64,000 nt of DNA, from NCBI GenBank assembly GCA_030430575.1, contig JAUIKF010000001.1, forward strand, positions 1-64,000. Reading direction: 5' to 3'. The position numbers and the translations under genes were made by a program. Of the stretch, positions 1-64,000 are shown piece after piece. The stretch's first letter is position 1. Every line of letters begins with the position of its first letter. The notes below the pieces were generated by a model that was not told the DNA's origin, made no database searches, and saw nothing but the letters and a program-made list of their open reading frames with translations. The DNA comes from Bacteroidia bacterium. GTDB taxonomy: Bacteria > Bacteroidota > Bacteroidia > J057.

Positions 1-72
1 TACCAACTCTAACACAACTTTTGCATCGGGGGAAAGACGTGAAATCAATTCTTGTATTTCAGTGGGTAACAT
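1..72 (-). CDS. Partial N-terminus of an unidentified protein (possibly a transposase)
   Basis: An open frame runs from an ATG whose complement is at 70-72 off the left edge of the window, giving 24 codons that begin MLPTEIQELISRLSPDAKVV. The frame is open to the edge. The polar helical start resembles the N-termini of some IS66-type transposases, but this is inference from a very short fragment and no catalytic motif is visible. The gene is divergent from the secreted protein that starts at 167. The 94-base gap between them holds no clear signal. Confidence 0.5.
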   Translation of the reverse strand, partial: MLPTEIQELISRLSPDAKVVLELV

Positions 73-166
73 AAAACAAGTCTAGCTATTTTTGATTTTA
101 TTCCCTAATCGGCTGAATAGTTACGAAAGGAAGTTAAAGAATCAATAACACCTAAAAGTCATTCAT

Positions 167-955
167 ATGAAATCTCTTCTCACCAACTACAGCAACTGCT
201 TAGTTCTCTTCATCCTTTTGGGCCATATTCCCTTTACCTACAGTCAAGATCAGAGCGAAACTTTTAGAAAATCTTTTTACCAAAACGAGGAATTCCTTCA
301 GGAAAATATCATCTCAAATCTTATTCAACTAGAACTGAGTAAAATATGGCTTCGTACACCTGAGTATTTCATATTTGGTTTTATTGGTACTGATTATCAG
401 CGGATTAGAATTAAATTCATCTCCATTATCAAAAACCCCAAATCGCCTCACATATATCATGTCTTTGGCAAAAGTATGGTGAATCATAACATTTGTGACT
501 TTCAGGGCGTGCTTGAAATAGAGACCGTTTATCCTTTTACATCCTCCCTTCATGAAGCCCACGAAGATGGATTCATCATAGGTAGCTATGCTTTTTATGA
601 GGACCCCAAGCAAAAGCATGTAGGTTCTTTTCAAGGCGTGTTTGCTTCTTATTATTACCTTGATGAAAATGACCAATTATCATTAGATTCTGATGTAATG
701 ACCCTTTCCAATGGAACCTCTATCAATGGCTTTGTGGGTACTTGGAAAAAATATGGTAGCACAGTAGAAAAACCTTGTCATTGGGGTGATTATCGTATTC
801 CCCTCAGTGGTGACTTGGACGGAGGCGCAGGAGGATTTTGGCCAGTAGAAAAATATGCCCATAACGGATGGGAAGGACTCATCGAAGCACTCTCGACCAC
901 TGGCGATACTCAAAAACATGCCATCCAAAAAGAGCGTCTTTCATGGTGGAAATAA
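167..955 (+). CDS. Hypothetical secreted protein
   Basis: A 262-residue protein with a Sec-type signal peptide. The hydrophobic core LVLFILLGHIPF is followed by a likely cleavage near TYSQ-DQ, around residue 27. The mature part is rich in aromatic residues and alternates short beta-like stretches, for example around residues 100-165. It ends in a Gly/Trp-rich segment containing GDLDGGAGGFWP. I do not recognise the family. There is no T9SS sorting domain, so it is more likely periplasmic or outer-membrane associated than T9SS-exported. The ATG start is well supported by the signal peptide. No co-transcribed neighbour is evident. Confidence 0.7.
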   Translation: MKSLLTNYSNCLVLFILLGHIPFTYSQDQSETFRKSFYQNEEFLQENIISNLIQLELSKIWLRTPEYFIFGFIGTDYQRIRIKFISIIKNPKSPHIYHVFGKSMVNHNICDFQGVLEIETVYPFTSSLHEAHEDGFIIGSYAFYEDPKQKHVGSFQGVFASYYYLDENDQLSLDSDVMTLSNGTSINGFVGTWKKYGSTVEKPCHWGDYRIPLSGDLDGGAGGFWPVEKYAHNGWEGLIEALSTTGDTQKHAIQKERLSWWK

Positions 956-1056
956 AAAGTGACATCCGGCCACTTTCTTCATCAAATTAAATGGATTACA
1001 TCAACGATTTACTTAAACTCAAAACCTAAAACCCAAAACTTAAAACACTCCCCCTC

Positions 1057-1341
1057 ATGGAAGACATCCTTTACGTAGGCATCAACGGCGAAGTCCTCGC
1101 CATCGACGTCTACCACGGCAAAGAGCTGTGGCAGACTTCGCTCAAATCAGGTTTTTTTGGTAGTAAGGCGAATGAAGACGTGACCTTGCTCGTCGACCGA
1201 GGGGTCGTATTTGCAGGATGTCATGGCAATCTATTTGCGCTGGATGGCGAGTCAGGGAAGATTTTATGGCAAAATAAGCTGAAAGGATTAGGGGAAAATG
1301 ACGTGAGCCTGGCAATGGAACGGGTCATTAAGAATACCTAA
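1057..1341 (+). CDS. Small PQQ-like beta-propeller repeat protein
   Basis: Only 94 residues, with two PQQ-type blade motifs. The first contains VLAIDVYHGKELWQTSL and the second LFALDGESGKILWQNKL. The pattern of A-x-D-x-x-x-G-K-x-x-W-x is the classic PQQ/quinoprotein blade signature. A normal propeller needs seven or eight blades (about 400 residues), so this is a solitary two-blade protein or the remnant of a larger gene. No signal peptide is visible, so it is probably cytoplasmic. A hexanucleotide repeat starts 9 bases after the stop codon. No function can be assigned beyond the fold. It could oligomerise into a full propeller, which is inference. Confidence 0.65.
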   Translation: MEDILYVGINGEVLAIDVYHGKELWQTSLKSGFFGSKANEDVTLLVDRGVVFAGCHGNLFALDGESGKILWQNKLKGLGENDVSLAMERVIKNT

Positions 1342-1350
1342 GAGAAAGTT

Positions 1351-1390
1351 CAAACTCAAACTCAAACTCAAACTCAAACTCAAACTCAAA
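1351..1390. repeat. Hexanucleotide tandem repeat (CAAACT)n
   Basis: Six perfect copies of CAAACT plus a partial copy, lying between the PQQ-like gene and pabB. The array sits about 150 bases upstream of the pabB start. Its length is a multiple of six, so slippage would change spacing but would not affect a reading frame. Confidence 0.9.
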
Positions 1391-1505
1391 GTGATACGCA
1401 CCCCCTGAACATGAGTATGTACTTGAAATTGAATTTGATATTAAGCTTAAAATCGAGCCTGAAACATTCATTAGGGCCTCCTGTTTAGCAAATGCAAAGA
1501 ATATG

Positions 1506-1513
1506 GTACTTTT
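1506..1513 (+). promoter_or_regulatory. Possible Bacteroidota -7 element for pabB
   Basis: TACTTTTG matches the Bacteroidota -7 consensus TAnnTTTG and lies 24 bases upstream of the proposed TTG start. No clean TTG is found at the expected -33 distance, so this is a half-supported promoter. Confidence 0.35.
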
Positions 1514-1537
1514 GCAGCAATCAACACAATTGGAACC

Positions 1538-2833
1538 TTGCAAATTCCCACATTAACCACTCCCAACACTTTCATAAGATCATTTGATCCATCATCATTG
1601 GATACCTTGAAGACCCAGCTGTTACGCTGGGCTAATCAGTATTCCTATTGCCTGTTTTTGGACAATTGTCAATCAGCGGTGGATCGTTATGGGCAATATG
1701 AATTGCTCGTAGGGGTGGCAGAAAATGAGCGGAAAGCGATACGCGACTTCCCTCACCTACAAGCCGCCCTAGGGCAAGCGCAATGGCTGATGGGGGGATT
1801 ACCCTATGAACTGAGGCATCAGTTTGAGCCTGTGCTCGCGCGAAAGCGGGGAGAAACAAGCTGGCCGGAGGTGGCATTTTTTGTACCTGAAACAATTGTT
1901 TCGATTCGGAGGGGCAGTCATGAATTGAAGATTGAAGGGCCATTAGGTGATTTGGATAAATGGCTGGAAACACCTCCAGAACCCATTAGTGCTAATTCTT
2001 ACCAAACACCGCCTGTCTTTCACGCCAATTTCTCCAAATCCGAATATCTCGCTACCGTTGACAAAATCCGCGGCCATATCCGCGAAGGCGACTTCTACGA
2101 ACTCAATTTATCCCAACGGTTTTTGGCCAATTATCAACTTGAAGACCCTGTAGAACTCTTTCGCCGCTTGACCACCCTTTCGCCTGTACCTTTTGCGGCT
2201 TTCTTTAAATTTGATGACAAATACCTGCTCTGTGCCTCTCCAGAACGCTTTTTACAATTACGTGGCAAACGCCTCCTGACGCAGCCTATCAAAGGCACGG
2301 CAGCGCGGGGCCAGACGCCCGAAGCGGATGAGGCCCTTCGCCACCACCTTTACCACTCGCCCAAAGAACGCGGCGAAAACGTCATGATCGTCGACCTGTG
2401 TCGCAATGACCTCTATCGTTCTTGCGAAACCAATAGTGTAGAAGTCCCGCATCTCTTCGAAATCCAGCCCTACCCCACCCTCTTCCAAATGGTCTCTACC
2501 ATTATTGGGCAAAAACGTGAAGACGTTTCCAACATCGAAGTACTTGGACATACTTTCCCCGCAGGCTCCATGACTGGTGCGCCCAAAGTCATAAGCATGG
2601 ACATCATTGACCGCTATGAAGGCATTGATAGAGGCCTCTATGCTGGTTCAGTGGGCTATTTCACGCCCACAGGCGACTTTGACCTCAACGTCGTCATCCG
2701 CTCCCTGATGTACAATCAGACTACTTCCCAGCTAAGCTACCATGTAGGTGGCGCGATCACGTATGACTCCGATCCGCTTGCGGAGTATGAAGAGACTTTG
2801 CTGAAAGCAAAAGCGATTAGAAGAATGTTTTGA
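1538..2833 (+). CDS. pabB: Aminodeoxychorismate synthase component I (PabB)
   Basis: A 431-residue chorismate-binding enzyme that would convert chorismate to 4-amino-4-deoxychorismate for p-aminobenzoate and folate synthesis in the cytoplasm. The C-terminal half carries the family core: PIKGTAARG at about 251-258, KERGENVMIVDLCRNDL at about 277-292, and HTFPAGSMTGAPK at about 338-350. The lysine in PIKGT (K252) is the residue that distinguishes PabB from anthranilate synthase TrpE, which has alanine there. The N-terminal half is the less conserved lid domain. The start used is TTG; no better ATG keeps the N-terminal domain. No pabA or pabC lies next to it; the next gene is an unrelated protease. 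The spacer after the stop codon is low complexity. Confidence 0.88.
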   Translation: MQIPTLTTPNTFIRSFDPSSLDTLKTQLLRWANQYSYCLFLDNCQSAVDRYGQYELLVGVAENERKAIRDFPHLQAALGQAQWLMGGLPYELRHQFEPVLARKRGETSWPEVAFFVPETIVSIRRGSHELKIEGPLGDLDKWLETPPEPISANSYQTPPVFHANFSKSEYLATVDKIRGHIREGDFYELNLSQRFLANYQLEDPVELFRRLTTLSPVPFAAFFKFDDKYLLCASPERFLQLRGKRLLTQPIKGTAARGQTPEADEALRHHLYHSPKERGENVMIVDLCRNDLYRSCETNSVEVPHLFEIQPYPTLFQMVSTIIGQKREDVSNIEVLGHTFPAGSMTGAPKVISMDIIDRYEGIDRGLYAGSVGYFTPTGDFDLNVVIRSLMYNQTTSQLSYHVGGAITYDSDPLAEYEETLLKAKAIRRMF

Positions 2834-2905
2834 GTTTTGAGTTTTGGGTTTTGAGTTTTGGGTTGAAGAACTCAAAACAAAAAACGCTAAACCCTAAACC
2901 TCCTT
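2834..2905. repeat. Low-complexity TTTTGAGT/TTTTGGGT inverted repeat
   Basis: The spacer after pabB is built from variants of the word GTTTTGAGTTTTGGGT, followed by the complementary words AACTCAAAAC and AACCCTAAACC. It can fold into an imperfect hairpin and may act as a terminator. Similar spacers with other words recur in this window. Confidence 0.6.
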
Positions 2906-2978
2906 TGCCATCCTGGCACCTTTTCCCGCCATTCAGGCAGATTTTTCGCTGCGGCACAGCGATTGACCGCTAGGGATC

Positions 2979-3989
2979 ATGTATCAATTTATCCTGAATT
3001 CCGATTCACCTTCCTCATCTTCTCATCCTGGACATGATTTTCATGAGGATATGTCTTTACTGGATGCCTATTCTAAAGCGGTAGTCACTGCTTCGGAGCA
3101 GGCGAGTCAAGCCGTAGCCCATATCCAGGTCAAGGGCCTTCCACAAAAGGGCAGGCGTCGGCGCCAGGACAAGGGATCGGGGTCTGGATTCATCGTCACA
3201 CCAGATGGGTATATTGTGACCAATAGCCATGTGATTCATGGCGCGAAAGAAATCCGTGTGGACTTGCAAGATGGGCGGCAGTTTGATGCACGCCTGGTGG
3301 GTGAAGACCCTGCGACGGACTTGGCAGTGATACAGATTGCCTCTGAGCGGCTTCCACTCGCCCGATTTGGGCCTTCAAAAGGCCTGCGCGTAGGGCAATT
3401 GGCGATTGCAATCGGCAATCCCTATGGCTTCGAATATACTGTTACTGCAGGGGTGGTGAGTGCTTTGGGACGCTCTTTGCGTTCCCAGAATGGGCGACTC
3501 ATCGACAATGTCATCCAGACGGATGCGGCACTCAATCCGGGAAATTCTGGCGGGCCGTTGGTGAATAGCAAGGGAGAAGTGATTGGGGTAAATACCGCCA
3601 TCATTTTGCCTGCACAAGGCATCTGCTTTGCCATCGCATCTGACACAGCCAGCTTTATCATCAGCAAGCTCATCACCCAAGGACGTATCCGCCGAGGCTA
3701 TATCGGCATCGCCGGCCAGCAAGTCAATTTACCCCAACGGACCCGTAACCTCCTGAATCTCAGCATCTCTTCGGGTATATTGGTTCGCAGCATCGAGGCC
3801 GATGGCCCCGCCAAAAATAGCCAAGTCCATGAAGGAGATGTCCTCATCAGCTTCAATGGCATTCCTATTGCCAATATCGACGACCTCCACCGCCTCTTGA
3901 CGGAAGTCACCATAGGCCAAGAAGCCGTCCTTGAATTGATTCGCTCGAATCGATTGGTGAAGGTAAAAATTGTTCCGGGGGAAGTGTAA
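2979..3989 (+). CDS. HtrA/DegP-like trypsin-family serine protease with one PDZ domain
   Basis: A 336-residue S1C-family protease. The catalytic triad is visible: His84 in TNSHVIHG, Asp114 in PATDLAVIQI, and Ser190 in NPGNSGGPL. One PDZ domain follows at about 240-330, with GILVRSIEADGPA and GDVLISFNGIPI. Family members degrade or chaperone misfolded proteins in the periplasm. Unlike typical DegP/HtrA, no signal peptide or N-terminal membrane helix is seen. The N-terminus is polar and rich in Ser and His, and an in-frame stop at 2964-2966 excludes an upstream extension. It may therefore act in the cytoplasm or leave by another route. The window does not settle this. The gene ends facing the DinB gene. 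Confidence 0.88.
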   Translation: MYQFILNSDSPSSSSHPGHDFHEDMSLLDAYSKAVVTASEQASQAVAHIQVKGLPQKGRRRRQDKGSGSGFIVTPDGYIVTNSHVIHGAKEIRVDLQDGRQFDARLVGEDPATDLAVIQIASERLPLARFGPSKGLRVGQLAIAIGNPYGFEYTVTAGVVSALGRSLRSQNGRLIDNVIQTDAALNPGNSGGPLVNSKGEVIGVNTAIILPAQGICFAIASDTASFIISKLITQGRIRRGYIGIAGQQVNLPQRTRNLLNLSISSGILVRSIEADGPAKNSQVHEGDVLISFNGIPIANIDDLHRLLTEVTIGQEAVLELIRSNRLVKVKIVPGEV

Positions 3990-4010
3990 GGGAAGAAAGT
4001 TCTAGGTTTT

Positions 4011-4061
4011 ATGTTCTACGTTTTAGGTTGTTTTTAACATAGAACCTAAAACCTAGAACAT
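4011..4061. terminator. Inverted repeat between convergent genes (probable bidirectional terminator)
   Basis: Arms of 19 bases (4011-4029 and 4043-4061) pair with one mismatch around a 13-base loop containing GTTTTT. The element lies between the stop of the protease gene (3989) and the stop of the DinB gene (4075). The words used (TTCTAGGTTTTATG) are again low complexity. Confidence 0.6.
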
Positions 4062-4074
4062 AAAACGTTCCCGG

Positions 4075-4617
4075 TTACCACCCCCTAAACCTCGGTGGCT
4101 TGATCCCATTTTCACGAAGGTAGATGACGAGTGCCCCTCTGTGGTGGGTCGTATGGTCGCGGATGAGCATGAGGATGACCTTTTTGGTGGCATCATCTGA
4201 CCCCCAAAAGTTGGGGGCTTTGGCGGCCAATTGCTCATCGGTCATTTCGTGCATGACAGTTGTGACATATTCAAAAGCCCGTTTGAGTTCTTCAATGATT
4301 TGCTTCTTGGTCATCTCCTCTGCCTTTAACCGCGTTTCAAGCGGAGAATCTTCCTCTGTCACAAACCGTGAACACAGCCCATACCAGTTGTGAATGACAT
4401 GCACCAGATGGCCGCCATAGGTGTCCACCTCTTCATTAGGACGATAGTCATACTTATCTGCTGGCATGGCTTCCGCTACTTCCAGGGTGAATTCTATAGC
4501 ACGTTGCCAAGTATCCCCAAATTCTGCAACAAAGCTATTGGACGGTGCTTCAGGAGCATCTTGTGCCATTAGGAAAAAGGGAAGGAGGAATAAAGCAAAA
4601 AAAATCTTTTTAGTCAT
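4075..4617 (-). CDS. DinB-family protein with signal peptide
   Basis: 180 residues. The N-terminus KKIFFALFLLPFFLMAQ is a clear Sec signal peptide. The rest matches the DinB/YfiT four-helix bundle. HLVHVIHNW, in the second helix, and RDHTTHHRGALVIYLREN near the C-terminus supply the three histidines that bind a metal in this superfamily. Members are metal-dependent enzymes or thiol transferases of mostly unknown substrate. The DinB name does not imply DNA repair. The signal peptide places it in the cell envelope. It is followed upstream on the same strand, after 57 bases, by the MiaE gene, so the two may be co-transcribed. Confidence 0.85.
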   Translation of the reverse strand: MTKKIFFALFLLPFFLMAQDAPEAPSNSFVAEFGDTWQRAIEFTLEVAEAMPADKYDYRPNEEVDTYGGHLVHVIHNWYGLCSRFVTEEDSPLETRLKAEEMTKKQIIEELKRAFEYVTTVMHEMTDEQLAAKAPNFWGSDDATKKVILMLIRDHTTHHRGALVIYLRENGIKPPRFRGW

Positions 4618-4674
4618 GAGAGATAATAAATGAATAGATTCAACTAATTGGCTATCAACAGCTTAACGAGAGTT

Positions 4675-5259
4675 CTAATGTAATGCTGGCCTGATCTCCA
4701 GCCCTTGGAGTACTTCTGCTTCATTATCCACTAGTTCATGCAACCGCTTATAGACAGCGTCTTTTTCAAAATAGTTAAGGGCCATCTTCACAAAGATATT
4801 TCCATGTTTCGCCTCTGAGGTCCAGAGTCGCTTATAGAACTGTTTCACTTCTCCTGGGGGCAGGGCATCTGCCACCATCCGGAAGCGTTCTGCTCCTCTA
4901 CATTCGATGATGGAGGCGAGCAACAAGCGATCCATAAAGCGGTCTTCACGGCCGTGACGAGCATATTTGATGAGGGCCTGAGCATAGGGATCTTTCCCCA
5001 TTTCGCTCTTGAGGGCGATACCTCTGGACTCCATTAATGCATACACATCACGGAAGTGCTCCAGCTCTTCTACAGCTGTTTCTATCAATTCCGGAATGAT
5101 TTCCAGGCGATCAGGAAATTTGGCGACAAAGCTCATGGCCATCGAAGAGGCTTTTCGTTCACAGTCTGCATGGTCTTGCAAAAAACTATCAAAGTCTGCC
5201 ATCACAGCATCGATCCATTCTTGAGAGCTTTCGCAGGCGAGGTCTATAGAGAGTTTCAT
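4675..5259 (-). CDS. miaE: tRNA 2-methylthio-N6-isopentenyladenosine-37 hydroxylase (MiaE)
   Basis: A 194-residue ferritin-like diiron protein. MiaE hydroxylates the isopentenyl group of ms2i6A at position 37 of tRNA using oxygen. The iron ligands expected for the family are visible: Glu34, the EELEH box (Glu65, His68), Glu119 in ASIIECRGAERF, and the second ExxH, SEAKH (Glu149, His152). The length fits short MiaE proteins. There is no signal peptide, so it acts in the cytoplasm on tRNA. MiaA and MiaB, which make the substrate, are not in this window. The ATG start gives the canonical N-terminus. Confidence 0.88.
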   Translation of the reverse strand: MKLSIDLACESSQEWIDAVMADFDSFLQDHADCERKASSMAMSFVAKFPDRLEIIPELIETAVEELEHFRDVYALMESRGIALKSEMGKDPYAQALIKYARHGREDRFMDRLLLASIIECRGAERFRMVADALPPGEVKQFYKRLWTSEAKHGNIFVKMALNYFEKDAVYKRLHELVDNEAEVLQGLEIRPALH

Positions 5260-5460
5260 AGGGAAATAGATTATGTGGCGAAATACGGAATTGTTGAGGA
5301 AAAGTAAAAGGATACGTCTAATGAGGGTAGATCGTAAATGAAAATCAAAATGAAAGTTAAAATGACAATATGATAGGCGACAAGCTTCCCACGGGATTTG
5401 TCAGAGAACCAAAAAGAAGATGCTTCGCCAGCGTTCGACTGAGACGTCTGCGATGTAAAC

Positions 5461-5510
5461 ATTAACCATTGACAATTAACCCTTAACCATTTACAATTAA
5501 CCATTAACCC
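5461..5510. repeat. Degenerate TTAACCATT word repeat
   Basis: Five or so copies of the word ATTAACCATT or ATTAACCCTT, with ACAATTAACC between them, fill the last 50 bases before the ComF gene. The rest of the 260-base gap from 5260 has no clear gene or hairpin. Confidence 0.7.
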
Positions 5511-5518
5511 AACCCCTC

Positions 5519-6205
5519 ATGTTCCACCACTTCCTCAATCTCTTCATCGACAACAGCTGCTATGGCTGTGGTCAGGCCCTGATTGGGCAGGAAAAAGCAG
5601 TATGCCTTTCCTGTCTTTCCCAGCTTCAGGAAACACATTTTCACCTCAGTCCCAGCGAAAATGAAGTATTCTATCGGCTAGGGGGCAGGGTACCCATACA
5701 TGGTGCTACTAGCCTTTATTTTTTTGATAAAAAAGGCACCACTCAGCGGTTGATCCAAGCATTGAAATATAAGGATGCACCTCAATTAGGGGTGTTTTTG
5801 GGAAAATGTTTGGGGGAAACTATCGCGGACAGTCCATTTATGACAGGTAATGAAACCATAGTACCCGTGCCACTCCATCCTCGAAGGCAACTCGAACGCG
5901 GCTATAATCAAGCGGCCGAGATTGCTAAAGGGTTAGCTGAAACCACGGGCCTGCCTTTGGAGAGCAAACTCTTGCGCCGTCGGTTTTGGACCAAAACCCA
6001 AACGCGAAAAAAAGGCGACGAGCGCTGGCAAAATGTCAAAAGCGCCTTTGAACCCAACCCTTCCCAGCCACGCGAATTGCTCTTGGTAGATGATGTCATC
6101 ACGACAGGCGCTACCCTCGTGGCTTGTATCAAAGCCCTGATGAAAACGGAGCACCCTCCGCATAGAATCGCAGTAGCGAGCATCGCGATGGCAAGAAATC
6201 ACTAG
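5519..6205 (+). CDS. comF: ComF-family phosphoribosyltransferase-like protein
   Basis: 228 residues. The N-terminus has the four-cysteine zinc site of ComF proteins (C14xxC17 and C29xxC32). The C-terminal half is a PRTase fold with the PRPP-binding loop LLLVDDVITTGATL at about 187-200 and the upstream VPVPLHPRRQLERGYNQA segment typical of the family. ComF supports DNA uptake during natural transformation in several bacteria, acting on the inner face of the membrane. Its enzymatic role, if any, is unclear. The ATG at 5519 puts the zinc site at the expected distance from the N-terminus. The gene is monocistronic, with the next gene 168 bases downstream. Confidence 0.88.
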   Translation: MFHHFLNLFIDNSCYGCGQALIGQEKAVCLSCLSQLQETHFHLSPSENEVFYRLGGRVPIHGATSLYFFDKKGTTQRLIQALKYKDAPQLGVFLGKCLGETIADSPFMTGNETIVPVPLHPRRQLERGYNQAAEIAKGLAETTGLPLESKLLRRRFWTKTQTRKKGDERWQNVKSAFEPNPSQPRELLLVDDVITTGATLVACIKALMKTEHPPHRIAVASIAMARNH

Positions 6206-6373
6206 GCGGAAATTGCGTATTAACAGCCTTTGTCCACGTTTTAGAGCCTTTTGTCCCCCCTCGTGGAAAAAAGGCTACATAAGCGGGTAGGCGTTATTTA
6301 GGGTTATTTCGTATCTTGCGGGATCGTTTTTTTGCAACATATTTTAACAAATAATCAATTCTAATCTTTCGCT

Positions 6374-8545
6374 ATGAAAAAACTGCTTTCATGTATAGTC
6401 TTGGCAGGACTCATATTCACTCAAGCTTTCGCACAGGAAGCAAAAAAATCTAATACTGGGATGTGGCTGCCCCTAAAAGTTGGGGAACTCAACATTGAAG
6501 ATATGAAGGCCCTCGGCCTCGAACTCGATGCAGCTGAAGTATATAATGAAGACAGCCCTAGCATTAAAGACGCAGTTGTTCGCATGGGCGGCGGTTTCTG
6601 TACTGGGGAATTTATTTCAGGAGAAGGGCTCATCCTCACGAACCACCACTGCGGCTATGACGCCATTGCCGAGCTGAGCTCAGAAGAGCATGATTATCTT
6701 ACTGACGGTTTTTGGGCGATGAATCGCGGAGAAGAACTCCCTGTAGACGGCTTGACCATTAGTTTGCTTGTCAGCTCTAAAGATGTAACCGGTGATGTTG
6801 CAGGAGCAGGTGATAATAAGCAAGCAGTCATCCAAGGACTCGAAGACGAAGCTTCAGAAAATGGTAAATACGAAGCAACTGTGAAGTCTATGTTTCACGG
6901 AAGTGAGTATTACCTGTTTGTCTACAAAACCTACCGTGATGTCCGGTTAGTAGGTGCTCCTCCTAGTTCTATAGGCAAATATGGTGGTGACACCGATAAC
7001 TGGATGTGGCCTCGCCATACGGGCGACTTCTCCATGTTTCGTGTCTATGCAGACGCCAATAATGAGCCTGCTGATTATTCTGATGCCAACGTACCTTTTA
7101 CGCCTAAGCACTTTTTCCCTATTTCTACTAATGGCGTAGAAAAAGACGATTACTCCATGGTATTGGGATATCCAGGTACTACTACTCGTTACTTGACATC
7201 TTCGGACATCAACTTGGCCCTTGACCAGACCAATGGCGACCGTATCAAGCTTATGGGCCAAAAGCTTGAAACCATGAAGAAAGCGATGAAAGCTGACGAT
7301 GCCGTTCGCATCGAATTAGCTTCTGACTATGCCAGTACGAGCAACTATTGGAAGTATCTTATTGGTCAGACGACCATGCTCAAGCGCTATGACATTCCTG
7401 CGCTGAAGGCTTCAGAAGAAGACAAGTTTCAGCGTTGGGCGGATGCTACTACTGCTCGTAAGAACAAGTATGGTCATGTGTTGGCCGACATGGCGGAACT
7501 CAATGCGGACCATGTAGCTACAGATCGCATTATGAGTTATTTTAATTTTGCTGCCTTGGCACCGAGTGGCATGCTCAATGGCCTGGGGTATTATCGCATG
7601 CTCTTAGGAGCAGATGAAGATGATAAAGAAAGTGTTCCAAAAATGGCCTCTGCCATGAAGGACCAGATAGAAAGTGGATGGGAAGGGTTTTATTATGAAA
7701 TGGACAAGGAAATTTTCAAAAAAGCCTTCACTTCTTTGCTGGAAGACATTCCTGCTGACCAGCTTCCTGAGGTGGCAAATGCCATCCTTACACATAAAAA
7801 GGCAAAAAAGGGAAAAACAATTGCTGAAAAAGTATCCCGTTGGGCGGATTATGCTTATGACAAGTCTATTGTCACCAACAGGGAATTAGCAGATGACTTT
7901 TTTGCTAAACCTTCTTTAAAAACCCTTGAAAATGACCTCCTGGTCAGCCTAGTGACTGGTACGATCAAACACTACCGGTCAGAGATAGCCATGAAAACAG
8001 GGATGTTTGGACAAAAAATGGGTGCGCTCCGCAAGGCCTATCTTCAGGGCCTCCGCGAGATGCACGATGATAAGCATTATTATCCAGATGCCAACTCTAC
8101 CATGCGTGTGACTTACGGAACTGTAGTTCCTTATGAACCAAAAGATGGCGTCTATTATGATTTCAAAACCTCTTTGGATGGGGTATTTGAAAAAGAAGAT
8201 CCAACCAGTGACGAGTTCACCGTTCCTGGTAAGCTCAAAGAGCTATGGAAGGAAAAAGACTATGGTAACTATGCAGACAAAGATGGAAATCTTCCCGTTA
8301 ACTTCCTCAGTACCAATGACATCACAGGTGGCAACTCTGGTTCTCCTGTACTGAACTCCAAAGGTGAACTTATTGGTTGTGCTTTTGACGGCAACTGGGA
8401 AGCAATGGCCAGTGATATTCACGTATTTCCAGAAGTGACTCGTACTATTAGTGTGGATGCACGCTATATTCTCTTCATTGTTGACAAATTTGCAGGTGCT
8501 AGTCACTTGCTTGAAGAGATGAATATCGTAGGTGAAACGAGATAA
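6374..8545 (+). CDS. S46-family dipeptidyl-peptidase (DPP7-like)
   Basis: 723 residues with a signal peptide (LLSCIVLAGLIFTQAFAQ, cleavage after about residue 20). S46 peptidases remove dipeptides from oligopeptides in the periplasm of asaccharolytic and other Bacteroidota. The chymotrypsin-like triad is seen as His91/His92 in LTNHHCGYDA, an Asp in RHTGDFSMFR, and Ser655 in GGNSGSPV. In DPP11 the residue 18 positions after the serine is arginine and selects acidic P1 side chains. Here it is Gly673 in FDGNW, which points to the DPP7 type with hydrophobic P1 preference. This assignment relies on family numbering from memory. A hairpin with a T run follows the stop codon, so the gene is probably monocistronic. 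Confidence 0.9.
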   Translation: MKKLLSCIVLAGLIFTQAFAQEAKKSNTGMWLPLKVGELNIEDMKALGLELDAAEVYNEDSPSIKDAVVRMGGGFCTGEFISGEGLILTNHHCGYDAIAELSSEEHDYLTDGFWAMNRGEELPVDGLTISLLVSSKDVTGDVAGAGDNKQAVIQGLEDEASENGKYEATVKSMFHGSEYYLFVYKTYRDVRLVGAPPSSIGKYGGDTDNWMWPRHTGDFSMFRVYADANNEPADYSDANVPFTPKHFFPISTNGVEKDDYSMVLGYPGTTTRYLTSSDINLALDQTNGDRIKLMGQKLETMKKAMKADDAVRIELASDYASTSNYWKYLIGQTTMLKRYDIPALKASEEDKFQRWADATTARKNKYGHVLADMAELNADHVATDRIMSYFNFAALAPSGMLNGLGYYRMLLGADEDDKESVPKMASAMKDQIESGWEGFYYEMDKEIFKKAFTSLLEDIPADQLPEVANAILTHKKAKKGKTIAEKVSRWADYAYDKSIVTNRELADDFFAKPSLKTLENDLLVSLVTGTIKHYRSEIAMKTGMFGQKMGALRKAYLQGLREMHDDKHYYPDANSTMRVTYGTVVPYEPKDGVYYDFKTSLDGVFEKEDPTSDEFTVPGKLKELWKEKDYGNYADKDGNLPVNFLSTNDITGGNSGSPVLNSKGELIGCAFDGNWEAMASDIHVFPEVTRTISVDARYILFIVDKFAGASHLLEEMNIVGETR

Positions 8546-8578
8546 AACTTTATCACATAAAATCTCGTTAGAGATTGG

Positions 8579-8614
8579 ACCTCAGGCTTTTACAAATAGC
8601 TTGAGGTTTTTTTT
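8579..8614 (+). terminator. Rho-independent terminator
   Basis: ACCTCAGGCT and AGCTTGAGGT pair (one mismatch) around a 9-base loop and are followed directly by a run of seven T. It lies 34 bases after the S46 peptidase stop codon. Confidence 0.8.
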
Positions 8615-8650
8615 ATGCCTTGAAGTTGTAAGAAACAGTGAATGTATATC

Positions 8651-8680
8651 TTGAAGTTGGCATGATAATCGCTAACTTTG
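8651..8680 (+). promoter_or_regulatory. Bacteroidota-type promoter TTG-N19-TAACTTTG
   Basis: TTG at 8651-8653 and TAACTTTG at 8673-8680 are 19 bases apart, which matches the known Bacteroidota -33/-7 consensus. The ATG of the next gene is at 8713, giving a short leader of roughly 25 bases. Confidence 0.65.
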
Positions 8681-8712
8681 GGAAGCCATACAAGTTAAAC
8701 GACCATTAAACC

Positions 8713-9336
8713 ATGAAAACGATTACTACATTTTTCTGCCTAATGAGCCTGCTAGCAGCGACCAGCGTCCATGCACAGCAGTCGCATGAAGCAGAAGCCG
8801 TTCTGCAAGAACTTACCCGTTCGGGAATTTTGAAGCGCTACCACACCTACAGACTAGAAACTGAGCAAAAGGTAGCGATGTTCAAGGCCAACCAGCACCA
8901 GCACAGCCCAGAGCAGATTAATGCCATGAAAGCCTCATATCGTGAGACTTCACAGGCTTTTCAGCATTTCATCTATGTGATCCGGACGGATTTGCTGGAC
9001 TCTAAGACTCGTCGCTATATCCGTAAGCATATCGAAGCTTATGTAGAGGCCAAGCTAGAGGAGCTTGACGGGGTATATGAAGAATTCTATATGAATAAAT
9101 TCTACCAGGCGTTTCAGCAAAATACTGCCGCCCATACTGCTAGCCAGCGAGTCCGTCCTCCTTCTCTTCCTATGCCAACAGCTGTAAACATGATGACGCC
9201 CATCATCGATGCGACTGCCCAAGTACTCGACTTTCTCGATAGTGGAAAAGAGCAAGCTTTGGCTTCATTCAAAGAATTGATGGACCGCCAGTGGATTCGC
9301 CCCAACGAATTCACAGAATGGGAAGAAATAGAATAA
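8713..9336 (+). CDS. Hypothetical periplasmic helical protein
   Basis: 207 residues with a signal peptide (FFCLMSLLAATSVHAQQ). The mature protein is strongly helical and charged. It contains EAEAVLQELTRSGILKRYHTYR near the N-terminus and RRYIRKHIEAYVEAKLEELDG in the middle. A short Pro-rich linker around residues 148-158 precedes a C-terminal helix pair. I do not recognise a family. It is flanked by a good promoter upstream and a strong terminator downstream, so it is a single-gene transcription unit, which argues that it is a real expressed gene. Confidence 0.7.
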   Translation: MKTITTFFCLMSLLAATSVHAQQSHEAEAVLQELTRSGILKRYHTYRLETEQKVAMFKANQHQHSPEQINAMKASYRETSQAFQHFIYVIRTDLLDSKTRRYIRKHIEAYVEAKLEELDGVYEEFYMNKFYQAFQQNTAAHTASQRVRPPSLPMPTAVNMMTPIIDATAQVLDFLDSGKEQALASFKELMDRQWIRPNEFTEWEEIE

Positions 9337-9368
9337 TTTGAGGATTTTTGAAATAAAATTTATTGCTT

Positions 9369-9404
9369 AAGGGCGGAATCAATTGATTCCGCCCTTATTT
9401 TTTG
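9369..9404 (+). terminator. Strong rho-independent terminator
   Basis: A perfect 28-base palindrome (arms AAGGGCGGAATCAA and TTGATTCCGCCCTT) followed by ATTTTTTG. It lies 32 bases after the stop of the helical protein. Confidence 0.88.
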
Positions 9405-9474
9405 TCTTTAAGAACGAATTTTCCATTTTCATCCTTAATTTTTCATTTTCCATTATTCATTCCTCATTACCTAA

Positions 9475-9747
9475 ATGAACCTACCCCGTCGACAATTCCT
9501 CCTGATCAATATTGCAGCATTACTGTTTTATAGCATGCTTTATTTTCTTTTTTCTTCAGAAGCGAAAGAAGGAGGGTTTCCCGTTTATTGGTCAGTTTAT
9601 TTCTCCGTACATGGGCTAGGCTTACTTATCCTTTCAATCGTTTTTAGAGGGCTCAGAGAGCCTCGTAAGGCTGGAACAGCTGTGCTGGCGGGTCTGATCG
9701 TGCTGTCGCTAGGGTGGATAATGGTCCTAATGGTGGGGTTAATGTAA
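9475..9747 (+). CDS. Small integral membrane protein, function unknown
   Basis: 90 residues with three probable transmembrane helices: about 9-27 (LINIAALLFYSMLYFLF), 37-58 (VYWSVYFSVHGLGLLILSIV) and 68-90 (AVLAGLIVLSLGWIMVLMVG). No catalytic motif is visible. Positive residues (MNLPRRQF) before helix 1 place the N-terminus inside. The upstream spacer is made of TTTTCATT-like words. Downstream lies a 0.5 kb palindromic non-coding region. Confidence 0.6.
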   Translation: MNLPRRQFLLINIAALLFYSMLYFLFSSEAKEGGFPVYWSVYFSVHGLGLLILSIVFRGLREPRKAGTAVLAGLIVLSLGWIMVLMVGLM

Positions 9748-9816
9748 CATGGGCCCCAAAAAAAGGCATTCTTAATTCTGGTTTTAATCCAAAAAGTCAA
9801 ATTTAACTTTTCCTTC

Positions 9817-9869
9817 ATTGCGACGGACTAAAGACTTCGACAAGGCTCAGTCGAGCGTCGCGTCGCAAT
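9817..9869. repeat. Hairpin element with ATTGCGACG arms
   Basis: ATTGCGACG (9817-9825) pairs with CGTCGCAAT (9861-9869). The interior contains GACTTCGACAAGGCTCAGTCGAG, which makes a second small stem. The interior words (ACTTCGA, GGCTCAGTC) resemble the hairpin-unit arrays near 18.9 kb and 33.6 kb. Confidence 0.7.
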
Positions 9870-9894
9870 AGTTCTTTGCCTGTCATTTTTTACT

Positions 9895-10228
9895 ATTGCG
9901 ACTGGGTTTCAACCCTATTGATTACCCATAAGTATTCTTTTTCATTTGAGCATCGGGATTGAAAAACTCACCCCGCTCAGGCCTTCGGCCTTCGCTGCCC
10001 CTCTCTTGACTGCCCATGGGCCAACGCAAAGAGAGGGGCTTTGGGAGAAATCGAGATTTCTTGGAGATGGAAGAAAAATCTTTGATTTTTCACCTCATAC
10101 CGTTAGCCCCTTTCTTTGAGAGGGGCGGCAAACGGAAGGGGAGTTTTCAAGCTAAAGTCGCAAAGCGATCTGAGAAACCCATACCCAATACATATGGGTA
10201 ATCAGTAGGGGTTTCAACCCGTCGCAAT
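9895..10228. repeat. Nested long inverted repeat, about 330 bp, MITE-like
   Basis: The outer arms 9895-9936 and 10187-10228 (42 bases each) are inverted copies with only a few mismatches; both include TTGATTACCCATA or its close variant. Inside them a second pair is found: 9959-10005 (TTGAAAAACTCACCCC, then GCCCCTCTC) and 10105-10151 (GAGAGGGGC, then GGGGAGTTTTCAAGC). No protein-coding potential is evident in the 497-base gap 9748-10244. The structure could be a non-autonomous mobile element or a large folded RNA. Confidence 0.75.
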
Positions 10229-10244
10229 GAGGCAAAATCCATTC

Positions 10245-13200
10245 TTATTTCTTACTTCTCCATTTCCACCACCCGCCTACCCCAAGAATCCCTAGGGCCA
10301 TTAATACCCAGGCCCATATCGGCCAATCAGTCCCTTTTTCAGAAACGGGTTTTCCATCTCCTAACAAGACAAAAGTACCCCAAAAATAAGGGTGCAAACG
10401 CTCACTGGTAGCTAGGAAGTCCAACTTTGCCTGCCGAAGCGCTTTGTCCTTGGGCATCCCCGATTGGAGGTGCTGATAAAAACGATTCATCAAAACACTT
10501 GTAGAAGCATCGTCTGCTTGCCAAAGGCTCATCACGACATTAGGGCAGCCCGCGTAACGGAAGGCCCTGGAGAGGCTCATAAGGCCTTCTCCACGCTGTA
10601 GTTTGCCTACACCCGTATTGCAGGCGCTGAGAATAGCGAGTTCTGCATTGAGGCGCATATTGTATAACTCATAAGCATGAAGAAATCCGTCTTCTGTGGC
10701 AAGGCTATCTGCCTGATCATCAGGGTGAAAGGCAAATCCTGCATACATCGGCTGGTCATCACGGGTAAATGCATGCATGGCCAAGTGAAGCAATTGATAT
10801 TTGCTGGCTTCGGATTTAAAGCGACCTTCCGTCGCTTCTTTTGCCAAAAAGGCGTCGCCATTTAAGAGTTGAGCTACCTTGGCCACTTCACCTTGATTGA
10901 ACCGAAGCGGGCTGAGGGAAATGGAAGTATCAATTTTCCAGCCATCGTGGGATGTAGGCATCTGATAGTCAGGTGCATATCCTCCAAAATAGCGAGAAGT
11001 ACTTTGCCCATTTCCTCCCACCTCTTCCATCATCAAGGTAGCCGAGTAAGCATACGATATATCGTAATCACGAATCAGGTAAGGCAAATCCCCAAAATCA
11101 TCTTCTTTACCAAAGGAATGCTTGCGGCTGATAAGCACTTCAAAAGGTAAGTACCCCAAGAATCCATCAGGCACAATGATGAGTTTTTGAGGGGTAAAAC
11201 CAGGTGTGAAAGTTGGAGAATTCCAGGCTATTTGTGGCTCTGAGTGGTCCAAAACTGGAGCCAATAGCATTTGGTATATGGAATGAGAAACCCCAGCAAA
11301 CCGCCTTATAGCATTAGGAGAGCTACCTTCTTCCATGATATTAGCACGGTCTCCGAGTGATTTCACAAAATCCTTAAGATATGCTCGATAAAAACGCTCA
11401 TCCGGGATCTTATGGACATATATTGAGTGGGGGGTAATGGAAAAAACGTATAGGGCACTATCTCCCTGAAAATAGCTCACCAAGGTAGCTTTTTCCACCC
11501 TCAATCGATTTTGTATATCAGAAATATTAGCTGGTTTCTGACTGTATTTCAAGGAAAAATAGGCAGGAAAATGGCTTTCAAAAACCGAAATGAGAGAATC
11601 GTGGGACTGTTTGAGGTGAAAATACCGGTCTTCCCATTCTGCCAGTTTCTCTGAAGCTAAATCAGGTTGCAGCCCTTCTTCAAACAACTTTTTCTCAAAA
11701 TACGCCATGTCCACTTGAAGGCGTTTCTCAAATTGCAGAAGCGAGTCAGGAATACCCGCAAATTGAAGGGCCTCTTCGGTCTTCAGGGTTTCTAGCAACA
11801 GGATACTTTTTCCTTTTTCCATGCAAGCAAAAATTGTCTGAAGATAGATTGGGTCTTGCGTTTGTTGAAATAGTTCCAGTGCCACTTCAATGGTTTTCTC
11901 ATAGATCGACATCGCTTGTCCAGCCAGTACTTGCTTAGAACCAGTAGCTTTGAAGGAAATTCGCCATCGGTCGATGACGCCGATAACCTCTTCTAAGGAG
12001 GCCAGGAATCCTTTCATTTCCATTTTCGAACCTCCTTTTTCCTCCCATACACCCGCTTCCAACTCTATCACTTGCAACAAAAAATTGTGGACATGAGGCA
12101 CTTCTTCAAAGCTTTTTTTGCCTCGCTTCAAAACGACTTTAGCTTTGTGAAATTGGTCTAATGCCTGATCATAGGCCTTCATCTTCCGGTAAATACCGCC
12201 TAATGCCGCATGGATGCGCACCGTTCGCTCTTGGTGGTAACCAGGATAGGAAGCCTGTAGTTCCAGGGCTTTCTCTAAATAAACACGACCCTGAGTCGTG
12301 TCATTTTCTTTACCTGCACAAATACCCAAATTCATCCAAACAGGAACCGTTTTGTAATGATCTTTAGAGAGTACCTTTTCCCATTCGCCTAAGGATTTCG
12401 AAAAATAATCCTTTGCCAACGTGAGGTTTCCTTCATCCATTTCACAGATTCCCAGGTTGTTGTATATCCAAGCACCTTCCTCATTCCCATTTGGGAAAAT
12501 AGGGCTAGTGATGTCAAAAGCACGCTTCAGGTAGTCACGGGCTTCGGTATAAGAACCCCGATCCCGATAAATAAGACCAATTTGATTATAAGTAAATCCT
12601 ACCAAATAGTGTGCAGGCCCCAGAATGTCCTTGCGGATTTTCAAAGATTGCTGCAAATAATGTAAAGCCTGATCAAAATCTCCCAGCTCTGTGTATACCA
12701 TGCCCAGATTGAAATAGGCTAAAGCGATCCCCAGGTGATTTCCCATGCCTTTTTTCAGGTAAATATCGATAGCTTGAAAAAGGACCTTCCGACCGCCTTC
12801 ATAATCTCCTTTGGTCAAAAGGGCGCCGCCCATATTATTATAGCTCATCGCGATCTGGGGATCAGCGGGCGGCAGGTTGGCTTTTTGGATTTCTAAGGTG
12901 CGGTTAAGGTAGTCCAATGCCACATGAAGATTGCCTTGGCGAAAGCTGACGACGTACAAATTGCCATTTGCACCGGCCAATTCTCTTGGTGAAACGGGAA
13001 ACTCGCCGCTTTCCAGCAGCCTCAAGCGTCGCTGGAGGTAGTCTACGGCTTGGGTATAATCCTGGCGTTCAATCGACACGATGCCCAAAGCATTGAAGAT
13101 TTTTCCAGTTACGAGATGTACGGCCAGCCCGTTATCTTCCATGAGTGCCAAGCCTATCTGCAAGGCAGAGTCTGCTGCATCCAGGTGCCCCAGACGCCGT

Positions 13201-13700
13201 TCACAATCGCCAAAGAGGCGATAAGCATCCGCCAAATCAGCATAGGCGAGGTCCGATTGGGGCACTTGCTTCCAATGCGCTATTGCCTGGGTTAAGGATT
13301 TCTTTGCTGGCACAAATGCATTCATTTTCTCCTGTGAATTGGCCACAAGAAATAAGGAGAGGGCCATTAAATGATGGGATTCAGAGAAATGGCTTTCCGC
13401 TATTTCAAAGGCCGCCTCGAAGACCATTTTGCCAGCTTCTCGCTGCCCGTTAAAGACCAAGGCATTTCCCAGGGCATGCTGACTTTTTACCAATGCTTTC
13501 CAAGCAGATGCAGATTCGTAAGCCTCTGAAGCAATTTCAAGGCTATACACGGCACTATCATACTTGTTTTGTTCCAAATACTCACGCCCTGCCTGATACC
13601 ATTTTGTCGCCTCCAAGGTATCTCCATTTTGACTAAATAACTCTCCCATTCCCCCCAGAATTAGGCAAATCATCAGAACAGGTATCCTAAGAGAAATCAT
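10245..13700 (-). CDS. TPR-CHAT domain protease-like protein, membrane anchored
   Basis: 1151 residues. A signal peptide (VLMICLILGGMGELFSQ) is followed by more than ten tetratricopeptide repeats, for example YNNMGGALLTKGDYEGGRKV and FNLGMVYTELGDFDQALHYL, spanning about 30-540. A helical linker leads to a C-terminal CHAT domain at about 820-1115. CHAT is a caspase-related cysteine peptidase fold, and both catalytic residues are present: His976 in LLHLAMHAF and Cys1027 in AILSACNTGVG. A single transmembrane helix (WAWVLMALGILGVGGWW) and the basic tail KWRSKK end the protein. This implies an exported body tethered to the inner membrane. It is divergent from an ECF sigma gene, 150 bases away, that is followed by an anti-sigma-like TPR protein. 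Proteolytic activity is inferred, not shown. Confidence 0.88.
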   Translation of the reverse strand: MISLRIPVLMICLILGGMGELFSQNGDTLEATKWYQAGREYLEQNKYDSAVYSLEIASEAYESASAWKALVKSQHALGNALVFNGQREAGKMVFEAAFEIAESHFSESHHLMALSLFLVANSQEKMNAFVPAKKSLTQAIAHWKQVPQSDLAYADLADAYRLFGDCERRLGHLDAADSALQIGLALMEDNGLAVHLVTGKIFNALGIVSIERQDYTQAVDYLQRRLRLLESGEFPVSPRELAGANGNLYVVSFRQGNLHVALDYLNRTLEIQKANLPPADPQIAMSYNNMGGALLTKGDYEGGRKVLFQAIDIYLKKGMGNHLGIALAYFNLGMVYTELGDFDQALHYLQQSLKIRKDILGPAHYLVGFTYNQIGLIYRDRGSYTEARDYLKRAFDITSPIFPNGNEEGAWIYNNLGICEMDEGNLTLAKDYFSKSLGEWEKVLSKDHYKTVPVWMNLGICAGKENDTTQGRVYLEKALELQASYPGYHQERTVRIHAALGGIYRKMKAYDQALDQFHKAKVVLKRGKKSFEEVPHVHNFLLQVIELEAGVWEEKGGSKMEMKGFLASLEEVIGVIDRWRISFKATGSKQVLAGQAMSIYEKTIEVALELFQQTQDPIYLQTIFACMEKGKSILLLETLKTEEALQFAGIPDSLLQFEKRLQVDMAYFEKKLFEEGLQPDLASEKLAEWEDRYFHLKQSHDSLISVFESHFPAYFSLKYSQKPANISDIQNRLRVEKATLVSYFQGDSALYVFSITPHSIYVHKIPDERFYRAYLKDFVKSLGDRANIMEEGSSPNAIRRFAGVSHSIYQMLLAPVLDHSEPQIAWNSPTFTPGFTPQKLIIVPDGFLGYLPFEVLISRKHSFGKEDDFGDLPYLIRDYDISYAYSATLMMEEVGGNGQSTSRYFGGYAPDYQMPTSHDGWKIDTSISLSPLRFNQGEVAKVAQLLNGDAFLAKEATEGRFKSEASKYQLLHLAMHAFTRDDQPMYAGFAFHPDDQADSLATEDGFLHAYELYNMRLNAELAILSACNTGVGKLQRGEGLMSLSRAFRYAGCPNVVMSLWQADDASTSVLMNRFYQHLQSGMPKDKALRQAKLDFLATSERLHPYFWGTFVLLGDGKPVSEKGTDWPIWAWVLMALGILGVGGWWKWRSKK

Positions 13701-13795
13701 ATGCGGGAGATAGAAGGTAAGGGTAACTTGAATCTAGGTCGTCTGATTGGTCCTCAAGTTAAAGAAAAGATTTTTTCTGTATCAAATGGCCCTAT

Positions 13796-13826
13796 TTGCC
13801 TTCTCCCATTTCTGTGGTTAATTTTG
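13796..13826 (+). promoter_or_regulatory. Bacteroidota-type promoter TTG-N20-TAATTTTG for the sigma gene
   Basis: TTG at 13796-13798 and TAATTTTG at 13819-13826 are 20 bases apart. The ATG of the sigma factor lies 23 bases downstream at 13850. The presence of this promoter argues against a start at the in-frame TTG at 13796. Confidence 0.6.
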
Positions 13827-13849
13827 GTGAAAGCAGACGCCTCAATCAA

Positions 13850-14464
13850 ATGTTCAAGCGCATTTCCAACCATTCTGATCAAGATCTGATCGCCGACATA
13901 CAAGCCGGTGGTGCTCGCCGTCAACGGGCTGTCAATCAGCTTTTTCGTCAATATACAGGCTTTATCTTTCGAGGCATCAAGCAATATCGCCTGCAAGAGT
14001 TGGAGGCCAAAGATGCCTATGCAGATGCAGTGGTCGTGCTTACAGATCACGTCATTTCGGGCAGGTTTGAGGGCAGAAGCAAAGTGTCTACTTATCTTTT
14101 TCAGATTTTTTCGAATAAATGCGTTGATCAGGTTCGTAGAAATACGACTTACAAAAGTGAACAAGAGAAAGACTGGACTCATGAGTTTCCAGACTTGCCA
14201 GACAGTTCCAAGGATTTCCTGAATCGGTTGATCAAATTGGAAGAATTTGATCAAGTGAAGGGGCTCATGGAGCAGTTAGGAGAAAGGTGTAAAGAGTTGA
14301 TCTGGGCTGCAGATTACTGGGGGTATAAGCCCGATGAGATTGCGGAAAAGATGAATTTCAAAACAACCAAAAGCGCCATTACTGCCAAATACAAGTGCAT
14401 GGAACGCCTTAGAAAGCTTATTCAGAAACAAAAGAATCCACGTGGAAGAACAATTGATATATGA
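13850..14464 (+). CDS. ECF-type sigma-70 family RNA polymerase sigma factor
   Basis: 205 residues from this ATG. Region 2 is recognisable (LFRQYTGFIFRGIKQY, then VSTYLFQIFSNKCVDQVRR, the part that binds core polymerase and the -10 region). Region 4 follows as a helix-turn-helix (YKPDEIAEKMNFKTTKSAIT, then KCMERLRKLI). A longer frame begins at a TTG at 13796, but a promoter overlaps that codon, so the ATG is preferred. The stop overlaps the next gene by 23 bases, which indicates translational coupling with the anti-sigma-like protein. The gene is divergent from the TPR-CHAT gene. It probably directs a small regulon that may include its own module. Confidence 0.85.
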   Translation: MFKRISNHSDQDLIADIQAGGARRQRAVNQLFRQYTGFIFRGIKQYRLQELEAKDAYADAVVVLTDHVISGRFEGRSKVSTYLFQIFSNKCVDQVRRNTTYKSEQEKDWTHEFPDLPDSSKDFLNRLIKLEEFDQVKGLMEQLGERCKELIWAADYWGYKPDEIAEKMNFKTTKSAITAKYKCMERLRKLIQKQKNPRGRTIDI

Positions 14465-15191
14465 CCGGATTGACCGCTACCTTTCAGGCCAAATGACGCC
14501 TGAAGAAGGGCAAGCATTTGAGGCGGAGGTAAAAGCAGATCCTACGCTTGCGGCTGAGGTGGTCCTTCAGACCCAGGCACGGCATGCTGCACGTGCCTCG
14601 GCCAAGGATGCCCTCAAAGCGCAACTCATGCAAGAGTTGAAAGACATAAAACCAGCTGCGCCAGTTCGCCAGCATCCTTTTACGCGCGTCCATATGGTAG
14701 CGGCGGCAGTTATCATCTTGCTTATTGTAGGCCCCCTACTCTATCAGGCATTACAGCCCGACAAAATGTCTGGAGAAGAACTCTACGCGGAAGTGTTTGA
14801 TCCCCAAATCACCGCAACTAGAGGGGATACCTCTTCCACTTCTATCAGCTTACAGCAAGCTTTGGCACCTGCTACCCAAGGAGATTTCGCTGCTTCCATA
14901 TCTCGGTTAGAAAGGCTTGTGGCTGATACTGCTTTCACTCAAAAGTCTAAGGCTTATCTCTCCTTAGGAATTACATACCTACAGGCAGAGCAGCCTGAGA
15001 AGGCCTTAGAAAGCTTCCAGAAGGTAGGGGTTAAGAGTTATTATTACAGTGAAGCGAATTGGTATACTGCGCTGGCTTATATGAAGCTTGGTGACCGTGG
15101 CAATGCTTATTTTACCCTAAAAGATATAGAAATGGTTCAGAGTCATCCCTATCAGCAGCAGGCTGCTTATGTGTTGAAACGGATGAAGTAG
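14442..15191 (+). CDS. Membrane anti-sigma-like protein with periplasmic TPR domain
   Basis: 249 residues, GTG start inside the end of the sigma gene. The cytoplasmic part (1-80) has the pattern DRYLSGQMTPEEGQAFEAEV, which is typical of Bacteroidota anti-sigma factors. One transmembrane helix follows (about 84-102, MVAAAVIILLIVGPLLY). The outer part contains TPR-like repeats, including AYLSLGITYLQAEQPEKALESF. The overlap with the sigma gene and the topology suggest that it holds the sigma factor at the membrane and senses a signal outside. No canonical zinc-binding HxxxCxxC motif is present, so it would belong to a zinc-independent class. The partner relationship is inferred from position and domain layout. 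Confidence 0.75.
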   Translation: MEEQLIYDRIDRYLSGQMTPEEGQAFEAEVKADPTLAAEVVLQTQARHAARASAKDALKAQLMQELKDIKPAAPVRQHPFTRVHMVAAAVIILLIVGPLLYQALQPDKMSGEELYAEVFDPQITATRGDTSSTSISLQQALAPATQGDFAASISRLERLVADTAFTQKSKAYLSLGITYLQAEQPEKALESFQKVGVKSYYYSEANWYTALAYMKLGDRGNAYFTLKDIEMVQSHPYQQQAAYVLKRMK

Positions 15192-15195
15192 CACC

Positions 15196-15537
15196 TTACC
15201 TTGACGGCAAGTTGAATTTTTCCTCGATATAGTCATGGAAATAGATGACGACCGCCATCATCAAATGGAATACAATAAACACCTGCCCAATAAACTCAGC
15301 TGACACAGTAGACCCTACCAGAAAAATGCCTACAAACACATGGTAGCCCGCCAGTAGCCAAAGTGCAAATTTAGATTTGCGCTCAAGGACAAAATATATC
15401 AAGATCAATTGCAAAAAGAGTTTGCCCATTTGAGGCAAAACGGAATCAGCCCCCAGGCTGTCCAACGCAAAAATAAAGACCAAATGGACCAGCAAGGTGA
15501 TCAGGATCGCTATTTTAAGGATGGGTCGGCTTTTCAT
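15196..15537 (-). CDS. Small four-helix integral membrane protein
   Basis: 113 residues with four probable transmembrane helices: about 8-27 (KIAILITLLVHLVFIFAL), 37-53 (GKLFLQLILIYFVL), 58-77 and 84-102 (IGQVFIVFHLMMAVVIYF). The C-terminal tail HDYIEEKFNLPSR is polar. I do not recognise the family. It ends 5 bases from the stop of the convergent anti-sigma-like gene and follows the small protein gene at 15548-15958 with a 10-base gap, so it may belong to the same transcription unit. Confidence 0.6.
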   Translation of the reverse strand: MKSRPILKIAILITLLVHLVFIFALDSLGADSVLPQMGKLFLQLILIYFVLERKSKFALWLLAGYHVFVGIFLVGSTVSAEFIGQVFIVFHLMMAVVIYFHDYIEEKFNLPSR

Positions 15538-15547
15538 TGGAAGTCAT

Positions 15548-15958
15548 CTAAGGGTGATAAATATACTTCACGCTATCATTCTTCAAAACGAAGAAATTCG
15601 TCCCTGAACACCCTCCACAGTCAAAGCTATCAACTGCCATGATCTTTTCTCGGCCATCGCCAAAAACATACTTCATTTGGACGAAACAGGGAAAATGGGC
15701 ATTTGAGATGTGAAGGAGATCAGAAATTGAGTCTGTAATTTCAGCGTGAGAAAAACGAAATAGGCTGTCACACATGGTTAATTCGGCTCGTTCCAAGTCT
15801 TCAACTGCTTCGCCGTAATAAACTGACACATATGCGCCCTTCGCCATCTCTTCCTGCTCTGCATGATAGGGAATAACGATAGTTAGCCATATCAATAATC
15901 CCAAAAACGAGATCACGGTGGCCATGATCATCATGGTTCTGATTCCTTTATCTTCCAT
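15548..15958 (-). CDS. Hypothetical single-pass membrane protein with Cys-rich end
   Basis: 136 residues from the ATG at 15958. A frame 14 codons longer exists but would overlap the upstream gene, whose stop is 2 bases from this ATG. One transmembrane helix lies near the N-terminus (MIMATVISFLGLLIWLTIVI). The outer part is acidic and ends with VDSFDCGGCSGTNFFVL, a CGGC motif that could form a disulfide or bind metal. I do not recognise the family. It appears co-transcribed with the DUF1152 gene upstream. Confidence 0.6.
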   Translation of the reverse strand: MEDKGIRTMMIMATVISFLGLLIWLTIVIPYHAEQEEMAKGAYVSVYYGEAVEDLERAELTMCDSLFRFSHAEITDSISDLLHISNAHFPCFVQMKYVFGDGREKIMAVDSFDCGGCSGTNFFVLKNDSVKYIYHP

Positions 15959-15960
15959 AA

Positions 15961-16944
15961 TTAGATAGGCATTTGGCGTTTTAACCGAATTTCTTCCCAA
16001 TTAAGCCCCCCGCGGTATTCCCCCAATTTTCCACTGAATTCACCCATGGTCTGGGTGTCCTTGACAGCATCATAGTATTTGATCTTTCGCACGACTTGTC
16101 GCAAGTCAAAAGCCCAATAAATGGTCATCAAGGGATTGATCCAAAGCTCACTGCCTGCTGTCCTTGGCGTCCTGTGATAATCGCCATAATGGCCTTCGAG
16201 TGCACTCGCGATGGAATTCGAGACAATACTTTGATTGGCGTCCATGCGCTTATTGACATACTGGATGGCATCCAGATATTTCTCAGCTTCTGCCATTTCC
16301 TTGGTCAATTGGAATAAACCCAAATAGCCGCCCTCCCGTGCCATTTCAGCCACATTTTCCAAAAAACGATAATGGGATACGCCGTGAAAGTGATCTACTC
16401 CAAAACCGATACTTAGGAGGAATTGCTTTTTGATCCCACTGCGATAGACCGCAGCCATGGAGCAGATGTCTTCATGTGGCGTACCCAGCCCCTCTTCATC
16501 TCCGAACATTAGGCTATCTGTTCCGCCATCCACCAAGATGACTGTGTCTATATTGTGCTTTTTGATCAAAAACTTGTACGCATCCCTTAGCGGCTTGACG
16601 CCTGTACGCTCAAAGGCATAGATGTCAACGTCATGGCCTTGGATAGCAAACCACTGGTGAAGGTATTTTTCGGGAAAATAACCAGGAACATAATCCTGCT
16701 GTGCGAATGACCCGTCTCCACTTCTGATTTGATAGCAAAATGGGCATATTTTCTCTGAGGTGGTATTGCTGAGCCAGGTAAAGGAATAGTTTGCGAGGAT
16801 GACTTTTTTGCCTTGGTTGACTAGGCTAAAATAGAGCGGGATGCCGCTATAAATGTCAAATCCGCCACCTGCACCTGCCAGAAGAATGGTTTCGCTGTCA
16901 GCGAGTTCTTGGAAAAAGGGGATTTGGTTGAGGGAGTACATCAT
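15961..16944 (-). CDS. DUF1152 domain protein
   Basis: 327 residues. The N-terminus has the DUF1152 signature ILLAGAGGGFDIYSGIPLYF (about 20-39), a glycine-rich nucleotide-binding-like loop. LANYSFTWLSNT and a CPFC pair (KICPFCYQI) follow. VILVDGGTDSLMFGDE in the middle resembles a Rossmann-type strand and acidic loop. The family is widespread, cytoplasmic and has no established reaction. No signal peptide is present. The start could be either of two adjacent ATG codons. It is co-directional with two zinc-ribbon genes upstream and the small membrane protein downstream. Confidence 0.8.
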   Translation of the reverse strand: MMYSLNQIPFFQELADSETILLAGAGGGFDIYSGIPLYFSLVNQGKKVILANYSFTWLSNTTSEKICPFCYQIRSGDGSFAQQDYVPGYFPEKYLHQWFAIQGHDVDIYAFERTGVKPLRDAYKFLIKKHNIDTVILVDGGTDSLMFGDEEGLGTPHEDICSMAAVYRSGIKKQFLLSIGFGVDHFHGVSHYRFLENVAEMAREGGYLGLFQLTKEMAEAEKYLDAIQYVNKRMDANQSIVSNSIASALEGHYGDYHRTPRTAGSELWINPLMTIYWAFDLRQVVRKIKYYDAVKDTQTMGEFSGKLGEYRGGLNWEEIRLKRQMPI

Positions 16945-16958
16945 TTTTAGGGTAATAG

Positions 16959-17579
16959 CTACATTCCTTTCATATCGAGGATAAATCCTGCTTCATACAT
17001 TTCTATAATTTCCTCAATTCGCATTCCATGTTTGGACAAATAATTGGCGTTTTCATCCAATCCATATACAGCCCAAAATTCTATCGTTTCATACTGGTTG
17101 AATGAAACAAAAATACTATCTGTTTTTCTCCCTCTCACCTTTATGGTAGAATATCTACCATTCTCTTTTTCATAGAAATACACGTCCCCTTTCTTTGGAT
17201 CAGAAAGGTATGCTATCATCTTTTTTGCCGCTAGGCTATGATTCACCATATTCCAAATGAGGAATCCTCCCAATAGGAGTAAGCCCGAATATTCCCACCA
17301 CTTAGGCCTAGCTTTATCTTTTTGTGATTGAAACACTTTTCGAGCTTTCAATGGTAGCGCTTTCCCCTTCAAAATATGTTCACAAGAGGTGCATACGGTT
17401 TTTCCCCATTTATGAAGTGGGGCAGGAATAATGGGAATCCCTAGAATATAAAAGTATTTACTGAAAAAATGATTGACCAGAGATTCCTTAGCATTGCATT
17501 TTGGGCAAGACTTAATCTCTGCTTTTTCAGCCTTCAGGTAAACGGATTTCGTTCCAAAGAAAATCATAGGATTATCCAA
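16959..17579 (-). CDS. Zinc-ribbon single-pass membrane protein (copy 2 of a tandem pair)
   Basis: 206 residues. Four cysteines in two pairs (C25xxC28 and C63xxC66) form a split zinc ribbon, with IPIIPAPLHKWGKTVC between them. One transmembrane helix lies at about 97-113. The outer domain contains IAYLSDPKKGDVYFYE and a serine/tyrosine-rich beta segment. The neighbour at 17596 has the same layout and aligned motifs (AYIKDPMKGDVYYFE), so the two arose by duplication. The function is unknown. The ribbon would face the cytoplasm if the N-terminus is inside. Confidence 0.7.
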   Translation of the reverse strand: MDNPMIFFGTKSVYLKAEKAEIKSCPKCNAKESLVNHFFSKYFYILGIPIIPAPLHKWGKTVCTSCEHILKGKALPLKARKVFQSQKDKARPKWWEYSGLLLLGGFLIWNMVNHSLAAKKMIAYLSDPKKGDVYFYEKENGRYSTIKVRGRKTDSIFVSFNQYETIEFWAVYGLDENANYLSKHGMRIEEIIEMYEAGFILDMKGM

Positions 17580-17595
17580 AAAACAACACGCTCAT

Positions 17596-18204
17596 TTATT
17601 CATATCGATACACCTTGAAAATTTTCCCTTTGTTATACCTATGTAAGATGGTGGCTATGTCAAACCCCATTCGCTCTTCCAAATAATTTTCCTCATAATC
17701 AATTTCTTCTACGCCCGACGAATAAGAGGATTCAAATTTATTCTTTGAGACAAATAGGCTATCGCTCATTCTCGCACGGACGATCATGGAAGAATAGTCG
17801 CCATTGCCAGCTTCGAAATAATACACGTCTCCCTTCATGGGATCCTTGATATAAGCGATTTCTTGGGCTTCTATAGAAACATGACCAGCAAAGAGATAAA
17901 GGAATATGGCGGCGATAATCATTGTGCCTGTAAACTGCCAGAACTTCGGTTTGGTACCTTCCCTAAAGTCCTCATAGGCATCTCTGACATCTTCAGGCAT
18001 ATCATACCCCTTCATGACATGGCCACAACTTTCGCATTTGGTACTCCCAGGTTTACTATAGGCAAAAATAGGAATCCAATAGATATGAAAATGCTTACTG
18101 GAAATGGTGTTGACCAGCGTGCCGTTGGCTTGGCAATTGGGGCAGGAAGTTACCCGTGACCGTTCAGTTTTTAGATGCACAGATAAGCTTCCAGAGATTA
18201 GCAT
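17596..18204 (-). CDS. Zinc-ribbon single-pass membrane protein (copy 1 of a tandem pair)
   Basis: 202 residues, paralogue of the gene at 16959-17579, with a 16-base gap between them. The zinc ligands are C21xxC24 and C57xxC60 and the transmembrane helix is at about 91-107 (FTGTMIIAAIFLYLFAG). The shared outer domain has DPMKGDVYYFEAGNGDYSSM followed by VRARMSDSLFVSKNKFE, which aligns with VRGRKTDSIFVSFNQYE in the partner. The C-termini differ more. I know no described role. The pair is in one run with the DUF1152 gene. Confidence 0.7.
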   Translation of the reverse strand: MLISGSLSVHLKTERSRVTSCPNCQANGTLVNTISSKHFHIYWIPIFAYSKPGSTKCESCGHVMKGYDMPEDVRDAYEDFREGTKPKFWQFTGTMIIAAIFLYLFAGHVSIEAQEIAYIKDPMKGDVYYFEAGNGDYSSMIVRARMSDSLFVSKNKFESSYSSGVEEIDYEENYLEERMGFDIATILHRYNKGKIFKVYRYE

Positions 18205-18227
18205 AAGGGCTGGGATTAAGGGGAAAA

Positions 18228-18869
18228 TTATTTCCTAAACGATTTCACGTATGCTTGGACCGCTGAGATCTCCGTCTCAGACAATAAGTCTTTATAGGGA
18301 GGCATGGCATTCTTGCCATTATTGATCAGGCTCGTCACTTCCGCATCTGATAGTTCACTGACTGTCAGGTCTTTAGAACCCGAAGCACCAAGCTTACCAT
18401 CTGCCCCATGACAAAGTTGACAGTTTCGGTCAAAAATGGCCTTACCAAGCGCCATCTGGTCAAAGTTCGCAGCATTGGCATCAGTCACGATCTCAGCAGC
18501 CAAGGGTTCATCGGAGACGCCGACTTTATTCATCTCCGCAAGACCATATGCGGCTATGATCAGTACGACTGAAAGCGTGGCCAATAGCTTATTGCTTTTC
18601 TTGAAGCCAATAATCGCAAGCGGAATAGAGGCAAAAACAGCGACCAGTTTGAGAATCATCATCATATTGATCTCTGCCGCCATCACCAATAAATAGATAC
18701 CCGTTCCAAGAAATAGGACTTCAATTACACGCTCAGGAATCTTCGTTTTATTGCTAAAATTTTCCAGTGTTTCACTCCTATTCATCAACAATAGAATCAG
18801 TTTGACCAAAAACAACAGGAGAAAGAGGATAACAGTCAAGCGGTGGGTGTGGAGGAGTCCGGTATACAT
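18228..18869 (-). CDS. Membrane-anchored c-type cytochrome
   Basis: 213 residues. The first 115 residues form about four transmembrane helices, starting LHTHRLTVILFLLLFLVKLI, with a His-containing first helix reminiscent of SirB2-type membrane proteins. A periplasmic cytochrome c domain follows, with the haem site CQLCH (Cys150, Cys153, His154) and the probable distal ligand Met189 in KNAMPPYKDL. Such fusions carry electrons at the periplasmic face of the inner membrane. The redox partners are not in this window. The upstream 270 bases hold a repeat array, so no promoter was identified. Confidence 0.82.
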   Translation of the reverse strand: MYTGLLHTHRLTVILFLLLFLVKLILLLMNRSETLENFSNKTKIPERVIEVLFLGTGIYLLVMAAEINMMMILKLVAVFASIPLAIIGFKKSNKLLATLSVVLIIAAYGLAEMNKVGVSDEPLAAEIVTDANAANFDQMALGKAIFDRNCQLCHGADGKLGASGSKDLTVSELSDAEVTSLINNGKNAMPPYKDLLSETEISAVQAYVKSFRK

Positions 18870-18923
18870 GGGGAAGAAGGTTTTAAGTTTTAGGTTCTAG
18901 GTTTTAAGTTAGTCTATGCCTTT

Positions 18924-19077
18924 GTCTCGTGGCGAGTCTTCGAGTGGCCCTTCGGCAAGCTCAGGACAAGTCTCGCAGTGAGGAGCTCCGCGACGAACGG
19001 TCTCGCTTCTCGTAGCGAGGGCTGAGTCTTCGAAGCCCGAGCGGTCTCGCAGTGAGCCCCCTTGGGGCGAACGGTCT
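18924..19077. repeat. Array of GC-rich hairpin units
   Basis: Units of roughly 30-45 bases begin TCTCGC or TCTCGT and end CGAACGG or CGAGCGG: about 18924-18970, 18971-19000, 19001-19044 and 19045-19074. Each has an internal stem such as GGGCTGAGTCTTCGAAGCCC. The same unit type recurs at 33576-33849. The preceding bases 18873-18912 are a GTTTTAAGTTTTAGGTTCTA word repeat. No gene is supported in the 267-base gap. Confidence 0.8.
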
Positions 19078-19136
19078 AAAATAACGCCGTTCATGCCAGA
19101 ATTCCAAAATTCAAATGTTTTCATAAGTTTGTCTTA

Positions 19137-20033
19137 ATGGAAGACATTAACCTCGTCAGGCTGAATTTCAGTCCAGATAGCCTACTATTTCTCAATATCT
19201 CCCTGGGATTTATCATGTTTGGCGTGGCCTTATCGCTGAAGGTGAGTCATTTTCAGGCGCTTTTCAAAGCACCGAAACCCGTGCTTGTAGGGGTGTTTTC
19301 GCAGTTTTTGTTATTGCCAGCGGTCACCTTTGGGCTGGTGTGGTTACTGGCCCCTATGCCTGGGTTGGCATTAGGGATGATCCTCGTAGCGGCCTGTCCA
19401 GGTGGCAATATTTCCAACTTCTTGTCCTTGCTTGTGGGGGGAAATGCGGCTCTCTCGGTGAGCCTTACGGCTATTGCTACTGTTCTAGCGATTTTTATGA
19501 CGCCCTTCAATTTTGCTTTTTGGGGCGGTATGGTTCCAGGGGCTGAAAGCCTTCTTCAGGAAATCCAATTGGATTTTGTGGACATGGTGCAAACCGTGGC
19601 TTTACTCTTAGGGTTGCCATTGATCTTGGGCATGTGGGTTTCCCATCGCTTTCCCCATTTCACCCAAAAGATCACCCGCCCTATCAGTCACCTTTCTATC
19701 TTAATCTTTATAGGATTTGTGGTCATTGCTTTTGGGAAAAATTATGATTTTTTCCTCCAATACATCAGTTTGATCTTCTTGCTTGTCCTGGCCCATAACT
19801 CAATCGCCTTCCTCACAGGCTATTCGGTAGCGCGGATTTTTGGGTTAAATCAAGCAAATTATCGCGCCATCACGGTAGAGACAGGAATCCAAAACTCGGG
19901 CCTGGGGCTGATCCTGATCTTCAATTTCTTTGATGGGATGGGCGGTATGGCCATCATCGCCGCCTGGTGGGGGATTTGGCACATTATCTCGGGGTTGAGC
20001 TTGACGCTTTTTTGGAAGAAAGGGAAGGATTGA
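19137..20033 (+). CDS. Bile acid:sodium symporter family (BASS) transporter
   Basis: 298 residues with about nine or ten transmembrane helices. The family signature is visible in helices 4-5: VAACPGGNISNFLSLLVGGN, which in BASS transporters supplies the crossing helices and sodium ligands, and VETGIQNSGLGLIL in the second half, the other conserved crossover. The substrate is not predictable; bacterial members import bile acids, pantoate or other organic anions with sodium. TAAGTTTG lies only 5 bases upstream of the ATG at 19137 and resembles a -7 element, although a -33 TTG is lacking. Confidence 0.87.
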   Translation: MEDINLVRLNFSPDSLLFLNISLGFIMFGVALSLKVSHFQALFKAPKPVLVGVFSQFLLLPAVTFGLVWLLAPMPGLALGMILVAACPGGNISNFLSLLVGGNAALSVSLTAIATVLAIFMTPFNFAFWGGMVPGAESLLQEIQLDFVDMVQTVALLLGLPLILGMWVSHRFPHFTQKITRPISHLSILIFIGFVVIAFGKNYDFFLQYISLIFLLVLAHNSIAFLTGYSVARIFGLNQANYRAITVETGIQNSGLGLILIFNFFDGMGGMAIIAAWWGIWHIISGLSLTLFWKKGKD

Positions 20034-20035
20034 TG

Positions 20036-20116
20036 AATATCGAACAAGGATTGATGATTGGAGAAATAAGGAAAAGGCAATTCAACTTCCTAAATCCTTG
20101 TTCATCAATCGATATT
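20036..20116. terminator. Imperfect inverted repeat between convergent genes
   Basis: GAATATCG and AACAAGGATT on the left (20036-20053) pair with AATCCTTGTT and CGATATTC on the right (20093-20116), with a 6-base bulge. It fills the gap between the symporter stop (20033) and the stop of the IgGFc-like gene (20127). A terminator role is inferred from position. Confidence 0.5.
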
Positions 20117-20126
20117 CTGCAATCAA

Positions 20127-22394
20127 TTACCTAATCAGCGTCACAGTCCCTGACCGCTGCGTAGTAAAGGCATTGAGTCGTTGATCAGCCCCCGAGAACT
20201 TCACCATCCAAACGTATACCCCTTCCTGGGCATGGGTATTTTTGAAGGTTCCATCCCAGGCTTCATTGGGGTCATTGGAGCGAAATATCAGCTTTCCCCA
20301 TCTGTTGTAAATGCTCAATTCATAGTTCCAGACATCAGTGGGGACTGGGCGGAAGACGTCGTTGACGCCGTCGTCATTGGGGGAGAAAGCGTTGGGATAA
20401 AAAATCTCTGACGGACAAAGTTCGGAAACTTCAAATGAATCTCTATCCGTGCAGCCAATATCATCTCGAACCTCAACCCAGTATAAGCCCCCTTCTTTGA
20501 TCTCTCGGCTGGGTGCTCCTATTCCATTTTCCCAAATATAATGCACTACATCCCCTGCATCCAGGTGGATACGCCAAGGGTCATCTGGGCAAAAAGTGGT
20601 ATCATTTCCTAAGGACACGCGAGGGGCACGCACATCTACGAAGACGCTCGCAGGGTGTGTCGCACAACCAGAGACAATCCCTCGGGCCTTATACAGGCCA
20701 GATTGAGTGAAATTAATAGCAGAAATGACAGGATATTGTTCAGTAGAAAAATAGTCTTGAGGGCCTGTCCATTCGTATCGAGCGCCTGCCAGGTCAGTGG
20801 CAAAGAGCTGAACGGTTCCTCCTTCACACAGAGAGGTATCTCCAGTAGCTGTCACCGCTTGCCGGAGTGTCACCAGCATATTCTGCTGAAGAGTATCATA
20901 CGTATCGAGGCACAGATCATGAATGATCAATGTCACAGGATGAATCCCCAGTTCGGTAAAGATATGGGTAAAGGAATGGGCCGTGGTCTGGCGCGTACCC
21001 AGGTCCCAAAACACCTCTACATCTCGCCCTTTGAGGCCCGAATCAAATAGTACCGTATCATTGAGACATGCCCCCTCAGGAATGGGGCTTAAGTTGATTT
21101 CACGGAAACTTGCCCCGGCTGCGTAGGAGTAGGACTCTACGTCGCCATAGCCATAGGAGGTGGCGATCAGGCCACAGCCGTCCACCTTGACCGTATGGGA
21201 ACCAGGGCTTACTTTGAGGGATTTGTAGACAAAATCGGGATTGGCCGTAACGGTAGTAAATTGCTTGATGGATGCCCCATCCAATCGGGCAGAGGCGGTA
21301 TCCCCTGCTTGGATGATGAGGTTGATATAGTTATCAGTAATATTTTCGAACTCCGACGCGTAAAGCGTCACTTGCTCTCTTGTCTGGGCAATGGCATTGA
21401 GCAGGACCATGGAAGGGTCTCCCAGGCGATCAGGTGCCACCGTATTACAGGTATTCCCAATATTGTATTGAGCGACTAACAAAGGCTTGGTACCCCGAAT
21501 ATAAGCAGCTCTTCGGGGAATTTGGGTGGTGTAGTATTCCCCACGATTCAGCGTTGCTGCCAGGACATTGTCGATAAAGACGCGAGTATTATTCTCTGCA
21601 GCGAGAATCCGCAAAAGATCGAAAGGGGCTACCGCACTAGGTGCCATAATAAACTCCCTACCCCAGGTCGAAAGCGGATACATTTGTTCATACAAATTAT
21701 CCCGAAATCCACAGCCCACCGGCACTTCTGTCCAGGTAGCTCCCCCAAATACCACAAAGGGTTTGTTCCCCTTGAGCCAGCTCCCTGTCATGTCGTGAAT
21801 CGGTTCTTTCCCTTGGACTAGATAACTCTCTCCTTTGTCCAGTCGCACCGTAAAGACCGTATTGGGCCATTTCCCTCCTTTCGTAAAGTCACTCACCTCG
21901 ATGGTAATCTCTGTCCCATCCTCAACGGCTACAGCCATGAATTCGGATGGATTGATCGTACTGACACTGGTCGTAGGAAAACTACCTTGATAGGCCATGA
22001 CAAAGTACTCATCCCCCAATGAGGGCGTAGGCAAAATCATCGCCGCCTCTGAACGTGCATTATGAAACTGATGTGCATAGACAGATACGGGCGAATTGGC
22101 TGTGATATGGATGCCTGTATCATCTTTTTTCTCCGAAATCTTGGTTTCAACAGAGGCGGGCATTTCGACGACCGTCACTTGGTTGGCGGTCACATCAAAG
22201 GACATCGACCAATTTTGTAAGGGAATCTCAATGGTCCCGGAGGTGTTTTTGGGGGCAGTGATCATCACCACCATCTCATTGTCATTGTCGACATGGTCCA
22301 TGAAGCCCATCCAGAAGTCTGTGCCTTCATTGGTTTGCGCAAACAGCATGGAGGAAACGAAAAAGCAGAAGATTAGGGTTACACAGCGGATCAT
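20127..22394 (-). CDS. T9SS type B exported protein with IgGFc-binding-like and PKD domains
   Basis: 755 residues. After a signal peptide (LIFCFFVSSMLFAQ), residues 20-400 match the IgGFc-binding N-terminal domain type, beginning NEGTDFWMGFMDHVDND and including VYAHQFHN and LLVAQYNIGNTC. A PKD domain follows (about 445-515; VEVFWDLGTRQTTAHSFTHI) and then two short Ig-like repeats with LCEGGTVQLFA and SLGNDTTFCPDD. The C-terminus (FYPNAFSPNDDGVNDVF, then LSIYNRWGKLIF) is the CHU_C/gliding-type sorting domain, so the protein should cross the outer membrane by T9SS. It is probably a cell-surface adhesin. A hexamer repeat lies just upstream of the start codon. Confidence 0.88.
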   Translation of the reverse strand: MIRCVTLIFCFFVSSMLFAQTNEGTDFWMGFMDHVDNDNEMVVMITAPKNTSGTIEIPLQNWSMSFDVTANQVTVVEMPASVETKISEKKDDTGIHITANSPVSVYAHQFHNARSEAAMILPTPSLGDEYFVMAYQGSFPTTSVSTINPSEFMAVAVEDGTEITIEVSDFTKGGKWPNTVFTVRLDKGESYLVQGKEPIHDMTGSWLKGNKPFVVFGGATWTEVPVGCGFRDNLYEQMYPLSTWGREFIMAPSAVAPFDLLRILAAENNTRVFIDNVLAATLNRGEYYTTQIPRRAAYIRGTKPLLVAQYNIGNTCNTVAPDRLGDPSMVLLNAIAQTREQVTLYASEFENITDNYINLIIQAGDTASARLDGASIKQFTTVTANPDFVYKSLKVSPGSHTVKVDGCGLIATSYGYGDVESYSYAAGASFREINLSPIPEGACLNDTVLFDSGLKGRDVEVFWDLGTRQTTAHSFTHIFTELGIHPVTLIIHDLCLDTYDTLQQNMLVTLRQAVTATGDTSLCEGGTVQLFATDLAGARYEWTGPQDYFSTEQYPVISAINFTQSGLYKARGIVSGCATHPASVFVDVRAPRVSLGNDTTFCPDDPWRIHLDAGDVVHYIWENGIGAPSREIKEGGLYWVEVRDDIGCTDRDSFEVSELCPSEIFYPNAFSPNDDGVNDVFRPVPTDVWNYELSIYNRWGKLIFRSNDPNEAWDGTFKNTHAQEGVYVWMVKFSGADQRLNAFTTQRSGTVTLIR

Positions 22395-22404
22395 AAAAGA
22401 GGGA

Positions 22405-22434
22405 TGAAAATGAAAATGAAAATGAAAATGAAAA
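22405..22434. repeat. Hexanucleotide tandem repeat (TGAAAA)n upstream of a surface-protein gene
   Basis: Five perfect TGAAAA copies (TTTTCA on the coding strand of the downstream gene) lie 10-40 bases upstream of the start codon at 22394. Copy-number change would alter promoter or leader spacing. Confidence 0.9.
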
Positions 22435-22490
22435 TATGAAGGCAGTTATTACCCCTTGTTGATTAATAATTTTTTTGTCTTCAAAAAAAT

Positions 22491-23648
22491 TTACCAATCA
22501 ATCTTTTCAGCCAAATGAGCAGGGACAGCATCTTTGTGGAGAAGAATAGAGATGGTATTCATTTTAAAATAAGCTTCCGATACATATACATAGCCTTCTT
22601 TCTCCCCTATACTTCCCCATGAGTTCTTTACAACGTAATATAAGTTATTTTCTTGATCTTTGGCGAGTCCTACGATATGCATGAGGTGGTCGTCAGTAAG
22701 CACAAAACTATCAAAAGCTTCCTGGCGCATCTCTTGAGTGACTTGGACTTCTGGCCCTGGCGCGCTCCATTGATCTTCTATCCCTTCAGCCATCATCATG
22801 TCTCTGTCAGGGACGATGGCAATGCCACGACGTGCAGAAAACCCCCCATTTGACACATCACAGTCCCATTCGATGGTGTATCCTTTTTGCAAAGCATTCA
22901 TCGCAATTTCTTTGAGTTCATCTATGTGGACATTGTAAAAAGCGCCCTGAGAATAATTGTCTGGCACTTCCAGGACAAACGATTTATACATCGGACGATG
23001 AGAAAAAGAGGTAAAGGAAACATAATCTTCAGGGTCCAATCCTACCACTTCGTCTGCAAATTCCCTGCTCGAATACATTTTCCCTTCATGATAAAATTCT
23101 TCAGGTGGGAGATCCAAATGAGTAATTAAAAGGTCCGCTACTTGGTCTCTCCACATTTCGGGCAAATCCCCTTTCTTCTGCAGTTTGAGCAGTTTTTTCA
23201 TCAATTTTTCCATTTCCTTGACCAGTTGGGTATGATCGAGGCTTCCATCTTCTTGCCGCATCCCACGATAGGCAGACTCGGGGACTACCCCATATTGGTC
23301 CATCACATTGATCACGTCATGTCCCAGACTTCCTTCACTGAAATTCGCTTTTCCCCTTAATCGAATATAGCGTTCCGCTTTGTCCAAGTAGATCTTGTAT
23401 ACCGCATACATTTCTGAGAGGTCCACTGCCTCCTTGCCTTCACGCATCATTTCTGATTCTAAAAAGGAAGCACAAGAGAAACTCCAGCAAGTACCTGTTT
23501 TGTGCTGGTCTTTGACCGCTGTGGTTTCTATGGAAGTAAGCATCTCAAACTGATAACCAGCTGGTTCTGGAGCAGAATTTTGACAAAAGGCTGAAGGGAT
23601 TGGTAGGAGGAGGAAGAGTAAAAGATAAATGGTAAAAAAGCTTCGCAT
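22491..23648 (-). CDS. Papain-like (C1B, bleomycin hydrolase/PepC type) cysteine peptidase, exported
   Basis: 385 residues with a signal peptide (IYLLLFLLLPIPSAFCQ). The catalytic residues are in order: Cys54 in KTGTCWSFSC, His324 in DDHLMHIVGLA, and Asn342 in VVKNSWGS. A conserved Gln precedes the cysteine (VKDQHKTG). The order and the spacing fit the C1B branch, although these proteins are usually about 450 residues and cytoplasmic; this one is somewhat shorter and has an export signal. It would cleave peptides in the periplasm or outside. No inhibitory propeptide is evident. The gene stands alone, with 96 bases before the next start. Confidence 0.85.
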   Translation of the reverse strand: MRSFFTIYLLLFLLLPIPSAFCQNSAPEPAGYQFEMLTSIETTAVKDQHKTGTCWSFSCASFLESEMMREGKEAVDLSEMYAVYKIYLDKAERYIRLRGKANFSEGSLGHDVINVMDQYGVVPESAYRGMRQEDGSLDHTQLVKEMEKLMKKLLKLQKKGDLPEMWRDQVADLLITHLDLPPEEFYHEGKMYSSREFADEVVGLDPEDYVSFTSFSHRPMYKSFVLEVPDNYSQGAFYNVHIDELKEIAMNALQKGYTIEWDCDVSNGGFSARRGIAIVPDRDMMMAEGIEDQWSAPGPEVQVTQEMRQEAFDSFVLTDDHLMHIVGLAKDQENNLYYVVKNSWGSIGEKEGYVYVSEAYFKMNTISILLHKDAVPAHLAEKIDW

Positions 23649-23721
23649 GGTAAATAATAATTGACAAATTAGCCTGCAAATATAAGGGTTTTTACGGATA
23701 CCTTTTTGGGCAAATTGGCAA

Positions 23722-23751
23722 TTGGATAATAAAGAAAAGCGGCTAATTTTG
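23722..23751 (+). promoter_or_regulatory. Bacteroidota-type promoter TTG-N19-TAATTTTG
   Basis: TTG at 23722-23724 and TAATTTTG at 23744-23751 are 19 bases apart. The phosphorylase-like gene starts at 23869, leaving a leader of about 110 bases that includes a stretch of ACTTGAATTTG-like words (23771-23822). Confidence 0.6.
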
Positions 23752-23868
23752 GGGCTTGTTTACTGTTTCTTATTGAACTTGAGTTTGCACTTGAACTTGA
23801 ATTTGATTTTGCACTTGAGGTTTTTCTGAAACACCTCTTTACTATTAAAAAATTGACACAAATACTAA

Positions 23869-25539
23869 ATGAAAGATTCCTCTACCTGGTCCCATCCATA
23901 TACCCCTGCTCCTGCTTATCAGACTCGTGTTGCCTATTTTTCCATGGAATTTGGCATTGATCCAGCCCTGAAGATTTATTCAGGGGGATTGGGCTATCTG
24001 GCAGGTTCTCACATGCGCTCAGCCTATGCCTTGAAGCAAAATATGATCGGCATTGGGATGTTGTGGAAATATGGGTATTACGACCAGACACGAGACAGTG
24101 ATAGCAAAATGAAAGTCCTCTATCGCGAACGCATTTATTCATTTCTGGAACCCACAGATTTGATTTTCCCCGTGAATGTCAACAGCCATACGGTGACTGT
24201 CCAAGCCTTTTATCTTCCCCCAGAAGTATTTGGCACTGTGCCCATGTACCTCCTTTCTACAGATATTAGCCAAAACGACTACCTTTCTTCTACCATTACC
24301 CACCACCTCTACGACCCCAATACAGCCGCTCGGATCGCCCAAAATATTGTGCTTGGCGTAGGAGGCCTCAAAGTAGTCCAAGCCCTTGGCGGAGCTGATC
24401 GATACCACATGAATGAAGCACATGCTTTGCCGCTTGCTTTTCAGTTGTATGATCAGCTAGGATCGGTAGAAAAGGTAAAGGAAAAACTAGTTTTCACTAC
24501 CCATACACCTGTCAAGGCAGGAAATGAGGAAAGAGATATCCATCTCCTCAACAAAATGAGTTTTTTTGGTGATGTGCCCCTAGAAACGGTCCGTGAGATT
24601 ACCGATTGCCAAGGGAGCAGCTTTGGCTATACCCCTGCTGCCCTCAAACTCTCAGGCAACGCCAATGCGGTCTCTCAGCTTCATGCTACTGTCGCCAATG
24701 ATATGTGGGCGCACATCCCTAATCGGCCTGAAATCCTCGGCATCACCAATGCCCAAAACAAGCGATTCTGGGCAGATGCTAGGCTTCAAGAAGCGCTTGA
24801 GGCAGATGATGACCAGGCCTTGCTGAAGCGAAAACGCGAGTTGAAAGCAGCTCTTTTTGAATGGGTCGCAGACCAGACGGGAAAGATATTTGACCCCGAA
24901 GTGCTCACGATTGTTTGGGCCAGGCGATTTGCTGGCTATAAGCGCGCAGATTTGATCATGCGAGATGCTAGGGCGTTCTATACCCTTCTTGACCAGGAAG
25001 AATACCCCATCCAGATCATTTGGGCAGGCAAACCTTACCCCCAGGATGAATCGGCTGTGGACATGTTCAATTCTATCATCCAACGGACGCGTTATTGTAA
25101 AAACGCCGCAGTCGTTACGGGCTATGAGATGAACCTCTCAGCTGCGCTCAAAAAAGGCTCTGACATCTGGCTGAATACCCCGCGTCGCCCTAAGGAAGCT
25201 TCTGGCACCAGCGGCATGACCGCCGCCATGAATGCCTCCATCAACTTCTCAGTAGACGACGGCTGGGTCCCCGAATTTGGCAAACACGGCCACAACTCTT
25301 TTGTCCTGCCACATGCAGATGTCCGTGCGTCCGAACATACCCAGGATGAGCATGATTATACCCACCTGATGCGGATTTTGAAGGAAGAAATCATGCCTTG
25401 CTATTACGATACCCCTGACCGATGGCTTACCATTGCCAAAAATAGCATGCGAGAGGTCACGCCGTTTTTTGATTCGGATCGAATGGCTGATGAGTATTAT
25501 CGGCGGTTGTTTGTGGGGAAGAAAGAAATGATAAAATGA
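23869..25539 (+). CDS. Alpha-glucan phosphorylase-like protein (GT35) with altered PLP site
   Basis: 556 residues of the short, bacterial-type glycogen phosphorylase family. Recognisable elements are FSMEFGIDPALKIYSGGLGY near the N-terminus, YHMNEAHALPLAF, FAGYKRADLIMRDA, and WAGKPYPQDESAVD. The active-site block reads EASGTSGMTAAMNASINFS. In characterised phosphorylases the position after GM or NM is the lysine that binds pyridoxal phosphate; here it is Thr451 (codon ACC, 25219-25221). The enzyme may therefore not be a PLP-dependent phosphorylase despite the fold. Expected role: glycogen or glucan turnover in the cytoplasm. A GT4 glycogen-synthase-like gene lies about 6 kb away. No frameshift is visible. 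Confidence 0.8.
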   Translation: MKDSSTWSHPYTPAPAYQTRVAYFSMEFGIDPALKIYSGGLGYLAGSHMRSAYALKQNMIGIGMLWKYGYYDQTRDSDSKMKVLYRERIYSFLEPTDLIFPVNVNSHTVTVQAFYLPPEVFGTVPMYLLSTDISQNDYLSSTITHHLYDPNTAARIAQNIVLGVGGLKVVQALGGADRYHMNEAHALPLAFQLYDQLGSVEKVKEKLVFTTHTPVKAGNEERDIHLLNKMSFFGDVPLETVREITDCQGSSFGYTPAALKLSGNANAVSQLHATVANDMWAHIPNRPEILGITNAQNKRFWADARLQEALEADDDQALLKRKRELKAALFEWVADQTGKIFDPEVLTIVWARRFAGYKRADLIMRDARAFYTLLDQEEYPIQIIWAGKPYPQDESAVDMFNSIIQRTRYCKNAAVVTGYEMNLSAALKKGSDIWLNTPRRPKEASGTSGMTAAMNASINFSVDDGWVPEFGKHGHNSFVLPHADVRASEHTQDEHDYTHLMRILKEEIMPCYYDTPDRWLTIAKNSMREVTPFFDSDRMADEYYRRLFVGKKEMIK

Positions 25540-25608
25540 GTAGATGAATAAATGAGTAAATGGGATACTTTGGATGACATGAACCGCCATTGGACGACTT
25601 AAACTTCA

Positions 25609-26064
25609 TTGAACGCTTTGCACTTCTCCTGGCAACTGGCAACTTTTGACGAATTGAGCAACGCTCAATTATACGCGATCCTGATGGCCCGTCAGGAGGT
25701 CTTTGTCGTGGAGCAGTATTGCCCATATCTGGACGCCGATGGCATGGATGAAGTGGCCTATCATTTGATGGGATGGGAGGGAGACACCCTCCTCGCTTAC
25801 CTTCGCATCTTACCGCCAGGAATTACAGGAGAAGCCGTCGTAATTGGACGGGTGTTGACGGTAAAAAAAGCCCGAAAATCGGGCCTGGGTAAAATGGCCA
25901 TGACCAAAGGAATGGCTCACGCTAACGCTTTATTTCCCAACAAAAGTATCTGTATTTCTGCCCAGACCTATTTACAAGCCTTTTATGAAGAATTGGGGTT
26001 TAAATTCACAGGAAAAGCTTACCTTGAGGACGGTATTCCCCATATCGAAATGATAACACCTTAA
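25609..26064 (+). CDS. ElaA-type GNAT N-acetyltransferase
   Basis: 151 residues from a TTG start (NALHFSWQLATFDELSNAQL). The ElaA pattern is clear: LYAILMARQEVFVVEQYCPY followed by DADGMDEVAYHLMGW, then the acetyl-CoA loop in RVLTVKKARKSGLGKMAM and the C-terminal EELGFKFTGKAYLEDGIPH. The substrate is unknown. It is cytoplasmic. The stop is 3 bases before the start of the LysE gene, which indicates co-transcription. The TTG start is preferred because it gives the usual N-terminal length. Confidence 0.83.
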   Translation: MNALHFSWQLATFDELSNAQLYAILMARQEVFVVEQYCPYLDADGMDEVAYHLMGWEGDTLLAYLRILPPGITGEAVVIGRVLTVKKARKSGLGKMAMTKGMAHANALFPNKSICISAQTYLQAFYEELGFKFTGKAYLEDGIPHIEMITP

Positions 26065-26067
26065 ACT

Positions 26068-26673
26068 TTGAATGCGTTAATCTCAGGTTATTTGACGGGC
26101 CTTGCCTTGATTATCTTTATTGGCCCCGTTTTTTTTACCCTCCTTAAAAGTGCGCTGCAATACGGTTTTAAAGCCGGTTTCACGGTGGCTGTTGGGATAT
26201 TTATCAGCGATGTGATCGCTGTTGCGCTCTGCTTATTAGGCGTCGCCTCTTTTATTGAATCCCCAGAAAACAAGTTCTATGTAGGCCTGGCAGGCGCTGT
26301 GATCGCCATTACCCTAGGCATCCGCTATTTGATCAAACCTGCTCTCCCAAAGGCGAAAGTCCTCACCTTGAAATCGACTGATTACGTGGGGTTTTTTGTC
26401 AAAGGGTTCCTGGTCAATTTTGTCAACCCATTTGTCTTTGTTGTATGGATTGTCATCATCAATGAAGCTGCTGGGCGCTTTGGAGAGGGTACAGACCTCC
26501 TAGTCTACCTATCTGCTGCCTTATTAGGCATCCTTACCACAGACAGCCTTAAGGCACTATTTGCCCATAAACTCAGTCTTATCCTAAAACCTGGTTTCCT
26601 CAGTCGGGTGTATCGACTAATTGGGCTGATCCTGATTGTATTTGGGGTGGTGATGATTGTTCGGGTAATATAA
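26068..26673 (+). CDS. LysE family amino-acid exporter
   Basis: 201 residues with about six transmembrane helices, TTG start. The family signature is seen in helix 1, IFIGPVFFTLLKSALQYGFKAG, and GIFISDVIAVALCLLGVASF in helix 2. FLVNFVNPFVFVVWIVIINE corresponds to the conserved third-helix region. LysE/RhtB proteins export amino acids and derivatives across the inner membrane. The precise substrate cannot be read from the sequence. The gene is directly downstream of the ElaA-type acetyltransferase, and its stop is 6 bases from a 41-base palindrome shared with the convergent metalloprotease gene. Confidence 0.83.
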   Translation: MNALISGYLTGLALIIFIGPVFFTLLKSALQYGFKAGFTVAVGIFISDVIAVALCLLGVASFIESPENKFYVGLAGAVIAITLGIRYLIKPALPKAKVLTLKSTDYVGFFVKGFLVNFVNPFVFVVWIVIINEAAGRFGEGTDLLVYLSAALLGILTTDSLKALFAHKLSLILKPGFLSRVYRLIGLILIVFGVVMIVRVI

Positions 26674-26678
26674 TTTAT

Positions 26679-26719
26679 ACCCCCGTAGCGTCGTTGGAGT
26701 CCAACGACGCTACGGGGGT
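26679..26719. terminator. Perfect 41-bp palindrome between convergent genes
   Basis: Two 20-base arms (26679-26698 and 26700-26719; each contains CCCCGTAGCGTCGTTGG or its complement) around one central G. It lies 6 bases from one stop codon and 6 bases from the other. No long T run follows on either side, but flanking TTTA/AAATTT provides short ones. A bidirectional terminator role is inferred. Confidence 0.8.
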
Positions 26720-26724
26720 GAAAT

Positions 26725-28959
26725 TTAATGACAAATTTTCCCCAAAACCCGCTCTTTTTCCATAAGGATTTTATAACAAAAAACCCCACTAGGTAAATCA
26801 GGAATAGGAATTTCCATCCTTCTATCCCCTGTATTTTTGAAGGTTTTTTGGAATAAAACCCTTCCTTTCATATCAATTAATTCAAACGTAAAATCTACCG
26901 GCTGCACCATTTCCAGCCATAATTTATCCTGAAAAGGATTTGGATAAATATGTACCCCTAGATCAGGCAAAGGCTTTTCAGCGCCCACATTGCCTAGAAT
27001 GCTAAAGTCTTTATTCGATATATCAAAAAAGACATTGTCAGCGGCCTTTATTTTGACGCGGGCAGTTCTTGTACTGACACTGGGAATATTAACCTTGACC
27101 TGCCCTTTGTTAGGGACATTTTTGGCTAATACCAGGCTGTCAGGAAAGGTATACCCCCCATCTAATGAAAGCAATACATTGACAGCCTGACAGTTCACAG
27201 GTGGCATATCTGTATTGGCGATGTCCCAGACTACCTCCGCAGAATCTCCATGCCACCAAGTCACTTCTCCATCATTGGGCTGGCTTATCGTAAATGGTCC
27301 TGACAAGGCAGTTACGTCGATGGATGCGGCAGAAAAATTTACCCCTCCTCCAGCAATCCGCTGGTCGCGAACTGTAAGCCGAAAGGTAAGGCTTCGGGTA
27401 TAGGTTGGATATACTTCCCCTTTGGTACTGGTACTATCCAGGATGTCCTGAAGACGCGGGAAGGTCCTTATCGGAGAGGGCGATGGCGGATAGGATCGAA
27501 ACATAGGGGCATTCAAGGAAGGCGCTTGTGGGCCGCCCGCAGGCCCCAAATCGTATTGTTCCCAACAATAGCTCAAAGCATCGCCATCTATATCTTGGCC
27601 AAATCCTTCTAGCTCAAAAGGCGTCAATATGGGAATGGTGTGGTCCATCGGGGGAATGCCAACCACAGGCGGGGTATTCCCTGTAGGGGTGATGGCTCCA
27701 CACGTACTGGCCATGCCCGAAGTGATATTAACCAAAATCTGCTGGTAAGAGTGGCTGTGAAAATAAGCATCACTATTGAACTGTAAGTCATCGTCTCCAC
27801 ACAGCCCAGCATAGGCCATAATGGTAGAGCCACTCCCTGGCTCATAGGCAGAATCCATCTCGCGTTGCCCACCACACACCAAGCGTTGGCCATTGTAGGT
27901 ATGTTGTGCCCCAAACTGGTGGCCTATTTCATGAGACACATAGTCAACATCAAAAGGATCACCTGTAGGCGTCGCAATTCCCGTCACGCCTTTGGCCTTG
28001 TCGGTGGGGTCACATACGCTGGCCAAGTTGGCAAGGCCTCCTCCTCCCGTACTGAAAACATGGCCTATGTCATATCGAGTATTTCCGATAACCTGGTCAA
28101 TGGTTGTTTGATTTTGGTTAGATAGGGCAATCGGATTGGTATTTGAATAGGGATCTGTCATACCATCTGTAAAGATGAGTTTATCGTTATCTCCTACCAA
28201 AACTAGCCGAATGGCAAGTTCTCGCTCATAGATAGCATTCACACGATTGATCGTGGTGACCATGCCTGAAAGGGCACCGATGACAGTCCCTCCAAAAAAC
28301 TGGGTATACTCGCCTGTAGCTGCCAGCGCAAGCCTGTAAGTCCGCAATTCTGCGCCATTCGCGATGCGGCTTCCCACATCTACAGGACTGCGAGATCGGT
28401 GTTGTCTTCCAATCAGTCGCTCGGCAAAAGCCTGCGACCGACGTACGTCTCGCTTGAAATAACTCAGGTATTGAGGCGCGACGGTCATGGGATCTATGTA
28501 GACCGTACCTTTGGGAGAAAGGATAATAGCATGGAAGCCATTGCTTCCGATATCTATGCGGATAGACGCGCCAGGTACCGTAGGGCAGTCCCCCGCAAAT
28601 GTCTGAATATCAGGGTATTTTAATTGAAGGGTCGTCTCCATGATGGGGGACTGGTAGAGGTTAAATACCAGCATTTCTCCAGTAGGCATAGGGACGGTCA
28701 GAGGGAGGGAGGGTTGGATAAAAGGATAAGGCTGAAAGGCTTCTTGAGGTGCATCTTGCAAGTATTGGCGCAGGCGCGTCAAGTCTAAGTCAAGGCGCTC
28801 ATAGGCCGCAGGAAGTTGCAGGCCCTGGGATGCAGAAAAGGTCTGATTGGGGGAAACTTGCCAAAAGTTGCCCGCAGTTTCTGCTGGATCCATTTGCCCA
28901 AATACATTTCCACAAATTCCTAAAATTATCCAACATAAGGGTAGACGTAATATCCTCAT
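26725..28959 (-). CDS. Reprolysin-like zinc metalloprotease with T9SS type A sorting domain
   Basis: 744 residues. After a signal peptide (LCWIILGICGNVFGQ) and a pro-region of about 190 residues, the catalytic domain has the metzincin motif HEIGHQFGAQH (His343, Glu344, His347, His353), followed by TYNG and a Met-turn candidate in STIMAYAGLCG. The spacing fits reprolysin-like (M12B) proteases. An Ig-like domain follows (VTWWHGDSAEVVWDIANT). The C-terminus (VHIYPNPFQDKLWLEM ... GVFCYKILM) is a type A sorting domain, so secretion across the outer membrane by T9SS is expected. The probable role is digestion of extracellular protein. The gene faces the LysE gene. Confidence 0.88.
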   Translation of the reverse strand: MRILRLPLCWIILGICGNVFGQMDPAETAGNFWQVSPNQTFSASQGLQLPAAYERLDLDLTRLRQYLQDAPQEAFQPYPFIQPSLPLTVPMPTGEMLVFNLYQSPIMETTLQLKYPDIQTFAGDCPTVPGASIRIDIGSNGFHAIILSPKGTVYIDPMTVAPQYLSYFKRDVRRSQAFAERLIGRQHRSRSPVDVGSRIANGAELRTYRLALAATGEYTQFFGGTVIGALSGMVTTINRVNAIYERELAIRLVLVGDNDKLIFTDGMTDPYSNTNPIALSNQNQTTIDQVIGNTRYDIGHVFSTGGGGLANLASVCDPTDKAKGVTGIATPTGDPFDVDYVSHEIGHQFGAQHTYNGQRLVCGGQREMDSAYEPGSGSTIMAYAGLCGDDDLQFNSDAYFHSHSYQQILVNITSGMASTCGAITPTGNTPPVVGIPPMDHTIPILTPFELEGFGQDIDGDALSYCWEQYDLGPAGGPQAPSLNAPMFRSYPPSPSPIRTFPRLQDILDSTSTKGEVYPTYTRSLTFRLTVRDQRIAGGGVNFSAASIDVTALSGPFTISQPNDGEVTWWHGDSAEVVWDIANTDMPPVNCQAVNVLLSLDGGYTFPDSLVLAKNVPNKGQVKVNIPSVSTRTARVKIKAADNVFFDISNKDFSILGNVGAEKPLPDLGVHIYPNPFQDKLWLEMVQPVDFTFELIDMKGRVLFQKTFKNTGDRRMEIPIPDLPSGVFCYKILMEKERVLGKICH

Positions 28960-29136
28960 AGGCAGGTTGTTATTAGTAGCGTTAATGTGTTGTTAATTTC
29001 TTTTTATCAAATGAGTTGCTAAAGGATCATAGATTCAAAATACATTGCTTCCAAATCAATCCCAAAATGTTTATTTTCCGCCATCAAATCAACCTTACAT
29101 TCTCTGAACCTTTACACCAACACGAATTCTTTACAC

Positions 29137-31203
29137 ATGAAACATTTATTTTACACATTTCAAAAACTCCTCTTATTTTTTTCTTTTGCGTTTCTAGCTC
29201 ATAGTTCCTTTGCCCAGGGGTCACCCCTAGATGCTTTTACCGCTCCTGTTCAGTCCTTGGCCTGTAGCACCTTCACCGTTTCAGCCAGCGGATGGCATGG
29301 ATGTGCCAATGCCTCATTAACTGGCAGTTCTGTCACGGTTTCAGGATCTAGAATTCATTATAATATTTTTGTAACTCAACCCTTTATTTGCCTGCCAGCA
29401 CTTGTTGCATGGTCTCGTACCAGCACGGTTGCTGCAAATACCATCCCCCCTGGAAGTTATACCATTGTAGGGAGATATGTCCTGAATGGCTCACCCATAG
29501 ATAGCCTCAGTAGGTCTATCGTTATTGGCTCTTGCTGTGCTGCTAGCCCTAGTTTTGCGGTTTCAGATACCCTGATATGCCCTGGGGATAGTATCTCTTT
29601 TAGGGCTAATGATACAACGCTAAATAGCTATGCCTGGAAGCTCAACGGTTCCACCTTTTCATCAACTGCGAGTTCCATGCAGACATTTACGCAGCCAGGT
29701 AATTATACTGTGAGCTTGGTAGTCGGCAATACGATGTGTTCCGATTCTGTAGACAAAATGATCACGGTTTCCACTTTGCCACAAGCCACCATTTCCAATC
29801 CGGTGTTTGAGACCTGCCCGGGCAGCAGCGATGGCGGGGCTTCCCTTACCGTGACAGGCGGCAATTCTCCCTATTCCGTCACTTGGTCCAATGGGGACAC
29901 CACCAATGATTTGAGCATGGCGGGCGCAGGGAAATATTATGTGTCAGTCGTTGACAATTTAGGATGTCCTGCAGCCATTGATTCTATCACGATCATTAGT
30001 GGACCGCCAGTTACGGCGAGTTTTACCCAAAGTGTCCCAGCGATCTGTCCCGGAGATGTAGTCACTTTTACTAGTACCAGTATGGGCGGCAATACCTTTG
30101 ACTGGCAATTGGCTGGTCAATCACAGGCAACCACACAGATGGCCAGTTTTGCCCTGATAGATACGGGATTCAATACGGTGAGCCTGATTGTGAGCTTCAG
30201 CGGAGCATGTACAGATACAGCTACTGGTACTGTGTATGTAGAAGATCCTCCCACAGCCATTTTTTCTCAAAATACCCTCCAAGTGATATGCCCTGGAGAC
30301 ACAGTCGATTTCACGAACCTGAGCGTCAGAGGCAAATCTTTTGAATGGCTTTTGGATGGTCAGCAGTTGGCAACATCAACAGACTTTTCCCATGTTTTTC
30401 CAGATACAGGCAATTACGTTGTCACCCTGATCGCAACAGGTACTTTGTGCTCAGATACTATGATCGTACCATTTACGGTGGCAGCTCCCCCCAGTATTAC
30501 AGGCCGTGTCGTGAACCAGACCTGCCCAGGCGATATGGATGGGCTGATTGACCTGACATTGATTGGTGGGGTGAATCCGTTTACTTATAGTTGGTCAAAT
30601 GGTGCAGGCACAGAAGACCTAACATTCCTAGACAGTGGCACCTATATCGTCACGATCATGGACGCAGCAGGCTGTATTTCGCAAGACACTTTCCAGGTTG
30701 GGACCGACGGCGGCGTCACTGCCAATTATACGTTGACACTTTCCAATGACACCCTTACCGTCATGGATCTTTCCAGTGCCAATGCCCTCACATGGGATTG
30801 GGATTTTGGAGATGGAAACTCTAGTACCAACCCCAATAATACGCATGTGTTTCAGGGCAATGACCAATTTATTGTTTGCCTGACGGTTACCGATCTTTTT
30901 GGTTGTATGGATACCAAATGTGACACCATTATGGTAGCTGTGGGGCTAACCCCTTTTGCCCAGCAAACGCTTGAAGTATATCCTAATCCCGCTGACCAAG
31001 CGATTGTCCTCAATCTGCAAGATCTTGTAGGAAAGCAAGTTGAGATTCGATTATTTGATGAATTGGGGCGAAAAGTTTTGGAACAAAATCAGATAGCGAC
31101 AGAACGCCACCAACTGAATATCAGCGACTTATCCAAAGGCATTTACCTTTTGCAAGTTATTGCCGATGGGGGTTTTTATCGGACAAAAATTGTGAAGGAG
31201 TAA
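29137..31203 (+). CDS. T9SS type A exported protein with SprB and PKD repeats
   Basis: 688 residues. A signal peptide (LLLFFSFAFLAHSSFAQG) precedes a cysteine-containing N-terminal domain. Several PKD or Ig-like modules follow, each with a CPGDSISF- or CPGDTVDF-like start and a GNYTVSLV-like end. Two SprB-type repeats are clear: TCPGSSDGGASLTVTGGNSP and TCPGDMDGLIDLTLIGGVNP, each ending in a GxYxVxVxDxxGC pattern. A PKD domain (TWDWDFGDGNSS) precedes the type A sorting domain (LEVYPNPADQAIVLNL). SprB repeats are found in gliding adhesins, so a surface or secreted adhesin is likely. It is a single gene, divergent from the metalloprotease. Confidence 0.87.
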   Translation: MKHLFYTFQKLLLFFSFAFLAHSSFAQGSPLDAFTAPVQSLACSTFTVSASGWHGCANASLTGSSVTVSGSRIHYNIFVTQPFICLPALVAWSRTSTVAANTIPPGSYTIVGRYVLNGSPIDSLSRSIVIGSCCAASPSFAVSDTLICPGDSISFRANDTTLNSYAWKLNGSTFSSTASSMQTFTQPGNYTVSLVVGNTMCSDSVDKMITVSTLPQATISNPVFETCPGSSDGGASLTVTGGNSPYSVTWSNGDTTNDLSMAGAGKYYVSVVDNLGCPAAIDSITIISGPPVTASFTQSVPAICPGDVVTFTSTSMGGNTFDWQLAGQSQATTQMASFALIDTGFNTVSLIVSFSGACTDTATGTVYVEDPPTAIFSQNTLQVICPGDTVDFTNLSVRGKSFEWLLDGQQLATSTDFSHVFPDTGNYVVTLIATGTLCSDTMIVPFTVAAPPSITGRVVNQTCPGDMDGLIDLTLIGGVNPFTYSWSNGAGTEDLTFLDSGTYIVTIMDAAGCISQDTFQVGTDGGVTANYTLTLSNDTLTVMDLSSANALTWDWDFGDGNSSTNPNNTHVFQGNDQFIVCLTVTDLFGCMDTKCDTIMVAVGLTPFAQQTLEVYPNPADQAIVLNLQDLVGKQVEIRLFDELGRKVLEQNQIATERHQLNISDLSKGIYLLQVIADGGFYRTKIVKE

Positions 31204-31208
31204 AAGAA

Positions 31209-31286
31209 TTGAACCATATAAGACATAGAAGGGCATTTAAGTAGAAAGCGAATCTTATATGAACTTATAAGCCTTATATGGTTCAA
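31209..31286. terminator. Inverted repeat spanning a convergent gap and one stop codon
   Basis: Fourteen-base perfect arms TTGAACCATATAAG (31209-31222) and CTTATATGGTTCAA (31273-31286) enclose the gap between the SprB/PKD gene and the glycosyltransferase gene. The right arm includes the glycosyltransferase stop codon (complement TCA at 31283-31285). Confidence 0.6.
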
Positions 31287-32437
31287 ACCAATTCCTGGTA
31301 GGCTTCAAGCACATGCTTTGCAGCCTGCTCCCAGTCCAGCCCTTGGCTGGACTTTTTTAGTTGCTGCCCCATCGAGGCAGCCCTTTCAGGTGCTGCCAAA
31401 ATGGACGCTACTGTTGCGACGAGGTCATTCGTTTGTTCTGGGTCTACATAGACAGCCGGGTGCAACACTTCTTTCACCCCTGCATGATGAGAAATGACAC
31501 TCGGCACGCCAAAATAGGCAGCCTCCAATGCCGCCAATCCAAAGGGCTCAGAGCGAGAAGGCATGACGTAGACGTCTGCCATTGACAGCAGATCAAACAC
31601 CTCCTCTCTTTGCATAAAGCCCAGAAAATGAATTCTGTCCCCTAAGCGCAAATCGGCTACCTGCGTCATCAACTCAAACTCCATCGGGCCGTCACCCGCC
31701 AAGGCAAATCGAAGTTCAGGTTGCTTTTTGAGCAGTTCTATGGCCATGTCCACAAAGAGGTCGGGGCCTTTTTGATGGGCAAGGCGCCCCACATATACGA
31801 CGAGTTTTTCTGGAAATGGGCGATCGGTTTGGTAGGCTTCAAATGGCTTCAAGCCATTGTGAATGGGCTTAATTTTCTCTTCCGAAATGCCATATTCAGA
31901 GCGAATAACTTCTGCTGTATATTCGCTAACAGGCAAAATGAGATCCGCTTCTTGAAGCGCTTTTTGCTCCAACTCATATACCCAGTTTTTGTCACCGCCT
32001 TTATTCCGATCTGTCTCCAAAGCATGCACATGAAGAACCATCGGTTTGCCCGAACGGGCTTTCAATTCCATTGCAGGCCCAAAGGTCATCCAGTCATGGG
32101 CGTGAATCACATCGTATTCTTTTTCAGCAGCCACTTCAAGCGTATGCTGGGTATAATCTTTTATGTTTTCTCGCAAATGAGCCCCATAGTGCTGATCCTC
32201 AGACGCATAAGGGGAAATGCCTATAGGATAAGGGTTTATCGGCGAATCAGCGCGTTCCGTCACCAGCTTATGTGTCGCTTTGATGGTCTCCCAATCAGGC
32301 AAAATTAAGTCCAGGTCGACTTGGGATGCTAGTGCCTCTACTAATCCTTGACTGGCTACGCCTAGACCTCCACTGAGGTGGGGAGGAAACTCCCACCCAA
32401 GCATCAATACGCGGATATGTTGCTTCAGATTTTTCAT
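31283..32437 (-). CDS. GT4-family glycosyltransferase (glycogen-synthase-like)
   Basis: 384 residues, GT-B fold. The N-terminal domain starts VLMLGWEFPPHLSGGLGVAS, the glycine-rich loop of starch and glycogen synthase-type enzymes. DVIHAHDWMTFGPAMEL and VVYVGRLAHQKGPDLF follow. The EX7E nucleotide-sugar motif is SEPFGLAALEAAYFG. No signal peptide. Its likely role is adding glucosyl or another sugar from a nucleotide sugar to a glucan or glycoconjugate in the cytoplasm. The WEFPP..GG start and the glucan phosphorylase-like gene in the same window favour glycogen metabolism, but the acceptor is not certain. Confidence 0.82.
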   Translation of the reverse strand: MKNLKQHIRVLMLGWEFPPHLSGGLGVASQGLVEALASQVDLDLILPDWETIKATHKLVTERADSPINPYPIGISPYASEDQHYGAHLRENIKDYTQHTLEVAAEKEYDVIHAHDWMTFGPAMELKARSGKPMVLHVHALETDRNKGGDKNWVYELEQKALQEADLILPVSEYTAEVIRSEYGISEEKIKPIHNGLKPFEAYQTDRPFPEKLVVYVGRLAHQKGPDLFVDMAIELLKKQPELRFALAGDGPMEFELMTQVADLRLGDRIHFLGFMQREEVFDLLSMADVYVMPSRSEPFGLAALEAAYFGVPSVISHHAGVKEVLHPAVYVDPEQTNDLVATVASILAAPERAASMGQQLKKSSQGLDWEQAAKHVLEAYQELV

Positions 32438-32618
32438 TGGGCGCGCAAGTTACAAAGGAGGATTGGAATTAAAATTAAAATCGATATGAAAATATCAGCT
32501 GTCTTTCAATTTTGATTTCTATTTTCATTTTACTTTTCATTTTAATTTTCATTTGTCTCTTGATTTGTTCCCATAGGGAGCTTTTTCTTAATTTGTACAA
32601 AATAACTTTTCAAATCAT

Positions 32619-33575
32619 ATGAGAACCACTTACCTCTCTCTAACACTCCTTATTTTTGCTACTCTACTTATGAGTTGTGGAAATGAAGGAGGCGATGGCG
32701 CTGGGACAGACCCTGCTGCCGATACGACAGCCACCTCAGCCAGTAATACCGATGCTGAAGCAGCAGCAGTTGAGACCCAAGCCATCTGCCTGTGGGGCAA
32801 AGTTGGCCTGCGGTCAGGCCCTGGCATGAAGGATGTCAAATATATGACGACCATCTACTTTGGGGAAAAACTGACACCTACTGGTAAAGAAGAATTGATT
32901 GAAGACGAAGAGCGTACCTATGTGGAGGTCTCTCTTTCAGATGGCAAAGTAGGCTGGGTAAACAATTACCTGCTGGCAAATCCGGGAGAATTGGCTGCCG
33001 TTACTTCCACTTTGCAATTGTACAAGCGCCCTGACCTCGCTACCCTGAAAGGCAGCACTTTTGAGACAGGTGAGGTACTCGCTTTAGGGGCAGAAAAAGA
33101 CGGTTGGCGAGAAGTATTTGGATACGAAAAAAAGAAAGAAGGCTGGATACAAGCTGATGCTGGTGTAACCACAGACGAAAAAGATGTCACTGTCGCTGTT
33201 CTATATCAGCGCGCCATAAAAGAAGAAAATAGTAGCAAGAAAAAAGAGCAATTATCCGCAATTGCTGCTAACAAAGCCTTGGCTGTTTCCAATTTCATGA
33301 GCCTGGTCAATGAAGCGTTAGCTGAGCCAGAAGAAGTCGCTCCAGAAATTGGGGAAAACCAACTACTGGTCAACGCTGACCGCGTCAATGTCCGCAGCGA
33401 AGCCAAAGTAGAAGAGGGCAATGTACTCTTCCAGCTAGATAAAAATACGGTCGTAGACATTTTGGAAACAGGCGCAGAAGAGACCATCCGCGACATGACC
33501 GCCAATTGGTACAAGATCTCTCATGAAGGCCAGCAAGGCTGGATTTACGGCTATCATACGTCGAAGAAGGAGTAG
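32619..33575 (+). CDS. SH3-domain lipoprotein
   Basis: 318 residues. The lipobox LMSC places the lipidated cysteine at residue 20, followed by an acidic, Ala/Thr-rich linker. Two bacterial SH3-type domains are visible: one near 50-110 (LWGKVGLRSGPGMKDVKYM, then EVSLSDGKVGWVNNYLL) and one at the C-terminus (LLVNADRVNVRSEAKVEEGN, then ISHEGQQGWIYGYHT). Between them is a second SH3-like beta region and a helical part. Such proteins bind peptidoglycan or peptides at the envelope. A weak promoter-like pair (TTG at 32565, TTAATTTG at 32588-32595, 20 bases apart) precedes the gene. The stop codon abuts a hairpin-unit array. Confidence 0.8.
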   Translation: MRTTYLSLTLLIFATLLMSCGNEGGDGAGTDPAADTTATSASNTDAEAAAVETQAICLWGKVGLRSGPGMKDVKYMTTIYFGEKLTPTGKEELIEDEERTYVEVSLSDGKVGWVNNYLLANPGELAAVTSTLQLYKRPDLATLKGSTFETGEVLALGAEKDGWREVFGYEKKKEGWIQADAGVTTDEKDVTVAVLYQRAIKEENSSKKKEQLSAIAANKALAVSNFMSLVNEALAEPEEVAPEIGENQLLVNADRVNVRSEAKVEEGNVLFQLDKNTVVDILETGAEETIRDMTANWYKISHEGQQGWIYGYHTSKKE

Positions 33576-33849
33576 AGACCGTTCGGGCTGAAGACAGCCC
33601 TCACTGCCAGATCGTTCGCCCTATGGGCTCACTGTCAGACCGCTCAGGCCGAAGACGGCCTTCGCTGTCAGATCGCTCGAAGACTCGCTGTCAGACTAAG
33701 AGACTTCCTGAAGGCTATAAGCCTTGACTTTAATCTGACAGCGAGGCGAGTCTTCGAGCCGCGCGGTCTCTCATCTGACAGTGAGGGCTGAGCTTGCCGA
33801 AGCCCGAACGGTCTGACAGCGAAGGCGAGTCTTCGAGCCTGAGCGGTCT
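33576..33849. repeat. Array of seven hairpin units in two opposed blocks
   Basis: Four units on the left run in one orientation (about 33576-33610, 33611-33638, 33639-33671 and 33672-33694; form AGACCG-TTCGGGCTGAAG... ending CTGTCAG). Three units on the right are inverted (33735-33770, 33776-33812, 33813-33849; starting CTGACAG and ending CGGTCT). Each carries its own small stem. The array starts next to the lipoprotein stop and touches the HDAC-like stop codon, so it fills the whole convergent gap. Confidence 0.85.
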
Positions 33850-34760
33850 CAAAACCACAGGTCCTGCGCCAATCGAAAGGTATTGCAGTGTGCCTCCACA
33901 ATGTCCCGAATTCTTGGGGAATAGCCACCTCCAAGGGATACAACGACAGGAATATCGTAGCTTTTACATGTTTGGAAGACAAGGGCATCTCGCTGCTTGC
34001 AGCCTTGAATACTCAAGCTGAGCTTGCCCAGTTTATCTGTGGCCAGGACATCAACCCCCGCTAAGTAAAACACCAATTCTGGTTCTTCTTCCTCTATCAA
34101 CCTCGGCAAAATATCTGTCAAAGTCTTGAGGTAGGCTGTATCGCCTGTACCTACCGGCAAGCCTATGTCTAAGTCAGAAGCCTCTTTTTTCAAGGGGTAA
34201 TTGGCTTGACAGTGCATGGAAAAGGTGAAAACTTCTGGGCGATTTTGAAAAATAAAGGCGGTTCCGTTGCCTTGATGGACATCGAGGTCTACAATGAGAA
34301 TCTTGCTAAGAGCCCCAGTATGAAGGAGGTAATTTGAAGCAATGGCCATGTCATTGAGCAAGCAAAACCCTTCGCCATGATCTGGATAGGCATGGTGGGT
34401 ACCTCCTGCGATATTCAACGCGATGCCATCGCGTTGGGCATGAAAGACATTCATCAAGGTGCCCATAGAGATAGTGCGGCCACGTGCCACCAAGGTAGGA
34501 CTAAAAGGAAAGCCCGTGCGACGGGCTTCTCTTGGGGTAAGCGTCCCCATTTTTAGTTTATGCCAATACTCCTCCGTATGCGTGAGCAAGATCATCTCTT
34601 CCGTGAGTAGATCTGGCATATAGAAGTTGTCTTCATTCACCGTCCCTTCATAGACAAGTTGTTCGGGGATCAACTCATACTTTTCCATCGGAAACCGATG
34701 GCCTTCGGGGACTTTGTAGCGGTAATTGGGCGCCCAAGCGATCTTCAGCGACTGCTTCAA
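33849..34760 (-). CDS. Histone deacetylase superfamily protein (AcuC/HDAC-like)
   Basis: 303 residues, arginase-deacetylase fold. Residues that match HDAC active sites are visible: His122-His123 in GGTHHAYPDHGEGFC, the zinc ligands Asp160 and His162 in LIVDLDVHQGNGT, a later Asp in YLAGVDVLATDKLG, and a catalytic Tyr in SLGGGYSP. The enzyme should remove acetyl or acyl groups from lysines or small amines such as acetylpolyamines. In bacteria lacking histones the substrate is unknown. No signal peptide. It ends a minus-strand run with the DEAD-box helicase (14 bases upstream) and the GMC oxidoreductase. Confidence 0.87.
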   Translation of the reverse strand: MKQSLKIAWAPNYRYKVPEGHRFPMEKYELIPEQLVYEGTVNEDNFYMPDLLTEEMILLTHTEEYWHKLKMGTLTPREARRTGFPFSPTLVARGRTISMGTLMNVFHAQRDGIALNIAGGTHHAYPDHGEGFCLLNDMAIASNYLLHTGALSKILIVDLDVHQGNGTAFIFQNRPEVFTFSMHCQANYPLKKEASDLDIGLPVGTGDTAYLKTLTDILPRLIEEEEPELVFYLAGVDVLATDKLGKLSLSIQGCKQRDALVFQTCKSYDIPVVVSLGGGYSPRIRDIVEAHCNTFRLAQDLWF

Positions 34761-34774
34761 TTAATCAATGGTTC

Positions 34775-36304
34775 TTATGATTCCTTGGGGGGTTGGGTGT
34801 TAGGGCCGTCACCACTTTTGGGTTTGTTGCGTCTACGACGTCTGTTGCGGTTCTTTTTGTTAGCAGGAGCATTTCCTTCCTGACGAGGGCCTTTGGATTC
34901 CTGTGATGCAGGATTTCCTGATCTACCTCCCCCCTTAGGTTTTGAGCCGCCTTGGTTGTTGGGTTTACCCTGTGAACGATTTTGAGATTTTTTTCGCCCA
35001 CCTCCTCCTTGATGCTTGCCTCGATTACCTCCTTCTCCATTACGCCTCCGGCCATCCCGTGAGTGCCCTCCTCTGCCTCGGCCGCCGCCGCCTCTTCTTC
35101 CTCCTCCGCCGCCACCATGACGACCACCTCCCCCTCGGGAAGACCTTTGTCTTGGATTATAAGCAGGGCCTTCTCCGATTTCCTTAGGGAGGTCAGGTTT
35201 GGGCACTTCGCGCTCTATCAGCTGCTCAATGCGGTCAAATTTATACATGTCATCAGGACTGATGAAGGTGATTGCCTCTCCAGTGGAACTGGCACGTGCA
35301 GTACGTCCTACTCTATGCACATAGTCTTCTGCATCTCTGGGGACATCAAAGTTGAGCACATGACTCAGGTTGTCTACATCTATCCCCCGCGACAGGACAT
35401 CTGTCGCCACGACAATCGGGAATTGCTTATTCTTAAAAGCGGTTAGCGTTGCCATCCGCTCCGTCTGTTCCCGGTCAGAATGGATGGCCCTTGCATCAAA
35501 CTTAAGGCGGTTCAAGTTTTCAGCGATACGGTCCACATTTGCCTTGCTAGCAGCAAAAATGATCATGCTTTCGATCTCTCGCGTCTTCAAGATGTGTTCA
35601 AGAACTTTGAACTTCTGTGCGGGATATACGACATAAGCTTCTTGAGTAACCCCTGCCGCAGGTTTTGCTATAGAGAGTGAAACCTCTGCCGGTTTTTCAC
35701 GCATGATTTTCTTGGCGAGTGTTCTGATTTTGGGAGGCATAGTCGCAGAGAACATCAAAGTCTGCCTCGGTCGGTCACTTAGATAGGAGGTAATCTCAAG
35801 GATGTCTCCATGGAACCCCATATCAAGCATTTTGTCGGCCTCATCCAAAATCACAAAGTCAATACCACTCAGGTCCATATAGCCCAAAGAGTAGTGTAGT
35901 TTAAATCGGCCAGGGGTCGCAATAATAATCTCTACCCCACCTTGAATAGCATTTTTCTGCCGATCCCACCCCTTAGAATCACGGCCACCATACACAGCTA
36001 CAGAGGAAATCCCTGCAAAATAAGCCATGGCTTCCAAGGCTTGGTCGATTTGTTGGGCCAATTCGCGGGTAGGGACAATGATGAGTACTCTCGTTTTGTC
36101 GCTGTATGTTTCTAGCAATTTTTGCATAACAGGAATCAAGTAGGCACCTGTCTTGCCTGTTCCAGTTTGCGCACAAGCGATCAAATCGCGTCCTTCCAAT
36201 ATATAGGGAATAGCTTGCTCTTGTACAGGGGTAGCATCTTCAAATCCCAGGCCCAATATTCCATCTAAAATGCTTGGGTCCAGGTTAAAATCTTCAAATT
36301 TCAT
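34775..36304 (-). CDS. DEAD-box RNA helicase with Gly/Arg-rich tail
   Basis: 509 residues. The helicase core is complete: AQTGTGKT (Walker A, about 45-52), PTREL (78-82), DEAD (154-157), SAT (186-188), and HRVGRTAR near 330. From about residue 390 the protein is almost entirely Gly, Arg, Asn, Lys and Ser, with RGGGGRHGG-type blocks and later NKKNRNRRRRRNK. This is a low-complexity RNA-binding tail, as in RhlE-type enzymes. It likely remodels RNA during ribosome assembly or decay. It is spaced 14 bases from both neighbours and forms one transcription unit with them. Confidence 0.9.
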   Translation of the reverse strand: MKFEDFNLDPSILDGILGLGFEDATPVQEQAIPYILEGRDLIACAQTGTGKTGAYLIPVMQKLLETYSDKTRVLIIVPTRELAQQIDQALEAMAYFAGISSVAVYGGRDSKGWDRQKNAIQGGVEIIIATPGRFKLHYSLGYMDLSGIDFVILDEADKMLDMGFHGDILEITSYLSDRPRQTLMFSATMPPKIRTLAKKIMREKPAEVSLSIAKPAAGVTQEAYVVYPAQKFKVLEHILKTREIESMIIFAASKANVDRIAENLNRLKFDARAIHSDREQTERMATLTAFKNKQFPIVVATDVLSRGIDVDNLSHVLNFDVPRDAEDYVHRVGRTARASSTGEAITFISPDDMYKFDRIEQLIEREVPKPDLPKEIGEGPAYNPRQRSSRGGGGRHGGGGGGRRGGGGRGRGGHSRDGRRRNGEGGNRGKHQGGGGRKKSQNRSQGKPNNQGGSKPKGGGRSGNPASQESKGPRQEGNAPANKKNRNRRRRRNKPKSGDGPNTQPPKES

Positions 36305-36318
36305 TAATAATGTTTGTT

Positions 36319-38304
36319 TTACTTCATCTGTTCTGCCACATATTGACTAAGAGCCTGAATGGACAACATGGGATTGACGCCGCTAGATTCAGGGAAAAGG
36401 CTCGCATCTGTGACATATAGGCCCTTTACTTCCCAACTTTCGCCATCTGGTCGGATGGGGTGACGGTGCTTTTCACCGCCCATTCTACAAGTACCCATCT
36501 GATGGGCACTGAAAACCATAAAGCGATTGGGACTCCACTTTTTCTTTTTTACTAATTCTACAAATCCTTCCAAGTCATCGGTTTTGGGGTTATACGACTC
36601 CATCTCATTATGGAGCATTAGCACCTCCTCGGCACCTGCTGCTGCATGGAGTCGGATAGCTTCTTGCATACCGCGCTGAAGGTGTTTTCGGTCATAATCT
36701 CGCAAGGTATAATGGATCAAAGGTCGTTTCTGTCGACTCAAGGTCACATGCCCCGCATATTTATCTCTTGTAAGGACAATGAATGACCCCAAAAAGGGAG
36801 CCTTCAAAATGTCTGTCTTGAACTGCTCACCCGACATCCAGGGCAAGGTTAAGCCCAACATACCACTGTGAACGGGAGGCACCTCAATTTTCACTCCATA
36901 ATTGCCATCTAACCGGCTAAACTCATTACACACCGTTGACATCATCGGTCCGTGCCACGGATCCATGCGTTCTGGATACACCGCTGATACTGCAACTGTA
37001 GGATGCATATAAAGGTTATACCCAATCATCTCATGCTCCAGTCCACTCCGCAGCAAAAGCGCCGGCGTATGCAAGGCGCCAGCAGCTACGATCACCTTAT
37101 CTGCACGAATCTCTAACGTGTGTTTAAGGCCATCTTTGTCTGTCTGCCATCCGCGAATGCCCGTTGCTTTCCCTCCTTCAATCATCACTTGATCAGCTTC
37201 TGTATTCACCAAAATCCGCGCGCCATGGGCCGTTGCTTCGGGAAGGAAGTACCTTTGACCTCCTTGCTTTTTCCCATACACATCTCCCAAAATGCTAAAC
37301 CCCATTCCTTTCCATGTATCATTAGGCGTATCGAGGCCATCAAAGTTCATATTGAGGGGAATAGGCGCCGCATGATATCCTAGCTTTTCTGCCCCTCGCT
37401 TTAAGGCCTTATTTTGCAAATTATGCAAAGGGAGATTGGTAGAAACTTGCATCTTTTGCTCAATGGTATCAAAGCATTTTTTGTAGGCAGGGTCTAGAAA
37501 TTGCGGATTGTGATGATTGGCGGCCCATTCTTCCAGAATATAATCCGGTGTTCGGAAAGAGCCGGACCAGTTGATGGTGGTCCCCCCTCCAAGGCAACTC
37601 CCTGCAAAGATGGTCATAGCACCATCTAAGGTAGTGAGGGCACCGTGCCGCTCATAAGCATTCCCAATCACCTCTGTTTCCCTCAACCCATTTTCGGATT
37701 CTTTTACATAAGGCCCTTTTTCCACCACAATCACATCAAGGCCTTGTTTCGCCAGGTGGGCGGCAGCCACAGAGCCACCTGCCCCGCTCCCTACAATTAC
37801 CACTTCACACGTCAAATATGACTTGGAGTGAATGGCGATTGTCTCCATTTCGGGTAAGGAAGGGCGTTCTCCTTTGGGAGGGCCTGGATACCCTAGGGTC
37901 TTCCAATTGGGATTGTCTACCCAGGCATTAGAATAACCAAAATAGATGAAGCAGCATAGCCGCTTTAGGCTCATAAAGGCCTGCCTCAGGCTACTGATAG
38001 GGCTTTTTGACCAGCTCTGGAGGACGCTTTGCCGTTGAGCGATAGTCAATTCTGTCGCTGGCTTCAAGGGCTCAAACCCTGAAAGGCCTAGCGTGGGGCT
38101 CTTCAGAAAATCCAGTAAATCTATGAATTCGTCCTGGTTTTCTTTGGGGAGGCCAGCCACTACTGCCAGCATTTTGTCCGCTATATCCAGATCACTTGCA
38201 GTCCTGCGCCAATAACCATCGGGGTCTTCTTCCCGCTCAATGCTGGGGAGCAAGGCATCACACATGGCAGCTAGGCCTGCTATTTGTTCCTGAGTAACTA
38301 GCAT
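36319..38304 (-). CDS. GMC-family FAD-dependent oxidoreductase
   Basis: 661 residues from the ATG at 38304. The FAD-binding loop VVIVGSGAGGSVAAAHL (about 168-184) and the C-terminal GTCRMGG and VTDASLFPESSGVNPML blocks define the GMC family. An N-terminal helical extension of about 160 residues (LVTQEQIAGLAAMCDALLP) precedes the Rossmann core, as in long-chain alcohol oxidase-type members. The substrate alcohol is not predictable. A longer frame from 38397 adds 31 residues but would run through a promoter-like element, so the shorter start is used. The gene leads a minus-strand run with the DEAD-box and HDAC-like genes, and is divergent from the propeller/PKD gene at 38403. Confidence 0.83.
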   Translation of the reverse strand: MLVTQEQIAGLAAMCDALLPSIEREEDPDGYWRRTASDLDIADKMLAVVAGLPKENQDEFIDLLDFLKSPTLGLSGFEPLKPATELTIAQRQSVLQSWSKSPISSLRQAFMSLKRLCCFIYFGYSNAWVDNPNWKTLGYPGPPKGERPSLPEMETIAIHSKSYLTCEVVIVGSGAGGSVAAAHLAKQGLDVIVVEKGPYVKESENGLRETEVIGNAYERHGALTTLDGAMTIFAGSCLGGGTTINWSGSFRTPDYILEEWAANHHNPQFLDPAYKKCFDTIEQKMQVSTNLPLHNLQNKALKRGAEKLGYHAAPIPLNMNFDGLDTPNDTWKGMGFSILGDVYGKKQGGQRYFLPEATAHGARILVNTEADQVMIEGGKATGIRGWQTDKDGLKHTLEIRADKVIVAAGALHTPALLLRSGLEHEMIGYNLYMHPTVAVSAVYPERMDPWHGPMMSTVCNEFSRLDGNYGVKIEVPPVHSGMLGLTLPWMSGEQFKTDILKAPFLGSFIVLTRDKYAGHVTLSRQKRPLIHYTLRDYDRKHLQRGMQEAIRLHAAAGAEEVLMLHNEMESYNPKTDDLEGFVELVKKKKWSPNRFMVFSAHQMGTCRMGGEKHRHPIRPDGESWEVKGLYVTDASLFPESSGVNPMLSIQALSQYVAEQMK

Positions 38305-38308
38305 GGCG

Positions 38309-38337
38309 CAAATATAGGCTTTTTTGTTGCGTAACAA
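38309..38337 (-). promoter_or_regulatory. Bacteroidota-type promoter TTG-N18-TATATTTG
   Basis: On the minus strand TTG (complement at 38335-38337) is 18 bases from TATATTTG (complement at 38309-38316). The proposed ATG of the GMC gene is only 4 bases further on, so the transcript would start at or next to the start codon, suggesting a leaderless or near-leaderless message. Confidence 0.55.
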
Positions 38338-38402
38338 GTCCGCGAATTTGTCTCCTAGTTTTTCCAATGGAAAAACTAATTTAGCATGAAACACCATTTA
38401 AG

Positions 38403-41400
38403 ATGCAAATCAGATTTTCTGGGCAAACCATTCAACACTTTTTTTCCATAAGTAGATGGGGGATTATCAGTGTATTTTATTTACCAATAGCCCTATTTAG
38501 CCAATCAAGTCCTGTTCAGTTTCCACCCCTTCAATTTGTGGAGAACCAAGGCCAGTGGGCACCAGAAGTATGGTTTCGTGCAGAAATGGGGCAAGGGGCT
38601 GTATTTCTTTCGAAAAATCATCTTTCTTATATATTTGAAGAAAATGGAAACTGCAACCACTTTCAGTGTGAGCATTCGGAAACAGCTACTTCGCTGAAAG
38701 CCCATGCGATCCGCGTTCATTTTCTTGGCGCAAGCGCTCAACCGATAGCGAAAGGAAATGTCCCATTTCCCACTCATCACAATTACTACTTAGGTAGTGA
38801 TCGGAAGAAATGGGCGAGCAAAGTTCCCTTATTCCAGGAAGTCGCTTATGCTGGTCTATATCCTGGCGTGGATATGAAAGTATTTAGTCAAAAGGGTTTA
38901 TTGAAGTATGAAATGGTGTTGGAAGCTGGCGTCTCACCCGACATTTGCCAACTCCAATATGAAGGAGCAAGACACTTAAGTATTTCTCCTAACGGAGACT
39001 TGATCATCCAGACCAGTGTGGGCGCTGTGATTGAAAAAGCCCCTTTTGCCTACCAGCTTCACTCGGATCGACAGGTAGAAATTCCCTGCCATTTCCAGCT
39101 CCATGGAGACATCCTCTCCTTTGAATTCCCTGATGGATACGATCCAACCTTGCCCTTGGTCATAGACCCTGTCCTGGTTTTTGGCACCTATTCAGGAGCG
39201 AGGGCTACCAACTGGGGTTTCACAGCGACTTATGACAAATGGGGAAATGCCTTTGGGGGTGGGATTATCTTCAGTCAAGGGTATCCTACTACGACAGGTG
39301 CCTTTCAGACCACTTATGGGGGGGGAAATCGTGACATCACTATCTCCAAATTTAGTGCTGATGGGTCTCAGCTCCTCTTTTCCACCTACCTCGGTGGCGA
39401 GGAAGGGGAGCAGCCGCACAGCATGGTTGCTGGGCCTAATGGCGAGCTTTACCTCTATGGCAGGACTTTTTCCCCCAATTTCCCCACTACCCCATTTGCC
39501 TATGATACCACCTATAATGGCAGTGGAGACCTGTATATCACCAAGCTTGATTCTTCTGGCGCTATCCTGGCTTCTACGTTCTTGGGGGGCACAAATGCAG
39601 ATGGGGTAATCGATAGATCATTCTTTGGGGGGGGGCAGCCCTCTTTTCTCTATTATAATTATGGGGATGATGCACGAGGAGAAATCGTACTGGATGAAAA
39701 TAAGAATTGCTATATCGCGACTGTGACACGGTCACAGGACTTTCCGATAGCCACGCTCCCGGTAGGGGCTTATGAAGGCGGCCTGGATGCTTGTATTGCC
39801 AAAATGAGCCCCAACCTCGACCAGCTGCTCTGGTCTTCCTATTTTGGGGGCGCTAACGATGATGCGGTTTATTCTATCGATGTACCAAAGGAAGATCTTT
39901 TATACATAACGGGCGGGACAGCAAGCGTAGACTTCCCGACCACCCCTGAAAGCGCGCAGCCCTTTCCGCTAGGTGCAAATGATGGATTCGTCGCACGCTT
40001 GAACCTCACTACCTCCACCATAGAAGCTTGCACTTTTTTAGGAACGGGAACCACAGATCAGGCTTATTTTGTGGAACTAGATAGGGATGGAGATGTGTTT
40101 GTCTTTGGTCAAACAGAAGGAGATATCCCCATCATTGGCAATCCTTTCTTCAACTGGAAAGCACGCCAATTTATCACAAAACTCAATCCCCTCCTGGACA
40201 CAATCCTGATTCAGACGGTTTTTGGAACCCTCGCCACGCCCAGGCCTGACATATCACCAACAGCCTTTTTGGTAGACAATTGTGGAAGGATCTACGTGTC
40301 TGGATGGGGCCCATTGGATCAATTTCAAGGCAGAATGCCTTTATCCCCAGATGCCTTTCAAGACTCCACCGATGGAACACATTTCTATCTAGCGGTATTT
40401 GAAAAGGACATGGATTCCCTGATTTATGGGACATATTTTGGGGAATACCATCAAACCTCTCAAGAGCATGTCGATGGCGGCACAAGCAGATTTGACAAAA
40501 AAGGCATCGTCTACCAAGCCGTATGCGCTAGCTGTGGGGGCACATCAGGATTTCCCACAACCCCAGGCGCCTATAGCCGAACCAACAATGCAAGCAATAG
40601 TGCGGGAGGTGCCGGTGGATGTAATTTGGGGCTTTTCAAAATGGATTTCCAACTCCCCACGGTGGATGCCGAGTTTATTCCCGAGAATTCAGAATTTCAG
40701 GTGATCACAAGTGGATGCAGTCCCTTAGAACTGCACTTCAACAATACCAGCACAGGATTGGCAAGCACGACATATCACTGGGATTTTGATGATGGGAGTC
40801 CCGCAGATTCGTCCCTTTCTCCTACCCATACATTCGCCCAGGCAGGCACCTATGAAGTCCAATTGATCGTCGCCGACCCCAATACCTGCAATGAAGCAGA
40901 TACCTTCACCAAGGTGATCAAAGTCTATGCGAGTTCGACGGTAGACGCGGGTGTTGACACCTATCTGTGTGAAGGTGACTCCACCCAACTACTGGCCAAT
41001 GTCCAAGGAACCCTTCAGTACCAATGGCAGTCGGCAGATGGGCTATCCCATCCCCAATCACTTACCCCTTTTGTCAACCCTACTCAGGACCAGCTTTATG
41101 TCCTTGATGCGCATGACAGGGGCCAATGCCCAAGTTCAGATTCTGTGTGGATTAGGGTAAAAAAGGTAATTGACCTGCAATTGACTGAGGATACCGCCAT
41201 ATGTAAGGGTACTGGATTTTGGCTAAAAGCTACAGGGGCTTCTACCTATCGCTGGGCAGCAGACAGTAGTTTATCTCAATTAGACATTGCCAGTCCTTTT
41301 GCCATGCCCGACCAAATGACGTCCTATACCGTTTATGGAGATCCTGATAGCCTGTGTAGGGATACAGCTTCCCTAACAGTCACTGTTTTTGATGTGCCAG

Positions 41401-42128
41401 AGACTGGATTGACAGCTTCTCGAACCGAAGTTTGTGAAAGACATTTGGTGACGCTTGTCGCTTCTGGCGGCATGCATTATGAATGGAATGCCACTTCCTA
41501 TACAGGAGACACTTTGCGGATTTGGCCAAGAGAGAGCCGGTGGTATCGGGTTCGTGCATATAATGGCACGTGTGCCTGGAAATGGGATTCAGTGTATGTC
41601 AATGTTTTTACTTGGCCAGAAGCAGGCTTCACGGCTATACCGAGTGGACCATTTGCCCCCATGAACTTGCAACTCATCAACCACAGCCAGCATGCGACAT
41701 CGTACGAATGGCATTTTGGTGATCGCACAGATCCTTCTATCGAGGAGAATCCCCTCCACACCTACCAAGATTCGGGGACCTATACCATCAGGCTCATCGC
41801 TTCCAACCTCCTTGGCTGCACCAATTCAGCCAAATACACTTTCTACGTGGACAAGGTCCGCTACTTTGTGCCAAATGCCTTTAGCCCCAATGACGATGGG
41901 TTCAATGACCACTTTACCATTTCTGGCTATGGTATGGAACAGTTTAGCTTCCAAGTTTACAATCGGTGGGGGCAAATAATCTACACCCAGACAGGAGGTC
42001 AGATTTCATGGGATGGCAGGCACCAAGGTACCTTTGTTCCAGAAGGGGTATACCCTTACACATTGGTTGCGCTAGGCGAAGATGGATTAGAATATGTAAA
42101 AAATGGGACCATTACGGTCATTCGGTAA
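38403..42128 (+). CDS. T9SS type B exported protein with DUF7948, SBBP/propeller and PKD domains
   Basis: 1241 residues. A signal peptide (IISVFYLPIALFSQ) leads into a DUF7948-type domain (FVENQGQWAPEVWFRAEMG, to about residue 265). A region to about 760 follows with repeated STYLGG-like units (FSTYLGGEEGE, ASTFLGGTNAD, WSSYFGGANDD), which are SBBP-type beta-propeller repeats. PKD domains are at about 790-850 (TYHWDFDDGSPA) and 1115-1175 (SYEWHFGDRTDP). Ig-like CHU repeats lie between them. The C-terminus (VPNAFSPNDDGFNDHF, then FQVYNRWGQIIY) is a type B sorting domain. This layout is common for large exported proteins of this phylum and suggests a surface-bound adhesin or matrix protein. Confidence 0.87.
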   Translation: MQIRFSGQTIQHFFSISRWGIISVFYLPIALFSQSSPVQFPPLQFVENQGQWAPEVWFRAEMGQGAVFLSKNHLSYIFEENGNCNHFQCEHSETATSLKAHAIRVHFLGASAQPIAKGNVPFPTHHNYYLGSDRKKWASKVPLFQEVAYAGLYPGVDMKVFSQKGLLKYEMVLEAGVSPDICQLQYEGARHLSISPNGDLIIQTSVGAVIEKAPFAYQLHSDRQVEIPCHFQLHGDILSFEFPDGYDPTLPLVIDPVLVFGTYSGARATNWGFTATYDKWGNAFGGGIIFSQGYPTTTGAFQTTYGGGNRDITISKFSADGSQLLFSTYLGGEEGEQPHSMVAGPNGELYLYGRTFSPNFPTTPFAYDTTYNGSGDLYITKLDSSGAILASTFLGGTNADGVIDRSFFGGGQPSFLYYNYGDDARGEIVLDENKNCYIATVTRSQDFPIATLPVGAYEGGLDACIAKMSPNLDQLLWSSYFGGANDDAVYSIDVPKEDLLYITGGTASVDFPTTPESAQPFPLGANDGFVARLNLTTSTIEACTFLGTGTTDQAYFVELDRDGDVFVFGQTEGDIPIIGNPFFNWKARQFITKLNPLLDTILIQTVFGTLATPRPDISPTAFLVDNCGRIYVSGWGPLDQFQGRMPLSPDAFQDSTDGTHFYLAVFEKDMDSLIYGTYFGEYHQTSQEHVDGGTSRFDKKGIVYQAVCASCGGTSGFPTTPGAYSRTNNASNSAGGAGGCNLGLFKMDFQLPTVDAEFIPENSEFQVITSGCSPLELHFNNTSTGLASTTYHWDFDDGSPADSSLSPTHTFAQAGTYEVQLIVADPNTCNEADTFTKVIKVYASSTVDAGVDTYLCEGDSTQLLANVQGTLQYQWQSADGLSHPQSLTPFVNPTQDQLYVLDAHDRGQCPSSDSVWIRVKKVIDLQLTEDTAICKGTGFWLKATGASTYRWAADSSLSQLDIASPFAMPDQMTSYTVYGDPDSLCRDTASLTVTVFDVPETGLTASRTEVCERHLVTLVASGGMHYEWNATSYTGDTLRIWPRESRWYRVRAYNGTCAWKWDSVYVNVFTWPEAGFTAIPSGPFAPMNLQLINHSQHATSYEWHFGDRTDPSIEENPLHTYQDSGTYTIRLIASNLLGCTNSAKYTFYVDKVRYFVPNAFSPNDDGFNDHFTISGYGMEQFSFQVYNRWGQIIYTQTGGQISWDGRHQGTFVPEGVYPYTLVALGEDGLEYVKNGTITVIR

Positions 42129-42189
42129 TAATTTTTGTGGTCTGTAGAGACGTAGCAGTGCTACGTCTCTACAGACCACAAAAATTATT
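42127..42189. terminator. Perfect 63-bp palindrome that includes both stop codons of a convergent pair
   Basis: Two 31-base arms mirror each other around a single central G at 42158. The arms include TGTGGTCTGTAGAGACGTAG and its complement. The left arm includes part of the TAA of the propeller/PKD gene and the right arm includes the TAA of the minus-strand zinc-ribbon gene (complement 42185-42187). A TTTTT run follows the stem in each reading direction, so it can serve as a bidirectional terminator. Confidence 0.85.
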
Positions 42190-42913
42190 TCGCCCAGACC
42201 TCAATGACGGGTTCTCCAGTGGGGGACTCATCGTCCAAGGGACCAAAGCCATAAATGGAGATATTTTGAGGGAGTTTGTATTTTTCTTTAAATACCTTCT
42301 TAAGGAACTCAGCACGCTTTTCTGCAATAAAAGGAGTTCCCACACTTCCAGCAAAGCTGATGATATGAAGGTCCTGTGTAAGATATTGTGGACTGGATAG
42401 TTTATCAGCGAGTTTCTTTAAGTCTTCATTCTCAAACTCATCAATATTTCCTCCCCAAACCCTGATATTAAGTTGATTGGACAACTGCTCCGCTCCCTGG
42501 ATCAGGTTGTTGTATTGGGCAGGGAGCTTGTTATTGGCTGTGTAGGATGGGACAACCTCTGTATCTGATTCCTCAGAGGTATTAGCCGTTTGGGCCACAT
42601 ACTTTTTAGCGGTAGTCTTTCTTTTATTTTCCTCTTCCTTTTTTTGCTTTTCAGGCGTCTTGGGCTTCACCTCATTTCGCACTGGTTGGCGGTCAGGGCC
42701 GCCTAGTTGAGGATTGGAAGATTTCCAAATATTATAAAACACCCCTCCACCGCCAAGCAGCAATACTGCTATCAGGAGCATCCCTAAAGATAGACGACGG
42801 TTTCGAACTTTGGTAAGGGAATAGCCACAACGCTCACAGCTTCGAGACTCCTCTGTTACATTTCTGTAACCACAGTTGGGGCATGGTTTGGAATTAATTC
42901 TAATTTCGGGCAT
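42185..42913 (-). CDS. Zinc-ribbon membrane protein with OmpA-like C-terminal domain
   Basis: 242 residues. A four-cysteine ribbon (C11xxC14 in CPNCGY, C26xxC29 in CERCGY) is followed by one transmembrane helix at about 41-60 (LSLGMLLIAVLLLGGGGVFY). A charged linker with EKQKKEEENKRK comes next. The C-terminal part (from about 150) contains IISFAGSVGTPFIAEKRAEF and EPVIEVWAK, which resembles the alpha/beta arrangement of OmpA-like domains. That resemblance is weak and inferred from pattern only. The ribbon should be cytoplasmic and the C-terminal domain periplasmic. The function is unknown. Confidence 0.6.
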   Translation of the reverse strand: MPEIRINSKPCPNCGYRNVTEESRSCERCGYSLTKVRNRRLSLGMLLIAVLLLGGGGVFYNIWKSSNPQLGGPDRQPVRNEVKPKTPEKQKKEEENKRKTTAKKYVAQTANTSEESDTEVVPSYTANNKLPAQYNNLIQGAEQLSNQLNIRVWGGNIDEFENEDLKKLADKLSSPQYLTQDLHIISFAGSVGTPFIAEKRAEFLKKVFKEKYKLPQNISIYGFGPLDDESPTGEPVIEVWAK

Positions 42914-43213
42914 CTAAACAGGGTAAATGGTCTAGGAATTTTTAATTATTAACTTGATTGATTAATAATTTCATCAATACTTAAGGCTGCAAGGAATTTC
43001 GTTAATTTTATTCTATTCAACAAAAAACATACCGCAAATTTTGTCCATTCAGGTGATATAAGGCTGATATTTAAGGCAAAAGAACAATTTTTTCAACAAA
43101 CTTAGCGACTAGGAATAGTTTTTGCGATCAAAGCAGCAGGATAGTCAAAGCTTGCTCAAAAATTATGTTTTAATTTGTCAGTCAATTATGAGTCGGCAAT
43201 TTACTTATCTACC
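42914..43213. other. AT-rich 300-bp intergenic region
   Basis: Divergent region between the zinc-ribbon gene and the Kazal-domain lipoprotein gene. It is notably AT-rich with words such as ATTAATAATTTC. No complete coding frame, tRNA or strong hairpin was seen. TTTTAATTTG at 43168-43177 resembles a -7 element upstream of the lipoprotein gene. The region probably holds promoters for both sides. Confidence 0.5.
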
Positions 43214-44026
43214 ATGATTGCACCTAACTCCTACATAAAAATTTCCGTGAAGCATTATATTAATTTCCCCATAATTGTCTGTTTTTTCCTCTTTCTCGCT
43301 GGTTGTGCAGGAGAGGGAAGTGATCCCATTGGCACTGAAGATGATGGGCCTAGTGGTGTTCGGATTGCCAATTGTGCGGCACAGTGTGGGGAGGTCATAG
43401 ACCCTGTATGTGGGCTGGACGGCGAAGTCTACCTAAGCGCATGTGTAGCTGAATGTGCTGGAATCGCGATAGACAATAGCGCCGATTGCCAACTTTGCAA
43501 ATTCCCTATCGACGAATACAGAAAACGTGGCCTACAAAAAGTACGCCTGCTCAATGAGTACATTTCCGTCATACTAGACAAGCGCCCAGGCAAAAGTGTA
43601 GCAGCGAATGCTTCTGCGGAAGTAGATACGGCGATCAACGATGCCGTGAGGCTTTTTGTCAGTGAAGATGCCCAAGTTGAAGTTGTCGGCTCCAATAGCC
43701 ATTTTTTCACCATTCGCGATTACCTCAATCGCATCAAGAATTATTCCTACGGAAAAGTGGACATCGCTTGGTCTGACATCGGGTATGTCAGTGATGTAAA
43801 AAAAGGTCCTGATGGCCATTACTATTGGACGGTCACCGTAACACAGGTGTTTCGCGGATATAATAAAGAAAGCCAAGAGCCCGAGTACGTAGACGTCACG
43901 CGGAAAAATATTGAAGTTATTCTAAAGACATATACTATCAGCCGAGAAGGAAGAATAGATCTGGATTGTGAAGTCTATCTCTCTGATATCGGGGTAAAGG
44001 ATATGAGAACAAAAGGAAACGGATAA
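43214..44026 (+). CDS. Lipoprotein with Kazal-type protease-inhibitor domain and NTF2-like domain
   Basis: 270 residues from the ATG at 43214; an upstream TTG start would overlap a promoter-like element. A signal peptide ends in FLAGC, which lipidates Cys31. Residues 54-92 form a Kazal domain: cysteines 54, 58, 66, 77, 81 and 92 with DPVCGLDGEVYLSAC, the typical serine-protease-inhibitor pattern. The C-terminal 170 residues contain TIRDYLNRIKNYSYGK and YYWTVTVTQVFRGYNKESQ. These align with LSVYLNRFLFSYDALGDK and PFARVFFWSKFGGAYKRES in the protein encoded at 44900. The shared domain looks NTF2-like. Four genes in a row follow with small gaps (22 bases to the next), so an operon is likely. Confidence 0.7.
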   Translation: MIAPNSYIKISVKHYINFPIIVCFFLFLAGCAGEGSDPIGTEDDGPSGVRIANCAAQCGEVIDPVCGLDGEVYLSACVAECAGIAIDNSADCQLCKFPIDEYRKRGLQKVRLLNEYISVILDKRPGKSVAANASAEVDTAINDAVRLFVSEDAQVEVVGSNSHFFTIRDYLNRIKNYSYGKVDIAWSDIGYVSDVKKGPDGHYYWTVTVTQVFRGYNKESQEPEYVDVTRKNIEVILKTYTISREGRIDLDCEVYLSDIGVKDMRTKGNG

Positions 44027-44048
44027 TCTCCACTTCAAGCTCGTCACC

Positions 44049-44903
44049 ATGAAGATACAGTATTTGCTGATGGGGGCCTTCACTTGGTTGTTGAGCCTTT
44101 CAGCGTTAAATGCCCAGAGCATGGGCACAGATTGGGATCAAGAAAAAGAGGCATTTGTTGTTAAGCAGTATGAAGAATTTGTTGAGCGATTCAATTTTGA
44201 TTCAGATGCTGTAATTGTCAAATGGTTCCAAGAAAACTACCCTGGTCACGAATTGGACCGTGACATGCTCCTTCGTTCCCTTTTTAATCTCGAAGATCCT
44301 GAATGGGATCCCTCTGTTGTAGATCAATTCATCGAACAAATGATTGATGAAGACGACCCTGTTTTCATTGACTTCTATGATGAATCTTGGTATGCAGAGG
44401 TCAGTTGCCTATTTGAATACAATCGTAGACAATATCCTGGCAGTTTGATTCTTCAGAGCAAAAAATACGGGAATAACTCTTCCAAATGGCAGATAGTCAC
44501 AGTCGTAGCTGATTTTCTTCCAGCAGGAGACGCAGTCCCTCCTGATGACTTATTTTCTGCCGTTCGCAATCCTGAAAGAATCCTCAGTCCTGTCAGCCAT
44601 GCGACCGACTTCGCAGCCCTACACCGGGCATTCAAAGACTTGCCTAATCTTCCCAATTATTTCAGTAAAGATCAATGGTCTCCCAAGCTCTATGTCTTTT
44701 TGAGAGAAATGATGAATGGCTCCTTATGCTTAGAGACGGTAAAAGATGTGACCTATCACCTCCTACAAATTGACGGTTGGATTGTGAGCCTTAAATATTA
44801 TAATCGTAACTTGCCAAACTCAGGCATACTCATTAGTAATATTTTACGTGCTGATCCTCCCAAAAAGGAAGGATATAAGCGAAAACGACTGAACATCAAG
44901 TGA
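44049..44903 (+). CDS. Hypothetical exported protein of the adhesin-linked gene run
   Basis: 284 residues with a signal peptide (LLMGAFTWLLSLSALNAQ). The mature part is acidic near the start (FDSDAVIVKWFQENYPGHEL). The middle segment WYAEVSCLFEYNRRQYPGSL and the following LILQSKKYGNNSSKWQIVTV resemble the beta-sheet part of the domain shared by its two neighbours, but this similarity is weaker. The C-terminus is basic (KKEGYKRKRLNIK). No known family is recognised. The stop overlaps the start of the next gene by four bases, which indicates translational coupling. Confidence 0.6.
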   Translation: MKIQYLLMGAFTWLLSLSALNAQSMGTDWDQEKEAFVVKQYEEFVERFNFDSDAVIVKWFQENYPGHELDRDMLLRSLFNLEDPEWDPSVVDQFIEQMIDEDDPVFIDFYDESWYAEVSCLFEYNRRQYPGSLILQSKKYGNNSSKWQIVTVVADFLPAGDAVPPDDLFSAVRNPERILSPVSHATDFAALHRAFKDLPNLPNYFSKDQWSPKLYVFLREMMNGSLCLETVKDVTYHLLQIDGWIVSLKYYNRNLPNSGILISNILRADPPKKEGYKRKRLNIK

Positions 44904-47617
44904 TCATGGTGCGAGATTTACCTAGCTTCTTACCGAATTTCCACTGGATTGATTTTTCATTGCCCCTTTTTTCCTTTAGTCAACAGGCCAAGAAATTCCT
45001 GTTGACCGTTGTCATTTTAGGATTGGCGTTCCCAGCGCTTCAAGCGCAGACGCTGACTGAAAGAGACAAGCAAGACATCAAAATTGCGGCAGAGCAAGTC
45101 ATCTTTAAACTGGAAATCCTCCTCAACACCCTGACCGATAAAAATCGGACCCAGGCGGAAAAGCGGCGCATGATCCGCGATTGCTATAAGAACAATAGCA
45201 TCTCTCAAATATTTTTTGACCATAATGTCAATGTTTTTGATGATATAGATCCCCTCTATACCACGAACTTTGGCTCGGCGATGAAGTTATCGGTCTATCT
45301 AAATAGGTTTCTATTTTCCTATGATGCGCTGGGAGACAAGAAGTCTATTCGCTTTTCCAATCCTCGTGTGATCAAAGTAGAACAAGGGCGAGATTACCCA
45401 TTTGCCCGGGTATTTTTTTGGAGCAAGTTTGGAGGAGCATATAAGCGGGAAAGTGATAAGAAATATAAGCACAATGTGAGGGTAGCTGAGATTCGTGCGG
45501 TTCGCAGCAGTGATGGGTGGCGGGCGACGATTGCCCATGTATCTTTTGCTTCAGAACAAGAAATCAAAACAGTCTACCCCGACACAAGAAGCTTCCAGCT
45601 AATCAAGGACATCAAAGACGCTCAAGATGAGATGCGTCAGGATTTGATTAAAGTGGATAAGCGCGTTGATAAATTATTAAAGCAAATCAATGAAAGGAAT
45701 CCAAGCGAAGAAATTTCTCCTGAAAATATCAATAGAACCTACTTAGAAGCATCTAAATACGCTTCCGAAGCTGACTCTTTGGCAGCGAAAGCCAAGAAGG
45801 ATTGCGAAAAGATCAACTACCACATCGCCATTCAAAAGGTTAAAGCTGCACAAATTGACTCTTTATTAACCCTTCAAAAGGCTGAGATCAACCTTGTCAA
45901 AAAGGCAGTTACCTCCTATCAATCTAAACTCAAACAGATTGCTGGTTCTGCCAAAAATGCCCAAGAACATCAGGCAGAGGCAGAGGTCGCTTTTTATTTT
46001 GTGGATACACTCCTCAAGCGGGTACCCAAAACCGTCCCCCAGAAGGCCCCTATTGGTGAAATTATTGCCAATTATGACAAAGCAAGTGCAGGTGCCAAAG
46101 AGGTGGAAAGTGCCGCAAAAGGGGCTTTGGAAAATCTCAAGATGATCAATGAGTCGATCAATGAGATGAGAGAGATCAAAAAAAGATCAGAAATAGCACA
46201 ACAACGTGCTAATAGCTACCAACGACAGGTTGAAACCTCACTTGAGGCTGCCTTAGCAGACCGCCAACGGGCAGAACATGTCAATCGTGGCATCAATTCC
46301 TTGCTCACCAAAGCTGACAGTGCGGTCAACCAAATGGACAAAAAGGTAGGCCCTGCTATTCGAAATATCGAAACCAGCAAGCTCGAATGGGATGCTTTGA
46401 GCAGCCAAATCACGGATGAGGTTTTCAGTCTCCGCCTATCTGCTAGCGAGGCCCAGAATCGAGCAGAATTGCTCAATGAGGCAGCCATCCTGACCAATAA
46501 TGAGGAACTCATTCAGGAGGCGCGGACGGTCATCGACCTGGCAAGGGACATTTTTTATAAGGTCGATCAGGCTCAACCTAGTTTTACAAAAGCGATGGAT
46601 GATGCGCAGAAAGCTAGCCAAATGGATAGCAAAACGCGTGATATGATTGAACAAATCATCCAGCTCAAGCACAATGCAGAAGCTGAAATCCGCTCTGCGA
46701 GACAGGCACTCCAGCGGGCCAAATTTGTGGGAGGTGGAGCTGAACAAGTGATCTCAGCCGCCAAGCGGTCCATGGAGTCTTTGAGAAATGACAAGCAAGC
46801 CGCATTTGCAGAGAACAGCTTGGTAAGCGATTATCTGGAAGATGCCGATCGCGAGCTCACCAGTACCAAAGAAGCTTATAACACCGCCAATAAAGTAGCG
46901 GTAGATGTCAATCACAATGTGAACCGAGCGTACCACTCTGTGGTCAAGCGTTCCCTTACGACTCGTAGGTGGAATGCCCCCTACCTAGGACTCAATTACA
47001 ATTTTTTCAATAGTTCTCAGCTACGGGCTGGCACCCTTCCCCCTTATAATAACCCTGGTTTCCAGAAGTTTGGGCTTTCCCTATATTACAGAGTAGGTGC
47101 TTTCTTCAACAATATGGGGAGCATCGCTACTGATGAGATCCCCGATCATGCGTATAGCCTATATGAAGTGGACAATCATCAGAGTGAGCTGATTGCTAAA
47201 AATGAGCCTTTCGATACCCTGAGCTTTGTGTCCTCAGGAGGTAATTTCAAAAACTATTCTTTCGGCGTGTACCTTTCTCCAGTTCGCCATGTCTACTTAA
47301 TGGCGGGACTCAGTGTTGTCAGAGGCACTGAATGGGATTATTACTCAGGCGACTATCCAGGTTTAGTGACTGCCAATGGATCTGCCTATTATGCTATCGA
47401 CAAAAACCCACTGTATACAAGCGACTTTCTATTTGGTGCGGCCTTCGTCTGGCCCTATGTGCAATTTGAAGTAGGGTACAATAATCTGCGAAAAGACGTT
47501 TTCCTAAATATGGGCGTCAATATTCCTTTGCGCCGGACCTACACGTTGATTCGCACCCATAGAATAGACCGTGATGAATACGATCAGCTTATCAACGAGT
47601 GGAAAAAGAATCGATAG
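44900..47617 (+). CDS. Exported coiled-coil protein with NTF2-like N-terminal and beta-rich C-terminal domains
   Basis: 905 residues, GTG start (ATG six bases later is equally possible). A long N-terminal region ends in the export-type segment FLLTVVILGLAFPALQAQ. Residues about 60-230 include the domain shared with the lipoprotein upstream (SVYLNRFLFSYDALGD, FARVFFWSKFGGAYKRES). A long, mostly coiled-coil region follows (about 235-660; repeated Ala/Glu/Lys/Gln heptads such as SLEAALADRQRAEHVNRG). The C-terminal 240 residues are aromatic and beta-rich (YLGLNYNFFNSSQLRAG, FGLSLYYRVGAFFNN) and resemble an outer-membrane barrel or a PorP-like end. It may anchor or secrete the adhesin encoded 28 bases downstream. 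This role is inferred from context only. Confidence 0.62.
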   Translation: MIMVRDLPSFLPNFHWIDFSLPLFSFSQQAKKFLLTVVILGLAFPALQAQTLTERDKQDIKIAAEQVIFKLEILLNTLTDKNRTQAEKRRMIRDCYKNNSISQIFFDHNVNVFDDIDPLYTTNFGSAMKLSVYLNRFLFSYDALGDKKSIRFSNPRVIKVEQGRDYPFARVFFWSKFGGAYKRESDKKYKHNVRVAEIRAVRSSDGWRATIAHVSFASEQEIKTVYPDTRSFQLIKDIKDAQDEMRQDLIKVDKRVDKLLKQINERNPSEEISPENINRTYLEASKYASEADSLAAKAKKDCEKINYHIAIQKVKAAQIDSLLTLQKAEINLVKKAVTSYQSKLKQIAGSAKNAQEHQAEAEVAFYFVDTLLKRVPKTVPQKAPIGEIIANYDKASAGAKEVESAAKGALENLKMINESINEMREIKKRSEIAQQRANSYQRQVETSLEAALADRQRAEHVNRGINSLLTKADSAVNQMDKKVGPAIRNIETSKLEWDALSSQITDEVFSLRLSASEAQNRAELLNEAAILTNNEELIQEARTVIDLARDIFYKVDQAQPSFTKAMDDAQKASQMDSKTRDMIEQIIQLKHNAEAEIRSARQALQRAKFVGGGAEQVISAAKRSMESLRNDKQAAFAENSLVSDYLEDADRELTSTKEAYNTANKVAVDVNHNVNRAYHSVVKRSLTTRRWNAPYLGLNYNFFNSSQLRAGTLPPYNNPGFQKFGLSLYYRVGAFFNNMGSIATDEIPDHAYSLYEVDNHQSELIAKNEPFDTLSFVSSGGNFKNYSFGVYLSPVRHVYLMAGLSVVRGTEWDYYSGDYPGLVTANGSAYYAIDKNPLYTSDFLFGAAFVWPYVQFEVGYNNLRKDVFLNMGVNIPLRRTYTLIRTHRIDRDEYDQLINEWKKNR

Positions 47618-47644
47618 CCCTGCTCTGTTGTCTTGAAATAGCCT

Positions 47645-50600
47645 ATGAAACCCTATTACTTCCAAAAACGATTTACCCACCTTTACCTACCAAAAGCATC
47701 CCTCCCCTACCTCCTTTTTCTGAGCATCTGCTTAGGAGGAATCTCGGCTAGTCTAGGTCAAGGAGATATTATTTATGTAGATTCTGCTGCTACTGCTGGA
47801 GGTGATGGCACCTCTTGGAGCACTGCCTATAATACCCTTTCTGAGGCTTTGGTAGTCGGAAATTATGCCGTTGGGGATACAGTATGGGTCGCTAAAGGCA
47901 CCTATTACCCTACCACTACCCTACAGCGTGATTCTTCCTTTAATATGCGCAATGGCCTGGTGATATATGGAGGTTTTCTGGCTGGAGCTACCGCACTTTC
48001 TCAAAGAAACTACGTCACACATACCACAACTTTGAGTGGAGATATTGGGGTTAAGGGAGATACTTCTGACAATTCTTTTCGCGTAGTCAGAGGTGCCTAT
48101 GCTGACAGATCTGCTGTTATTGACGGCTTTACCATATCACATGGAAATGCAAATGATCCTGCTGGTGGATGGGTGAATGGCGGAGGTATGTACAATGATG
48201 ATACCCCTACTCATACGACAGGAGCAATCGTCGCCAATTGTACTTTCAGTCAAAACTTTGCCCGGTTTAATGGAGGGGCAATGTATAATTTCAAGAATAG
48301 CCCCTTAGTGATCAATTGCCGATTTATCCATAACACTGCCAATGAAGGAGGCGCTATTTTTTGTGGCAATAATAGCGATGCTGATATTAGAAACTGCTTT
48401 TTCACCGAAGATAGTGCGTGGTCATACGGGGGAGCTATCCATGTGTTTATGGGTGAACCTCATATCACATCATGCACTTTTACAGAGAATTATGCGCAAG
48501 AAGGAGGGGCTATTGATCTCCGGTCCAATTCTCGATCAGTATTGGTGAATAATTCTTTTCGTGGAAATGTGGCCGCCCGTGGCGGTGCGCTTCATTGTAC
48601 CTCTGGAGCGAGGCCAGAAATCAATCAATCCCTTTTCTCAGGGAACTTTGCCAGTGACAAAGGGGGAGCTATGGCAGTTTTCCTGGCCAGTACCAGGCCA
48701 GAAATTACGAATTGCACCTTCTCTGGGAACTTTGCCAATACAGTAGGAGGCATTTTCCTTGATGCTACTTCTTTCTGGTCTGTGTGCAATAGTATTTTAT
48801 ATAATAATAGAGATACCTCTTCAGTCGTCAACCCTGGAGATATCGCTTCTCAACAGATCAGTGTCACTAGCAATAATTTGATCAATTGTTTGGTAGAAGA
48901 CCTGATGGCTGGCAATGGCGTTGCGAGTTTTGCAGGCGATCCTAAATTTTATAATGGGATAAGTCCTCTCAGTGCCCCAACAGCTGCTCATGGAGATTTT
49001 CGTCTGGTCCCTTCATCCATCGCCATAGATGCTGGTAATAATCTATTATTGCCAATGGATGTAACGGACTTAGATGAGGATAATAATAGGCTAGAGGTCT
49101 TGGAAATTGACTTTGAATTAAGCAAGCGTGTTGAAAATATAAACGTAGATTTAGGCGCTTACGAAATGTTTAGTCTTTGCCATCCACTAGGTAGCAGTAA
49201 CCAGATATTTAGTCAGGATACGATCAGTGTATGTAACGGAGACTCCATTACTTTATCTACGACAACGGGCGGGTATTCCAGTTATTTATGGTCCACAACT
49301 AGTACCGATGACTCCATCAAAGTGGGGGGCCAGGGCGAATACTGGGTAGAAGTGACAGATTCTACGAACTGTGTGGCAAGAGATACAATCTATCTCAATG
49401 TCCGCTCTATACCCACTCCCAGCCTGTTAATTTCTGGTAACTCTACCAGAAAAAATATGGACACGGTAGGCTGCCAAGGGGAAGTCCTTGCCCTTCGGGT
49501 GGCAAATATTGTTGCGCCTTATACGATAATTTGGTCTACTGGGGTCACCACTTTTTCAAATAACCGTCTGGGAACGACGGATAGTGGGGCTAATAGCGTC
49601 ATTGTCATCGATCAATACGGCTGTACGGGATACGATACGACTGACGTCCATATTTTCCCAAACCCTACCCCTACGATCATCCCAAGTGGCGCTACAACTT
49701 TCTGTGAGGGGAATGACATAAAGTTAGATGCAGGGACTTATGCTGATTACAAATGGTTTGCGGACTCCGTTATTTTGACAGGGTTTACCAATCAATTTCT
49801 TACCGTAGATACCACCGCTTTGTATCAGGTGCAAGTGACTGACAGCAATTCATGCATCGCACGAGACTCAATATTGGTAACCGTAAATCCCCTCCCCACT
49901 TTAGATCCCATCACAGCGTCTGGGCCTCTTACCTTCTGCGAAGGGGATTCAGTCACCTTGGATGCGGGGTCCAATCCTAGCATCCTGTTTTATCTCTGGT
50001 CTACTGGAGAAATTACGCAAACCATTACGACAGATACCACTGGCCGATATAAAGTTCAAGTCGCCAATTCCTTTAATTGTATAAGTGCGGATAGCGTTGA
50101 TGTAGTTGTGCATCCGAATCCAACAGTTCAAATTGACACTTTTGGAACTACTTTTATATGTAAAGGAGATACGCTGGATCTATTAGCAAATGCTAACGCC
50201 TCAGTTTCCTATCTATGGTCTACTGGGGCTACTGGCTCCACTATTCGAGTGGATACAGCCGGTACCTTTTGGGTCCAAGTCACAGATGGCAATACCTGTA
50301 TGGCAAGCGATACGATTGTCACCCAGAAAGAAACCAACCAAGCAAGTATTACGGTTTCTCTCGCACCCGGAAGGTCTGTATTCTGTTCTGGTGACTCCGC
50401 TACGTTGGACGCTGGCTTATTTGCCAACTCTACCTATGAATGGTCCACTGGTGCCCTCACCCAAAGGATCAAGATTGGTACTGGAGGATTGTATTGGGTA
50501 AAAGTTACGTACCCTTCCTCATGTGTAGACTCAGTGAGTTTCCAGATCAATCAATTTACAGGCCCTTTACCCAGTATAACAGGCCACCAAAATCCGCTTT

Positions 50601-53600
50601 GCATCGGCGATACCGCCAACCTCTCTGTAGCACAAGGGTTCAGTACTTATTTATGGTCCAATTCCCAAAATGCGTTTAATATTGATGTGACGACTGGGGG
50701 TGTTTACCGAGTGACTGTCACAGACGCTAATGGCTGTGTAGGCCGTGACACGGTAGTCGTAAATCAAGTATCCCTTCCCGTCCCGCAAATTGACACGTTG
50801 AACATGTCAACTACTTTCTGTGATGGGAATACCATTCTACTGGATGCGGGACTCTATGCCGCCTATCTTTGGTCTACACAAGCTAACTCTCGCCAAATTA
50901 CGGTCGGAACATCTGGTCAATTCAAAGTAACAGTCACTGACAATAACGGGTGTGAAGGGAGCGATTCCATCCAGGTGACAGTTAATCCTAATCCTCAACC
51001 CGCTATCAATCCCTTGGGAAATATCCAATTCTGCGATGGGGATTCTGTGCAATTAGATGGGGGAAGTCAACCGACCTATGAGTGGTTCCTGACTGACACC
51101 ACTACTTTGCTAAATTCAACTTCGCAAATCACGGCAAAAGTGGATGGACTCTATATCCTGAAGGTTGTAGATGGAAATGGCTGTTTAGGTCTTGATAGTC
51201 TGGGAGTAACCGTTTTTCAAAATCCCACCCCTACTATTTTACCGCTGAGTCCCTTTATCTGCTTGCCAGGTGGCACAGTCAATTTACAGACTCAAAGCGC
51301 TTACACCCAATATAACTGGACTACCAGTGACATGACACCGACTACTTTAGTAGACCAAAATGGCATAGTAGGGGTCACTGTCACAGATGCCAATGGATGC
51401 ATCGGAGAAGATACCGTTCAAGTACGTGCATTTCCCAAACCTATCCCTATAATTCTAGCAGGCGGAGATACGGCTTTTTGTGATGGAGACTCTGTTACGT
51501 TAACTGCAAACGGGGGCTTTGCATCTTACCTTTGGTCAACTAATGAAAATACCCAAAGTATTACCGTAAAAAATGGAGGAACAGTTTGGGTAGAGGTAAC
51601 AAATGCCAATGGGTGTGTGGGAAGAGACAGCATCGAAATCATCGTTTACTCAAATCCCGACCCTACCATTATCGCAACTGGAAGAATAGACCTTTGCCCT
51701 GGAAGTACCGTTCAACTAAGTGCTGATAAAGCATATAGCTCGACAGTATGGAGCACAGGTGCCACGGGGCAATCCATTTTTGTCAATTCTGCTCAGCTAA
51801 TAACCCTGACCGTAACGGATGGAAATGGATGCATGGGTGCCGACTCCGTCAACATCACAGTCAGCAATATCCTCGCTCCAAAAATTCGAGTAAGTGGTGG
51901 TAGCAATACGCTATGTGCAGGTGATACGGTGAACCTCTCCGTGGGCATGTATTCCACATATGCATGGTTTAAGGACATTGGAGGGACTATTTCCCAAATA
52001 AGTACCCTACAATCCGTCCCTATTTTTGAAGCTGGGACCTATTGGGTACAGGTGACAGATGGAGCCTGTACGGGGGCTGATACCATTCAGATCAATGTCG
52101 TCCAGCAATTAAATGTGACGATTTCCCCGCCGGGAAATATATCGGTTTGTGATGGTACCCCTGTTATCCTAGATGCAGGAGGGCCTTATGCAAAATATGA
52201 CTGGCTCACTACGGGAGACACTACGCGAACGATTCAGGTTACGCAAACTGATTTATATACTGTTGTGGTTGAAGATTCGAATGGGTGTACAGGCCGTGTT
52301 TCCAAAAATGTGCAATTCAATCCCGTCCCTACGTTAGGAATCACTACTGGGGTAGCATCTACGGAATTCTGTGATGGGGATTCAGTCTTGCTGTATGCAG
52401 GGGCCTACCCTGTGATTGCGTGGTCTACCAACTCATTTGACGACAGTATATATGTAAAAAATACAGGCAGCTATCACGTGGCAGTTACTGATACGAATGG
52501 GTGTATTGGGCGAGATACCATTCAATTAACTTTTTACAATAACCCTATCCCTCAGATCAGCCCAGGCGGCCCTATTGATCTATGTGTGGGAGATACTCTC
52601 ACCCTCTCTACAGGTACGTTTAGTAGCTATCTATGGTCCAATGGGGACATCACACAGACTATTAATGATACCCTAACTGGGATATATTGGGTAAACGTGA
52701 CTGATTCGCGTGGATGTGAGGGGCGAGATACGGTAATGGTCAACTCTAAACCGCTCCCCAATTTACACATCTCCCCATCTGGTCCAGTTACCATTTGCCC
52801 CGAAAGCAGTGTTATTTTTGATGCAGGGCCTTTCCAATCCTATCAATGGTCCAATGGCAAGACTACGCGCAGAGACACCATTCAGGGTCAAAACCCTGGT
52901 ATATATTCCCTTACCGTGACTGATCTAAATGGCTGCAAGGCGACCCAGTCCGTCCAGGTAAATGCTTTTTCAGTTGATTCAGCGTCTATTGTGACAGATC
53001 CAGCCAATGTGAGTGTTGCTTGTTCAAATGACTCTATTACCCTAAATGTCACTGGCAATTTTTCCCATTTCGCCTGGAATACCACTGACACAACAAGAAC
53101 AATTCACCCTTTTCCTGGCTCTAACCTCTATACGGTTATTGCTACAGACTCTAATAATTGCCAAAAAATTGCTTCCGCCTTTATTACAGTTCACGTATCT
53201 CCCATTGCCAATTTCACGGGGCTTGACACGGCTTCTTTTTGTGACAATGACACTGATTTGGTACAGCTTGTCACCATGACACAAGGCAGTAGTTTCATTG
53301 GCCCAGGTATTGTGTTTGGCACCTTTTTTAATCCTTCTGTGGCTGGAGCTGGGGTACATACGATAACCTATATTCTGGAAGATCAGTTGACTGGGTGCAA
53401 AGATTCAGTTAGTAAGCTTGCAAGGGTATTCCCTGCGGGGGTGGCACCAGTCATTCACCTTCCTAAAGATACCCTATGTGACAATGTCATGGTTGACACG
53501 CTGAAAGCAACTCCTTTTGGGGGTAAATTTGAAGGGCTGGGGATTTCAAGCTTTGGCAATGGATTGTATTTTTCCTTCAATCCAGATACCCTTCAGCCAG

Positions 53601-56431
53601 GCTGGAGTTATTTAAAATATACCTATGATGTAGGGCTTACGTGCGATACCGTAACCAGAGATAGTATTTATATCCTTCCTACGATTCCTTTGAATATCAC
53701 AGGCTTAGATTCTACCTATTGCGTGGATGCCAATGCAGACCCTTTTAGTTTTTCTCCGGCTGGCGGACTATCTGATTGTGCGACTTGCGGAAGTTCCTGG
53801 CTGATAGCAGGCCGATTTATTCCCAGCAATGCAGGAATAGGGACACATGTCATTTCTTATGACCTACCTACTGCTTCTTGTACAAGTAGGGTCTCCAAAA
53901 CCGTTCAGGTCTTTGACCGACCGCAAATACGTTTTGGAAACACTGACCACCATTTGTGCAAAAACGAGCCTCCTATTCCATTAATAGGCATACCTGCTGG
54001 AGGTACTTTTCTTGGAAATGGGATTGTGAACAATTCTCATTTTGATCCTAAATTGGTGTCTGTAGGCATGCATATTTTGGACTATTTGTATGAAGACCCC
54101 AATACAGATTGCCAGAATATCGTCTCCGATACCTTTTATGTAGACCCTCTCCCCCAACCGCGTATTCTCGGTATTCAGTTTACTCCCTATTGCCCCAAAG
54201 ACGACTCAGTAGTCCTCAATGCCAATATTCCAGGAGGCTTTTTCAGTGGCCCTGGCATCCGTGATAGCAATATTTTTGATCCTTCTATTGCCAGAATTGG
54301 CCCTAACCTGATCACCTACAGTGTCACTGATATGAATGGGTGTGTGGGAGTAGATTCGCTCACAGCTACCGTCGACTCAGTCCCTATTCCTATAGTCACG
54401 AGTTTGACACCGATCATCTGTGAGAATGAATCGAGAATTCTCTTGACAGCTACGCCTCAAGGAGGTACATTTTCTGGGACCGGAGTACTCGCAGGCCGAT
54501 TTTTTGAGCCTGATTCTAGCGGTTTGGGAATCCATACAGTCACTTATTCTTATACCACCCCAGGTGGAGGTTGCCTCGTGATCATTGATACTACCATTGA
54601 AGTAGCTTCAGCCCCTGTAGCCAGTTTTCACGTAGATGACTCAACAATGAGTCCCCTGTCCCCAGCTTTCTGCTTGTCACAGCAAGCTGTGCGATTGATA
54701 GGAGTTCCTTCTGGAGGTGCGTTTTCAGGGCAAACCATCACAGGCAATATTTTCAACCCTGCCGAAATGCCAGGCCCAGGCCTGGATACCATTTCCTATG
54801 TCTATATCGATCCGTTAAGTGGCTGCTCAGACACAGCTACGACCGTTGTAGGGATACAAATGCCGCCGCCTGTGAGTATCATAGGTTGGGAGGATTCTTC
54901 CTTAGTAGTATTATGTCCCTCAGATCCTCCATTGACATTTGTGGGGGATCCTAGCGGAGGAAGTTTCTGGTTGAGGAAACCCAGAACGACCGTATCTGTG
55001 AATACGGATTCAGTTTCTACTTTTACTTTATTCCCTGCATTAGCAGATACAGGTCAGACTCAGATACGATATATCTTTGACAATGGCGTAGTAGGCTGTA
55101 GAGACTCGGCCAGAACACAAGTGATTGTCTTTGGCGGTCGACCTGTCACCTGGCATGATCTGGCAGAAGAATATTGTGTTTCGGCGCCTGATTTTGCCCT
55201 TTCTGCCTCCGCACAGGGAGGCCTATCTAAAGGCTATCTTATCAATGGAGGATCAGCCGCCATATTCCGGCCTTCTATCCTTCTTCCTGGCACGCATACA
55301 GTGGGCTTTATTTATGAATATGAAGGATGCCTCGATACTGTCTATGAATTTGTAACGGTCCGCGACCGACCAAGCCTCAGTATTTCTGGTCTTCAAGATT
55401 CCTATTGCGCTACTGAGCAACCAGATCCGCTATTTGGCACCCCTGGTGGGGGCCTCTTTGCTGGAGCCGGCATTATCAATTCGCCCTTCCGTTTCTCTCC
55501 AACCAATTCAGGCATAGGGACCCATGTCATCACCTATACCTATGCAGATGGGATCGGCTGTGAAAATAGTATCTCAGATACCACGATTGTATTGACAAAG
55601 CCCAATGCTGCTTTCATGGTAGATGAAGTGTGTCTGGGAGAGCCATCATTCTTCCAAGACCTCACCTTCCCTTCAGGGCCTCCATACACCTACCAATGGG
55701 CCTTTGGAGATGAAGACAGCGCTTTTGTGAAGAACCCTGGACATGTCTACGATGAGCCGCGTCCCTACCAGGTGAGCATGATCGCCTCATTGGAGCAATG
55801 CAAGGATACAGCCCTTGGCTTTGCCTATGTCTTGGACATCCCCAAACTAGCGATTACTGGCGATACGACTGTATTCCTGGGGGATTCTGCCTATTTCACC
55901 AACCTTTCAGATACCTCTACAGCAGACATATATACCCTCCGATTTGCCTTGGATGATGTCACGATGTCCTTTGACCAGGAGATTAATTACCTTTTCAGGT
56001 CCTTTGGACAAGATACCGTCTGGCTGACGGCCTTCAATTCTATGACTGGCTGTATAGACTCTATCTATCACCTTATTACCATAGAATCGAGACCTCGAAA
56101 AGACTTTGAGGTAGGTATTTATCCCAACCCTATCCTTCCTTCCCATGATCCTCAAGTATTTATCAATATAGAGGTAGTAGAAGGAGAGGAAGTAAAAGTT
56201 TTTGCTTATGATCGGATAGGAAGAGAAGTGCGCTCACAACATTACAGCGGCCTCTCCGAAGGGCTCAATCGCTTGCAGTTTGATTTTGAGGGCCTTCCAG
56301 AAGGGCTATATGCATTAGCGATTTTGACGGGTACTGAACTAGATGATTTTGGATTAATAGAACCGGGCGTTTTTCAGCAGCATAATATTCGCTTTTTTAA
56401 GCACAGAAAAGTGATCTTATTAAGAGATTGA
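47645..56431 (+). CDS. Giant 2928-residue adhesin with beta-helix, two repeat families and T9SS type A end
   Basis: After a signal peptide (LFLSICLGGISASLGQ), residues about 30-500 form a right-handed beta-helix (SCTFTENYAQEGGAIDLRSN, NCTFSGNFANTVGGIFLDA). Then come about 18 CHU-type Ig-like repeats of about 75 residues, with starts like FCDGDSVTLTAN, YLWSTGE in the middle and VTDxNGCxGRDT near the end. About ten repeats of a second type follow, with GGTFSGTGV, FFEPDSSGLGIHTVTYSY and similar. A PKD domain (YQWAFGDEDSAF) and the type A sorting domain (VGIYPNPILPSHDP) end the protein. It is a cell-surface or extracellular matrix adhesin. Nearly every repeat has a conserved cysteine. It is probably co-transcribed with the preceding three genes (28-base gap). 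Confidence 0.87.
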   Translation: MKPYYFQKRFTHLYLPKASLPYLLFLSICLGGISASLGQGDIIYVDSAATAGGDGTSWSTAYNTLSEALVVGNYAVGDTVWVAKGTYYPTTTLQRDSSFNMRNGLVIYGGFLAGATALSQRNYVTHTTTLSGDIGVKGDTSDNSFRVVRGAYADRSAVIDGFTISHGNANDPAGGWVNGGGMYNDDTPTHTTGAIVANCTFSQNFARFNGGAMYNFKNSPLVINCRFIHNTANEGGAIFCGNNSDADIRNCFFTEDSAWSYGGAIHVFMGEPHITSCTFTENYAQEGGAIDLRSNSRSVLVNNSFRGNVAARGGALHCTSGARPEINQSLFSGNFASDKGGAMAVFLASTRPEITNCTFSGNFANTVGGIFLDATSFWSVCNSILYNNRDTSSVVNPGDIASQQISVTSNNLINCLVEDLMAGNGVASFAGDPKFYNGISPLSAPTAAHGDFRLVPSSIAIDAGNNLLLPMDVTDLDEDNNRLEVLEIDFELSKRVENINVDLGAYEMFSLCHPLGSSNQIFSQDTISVCNGDSITLSTTTGGYSSYLWSTTSTDDSIKVGGQGEYWVEVTDSTNCVARDTIYLNVRSIPTPSLLISGNSTRKNMDTVGCQGEVLALRVANIVAPYTIIWSTGVTTFSNNRLGTTDSGANSVIVIDQYGCTGYDTTDVHIFPNPTPTIIPSGATTFCEGNDIKLDAGTYADYKWFADSVILTGFTNQFLTVDTTALYQVQVTDSNSCIARDSILVTVNPLPTLDPITASGPLTFCEGDSVTLDAGSNPSILFYLWSTGEITQTITTDTTGRYKVQVANSFNCISADSVDVVVHPNPTVQIDTFGTTFICKGDTLDLLANANASVSYLWSTGATGSTIRVDTAGTFWVQVTDGNTCMASDTIVTQKETNQASITVSLAPGRSVFCSGDSATLDAGLFANSTYEWSTGALTQRIKIGTGGLYWVKVTYPSSCVDSVSFQINQFTGPLPSITGHQNPLCIGDTANLSVAQGFSTYLWSNSQNAFNIDVTTGGVYRVTVTDANGCVGRDTVVVNQVSLPVPQIDTLNMSTTFCDGNTILLDAGLYAAYLWSTQANSRQITVGTSGQFKVTVTDNNGCEGSDSIQVTVNPNPQPAINPLGNIQFCDGDSVQLDGGSQPTYEWFLTDTTTLLNSTSQITAKVDGLYILKVVDGNGCLGLDSLGVTVFQNPTPTILPLSPFICLPGGTVNLQTQSAYTQYNWTTSDMTPTTLVDQNGIVGVTVTDANGCIGEDTVQVRAFPKPIPIILAGGDTAFCDGDSVTLTANGGFASYLWSTNENTQSITVKNGGTVWVEVTNANGCVGRDSIEIIVYSNPDPTIIATGRIDLCPGSTVQLSADKAYSSTVWSTGATGQSIFVNSAQLITLTVTDGNGCMGADSVNITVSNILAPKIRVSGGSNTLCAGDTVNLSVGMYSTYAWFKDIGGTISQISTLQSVPIFEAGTYWVQVTDGACTGADTIQINVVQQLNVTISPPGNISVCDGTPVILDAGGPYAKYDWLTTGDTTRTIQVTQTDLYTVVVEDSNGCTGRVSKNVQFNPVPTLGITTGVASTEFCDGDSVLLYAGAYPVIAWSTNSFDDSIYVKNTGSYHVAVTDTNGCIGRDTIQLTFYNNPIPQISPGGPIDLCVGDTLTLSTGTFSSYLWSNGDITQTINDTLTGIYWVNVTDSRGCEGRDTVMVNSKPLPNLHISPSGPVTICPESSVIFDAGPFQSYQWSNGKTTRRDTIQGQNPGIYSLTVTDLNGCKATQSVQVNAFSVDSASIVTDPANVSVACSNDSITLNVTGNFSHFAWNTTDTTRTIHPFPGSNLYTVIATDSNNCQKIASAFITVHVSPIANFTGLDTASFCDNDTDLVQLVTMTQGSSFIGPGIVFGTFFNPSVAGAGVHTITYILEDQLTGCKDSVSKLARVFPAGVAPVIHLPKDTLCDNVMVDTLKATPFGGKFEGLGISSFGNGLYFSFNPDTLQPGWSYLKYTYDVGLTCDTVTRDSIYILPTIPLNITGLDSTYCVDANADPFSFSPAGGLSDCATCGSSWLIAGRFIPSNAGIGTHVISYDLPTASCTSRVSKTVQVFDRPQIRFGNTDHHLCKNEPPIPLIGIPAGGTFLGNGIVNNSHFDPKLVSVGMHILDYLYEDPNTDCQNIVSDTFYVDPLPQPRILGIQFTPYCPKDDSVVLNANIPGGFFSGPGIRDSNIFDPSIARIGPNLITYSVTDMNGCVGVDSLTATVDSVPIPIVTSLTPIICENESRILLTATPQGGTFSGTGVLAGRFFEPDSSGLGIHTVTYSYTTPGGGCLVIIDTTIEVASAPVASFHVDDSTMSPLSPAFCLSQQAVRLIGVPSGGAFSGQTITGNIFNPAEMPGPGLDTISYVYIDPLSGCSDTATTVVGIQMPPPVSIIGWEDSSLVVLCPSDPPLTFVGDPSGGSFWLRKPRTTVSVNTDSVSTFTLFPALADTGQTQIRYIFDNGVVGCRDSARTQVIVFGGRPVTWHDLAEEYCVSAPDFALSASAQGGLSKGYLINGGSAAIFRPSILLPGTHTVGFIYEYEGCLDTVYEFVTVRDRPSLSISGLQDSYCATEQPDPLFGTPGGGLFAGAGIINSPFRFSPTNSGIGTHVITYTYADGIGCENSISDTTIVLTKPNAAFMVDEVCLGEPSFFQDLTFPSGPPYTYQWAFGDEDSAFVKNPGHVYDEPRPYQVSMIASLEQCKDTALGFAYVLDIPKLAITGDTTVFLGDSAYFTNLSDTSTADIYTLRFALDDVTMSFDQEINYLFRSFGQDTVWLTAFNSMTGCIDSIYHLITIESRPRKDFEVGIYPNPILPSHDPQVFINIEVVEGEEVKVFAYDRIGREVRSQHYSGLSEGLNRLQFDFEGLPEGLYALAILTGTELDDFGLIEPGVFQQHNIRFFKHRKVILLRD

Positions 56432-56507
56432 TTGATTATTAATTGACTGATTACTGATTCTTTATCTGGTTGAATAAACCTGATGATAAGAGGAGGAAGG
56501 AAGAAAA

Positions 56508-56574
56508 ACCACAGATTCCCCAGATTCCCACAGATTTTCTTCTTTAATCCGTGCAAATCTGTGGAATCCGTGGT
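56508..56574. repeat. Imperfect inverted repeat with CCACAGATT words
   Basis: Left arm ACCACAGATTCC plus CCACAGATTT (56508-56537, with a short insertion) pairs with AAATCTGTGG and AATCCGTGGT (56556-56574). It lies in the 212-base gap between the adhesin and macroglobulin genes. It could terminate the adhesin transcript, although no T run follows directly. Confidence 0.6.
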
Positions 56575-56643
56575 GAATTTTAGGGGTAAAGTGATCATTT
56601 CATTAAATGTCTCGATCAACCTCAATTAATAATTCCTACGCCC

Positions 56644-59600
56644 ATGTCCGTATTCACACGCCTACTCCCCTACTTGCTCCTCCTTTGCTGGAGCAGCTCC
56701 CTCTTTGCACAAGCCCCTGATTTTCTCCTGTATCAACTGACCGATGAAGAAGCGGAATTGCTGCACAAGGAGACCGTTGTTTTTCTCCTTCCCCATCAAG
56801 AAGCGCCTCGAAAACAGGCGTATATCCGCCTTAAGCAACCGATAAAAACGATCAAGCGGGAAACGCCTTTCCATTTGGCAGACTTACCGTCAGGCCACTA
56901 TGTTCGGGCATATGCCGAGGCGCAAATGATGGCGTACTACTACGACCAGCGCCATCCTTTCACCCAGGCTCAAATCCTCCCAAATACTCGAGAAAGTGAT
57001 TTTTTCCTCACACACCCTGACGCGCCTTCCGCAGATTTGTCAGTGAGGTTGGGCAAAAAAAAGCTAGAATTCCAGCCCGATAGGGGCAGTTTTCTCCTAC
57101 AGGGAAAGCGCGTAAAGGGACTACTGACTGTTACCTGTCCAGAAGGTCGATTCTTTTTTTCCCTTCAAAAAAAGATCGGCAGAAAACAGTGGCACCAGTT
57201 CGGCTATCTGCATCATCAAAACCAAGTGACAGATCAAATCCGTCGCTATCCCAGCAAGCCCCGATTCCACGCCTACATGGCCTTCAGCCAGCCCCGCTAT
57301 CGCCCAGGAGACACCCTGAAGCTCAAAATATTTGCTGTTAGCCGAAAGGGCAAGGCCCTCCAAGAACCGTTGGACCTGAAGTTTGGACGGACCCTGCTGG
57401 GGCGCCTGAATCCCTTTCGCCCAGGCGCTTATCGCTATGAGATGGTGCTCCATGACTCATTGGATTGGCGGTTGGATACGCGCCATACTTTTCAGGCTTT
57501 TACGGTTGAGAAAAAGCAATTTGTCACCAGCCACTTTTTCCAATTCGAGGATTACCTCCTGGATGAAATCAGCTATACATTGCGGACCAGCAAGGCTAGC
57601 TATGCGCCAGGAGAGGATGTGCAGGTGATTGCACGTGGCTTGGACCCCAATGGACTTCCCATCGCAGATGGAGAAGTGGAATTCACGGTGAATTATGGAA
57701 ATTTGCTCGCTGCACCCGATCAAAAAGTTTATATTCCTTATCTGATTACTGAACGCTCAGAAGCGCTGTCTCAGGACCCCAACCATCAAATTACCCTGCC
57801 TGACAGCCTTTTTCCCAAAGCAGAAGTCTTGTACTATATCCGGGCCAAATTCCGCAACAGCAATAATGAATTGCAGGAATTGAGTACTAGCTTTAGTATA
57901 AAACCGCCTGATAAACTGCCATTTACCCATCGTTGGCGAGGTGATACGTTGCTCTTAGCCCCAAGCTTTGGCTGGACAGATAAAGTGCCTGTGACAGTGG
58001 TTTTTAGGGGAAGGCATGGGGAATTGGAACGAAAAGCTATCGTCCTACCAACTGCGCTAAAAGTCTATTCAGATGCTAGGGGTATCTCCCTGGAGCAAGG
58101 CAAAGAAAAATGGTCAATCCCAAATACCCCAAATCTGCCTGACGTATATGTGGGGCTATTCAGGGAAGGCGATTCGGTAAAAGTTCAGATCAATAATCCC
58201 AACCATTTTGACCTCAACTATCAGGTGAATACCTCCCAAAAAGTGCTGGCTGAAGGCATCAATACAGACACAAAAACGCTGGTTTTTTACGATCCAAAAG
58301 GCAGCCATGTGACGGCGATGGTACAAGGTCATTGGGGGGGACGCTTACAGACCATGCGCCAGCACTTGCCCTATTTTGACAAACGCCTGTCTATCAAGGT
58401 CGATCAACCGGAGAAAATCCATCCTGGCGAAACGGTGGACATGACTGTCACCGTCACGGATGAAATGGGACAACCTGTCCCCAATGTGGACCTGACAGCA
58501 ATGGGCCGCAACGTTACCTTTCCGGAGCAGCATTTGCCCGAACTGTATACCCCTGCCAATCCCAAACGCATAAAGGTAAAATCTAACTGGGAGCGCCTCA
58601 ATTCCCAGACGAGCTATCACCGCAATCGCTACCTAGACGCGGCAACCGTCAATTACCTGCAACTCGATAGCCTCACAGCCTATCGCATGCGCTATCCAGA
58701 CTCGCTGGAGCTGAACTATATCCCCTTGGATGATACCAAAATGGCGGAATTTTCGCCCTTTGTCCTGGCCAAAGGCAATGTCCACCCCATTTACTTTATC
58801 TACTGCAATGGGCAGATGATTTATTTTGCGGGGGCCAATTCGGATGATCCTTATGCTTTCAGTTTGCCCGCAGGCACCTACTCTTTTACGCTCAGGACGT
58901 CTTATAAGACCTTCCATTTGCCAGCGGTGACGCTGAAAGCGGGCCATAAATTAGAGTTATCCCTCAATGCGCTCAATCTACCGGCCGGGGTGTCCAGCAG
59001 CCTTTCCTCATCTGCCCTGACGCAGGCAGAGGCGGAGGAGCTCAACGAGCGCTTTATTTGGGTGAAAGCCAACTGGCCAGCGGACCGATCTGCCTTTGTC
59101 TGGCAAGCGGGACGCGCCATAAAGGTGCAAAGGGGGAATTCGCTCAGATTCAATAAAGGCTACGCCTGTGTGGGGCCGCTGCCGCTGAGCGAAGCTGCCT
59201 TTGTGATTCCAGGGGAGTTTGGGCGGTATTTTGAGGTGAAAGGCAGCCAAGCGTATGAATTTGAGCGAAGGACAGTGACCAAGGGGCTCGTTTGGCGATT
59301 TGCCAAAGAGATGCCCCTGCCCTATCCGCCCCTCCATGTATTTGGGCAACGGGCGCTAAAGGCGTCAGATGTGAAGTTGGCAGTGAAAGAAGCTGTTTAT
59401 CAGCAGCCTTATGCGCAGGTGGATTATGTAGCGGAAGGTGGAGATTTGCGCTTTCACTGGAAAGTGCCTCCAGCTCAGGTGGCATTCCGCCGCTGTGATG
59501 ACCCACACAATTATTGGGTGGCCAGTCCGACCAGGCTGCCTGAAGGCTGTTACTGTTTTCGCCATCGGGCGAAAAATGGGGAAATGGCGGAGTTGGATTC

Positions 59601-62600
59601 GGTGTGGATCAAAAAGGATCATTTGCTGGCCTTTCCTGAAATGTTGATTCCTTATCGTGATTCTGTGTTTACGGACAGCATGTGGGATAGTCGTTATTCA
59701 ATTGGTTATCAGGGAGATAGACCTTTCTTTTTCAACAATATATTTATCCCTAAAGAGAAGCATAATGGGAAGCCCACATTGGGAATAGATAGGCGTGTCA
59801 TTGATGAAGAGGACAATCCTATTCCCAATGTCAAGGTATTGGTATTTAGAGGGTACCGACTTCGAATGGGCCTTTTCACGGATAGCAATGGTGTTTTTAA
59901 TCTTCCTGGCTTAAAAAGGTTCTATGAAGAAAAGTATCATGTCGTTTTACTGCATCCTGAATTCCCCCCTACATTGATCGAGGCAGGGCATGAGGATTGG
60001 TATAAATTGCATAGGCCAATACTACCCATTTTCCCTCCAAATTCTGATAAACACGGCTTAGTAGCACGGGTTTTAAATGGTGCATTCGACGTAAAAATCA
60101 AGGATTTAGATAAAAAAACAGCCTACATCGCCTATACAGATTCTTCTATTCCTCTCTTTCAACCTGATGATTTTTTCCTGCCCCTTCTCCCTAATAGCCG
60201 GGAACACAGGATATATTTTGGGCAATATGGAGTTGACAGCTTGCGGGAGGTAAATCCCCATTCCCGGAAACCCTACCTCAAGCAATCCTTTAGCTATGAG
60301 TCCCTTCAGGGCACCCTGACTGGTACTGTTATCGCAGATGGTCCTCGAAGTTTTTTGGGCAATGCGAAAATCTATTTACTTAGCCAACAAGACAGTGTCG
60401 TAGGCAGCACCCTCACAAAGATCAGTGGAAAATTCACCATGAAGGTGCCGCCTTTGGCGAGGAAGATTAAGGTGTATTATCCTGGGTATCCAGAGCACAC
60501 GATGCCGCTAGGGCCTTATCCATATATGGAAATTAGGTTAAGTTTTAGTTTGAATTATTTGTTAGCCGGAAAAGTGTCAGGGTTGCAGACTACGAGTTCA
60601 GGAGGCCTATTCTCTAGAACTAAAAAACGCAGTAGAAAGGAATCACACTGGTGGGGGAATCCACTGAGTCAAGAATATGAAACAGCGGCAGACGCTCGAA
60701 AGCTTATTGAAGAAACGCAAAGGAATAGGGATATCAGATTGATTACCCAATATGAAGAAGAACCAGACACGCCAGAAGGAATGGCTGTTGATAATATCAG
60801 TATCTCATTTGACCTCGATGGAGATGGAATCCCTGACCTTAACGATGAATTTCCACAAGATCCTGCCCCCCTCTCCCTTCGCGAAGACTTTCGCGACTGC
60901 GCCTTTTGGGAGCCCGATCTGCTCACTGGCCCAGACGGGAAAGTCCGTTTTCAGGTCAAATATCCCGAAGACATCACAGGCTGGAAGACCTACGTCATTG
61001 GGATGAATGAATCCCTGCAAAAGGGCATGGCCGAAGGCTTTGTGCAAGCCTATAAGCCCGTCACGGCGCAGCTCTATGCGCCGAGATTCCTTGTTGAAGG
61101 AGACACTTCCGTCCTGATCGGCAAGGTCGTCAATCGCGGTGGCGATAGCCTACAGGTGGAAACCACCTTTCAGCAGGCTGGCAAGAATCTTCCCAGCCAA
61201 CGAGGCATATTGACGGACTACCGTACTGATTATCAGTCGATTGTTGCGCCGAGCAATGCGGATTCTGATAGCCTGAAACTCGCCTATTTTGCAACATTGG
61301 AAACAGGGGCAACTGATGGAGAGCTACGGGAAATCCCCATTTTGCGGCAAGGGGTGGAGGAAAAGGTCGGAGACTTTTTCTATTTAGAGGGCGATACGAG
61401 TCTGGTGTTTACGCCCAAAGCTGGCATGGGAAGCATTACCTTGATGGCGCAAGAAGACTTGTTGGAACTGCTGCTGGATGATGCGCGTCACCTGACGTTT
61501 TATCCCCATGATTGCAATGAGCAAATGGCCTCTAAGCTCACGGCCTTCTTGCTGATGAAACAAGCAAAAGAGGCCACTGGCCAGCCTTTTGCCCAACAAG
61601 GCGACCTCAACCAGCTCGCCAGAAAGCTACAAAAGGCGCAAAATGATGATGGTTCCTGGGGCTGGTGGAAAGATCGCCCTGGCGATTTTTGGATGACTTC
61701 TTATGTGACAAAAGCGCTAGCGCGCAAAGACTCAAACAGCCGTTTTGTACGGCGCGGTCAGCAATACCTCAGGGACTCGCTGGATCAGCGCTTTTTCAGA
61801 AATGGCTATACGCGCCAGTTGAAAGGCATTTTAAGCCTTGCCGAGATGGGCATTGACATGCCTTATGACTATTTTTTCAGCCGCTGGGAAGCGGATACGC
61901 TGCCCAAAAGCATTTACCAGCAACTCCTGCTCACCCGCACCCAGCAAGTTTTGGGACTGCCCTACTCGCTCGATACGCTACTGTTGTATCAAAAAAGCAC
62001 CATGCTTGGTGGAACCTATTGGGGACGAAGTGGTTGGTACTGGTACGGCGGTGAAATAGAGACGACTTTGTTGGCGTATCAAATTTTGAAAAAGCATGGA
62101 GGTTATGAGCGGCTCTTGCAGCGAATTCGGGCATTTTTATTGGAAAAAAGGGGATTAACCCGCTGGCAGAATACCGTGGAGTCTGCGCGGATTCTGGCTG
62201 TTTTAATTCCCGATTTATTGGAACAGACCTCCGTCAATACCCTCAAAAGCACCTTGTCCATCACACAAGGAGATGATGCAAGGCTGTTTGACAGCTTTCC
62301 ATTGGACATCAGTCTTTCTTCCGGTTCCTCAGAACCCATTCAAATCAAGAAACAAGGAGGCGGCCCCGTTTACCTCACCTGCTTCCAACGCTTTTGGAAC
62401 GATAAGCCTGAAGCCGTTGATAGCTTGTTTAGGGTAAAGACGCACTTTCTCCAAAAAGAGGATACACTTACTTCCCTCAAAACGAGTGAATCGTTCAGCC
62501 TAGAAGTGACGGTCACTACCACAAAAGCTGCAGGCTATGTCGTGCTAGAAGTGCCGATTCCAGCGGGCTGTGTGCATGGAGAGGGCCTGGTTCGTAGCTA

Positions 62601-62802
62601 TATAGAATCTTATCGCGAAAGGCGAAAAGACCGTGTGAACATCTACTTGCGCAATCTGCCGCCCGGCACGCGCAAATTCCGTATCCCACTAGAAGCGCGA
62701 TTTGAAGGGCATTATCAGCTCAACCCCGCCAGGGTGGAGATGATGTATGTGCCGGTGAAATTTGGGCGTAATGTGGGGAGGAGAGTTGGGATTGGGAGGT
62801 GA
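56644..62802 (+). CDS. Alpha-2-macroglobulin-like protein with thioester motif
   Basis: 2052 residues. A signal peptide (LPYLLLLCWSSSLFAQ) without a lipobox is followed by MG-type domains (YRPGDTLKLKIFAVSRKG; YAPGEDVQVIARGLDPNG). Carboxypeptidase-regulatory-like domains lie at about 1040-1110 and 1225-1300, followed by LLAGKVSGLQTTSSGG, which resembles a degenerate TonB plug start, and a calcium-type linker DLDGDGIPDLNDEFPQDP. The macroglobulin core restarts at CAFWEPDLLTGPDGKVRF, and Cys1624-Asn-Glu-Gln1627 (PHDCNEQMASKL) is the thioester site. Helical thioester-domain repeats follow (NDDGSWGWWKD). It would trap proteases or other targets outside the inner membrane. It lies 212 bases downstream of the adhesin operon, which also encodes a Kazal domain. 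Confidence 0.85.
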   Translation: MSVFTRLLPYLLLLCWSSSLFAQAPDFLLYQLTDEEAELLHKETVVFLLPHQEAPRKQAYIRLKQPIKTIKRETPFHLADLPSGHYVRAYAEAQMMAYYYDQRHPFTQAQILPNTRESDFFLTHPDAPSADLSVRLGKKKLEFQPDRGSFLLQGKRVKGLLTVTCPEGRFFFSLQKKIGRKQWHQFGYLHHQNQVTDQIRRYPSKPRFHAYMAFSQPRYRPGDTLKLKIFAVSRKGKALQEPLDLKFGRTLLGRLNPFRPGAYRYEMVLHDSLDWRLDTRHTFQAFTVEKKQFVTSHFFQFEDYLLDEISYTLRTSKASYAPGEDVQVIARGLDPNGLPIADGEVEFTVNYGNLLAAPDQKVYIPYLITERSEALSQDPNHQITLPDSLFPKAEVLYYIRAKFRNSNNELQELSTSFSIKPPDKLPFTHRWRGDTLLLAPSFGWTDKVPVTVVFRGRHGELERKAIVLPTALKVYSDARGISLEQGKEKWSIPNTPNLPDVYVGLFREGDSVKVQINNPNHFDLNYQVNTSQKVLAEGINTDTKTLVFYDPKGSHVTAMVQGHWGGRLQTMRQHLPYFDKRLSIKVDQPEKIHPGETVDMTVTVTDEMGQPVPNVDLTAMGRNVTFPEQHLPELYTPANPKRIKVKSNWERLNSQTSYHRNRYLDAATVNYLQLDSLTAYRMRYPDSLELNYIPLDDTKMAEFSPFVLAKGNVHPIYFIYCNGQMIYFAGANSDDPYAFSLPAGTYSFTLRTSYKTFHLPAVTLKAGHKLELSLNALNLPAGVSSSLSSSALTQAEAEELNERFIWVKANWPADRSAFVWQAGRAIKVQRGNSLRFNKGYACVGPLPLSEAAFVIPGEFGRYFEVKGSQAYEFERRTVTKGLVWRFAKEMPLPYPPLHVFGQRALKASDVKLAVKEAVYQQPYAQVDYVAEGGDLRFHWKVPPAQVAFRRCDDPHNYWVASPTRLPEGCYCFRHRAKNGEMAELDSVWIKKDHLLAFPEMLIPYRDSVFTDSMWDSRYSIGYQGDRPFFFNNIFIPKEKHNGKPTLGIDRRVIDEEDNPIPNVKVLVFRGYRLRMGLFTDSNGVFNLPGLKRFYEEKYHVVLLHPEFPPTLIEAGHEDWYKLHRPILPIFPPNSDKHGLVARVLNGAFDVKIKDLDKKTAYIAYTDSSIPLFQPDDFFLPLLPNSREHRIYFGQYGVDSLREVNPHSRKPYLKQSFSYESLQGTLTGTVIADGPRSFLGNAKIYLLSQQDSVVGSTLTKISGKFTMKVPPLARKIKVYYPGYPEHTMPLGPYPYMEIRLSFSLNYLLAGKVSGLQTTSSGGLFSRTKKRSRKESHWWGNPLSQEYETAADARKLIEETQRNRDIRLITQYEEEPDTPEGMAVDNISISFDLDGDGIPDLNDEFPQDPAPLSLREDFRDCAFWEPDLLTGPDGKVRFQVKYPEDITGWKTYVIGMNESLQKGMAEGFVQAYKPVTAQLYAPRFLVEGDTSVLIGKVVNRGGDSLQVETTFQQAGKNLPSQRGILTDYRTDYQSIVAPSNADSDSLKLAYFATLETGATDGELREIPILRQGVEEKVGDFFYLEGDTSLVFTPKAGMGSITLMAQEDLLELLLDDARHLTFYPHDCNEQMASKLTAFLLMKQAKEATGQPFAQQGDLNQLARKLQKAQNDDGSWGWWKDRPGDFWMTSYVTKALARKDSNSRFVRRGQQYLRDSLDQRFFRNGYTRQLKGILSLAEMGIDMPYDYFFSRWEADTLPKSIYQQLLLTRTQQVLGLPYSLDTLLLYQKSTMLGGTYWGRSGWYWYGGEIETTLLAYQILKKHGGYERLLQRIRAFLLEKRGLTRWQNTVESARILAVLIPDLLEQTSVNTLKSTLSITQGDDARLFDSFPLDISLSSGSSEPIQIKKQGGGPVYLTCFQRFWNDKPEAVDSLFRVKTHFLQKEDTLTSLKTSESFSLEVTVTTTKAAGYVVLEVPIPAGCVHGEGLVRSYIESYRERRKDRVNIYLRNLPPGTRKFRIPLEARFEGHYQLNPARVEMMYVPVKFGRNVGRRVGIGR

Positions 62803-62804
62803 CC

Positions 62805-62854
62805 AAAACCGTGGGGTAGCGTCAGGGCATGCCCTGACGCTACCCCACGGTTTT
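62805..62854. terminator. Perfect 50-bp palindrome after the macroglobulin gene
   Basis: Two 25-base arms without any spacer, starting AAAACCGTGGGGTAGCGTCA and ending with its complement. The core GTAGCGTC is shared with the palindrome at 26679-26719 (both contain GTAGCGTC). It begins 2 bases after the macroglobulin stop codon. A terminal TTTT offers weak terminator character. Confidence 0.8.
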
Positions 62855-62929
62855 GATGGAAAATAGGAATGATCTTTTTATCCTACCCCAAAACTCCTAC
62901 ATTTAGGATAAACCTTAAATTTTCACAAA

Positions 62930-64000
62930 ATGAGACCCAATCCTATTACCCTGGTTATCCTCCTTATTTTTTCCCTCTGTTTTTATACCTCAGGAAGCAG
63001 CCAGAATGCATTGAGTTTTGATGGCACGAATGATTATGTTCAAACAACCTGCCCAGGGGTCTTTGGTTCTGCAAACAGGACTTTTGAGGCCTGGATAAAC
63101 ATTAGGTCCAGTGCTAGCACCGCCACAAATAGAGCCATTCTGGATTATGGGGTAAACATTGCTGGTTCGAGAAATACGTTTTTGGTCAGGCCTTCTTCAG
63201 GGCAAATCATGTTTATTGCTGGTGGGACAAATACCAATATCAGTTCCAGCAATAATGTCATTTCCGTAAACCAATGGACTCATGTAGCCTTTGTATTGAA
63301 TAGTGGAACTGGGTTTTTGTATGTAAATGGAACCCAAGTAGGTACGGGTAATTTATCAAACGTTAATACCCCTACCACAGGGGTAGATGTAAGAATTGGG
63401 CAACGAGTTGCTGGCGGTAGTATCCCTTTTCCTGGGATTATTGATGAGGTGCGAATTTGGAATGTAGCCCTGAGTCAAAGTCAAATTCAGGCAAGTCGGA
63501 ATAATGAGTTGTGTGCTGGACAAACTGGCTTGCTCGCCTATTATAAGTTCAATCAGGGGACAGCAGGCGGAAGTAATACTGGCGTGACTACCCTTACTGA
63601 TGATTCGGGAAATAGTTATTCGGGGACCTTAAACTCATTTGCTCTGACAGGCAGCACGTCAAACTGGGTGACTGGAGCGACCCTTGCCCCAGGTATCGCA
63701 ACCTCTGCAACGGTCAATGCCGCTACGTGTGATACCTATACAAGCCCCAGCGGTAAATATACCTGGAGTTCAGCCGGAACCTACGCCGATACCTTGGTCA
63801 ATGCAGTTGGATGTGATAGCCTAATTACCATCAATTTATCTATTATTCCCCCTACTTTTTCCTCACTTGTCCCTTCTACCTGCACCCCTTACACTTCGCC
63901 TAGCGGGAAGTATACATGGAGTACCTCTGGACTGTATAGCGATACGCTGGTCAACGCCGCTGGCTGTGACAGCATCATTACCATACAGCTTACCGTCAAT
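62930..64000 (+). CDS. Partial LamG-domain exported protein with CHU-type repeats
   Basis: 357 codons are open from the ATG at 62930 to the right edge of the window, so the C-terminus is missing. The signal peptide is ITLVILLIFSLCFYTSGSSQ. Residues about 25-210 form a LamG/concanavalin-like domain: LSFDGTNDYVQTTCPG, TFEAWINIRSS, WTHVAFVLNSGTGFLYVNG and GIIDEVRIWNVALSQSQI. After it, two repeats begin, each with a pattern like CDTYTSPSGKYTWSSAGTY and CTPYTSPSGKYTWSTSGLY, ending VGCDSLITINL-like. This is the common build of exported carbohydrate-binding or adhesive proteins, probably with a sorting domain further on. Confidence 0.82.
   Translation, partial: MRPNPITLVILLIFSLCFYTSGSSQNALSFDGTNDYVQTTCPGVFGSANRTFEAWINIRSSASTATNRAILDYGVNIAGSRNTFLVRPSSGQIMFIAGGTNTNISSSNNVISVNQWTHVAFVLNSGTGFLYVNGTQVGTGNLSNVNTPTTGVDVRIGQRVAGGSIPFPGIIDEVRIWNVALSQSQIQASRNNELCAGQTGLLAYYKFNQGTAGGSNTGVTTLTDDSGNSYSGTLNSFALTGSTSNWVTGATLAPGIATSATVNAATCDTYTSPSGKYTWSSAGTYADTLVNAVGCDSLITINLSIIPPTFSSLVPSTCTPYTSPSGKYTWSTSGLYSDTLVNAAGCDSIITIQLTVN

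Follow-up and report, generated by a model that had tools for sequence, protein, structure and literature searches.

In the type III CRISPR system CalpL/CalpT/CalpS, the protease cuts an inhibitor and a sigma factor is freed; CalpL is a cytoplasmic Lon-SAVED protease and is switched by cyclic oligoadenylate. The DegS/RseA/RseP pathway has a membrane anti-sigma factor with an outer domain, and is cut by DegS, an outer site-1 enzyme of the serine protease type that carries a PDZ domain. In type III-E Craspase, a TPR-CHAT protease with a His-Cys pair (Csx29) is found with a neighbouring sigma inhibitor (Csx30) and an ECF sigma factor (CASP-sigma), while Myxococcus xanthus has an ECF sigma factor and a transmembrane anti-sigma factor, DdvS/DdvA, the signal for DdvA being unknown in the part of the source on which we rely (PMC4374960). 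The locus described here, in a window of 64,000 nucleotides from a Bacteroidia bacterium, has, as Craspase does, a TPR-CHAT protease, a neighbouring sigma inhibitor (inferred here) and an ECF sigma factor; it has the sigma and membrane anti-sigma pair in common with DdvS/DdvA, and, with the DegS pathway, an anti-sigma factor with an outer domain, an outer site-1 protease (predicted here) and RseP.

Architecture of the locus

The three-gene layout is as given in a preliminary description of this DNA: a TPR-CHAT gene stands divergent from an ECF sigma gene, whose 3' end overlaps an anti-sigma-like gene, by 23 nt (Table 1). The sigma open reading frame could begin at a TTG at 13796, and its first ATG is at 13850; the protein (query from codon 3) matches the NCBIfam sigma70-ECF model with E 1.2e-16.

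Table 1. Features of the three-gene module, in window coordinates
Feature	Position	Strand	Basis
TPR-CHAT protease gene, 1151 aa	10245..13700	-	ORF map, Pfam, AlphaFold model
Signal-peptide-like N terminus, residues 1-23	13632..13700	-	Helix 5-21 in model; hydropathy only
TPR array, about residues 28-600	11901..13619	-	Pfam TPR_12 E 3.3e-55, model
CHAT (caspase/separase-like) domain, residues 806-1115	10356..11285	-	Pfam CHAT E 3.3e-59; genome search; fold relatives Csx29, separase
E938, predicted S1 pocket residue (first helix of active CHAT half)	10887..10889	-	Top column covarying with anti-sigma 127
Catalytic His976	10773..10775	-	Invariant in 38/38 aligned; aligns with His of Csx29, DdvA
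S1025, predicted S1 residue, two before catalytic Cys	10626..10628	-	Third covarying column; not significant after correction in tree test
Catalytic Cys1027	10620..10622	-	Invariant in 38/38 aligned; aligns with Cys of Csx29, DdvA
D1064, predicted S1 residue, loop after SLW	10509..10511	-	Second covarying column; not significant after correction in tree test
C-terminal membrane helix 1126-1150 and basic tail	10251..10325	-	Model, sequence
Intergenic region between divergent genes	13701..13849	.	Inverted repeat TAACTTGA-N22-TCAAGTTA at 13724-13761, no role assigned; no defensible promoter motif
ECF sigma factor gene, 204 aa from ATG	13850..14464	+	NCBIfam TIGR02937; paralogues in genome
Membrane anti-sigma-like gene, 249 aa, GTG start	14442..15191	+	NF052375, TPR_1, model
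Cytoplasmic anti-sigma-like helical domain, residues 2-68	14445..14645	+	Model; NF052375 in 25/51 aligned members
Membrane helix, residues 82-104	14685..14753	+	Model, hydropathy
Predicted cleavage site R127/G128 in linker 105-131	14820..14825	+	Conservation, covariation
Outer TPR domain, residues 132-248	14835..15185	+	Model; YbgF/BamD-like fold, VIA Z 15.8 over 117 residues, rmsd 1.9

The AlphaFold model of the CHAT protein (mean pLDDT 83.5) has an N-terminal helix at residues 5-21, TPR helices, a CHAT fold extending to about residue 1113 and a last helix at 1126-1150. Among 101 related CHAT proteins of at least 800 residues, hydrophobic stretches occur at the N terminus in 86 and at the C terminus in 92, and 88 of these 92 have a positive tail. 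The catalytic residues named in the preliminary description are present in the translated frame, and both are kept in all sequences with letters at those positions (44/44 sigma-linked rows and 24/24 rows of the phylum set). The claimed topology, with the CHAT protein exported and anchored by its C terminus and the anti-sigma TPRs on the same outer side, fits the AlphaFold models and the hydropathy count; neither SignalP nor TMHMM forms part of this evidence. A cytoplasmic or dead CHAT protein would have refuted the original idea, and at the level of sequence neither is seen.

The 249-residue protein matches the NCBIfam family NF052375 'anti-sigma factor' with E 5.6e-6, below the model's cut-off, and also TPR_1; zf-HC2 is matched in 4 of 51 anti-sigma members. 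Its AlphaFold model (mean pLDDT 92.1) has helices at 2-14, 20-32 and 34-68, a long helix at 82-104 assigned to the membrane, and a TPR array at 132-248. An anti-sigma-like gene lies directly 3' of the ECF sigma gene in 64 of 71 surveyed cases, and tree distances of sigma and of the inner half of the anti-sigma correlate (r 0.52, 44 modules); there are no binding data.

A Pfam search of 11 neighbouring ORFs (5.5-20 kb) gave matches over the cut-off to Peptidase S46, DUF1152, a cytochrome c-like ORF and an SBF transporter, weak phosphoribosyltransferase and zinc-ribbon matches, and five ORFs without a match. No cas family was found among these 11, and no CRISPR-like array among the direct repeats of window positions 1-30000. 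The earlier statement that the module occurs without Cas genes or arrays holds within these limits, since the array scan covered only window positions 1-30000 and the cas search only these 11 ORFs.

Recurrence of the module

The 8.16-Mb genome of the window contains 39 CHAT matches and some 58 ECF genes. An ECF sigma gene lies within 10 kb of 20 of 30 CHAT genes, compared with 5 of 84 histidine kinases (Fisher 9.6e-11), leaving 10 CHAT genes without one; the count is 19/30 with the 57 full-length sigma matches alone and 14/30 with the 51 over the model's cut-off. When a sigma gene within 9 kb and a TPR anti-sigma directly after it in the ORF map are both required, the module stands beside 18 of the 30 TPR-CHAT genes in this one genome (G000), and beside 11/21, 9/12, 6/13 and 0/1 in genomes G001, G005, G007 and G003, respectively.

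We also analysed 34 loci in 34 other genomes, selected by their anti-sigma match alone. A TPR-CHAT gene was found within about 7 kb in 24 of the 34, and 55 of the 74 CHAT matches in these genomes have a listed anti-sigma match no more than 10 kb away (0.99 expected). A CHAT-anchored sample gave 39 of 88 linked, while in twelve sampled families none of 29 CHAT matches was linked. The trio recurs across several families of the same class and in another class-level group of the phylum, which bears out the conserved neighbourhood that the preliminary description had proposed as a check. The divergent layout is most frequent in one family (f1). Sigma, anti-sigma and CHAT genes form a co-directional row at four loci (L152, L163, L170 and L171) and on the Aureibacter tunicatorum plasmid pAT7, whose anti-sigma member has no NCBIfam match. 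No orthologue of the window's own trio was found elsewhere, and its closest CHAT paralogues mostly lack a linked sigma gene; the three nearest, C11_35405, C85 and C15_139845 (the last at a contig end), are all without the module.

CHAT genes have a further kind of neighbour: 25 of 79 directly adjoin, in the same direction, members of a single large cluster defined by protein similarity (30 neighbours of this kind), and a T9SS sorting domain was found in 4 of 6 scanned proteins of this cluster, one of them below the cut-off. The window CHAT has no neighbour from it.

Linker covariation and proposed mechanism

The anti-sigma linker contains a conserved site, [R/M/L]-[G/S], between the membrane helix and the TPRs, which in the window is R127-G128. 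This site was spotted by eye ahead of the test. Among 69 sigma-linked pairs, Arg at position 127 is accompanied by Glu at CHAT position 938 in 43 of 44 (the one remaining sequence is a fragment with a gap there), and Glu occurs in 6 of the 25 pairs without Arg (Fisher 6.8e-11); this is the smallest p value of the 25 best-correlated among 199,215 column pairs. The next CHAT columns are D1064 (1.3e-7) and S1025 (5.3e-7), and the column following them gives 2.7e-4. The association is retained after thinning of the set to less than 55% identity (59 pairs, 5.7e-9), in pairs within 3 kb together with the phylum set (57 pairs, 5.8e-10) and in the phylum set alone (24 pairs, p 0.002). Sigma columns show no comparable link to residue 127, the best of 176 having p 0.0038 (45 pairs). 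In a test of correlated evolution on the CHAT tree, E938, D1064 and S1025 rank first of 199 columns; only E938 survives correction for 199 (LRT 33.95, p 7.6e-7), and D1064 (p 0.0015) and S1025 (p 0.0024) do not. A strict pair test on the tree had two usable pairs only and no power.

Glu938 together with Asp or Glu at 1064 is found in 42 of 44 Arg-type pairs and 4 of 25 others, and the window has both. There are exceptions: of the six non-Arg pairs with Glu938, one (C107) is probably mispaired by distance and the others are unexplained, and several Met or Leu pairs retain an acid at 1064. Specificity at S1 in clan CD is assigned to alpha1/L1, L4 and L5, which carry acidic residues in the Arg-cutting MALT1 and hydrophobic ones in the Leu-cutting MARTX-CPD, in the portion of the literature consulted (PMC4357240). 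E938, D1064 and S1025 appear to lie in these three P1-specificity regions; the placing of E938 and D1064 in alpha1 and L5 is an inference based on helix 935-946 and on the SLW loop, from sequence and secondary structure without coordinates. Since residue 127 covaries with the predicted S1 columns, CHAT most likely cuts the anti-sigma after R127, an inference made without a cleavage assay or a structure of the complex.

We consider it probable that the locus is an envelope signalling module, in which the outer CHAT protease cuts the anti-sigma linker after Arg127 and frees the sigma factor; the cut, the trigger and the regulon have no experimental data. From profile and fold we infer that the inner half of the 249-residue protein binds the sigma factor. 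Topology suggests that export leaves the TPR-CHAT protein fixed to the inner membrane by its C-terminal helix, with its TPRs and protease facing outward like the TPR half of the anti-sigma. A signal, which the CHAT TPRs probably bind, would switch on the protease, and the linker would be cut just outside the membrane, with covariation but no biochemistry in support. Degradation of the anti-sigma would then be completed by an RseP-type site-2 protease and by proteases of the cytoplasm, with release of the sigma factor; the genome has an RseP-type gene (G000:C127:100982-102310, 219.4 bits, over the cut-off). CHAT would be the site-1 protease, as a caspase/separase-type enzyme in the role of DegS toward RseA. 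The scheme first put forward, with an outer CHAT protease cutting the anti-sigma, gains support from the covariation; it is revised in that the cut probably falls within the juxtamembrane linker rather than the TPR domain. Many bacteria of the phylum carry such a trio, without CRISPR parts, in which an outer caspase-like enzyme most likely cuts a membrane inhibitor and so releases a sigma factor.

The most serious alternative is that CHAT is an output: the sigma factor would drive an operon of secreted proteins and TPR-CHAT, CHAT would process those proteins, and the anti-sigma would be controlled otherwise, as in FecI/FecR. The proteins encoded beside 25 of 79 CHAT genes, with T9SS sorting domains among those scanned, could be sigma targets, and the prevalence of the divergent layout in f1 and the third of CHAT genes in the genome with no sigma gene nearby are also in its favour. 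We nevertheless think it unlikely, given the covariation of the predicted S1 columns with the linker residue, the co-directional rows of all three genes and the lack of a secreted-cluster neighbour at the window CHAT; a search found no convincing shared promoter motif, which is a weak test. A still less likely reading is that CHAT does not cut the anti-sigma but controls it as a co-sensor bound to the anti-sigma TPR domain, a role that the CHAT part of DdvA may have within one chain. The presence of anti-sigma and CHAT in one DdvA chain and the correlation of anti-sigma TPR and CHAT TPR tree distances (r 0.40, 44 modules) agree with this, whereas the invariance of His and Cys in the 44 linked rows and the position of the columns covarying with residue 127, in the protease half, do not.

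CHAT proteases are said to function in gasdermin-linked cell death, in the part of the source available (PMC9729208), so the locus could be a defence or cell-death system that happens to share Craspase parts; PADLOC gives only a generic TPR model, no array was found in window positions 1-30000 and no cas family in the 11 neighbouring ORFs, and the many copies per genome have secreted-protein neighbours, and we hold this to be very improbable. Chance proximity in a genome so rich in CHAT and ECF genes is barely conceivable and was rejected at the family level, where linkage far exceeds both the kinase controls and the expected count. The reading that we prefer remains cleavage of the linker by CHAT.

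Comparison with known systems

The parallel with Craspase drawn in the preliminary description stands as a functional likeness; descent has not been shown. Csx29 is a fold relative of the window CHAT (VIA Z 27.5 over 610 residues, rmsd 9.6, 7y9x_B), with some TPR proteins ranking higher, and its His and Cys align with His976 and Cys1027. No Csx30 chain is among the matches listed for profiles A1 (best 60 of 309, filled by TPR matches) and A4 (24). Unlike Craspase, the window module has no Cas7-11 or array nearby (in positions 1-30000 and the 11 neighbouring ORFs), its protease is predicted to be exported and membrane-anchored, and its inhibitor spans the membrane with a single helix and carries TPRs on the outside. 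The predicted specificity for Arg also differs, Craspases being described as cutting after L, M or A in the part of the report used here (PMC11106740). The solved DdvA chains 8rot/8rw5, matched by name, contain a CHAT domain with His and Cys; anti-sigma and CHAT form one chain there and two separate genes here, and a literature search found nothing on whether DdvA cuts anything. Caspase, ECF sigma and TPR (DUF1822) genes are similar neighbours near EACC2/TRADD-N systems; these have other domains, and no membrane TPR anti-sigma is described in the sections consulted (PMC8195603).

In a published survey, class I anti-sigma genes adjoin only 6% of Bacteroidetes ECF genes, as far as the extract at hand goes (PMC7406223), so that this class of module, which spans several families, may explain part of the ECF control in the phylum. 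It also offers a natural background for the Csx29-Csx30-sigma unit. We suggest, as a tentative possibility only, that many envelope signalling lines operate in parallel in Bacteroidota, each having a separase-like site-1 protease and an anti-sigma of its own. A P1/S1 code would in part keep these lines separate, Arg being matched to E-S-D pockets and Met or Leu to pockets of a more hydrophobic kind, and the output module of Craspase and the DdvA fusion would have arisen from this older kind of pathway by capture or fusion. The prediction reduces to one Arg and three pocket residues. If it is true, the place of DegS in anti-sigma signalling is taken, outside the inner membrane and without CRISPR, by a caspase/separase-type cysteine protease with TPRs.

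Gene arrangement and its recurrence

The preliminary description placed a TPR-CHAT gene head to head with an ECF sigma gene whose 3′ end overlaps the gene of an anti-sigma-like membrane protein. The open reading frames bear out both the divergent arrangement and the overlap, as listed in the table, and the two catalytic residues ascribed to the CHAT protein, His976 and Cys1027, are both found in its sequence.

Features of the module and repeats in the window
Feature	Position	Strand	Remarks
TPR-CHAT gene	10245-13700	-	Pfam: CHAT at residues 806-1115, and a TPR array
Intergenic DNA			149 bases, upstream of both the TPR-CHAT and the ECF sigma gene
ECF sigma gene	13850 (ATG)-14464		read away from the CHAT gene
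Membrane protein gene	14442-15191		249 residues; 23 bases shared with the 3′ end of the ECF sigma gene
Inverted repeat	13724-13761		TAACTTGA, 22 bases, TCAAGTTA; mid-way in the sigma-CHAT intergenic region
Short tandem repeats	1350-1397; 23773-23818		TCAAAC units; TTGAACTTGA-like units of 12
Two 34-base copies	18970-19003; 19044-19077		beginning GTCTCGCAGTGAG; 74 bases apart, 76% alike

A confident structure model gives the 249-residue protein a single membrane helix (residues 82-104) and an outer TPR domain (132-248), the latter resembling YbgF and BamD (VIA Z 15.8, 117 residues, rmsd 1.9). Its inner helical part matches anti-sigma models weakly, and the fold searches barely probed this domain, their match lists being filled by TPR proteins. 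An NCBIfam anti-sigma model is matched by 25 of the 51 aligned relatives.

The window's genome is 8.16 Mb in size and gave 39 CHAT matches in a genome search. Its place in the Bacteroidota is inferred from named relatives and from proteins that bear T9SS sorting domains. An ECF sigma gene lies within 10 kb of 20 of the 30 strong matches, compared with 5 of 84 histidine kinases and an expectation of 14%. Distances were measured from hit start to hit start, using the 57 full-length sigma hits of one search, with eleven short partial hits left out, and one sigma on contig C67 that came from a separate search and itself adjoins a CHAT. The count varies with how faint a sigma hit is allowed to be: it is 19/30 without C67, and 14/30 using only the 51 hits over the model's cut-off. 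The histidine kinase control applies to the 20/30 count only and has no counterpart for the other two. A third of the CHATs in this genome, close paralogues of the window's CHAT included, are without a sigma gene.

Open reading frame maps were used to count the fuller layout, in which a sigma gene lies within 9 kb and a TPR anti-sigma directly follows the sigma. Per TPR-CHAT gene, it occurs in 18/30 cases in the window's genome and in 11/21, 9/12, 6/13 and 0/1 in four other surveyed genomes (G001, G005, G007 and G003, respectively); two more (G002 and G004, 1/1 each) were fetched through their sigma hit and are excluded as tests of linkage. Such counts, here and for the 34 loci described below, cover the fetched stretches alone. 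Among 71 sigma genes surveyed, 64 have an anti-sigma and 45 also have a CHAT within 9 kb. At locus L047 (1307-7708; contig C50, 7306-13707), the CHAT's place is taken by a gene for a protein of 2133 residues, divergent from a pair of sigma and TPR anti-sigma genes that ranks with the nearest paralogues of the window's sigma.

A profile built from 51 anti-sigma proteins was searched over 296 genomes of the phylum and matched 95 of them at E 1e-12. We fetched 34 loci, one per genome, picked by anti-sigma match (29 returned outside the window's genome, and five more genomes), and found a TPR-CHAT within about 7 kb in 24 of them (20/29 and 4/5). In the same 34 genomes, 55 of 74 CHAT hits have an anti-sigma hit, among those listed, no more than 10 kb away, where their density leads one to expect 0.99. 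A sample of 118 genomes anchored on CHAT gave at least 39 of 88 CHAT hits outside the window's genome paired with an anti-sigma. The co-occurrence of the three genes in Bacteroidota, for which the preliminary description had proposed a search, is therefore supported. Chance adjacency is rejected, at the level of the family, both by the comparison with histidine kinases and by the density expectation.

The pairing is uneven between families of the 118-genome sample, with at least 12/13 hits paired in f30, 19/28 in f47, 4/7 in f31, 2/4 in f21, 1/1 in f28 and 1/6 in f40, and 0/29 in twelve other families, among the anti-sigma matches listed. The module is therefore frequent in some families, and in others it is missing or has diverged beyond detection. 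A related-locus search with the window's CHAT returned four loci, of which only one, from a Balneolaceae MAG, had a CHAT profile hit, with no sigma or anti-sigma profile hit. On a quick tree of 101 CHATs, linkage clusters weakly (21 changes against 25.9 when shuffled; 7 of 500 shuffles as low). The gene order of the module may be divergent, convergent, or a co-directional row of sigma, anti-sigma and CHAT (L152, L163, L170 and L171).

The same co-directional row is found on the Aureibacter tunicatorum plasmid pAT7, which comes from the best 8 of 204 records matched in a plasmid search with the CHAT domain alone. Its middle gene is annotated as hypothetical and has no NCBIfam match, and it matches the anti-sigma profile at E 1.7e-26. 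A plasmid search with the window's anti-sigma as query missed pAT7 and matched one other plasmid. Adjoining the row (L208:5558-10599) is an apparent secreted peptide system, made up of a 49-residue peptide containing GG motifs and of genes whose annotations are peptidase-containing ABC transporter, HlyD-like adaptor and TolC.

A single large cluster of similar proteins supplies 30 of the 98 co-directional neighbours of CHAT genes, and 25 of the 79 mapped CHAT genes have one of its members directly beside them in the same orientation. Of six members that were scanned, a T9SS sorting domain is matched by four, in one case below cut-off, and DUF7619 by two. The cluster's proteins may be sigma targets, signal sources or substrates. 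In several modules (L029:5372-7387, L032:4582-6627, L017:6584-7462 and others) the proteins encoded between sigma and CHAT carry T9SS sorting or PKD domains, or end in a membrane helix and a basic tail resembling those of the CHAT.

One TPR anti-sigma (L032:2474-3229, minus strand; contig C48, 24473-25228) contains RALVMLAACETQEGRVNVGEGILSLSRV, which is like the CHAT segment around the catalytic Cys, with 16/32 residues equal to the best CHAT versus 10/32 to the best other anti-sigma. Its E-value against the CHAT profile (1e-8) is inflated because the protein was in the profile's own alignment; the other 63 anti-sigma proteins scanned gave no CHAT profile hits at E up to 10. The resemblance may stem from gene conversion or from chance.

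Protease, linker site and predicted S1 pocket

In 101 CHAT proteins of at least 800 residues, a hydrophobic stretch is present at the N-terminus in 86 and at the C-terminus in 92 (88 with a positive tail). On hydropathy alone, this pattern fits a protein that is exported, as we infer, and held in the inner membrane with its protease outside, on the same side as the anti-sigma TPRs. At three loci of family f47 (L174, L175 and L176) the CHAT proteins stop right after the CHAT domain, without a C-terminal membrane helix. The catalytic His and Cys are both kept in 44/44 sigma-linked rows and in 24/24 rows of the phylum set that have letters there, rows gapped at both places being skipped. Judged by these residues, the CHAT does not look catalytically dead; a dead CHAT would have refuted the preliminary description. 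Of 36 unlinked rows, 31 keep both residues, four more represent the halves of two split domains, and in the remaining row both are lost.

The anti-sigma linker between membrane helix and TPRs has a common short motif around a proline, followed by R/M/L and then G/S (R127-G128 in the window). Residue 127 was spotted by eye, before we asked which CHAT column goes with it. Of 69 pairs, 44 have Arg127, and 43 of these have CHAT Glu938 (the exception is a gapped fragment), compared with 6 of 25 non-Arg pairs (Fisher 6.8e-11). Over the CHAT columns scanned (601-1125), Asp1064 (1.3e-7) and Ser1025 (5.3e-7) come next, followed by a drop to 2.7e-4. When 199,215 variable column pairs were scanned by correlation, 127-938 ranked second, with the smallest p among the best 25; the top-ranked pair rests on ten sequences sharing a residue. 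No comparable link was seen between residue 127 and sigma columns in 45 pairs of family f1 (best of 176, p 0.0038).

Relatedness could mimic this signal, and we therefore tested 199 columns of residues 861-1116 for correlated evolution by likelihood, using a FastTree tree of 68 CHAT proteins inferred with the three columns left out. The highest ratio is that of E938 (LRT 33.95, p 7.6e-7), and D1064 (17.6, p 0.0015) and then S1025 (16.6, p 0.0024) follow, against a median of 3.7 and a 95th percentile of 9.8; correction for 199 columns leaves E938 only, and the other two are notable by rank. The Arg127-Glu938 link also persists on thinning to below 55% identity (59 pairs, 5.7e-9), in the 57 pairs within 3 kb or in the phylum set (41/42 vs 2/15, 5.8e-10), and when the window's genome (18 pairs, 0.001) or the phylum set (24 pairs, 0.002) is taken by itself. 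A stricter independent-pair test (treekit) found two pairs on supported branches and had no power, and mirror-tree correlations over 44 modules, all positive, cannot distinguish direct contact from common descent.

Arg-type pairs have E-S-D at 938/1025/1064 in 40 of 44 cases. Met/Leu-type pairs have mixed sets, some of them hydrophobic (V-A-A, I-A-A, L-A-A), although several keep an acid at 1064 and two have the full E-S-D. Among the six non-Arg pairs with Glu938 is that of contig C107, which is probably a mispairing, the true anti-sigma lying past the end of the contig.

According to a review (PMC4357240), three regions determine P1 specificity in clan CD proteases, namely alpha1 (or L1), L4 and L5, occupied in caspase-7 by Arg87, Gln184 (two before Cys186) and Arg233, in the Arg-cutting MALT1 by Asp365, Asp462 and Glu500, and in the Leu-cutting MARTX-CPD by hydrophobic residues. 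In the model of the window's CHAT, the first helix of the active half (935-946) contains E938; S1025 precedes Cys1027 by two residues, and D1064 belongs to the loop following the strand that ends in SLW. We infer from the model, without coordinate distances, that the three may occupy these same regions. Separase is also described as reading P1 Arg through Asp D2151, which is missing from Csx29 (PMC9729208); we make no claim that D1064 is its counterpart.

Proposed mechanism and known systems

Gene order, its repetition, intact catalytic residues and covariation are observed. The most likely role of the CHAT is as site-1 protease of the anti-sigma; it would cut first, outside the membrane and after R127, and an RseP homologue, which is encoded in the window's genome, would make the second cut, leaving the sigma free. 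Export, sigma binding, the cut itself, its trigger and sigma release are all inferred, and further substrates of the CHAT are not excluded. Sigma-dependent promoters upstream of the module, a search for which had also been proposed beforehand, did not emerge as a defensible motif when DNA upstream of 64 sigma genes and 49 divergent genes was compared with that of 536 controls in a gapped k-mer test (about 82,000 possible words). The best nominal words occur in 5/64 vs 0/536 (p 5e-9) and 6/113 vs 0/536 (p 1.5e-9); we do not defend a shared promoter, because there are few genes per word, the regions include the start codon and the words differ between the sets.

In Craspase, Csx29 cleaves Csx30, the inhibitor of CASP-sigma (PMC10028731), at sites that vary between orthologues (PMC11106740). 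The module would work alike if, as inferred, the CHAT cuts the anti-sigma and frees the sigma. It differs in that its protease is predicted to lie outside the membrane, and in that no array or cas gene was found in the parts of the window scanned (direct repeats and neighbouring open reading frames), so that the module does not qualify as a Craspase within that scope. Assignment as a defence system was also rejected, PADLOC giving only a generic TPR model. In the open-licence literature searched (subscription papers and preprints being outside the scope), "CHAT domain" and "anti-sigma" occur together only in the Craspase paper, and no paper on the DdvA structure was among those listed.

The closest non-CRISPR precedent is DdvA, which is described as spanning the membrane and serving as anti-sigma factor to an ECF sigma (PMC4374960). 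Two solved structures, 8rot and 8rw5, tied to Myxococcus DdvA by name, carry a CHAT domain; in fold searches with the CHAT model, DdvA is listed by Foldseek and is absent among the best 50 matches listed by VIA. CHAT and anti-sigma form one chain in DdvA, whereas in the window they are encoded by two neighbouring genes; fusion in one system and adjacency in the other is what one would expect if the two proteins work jointly.
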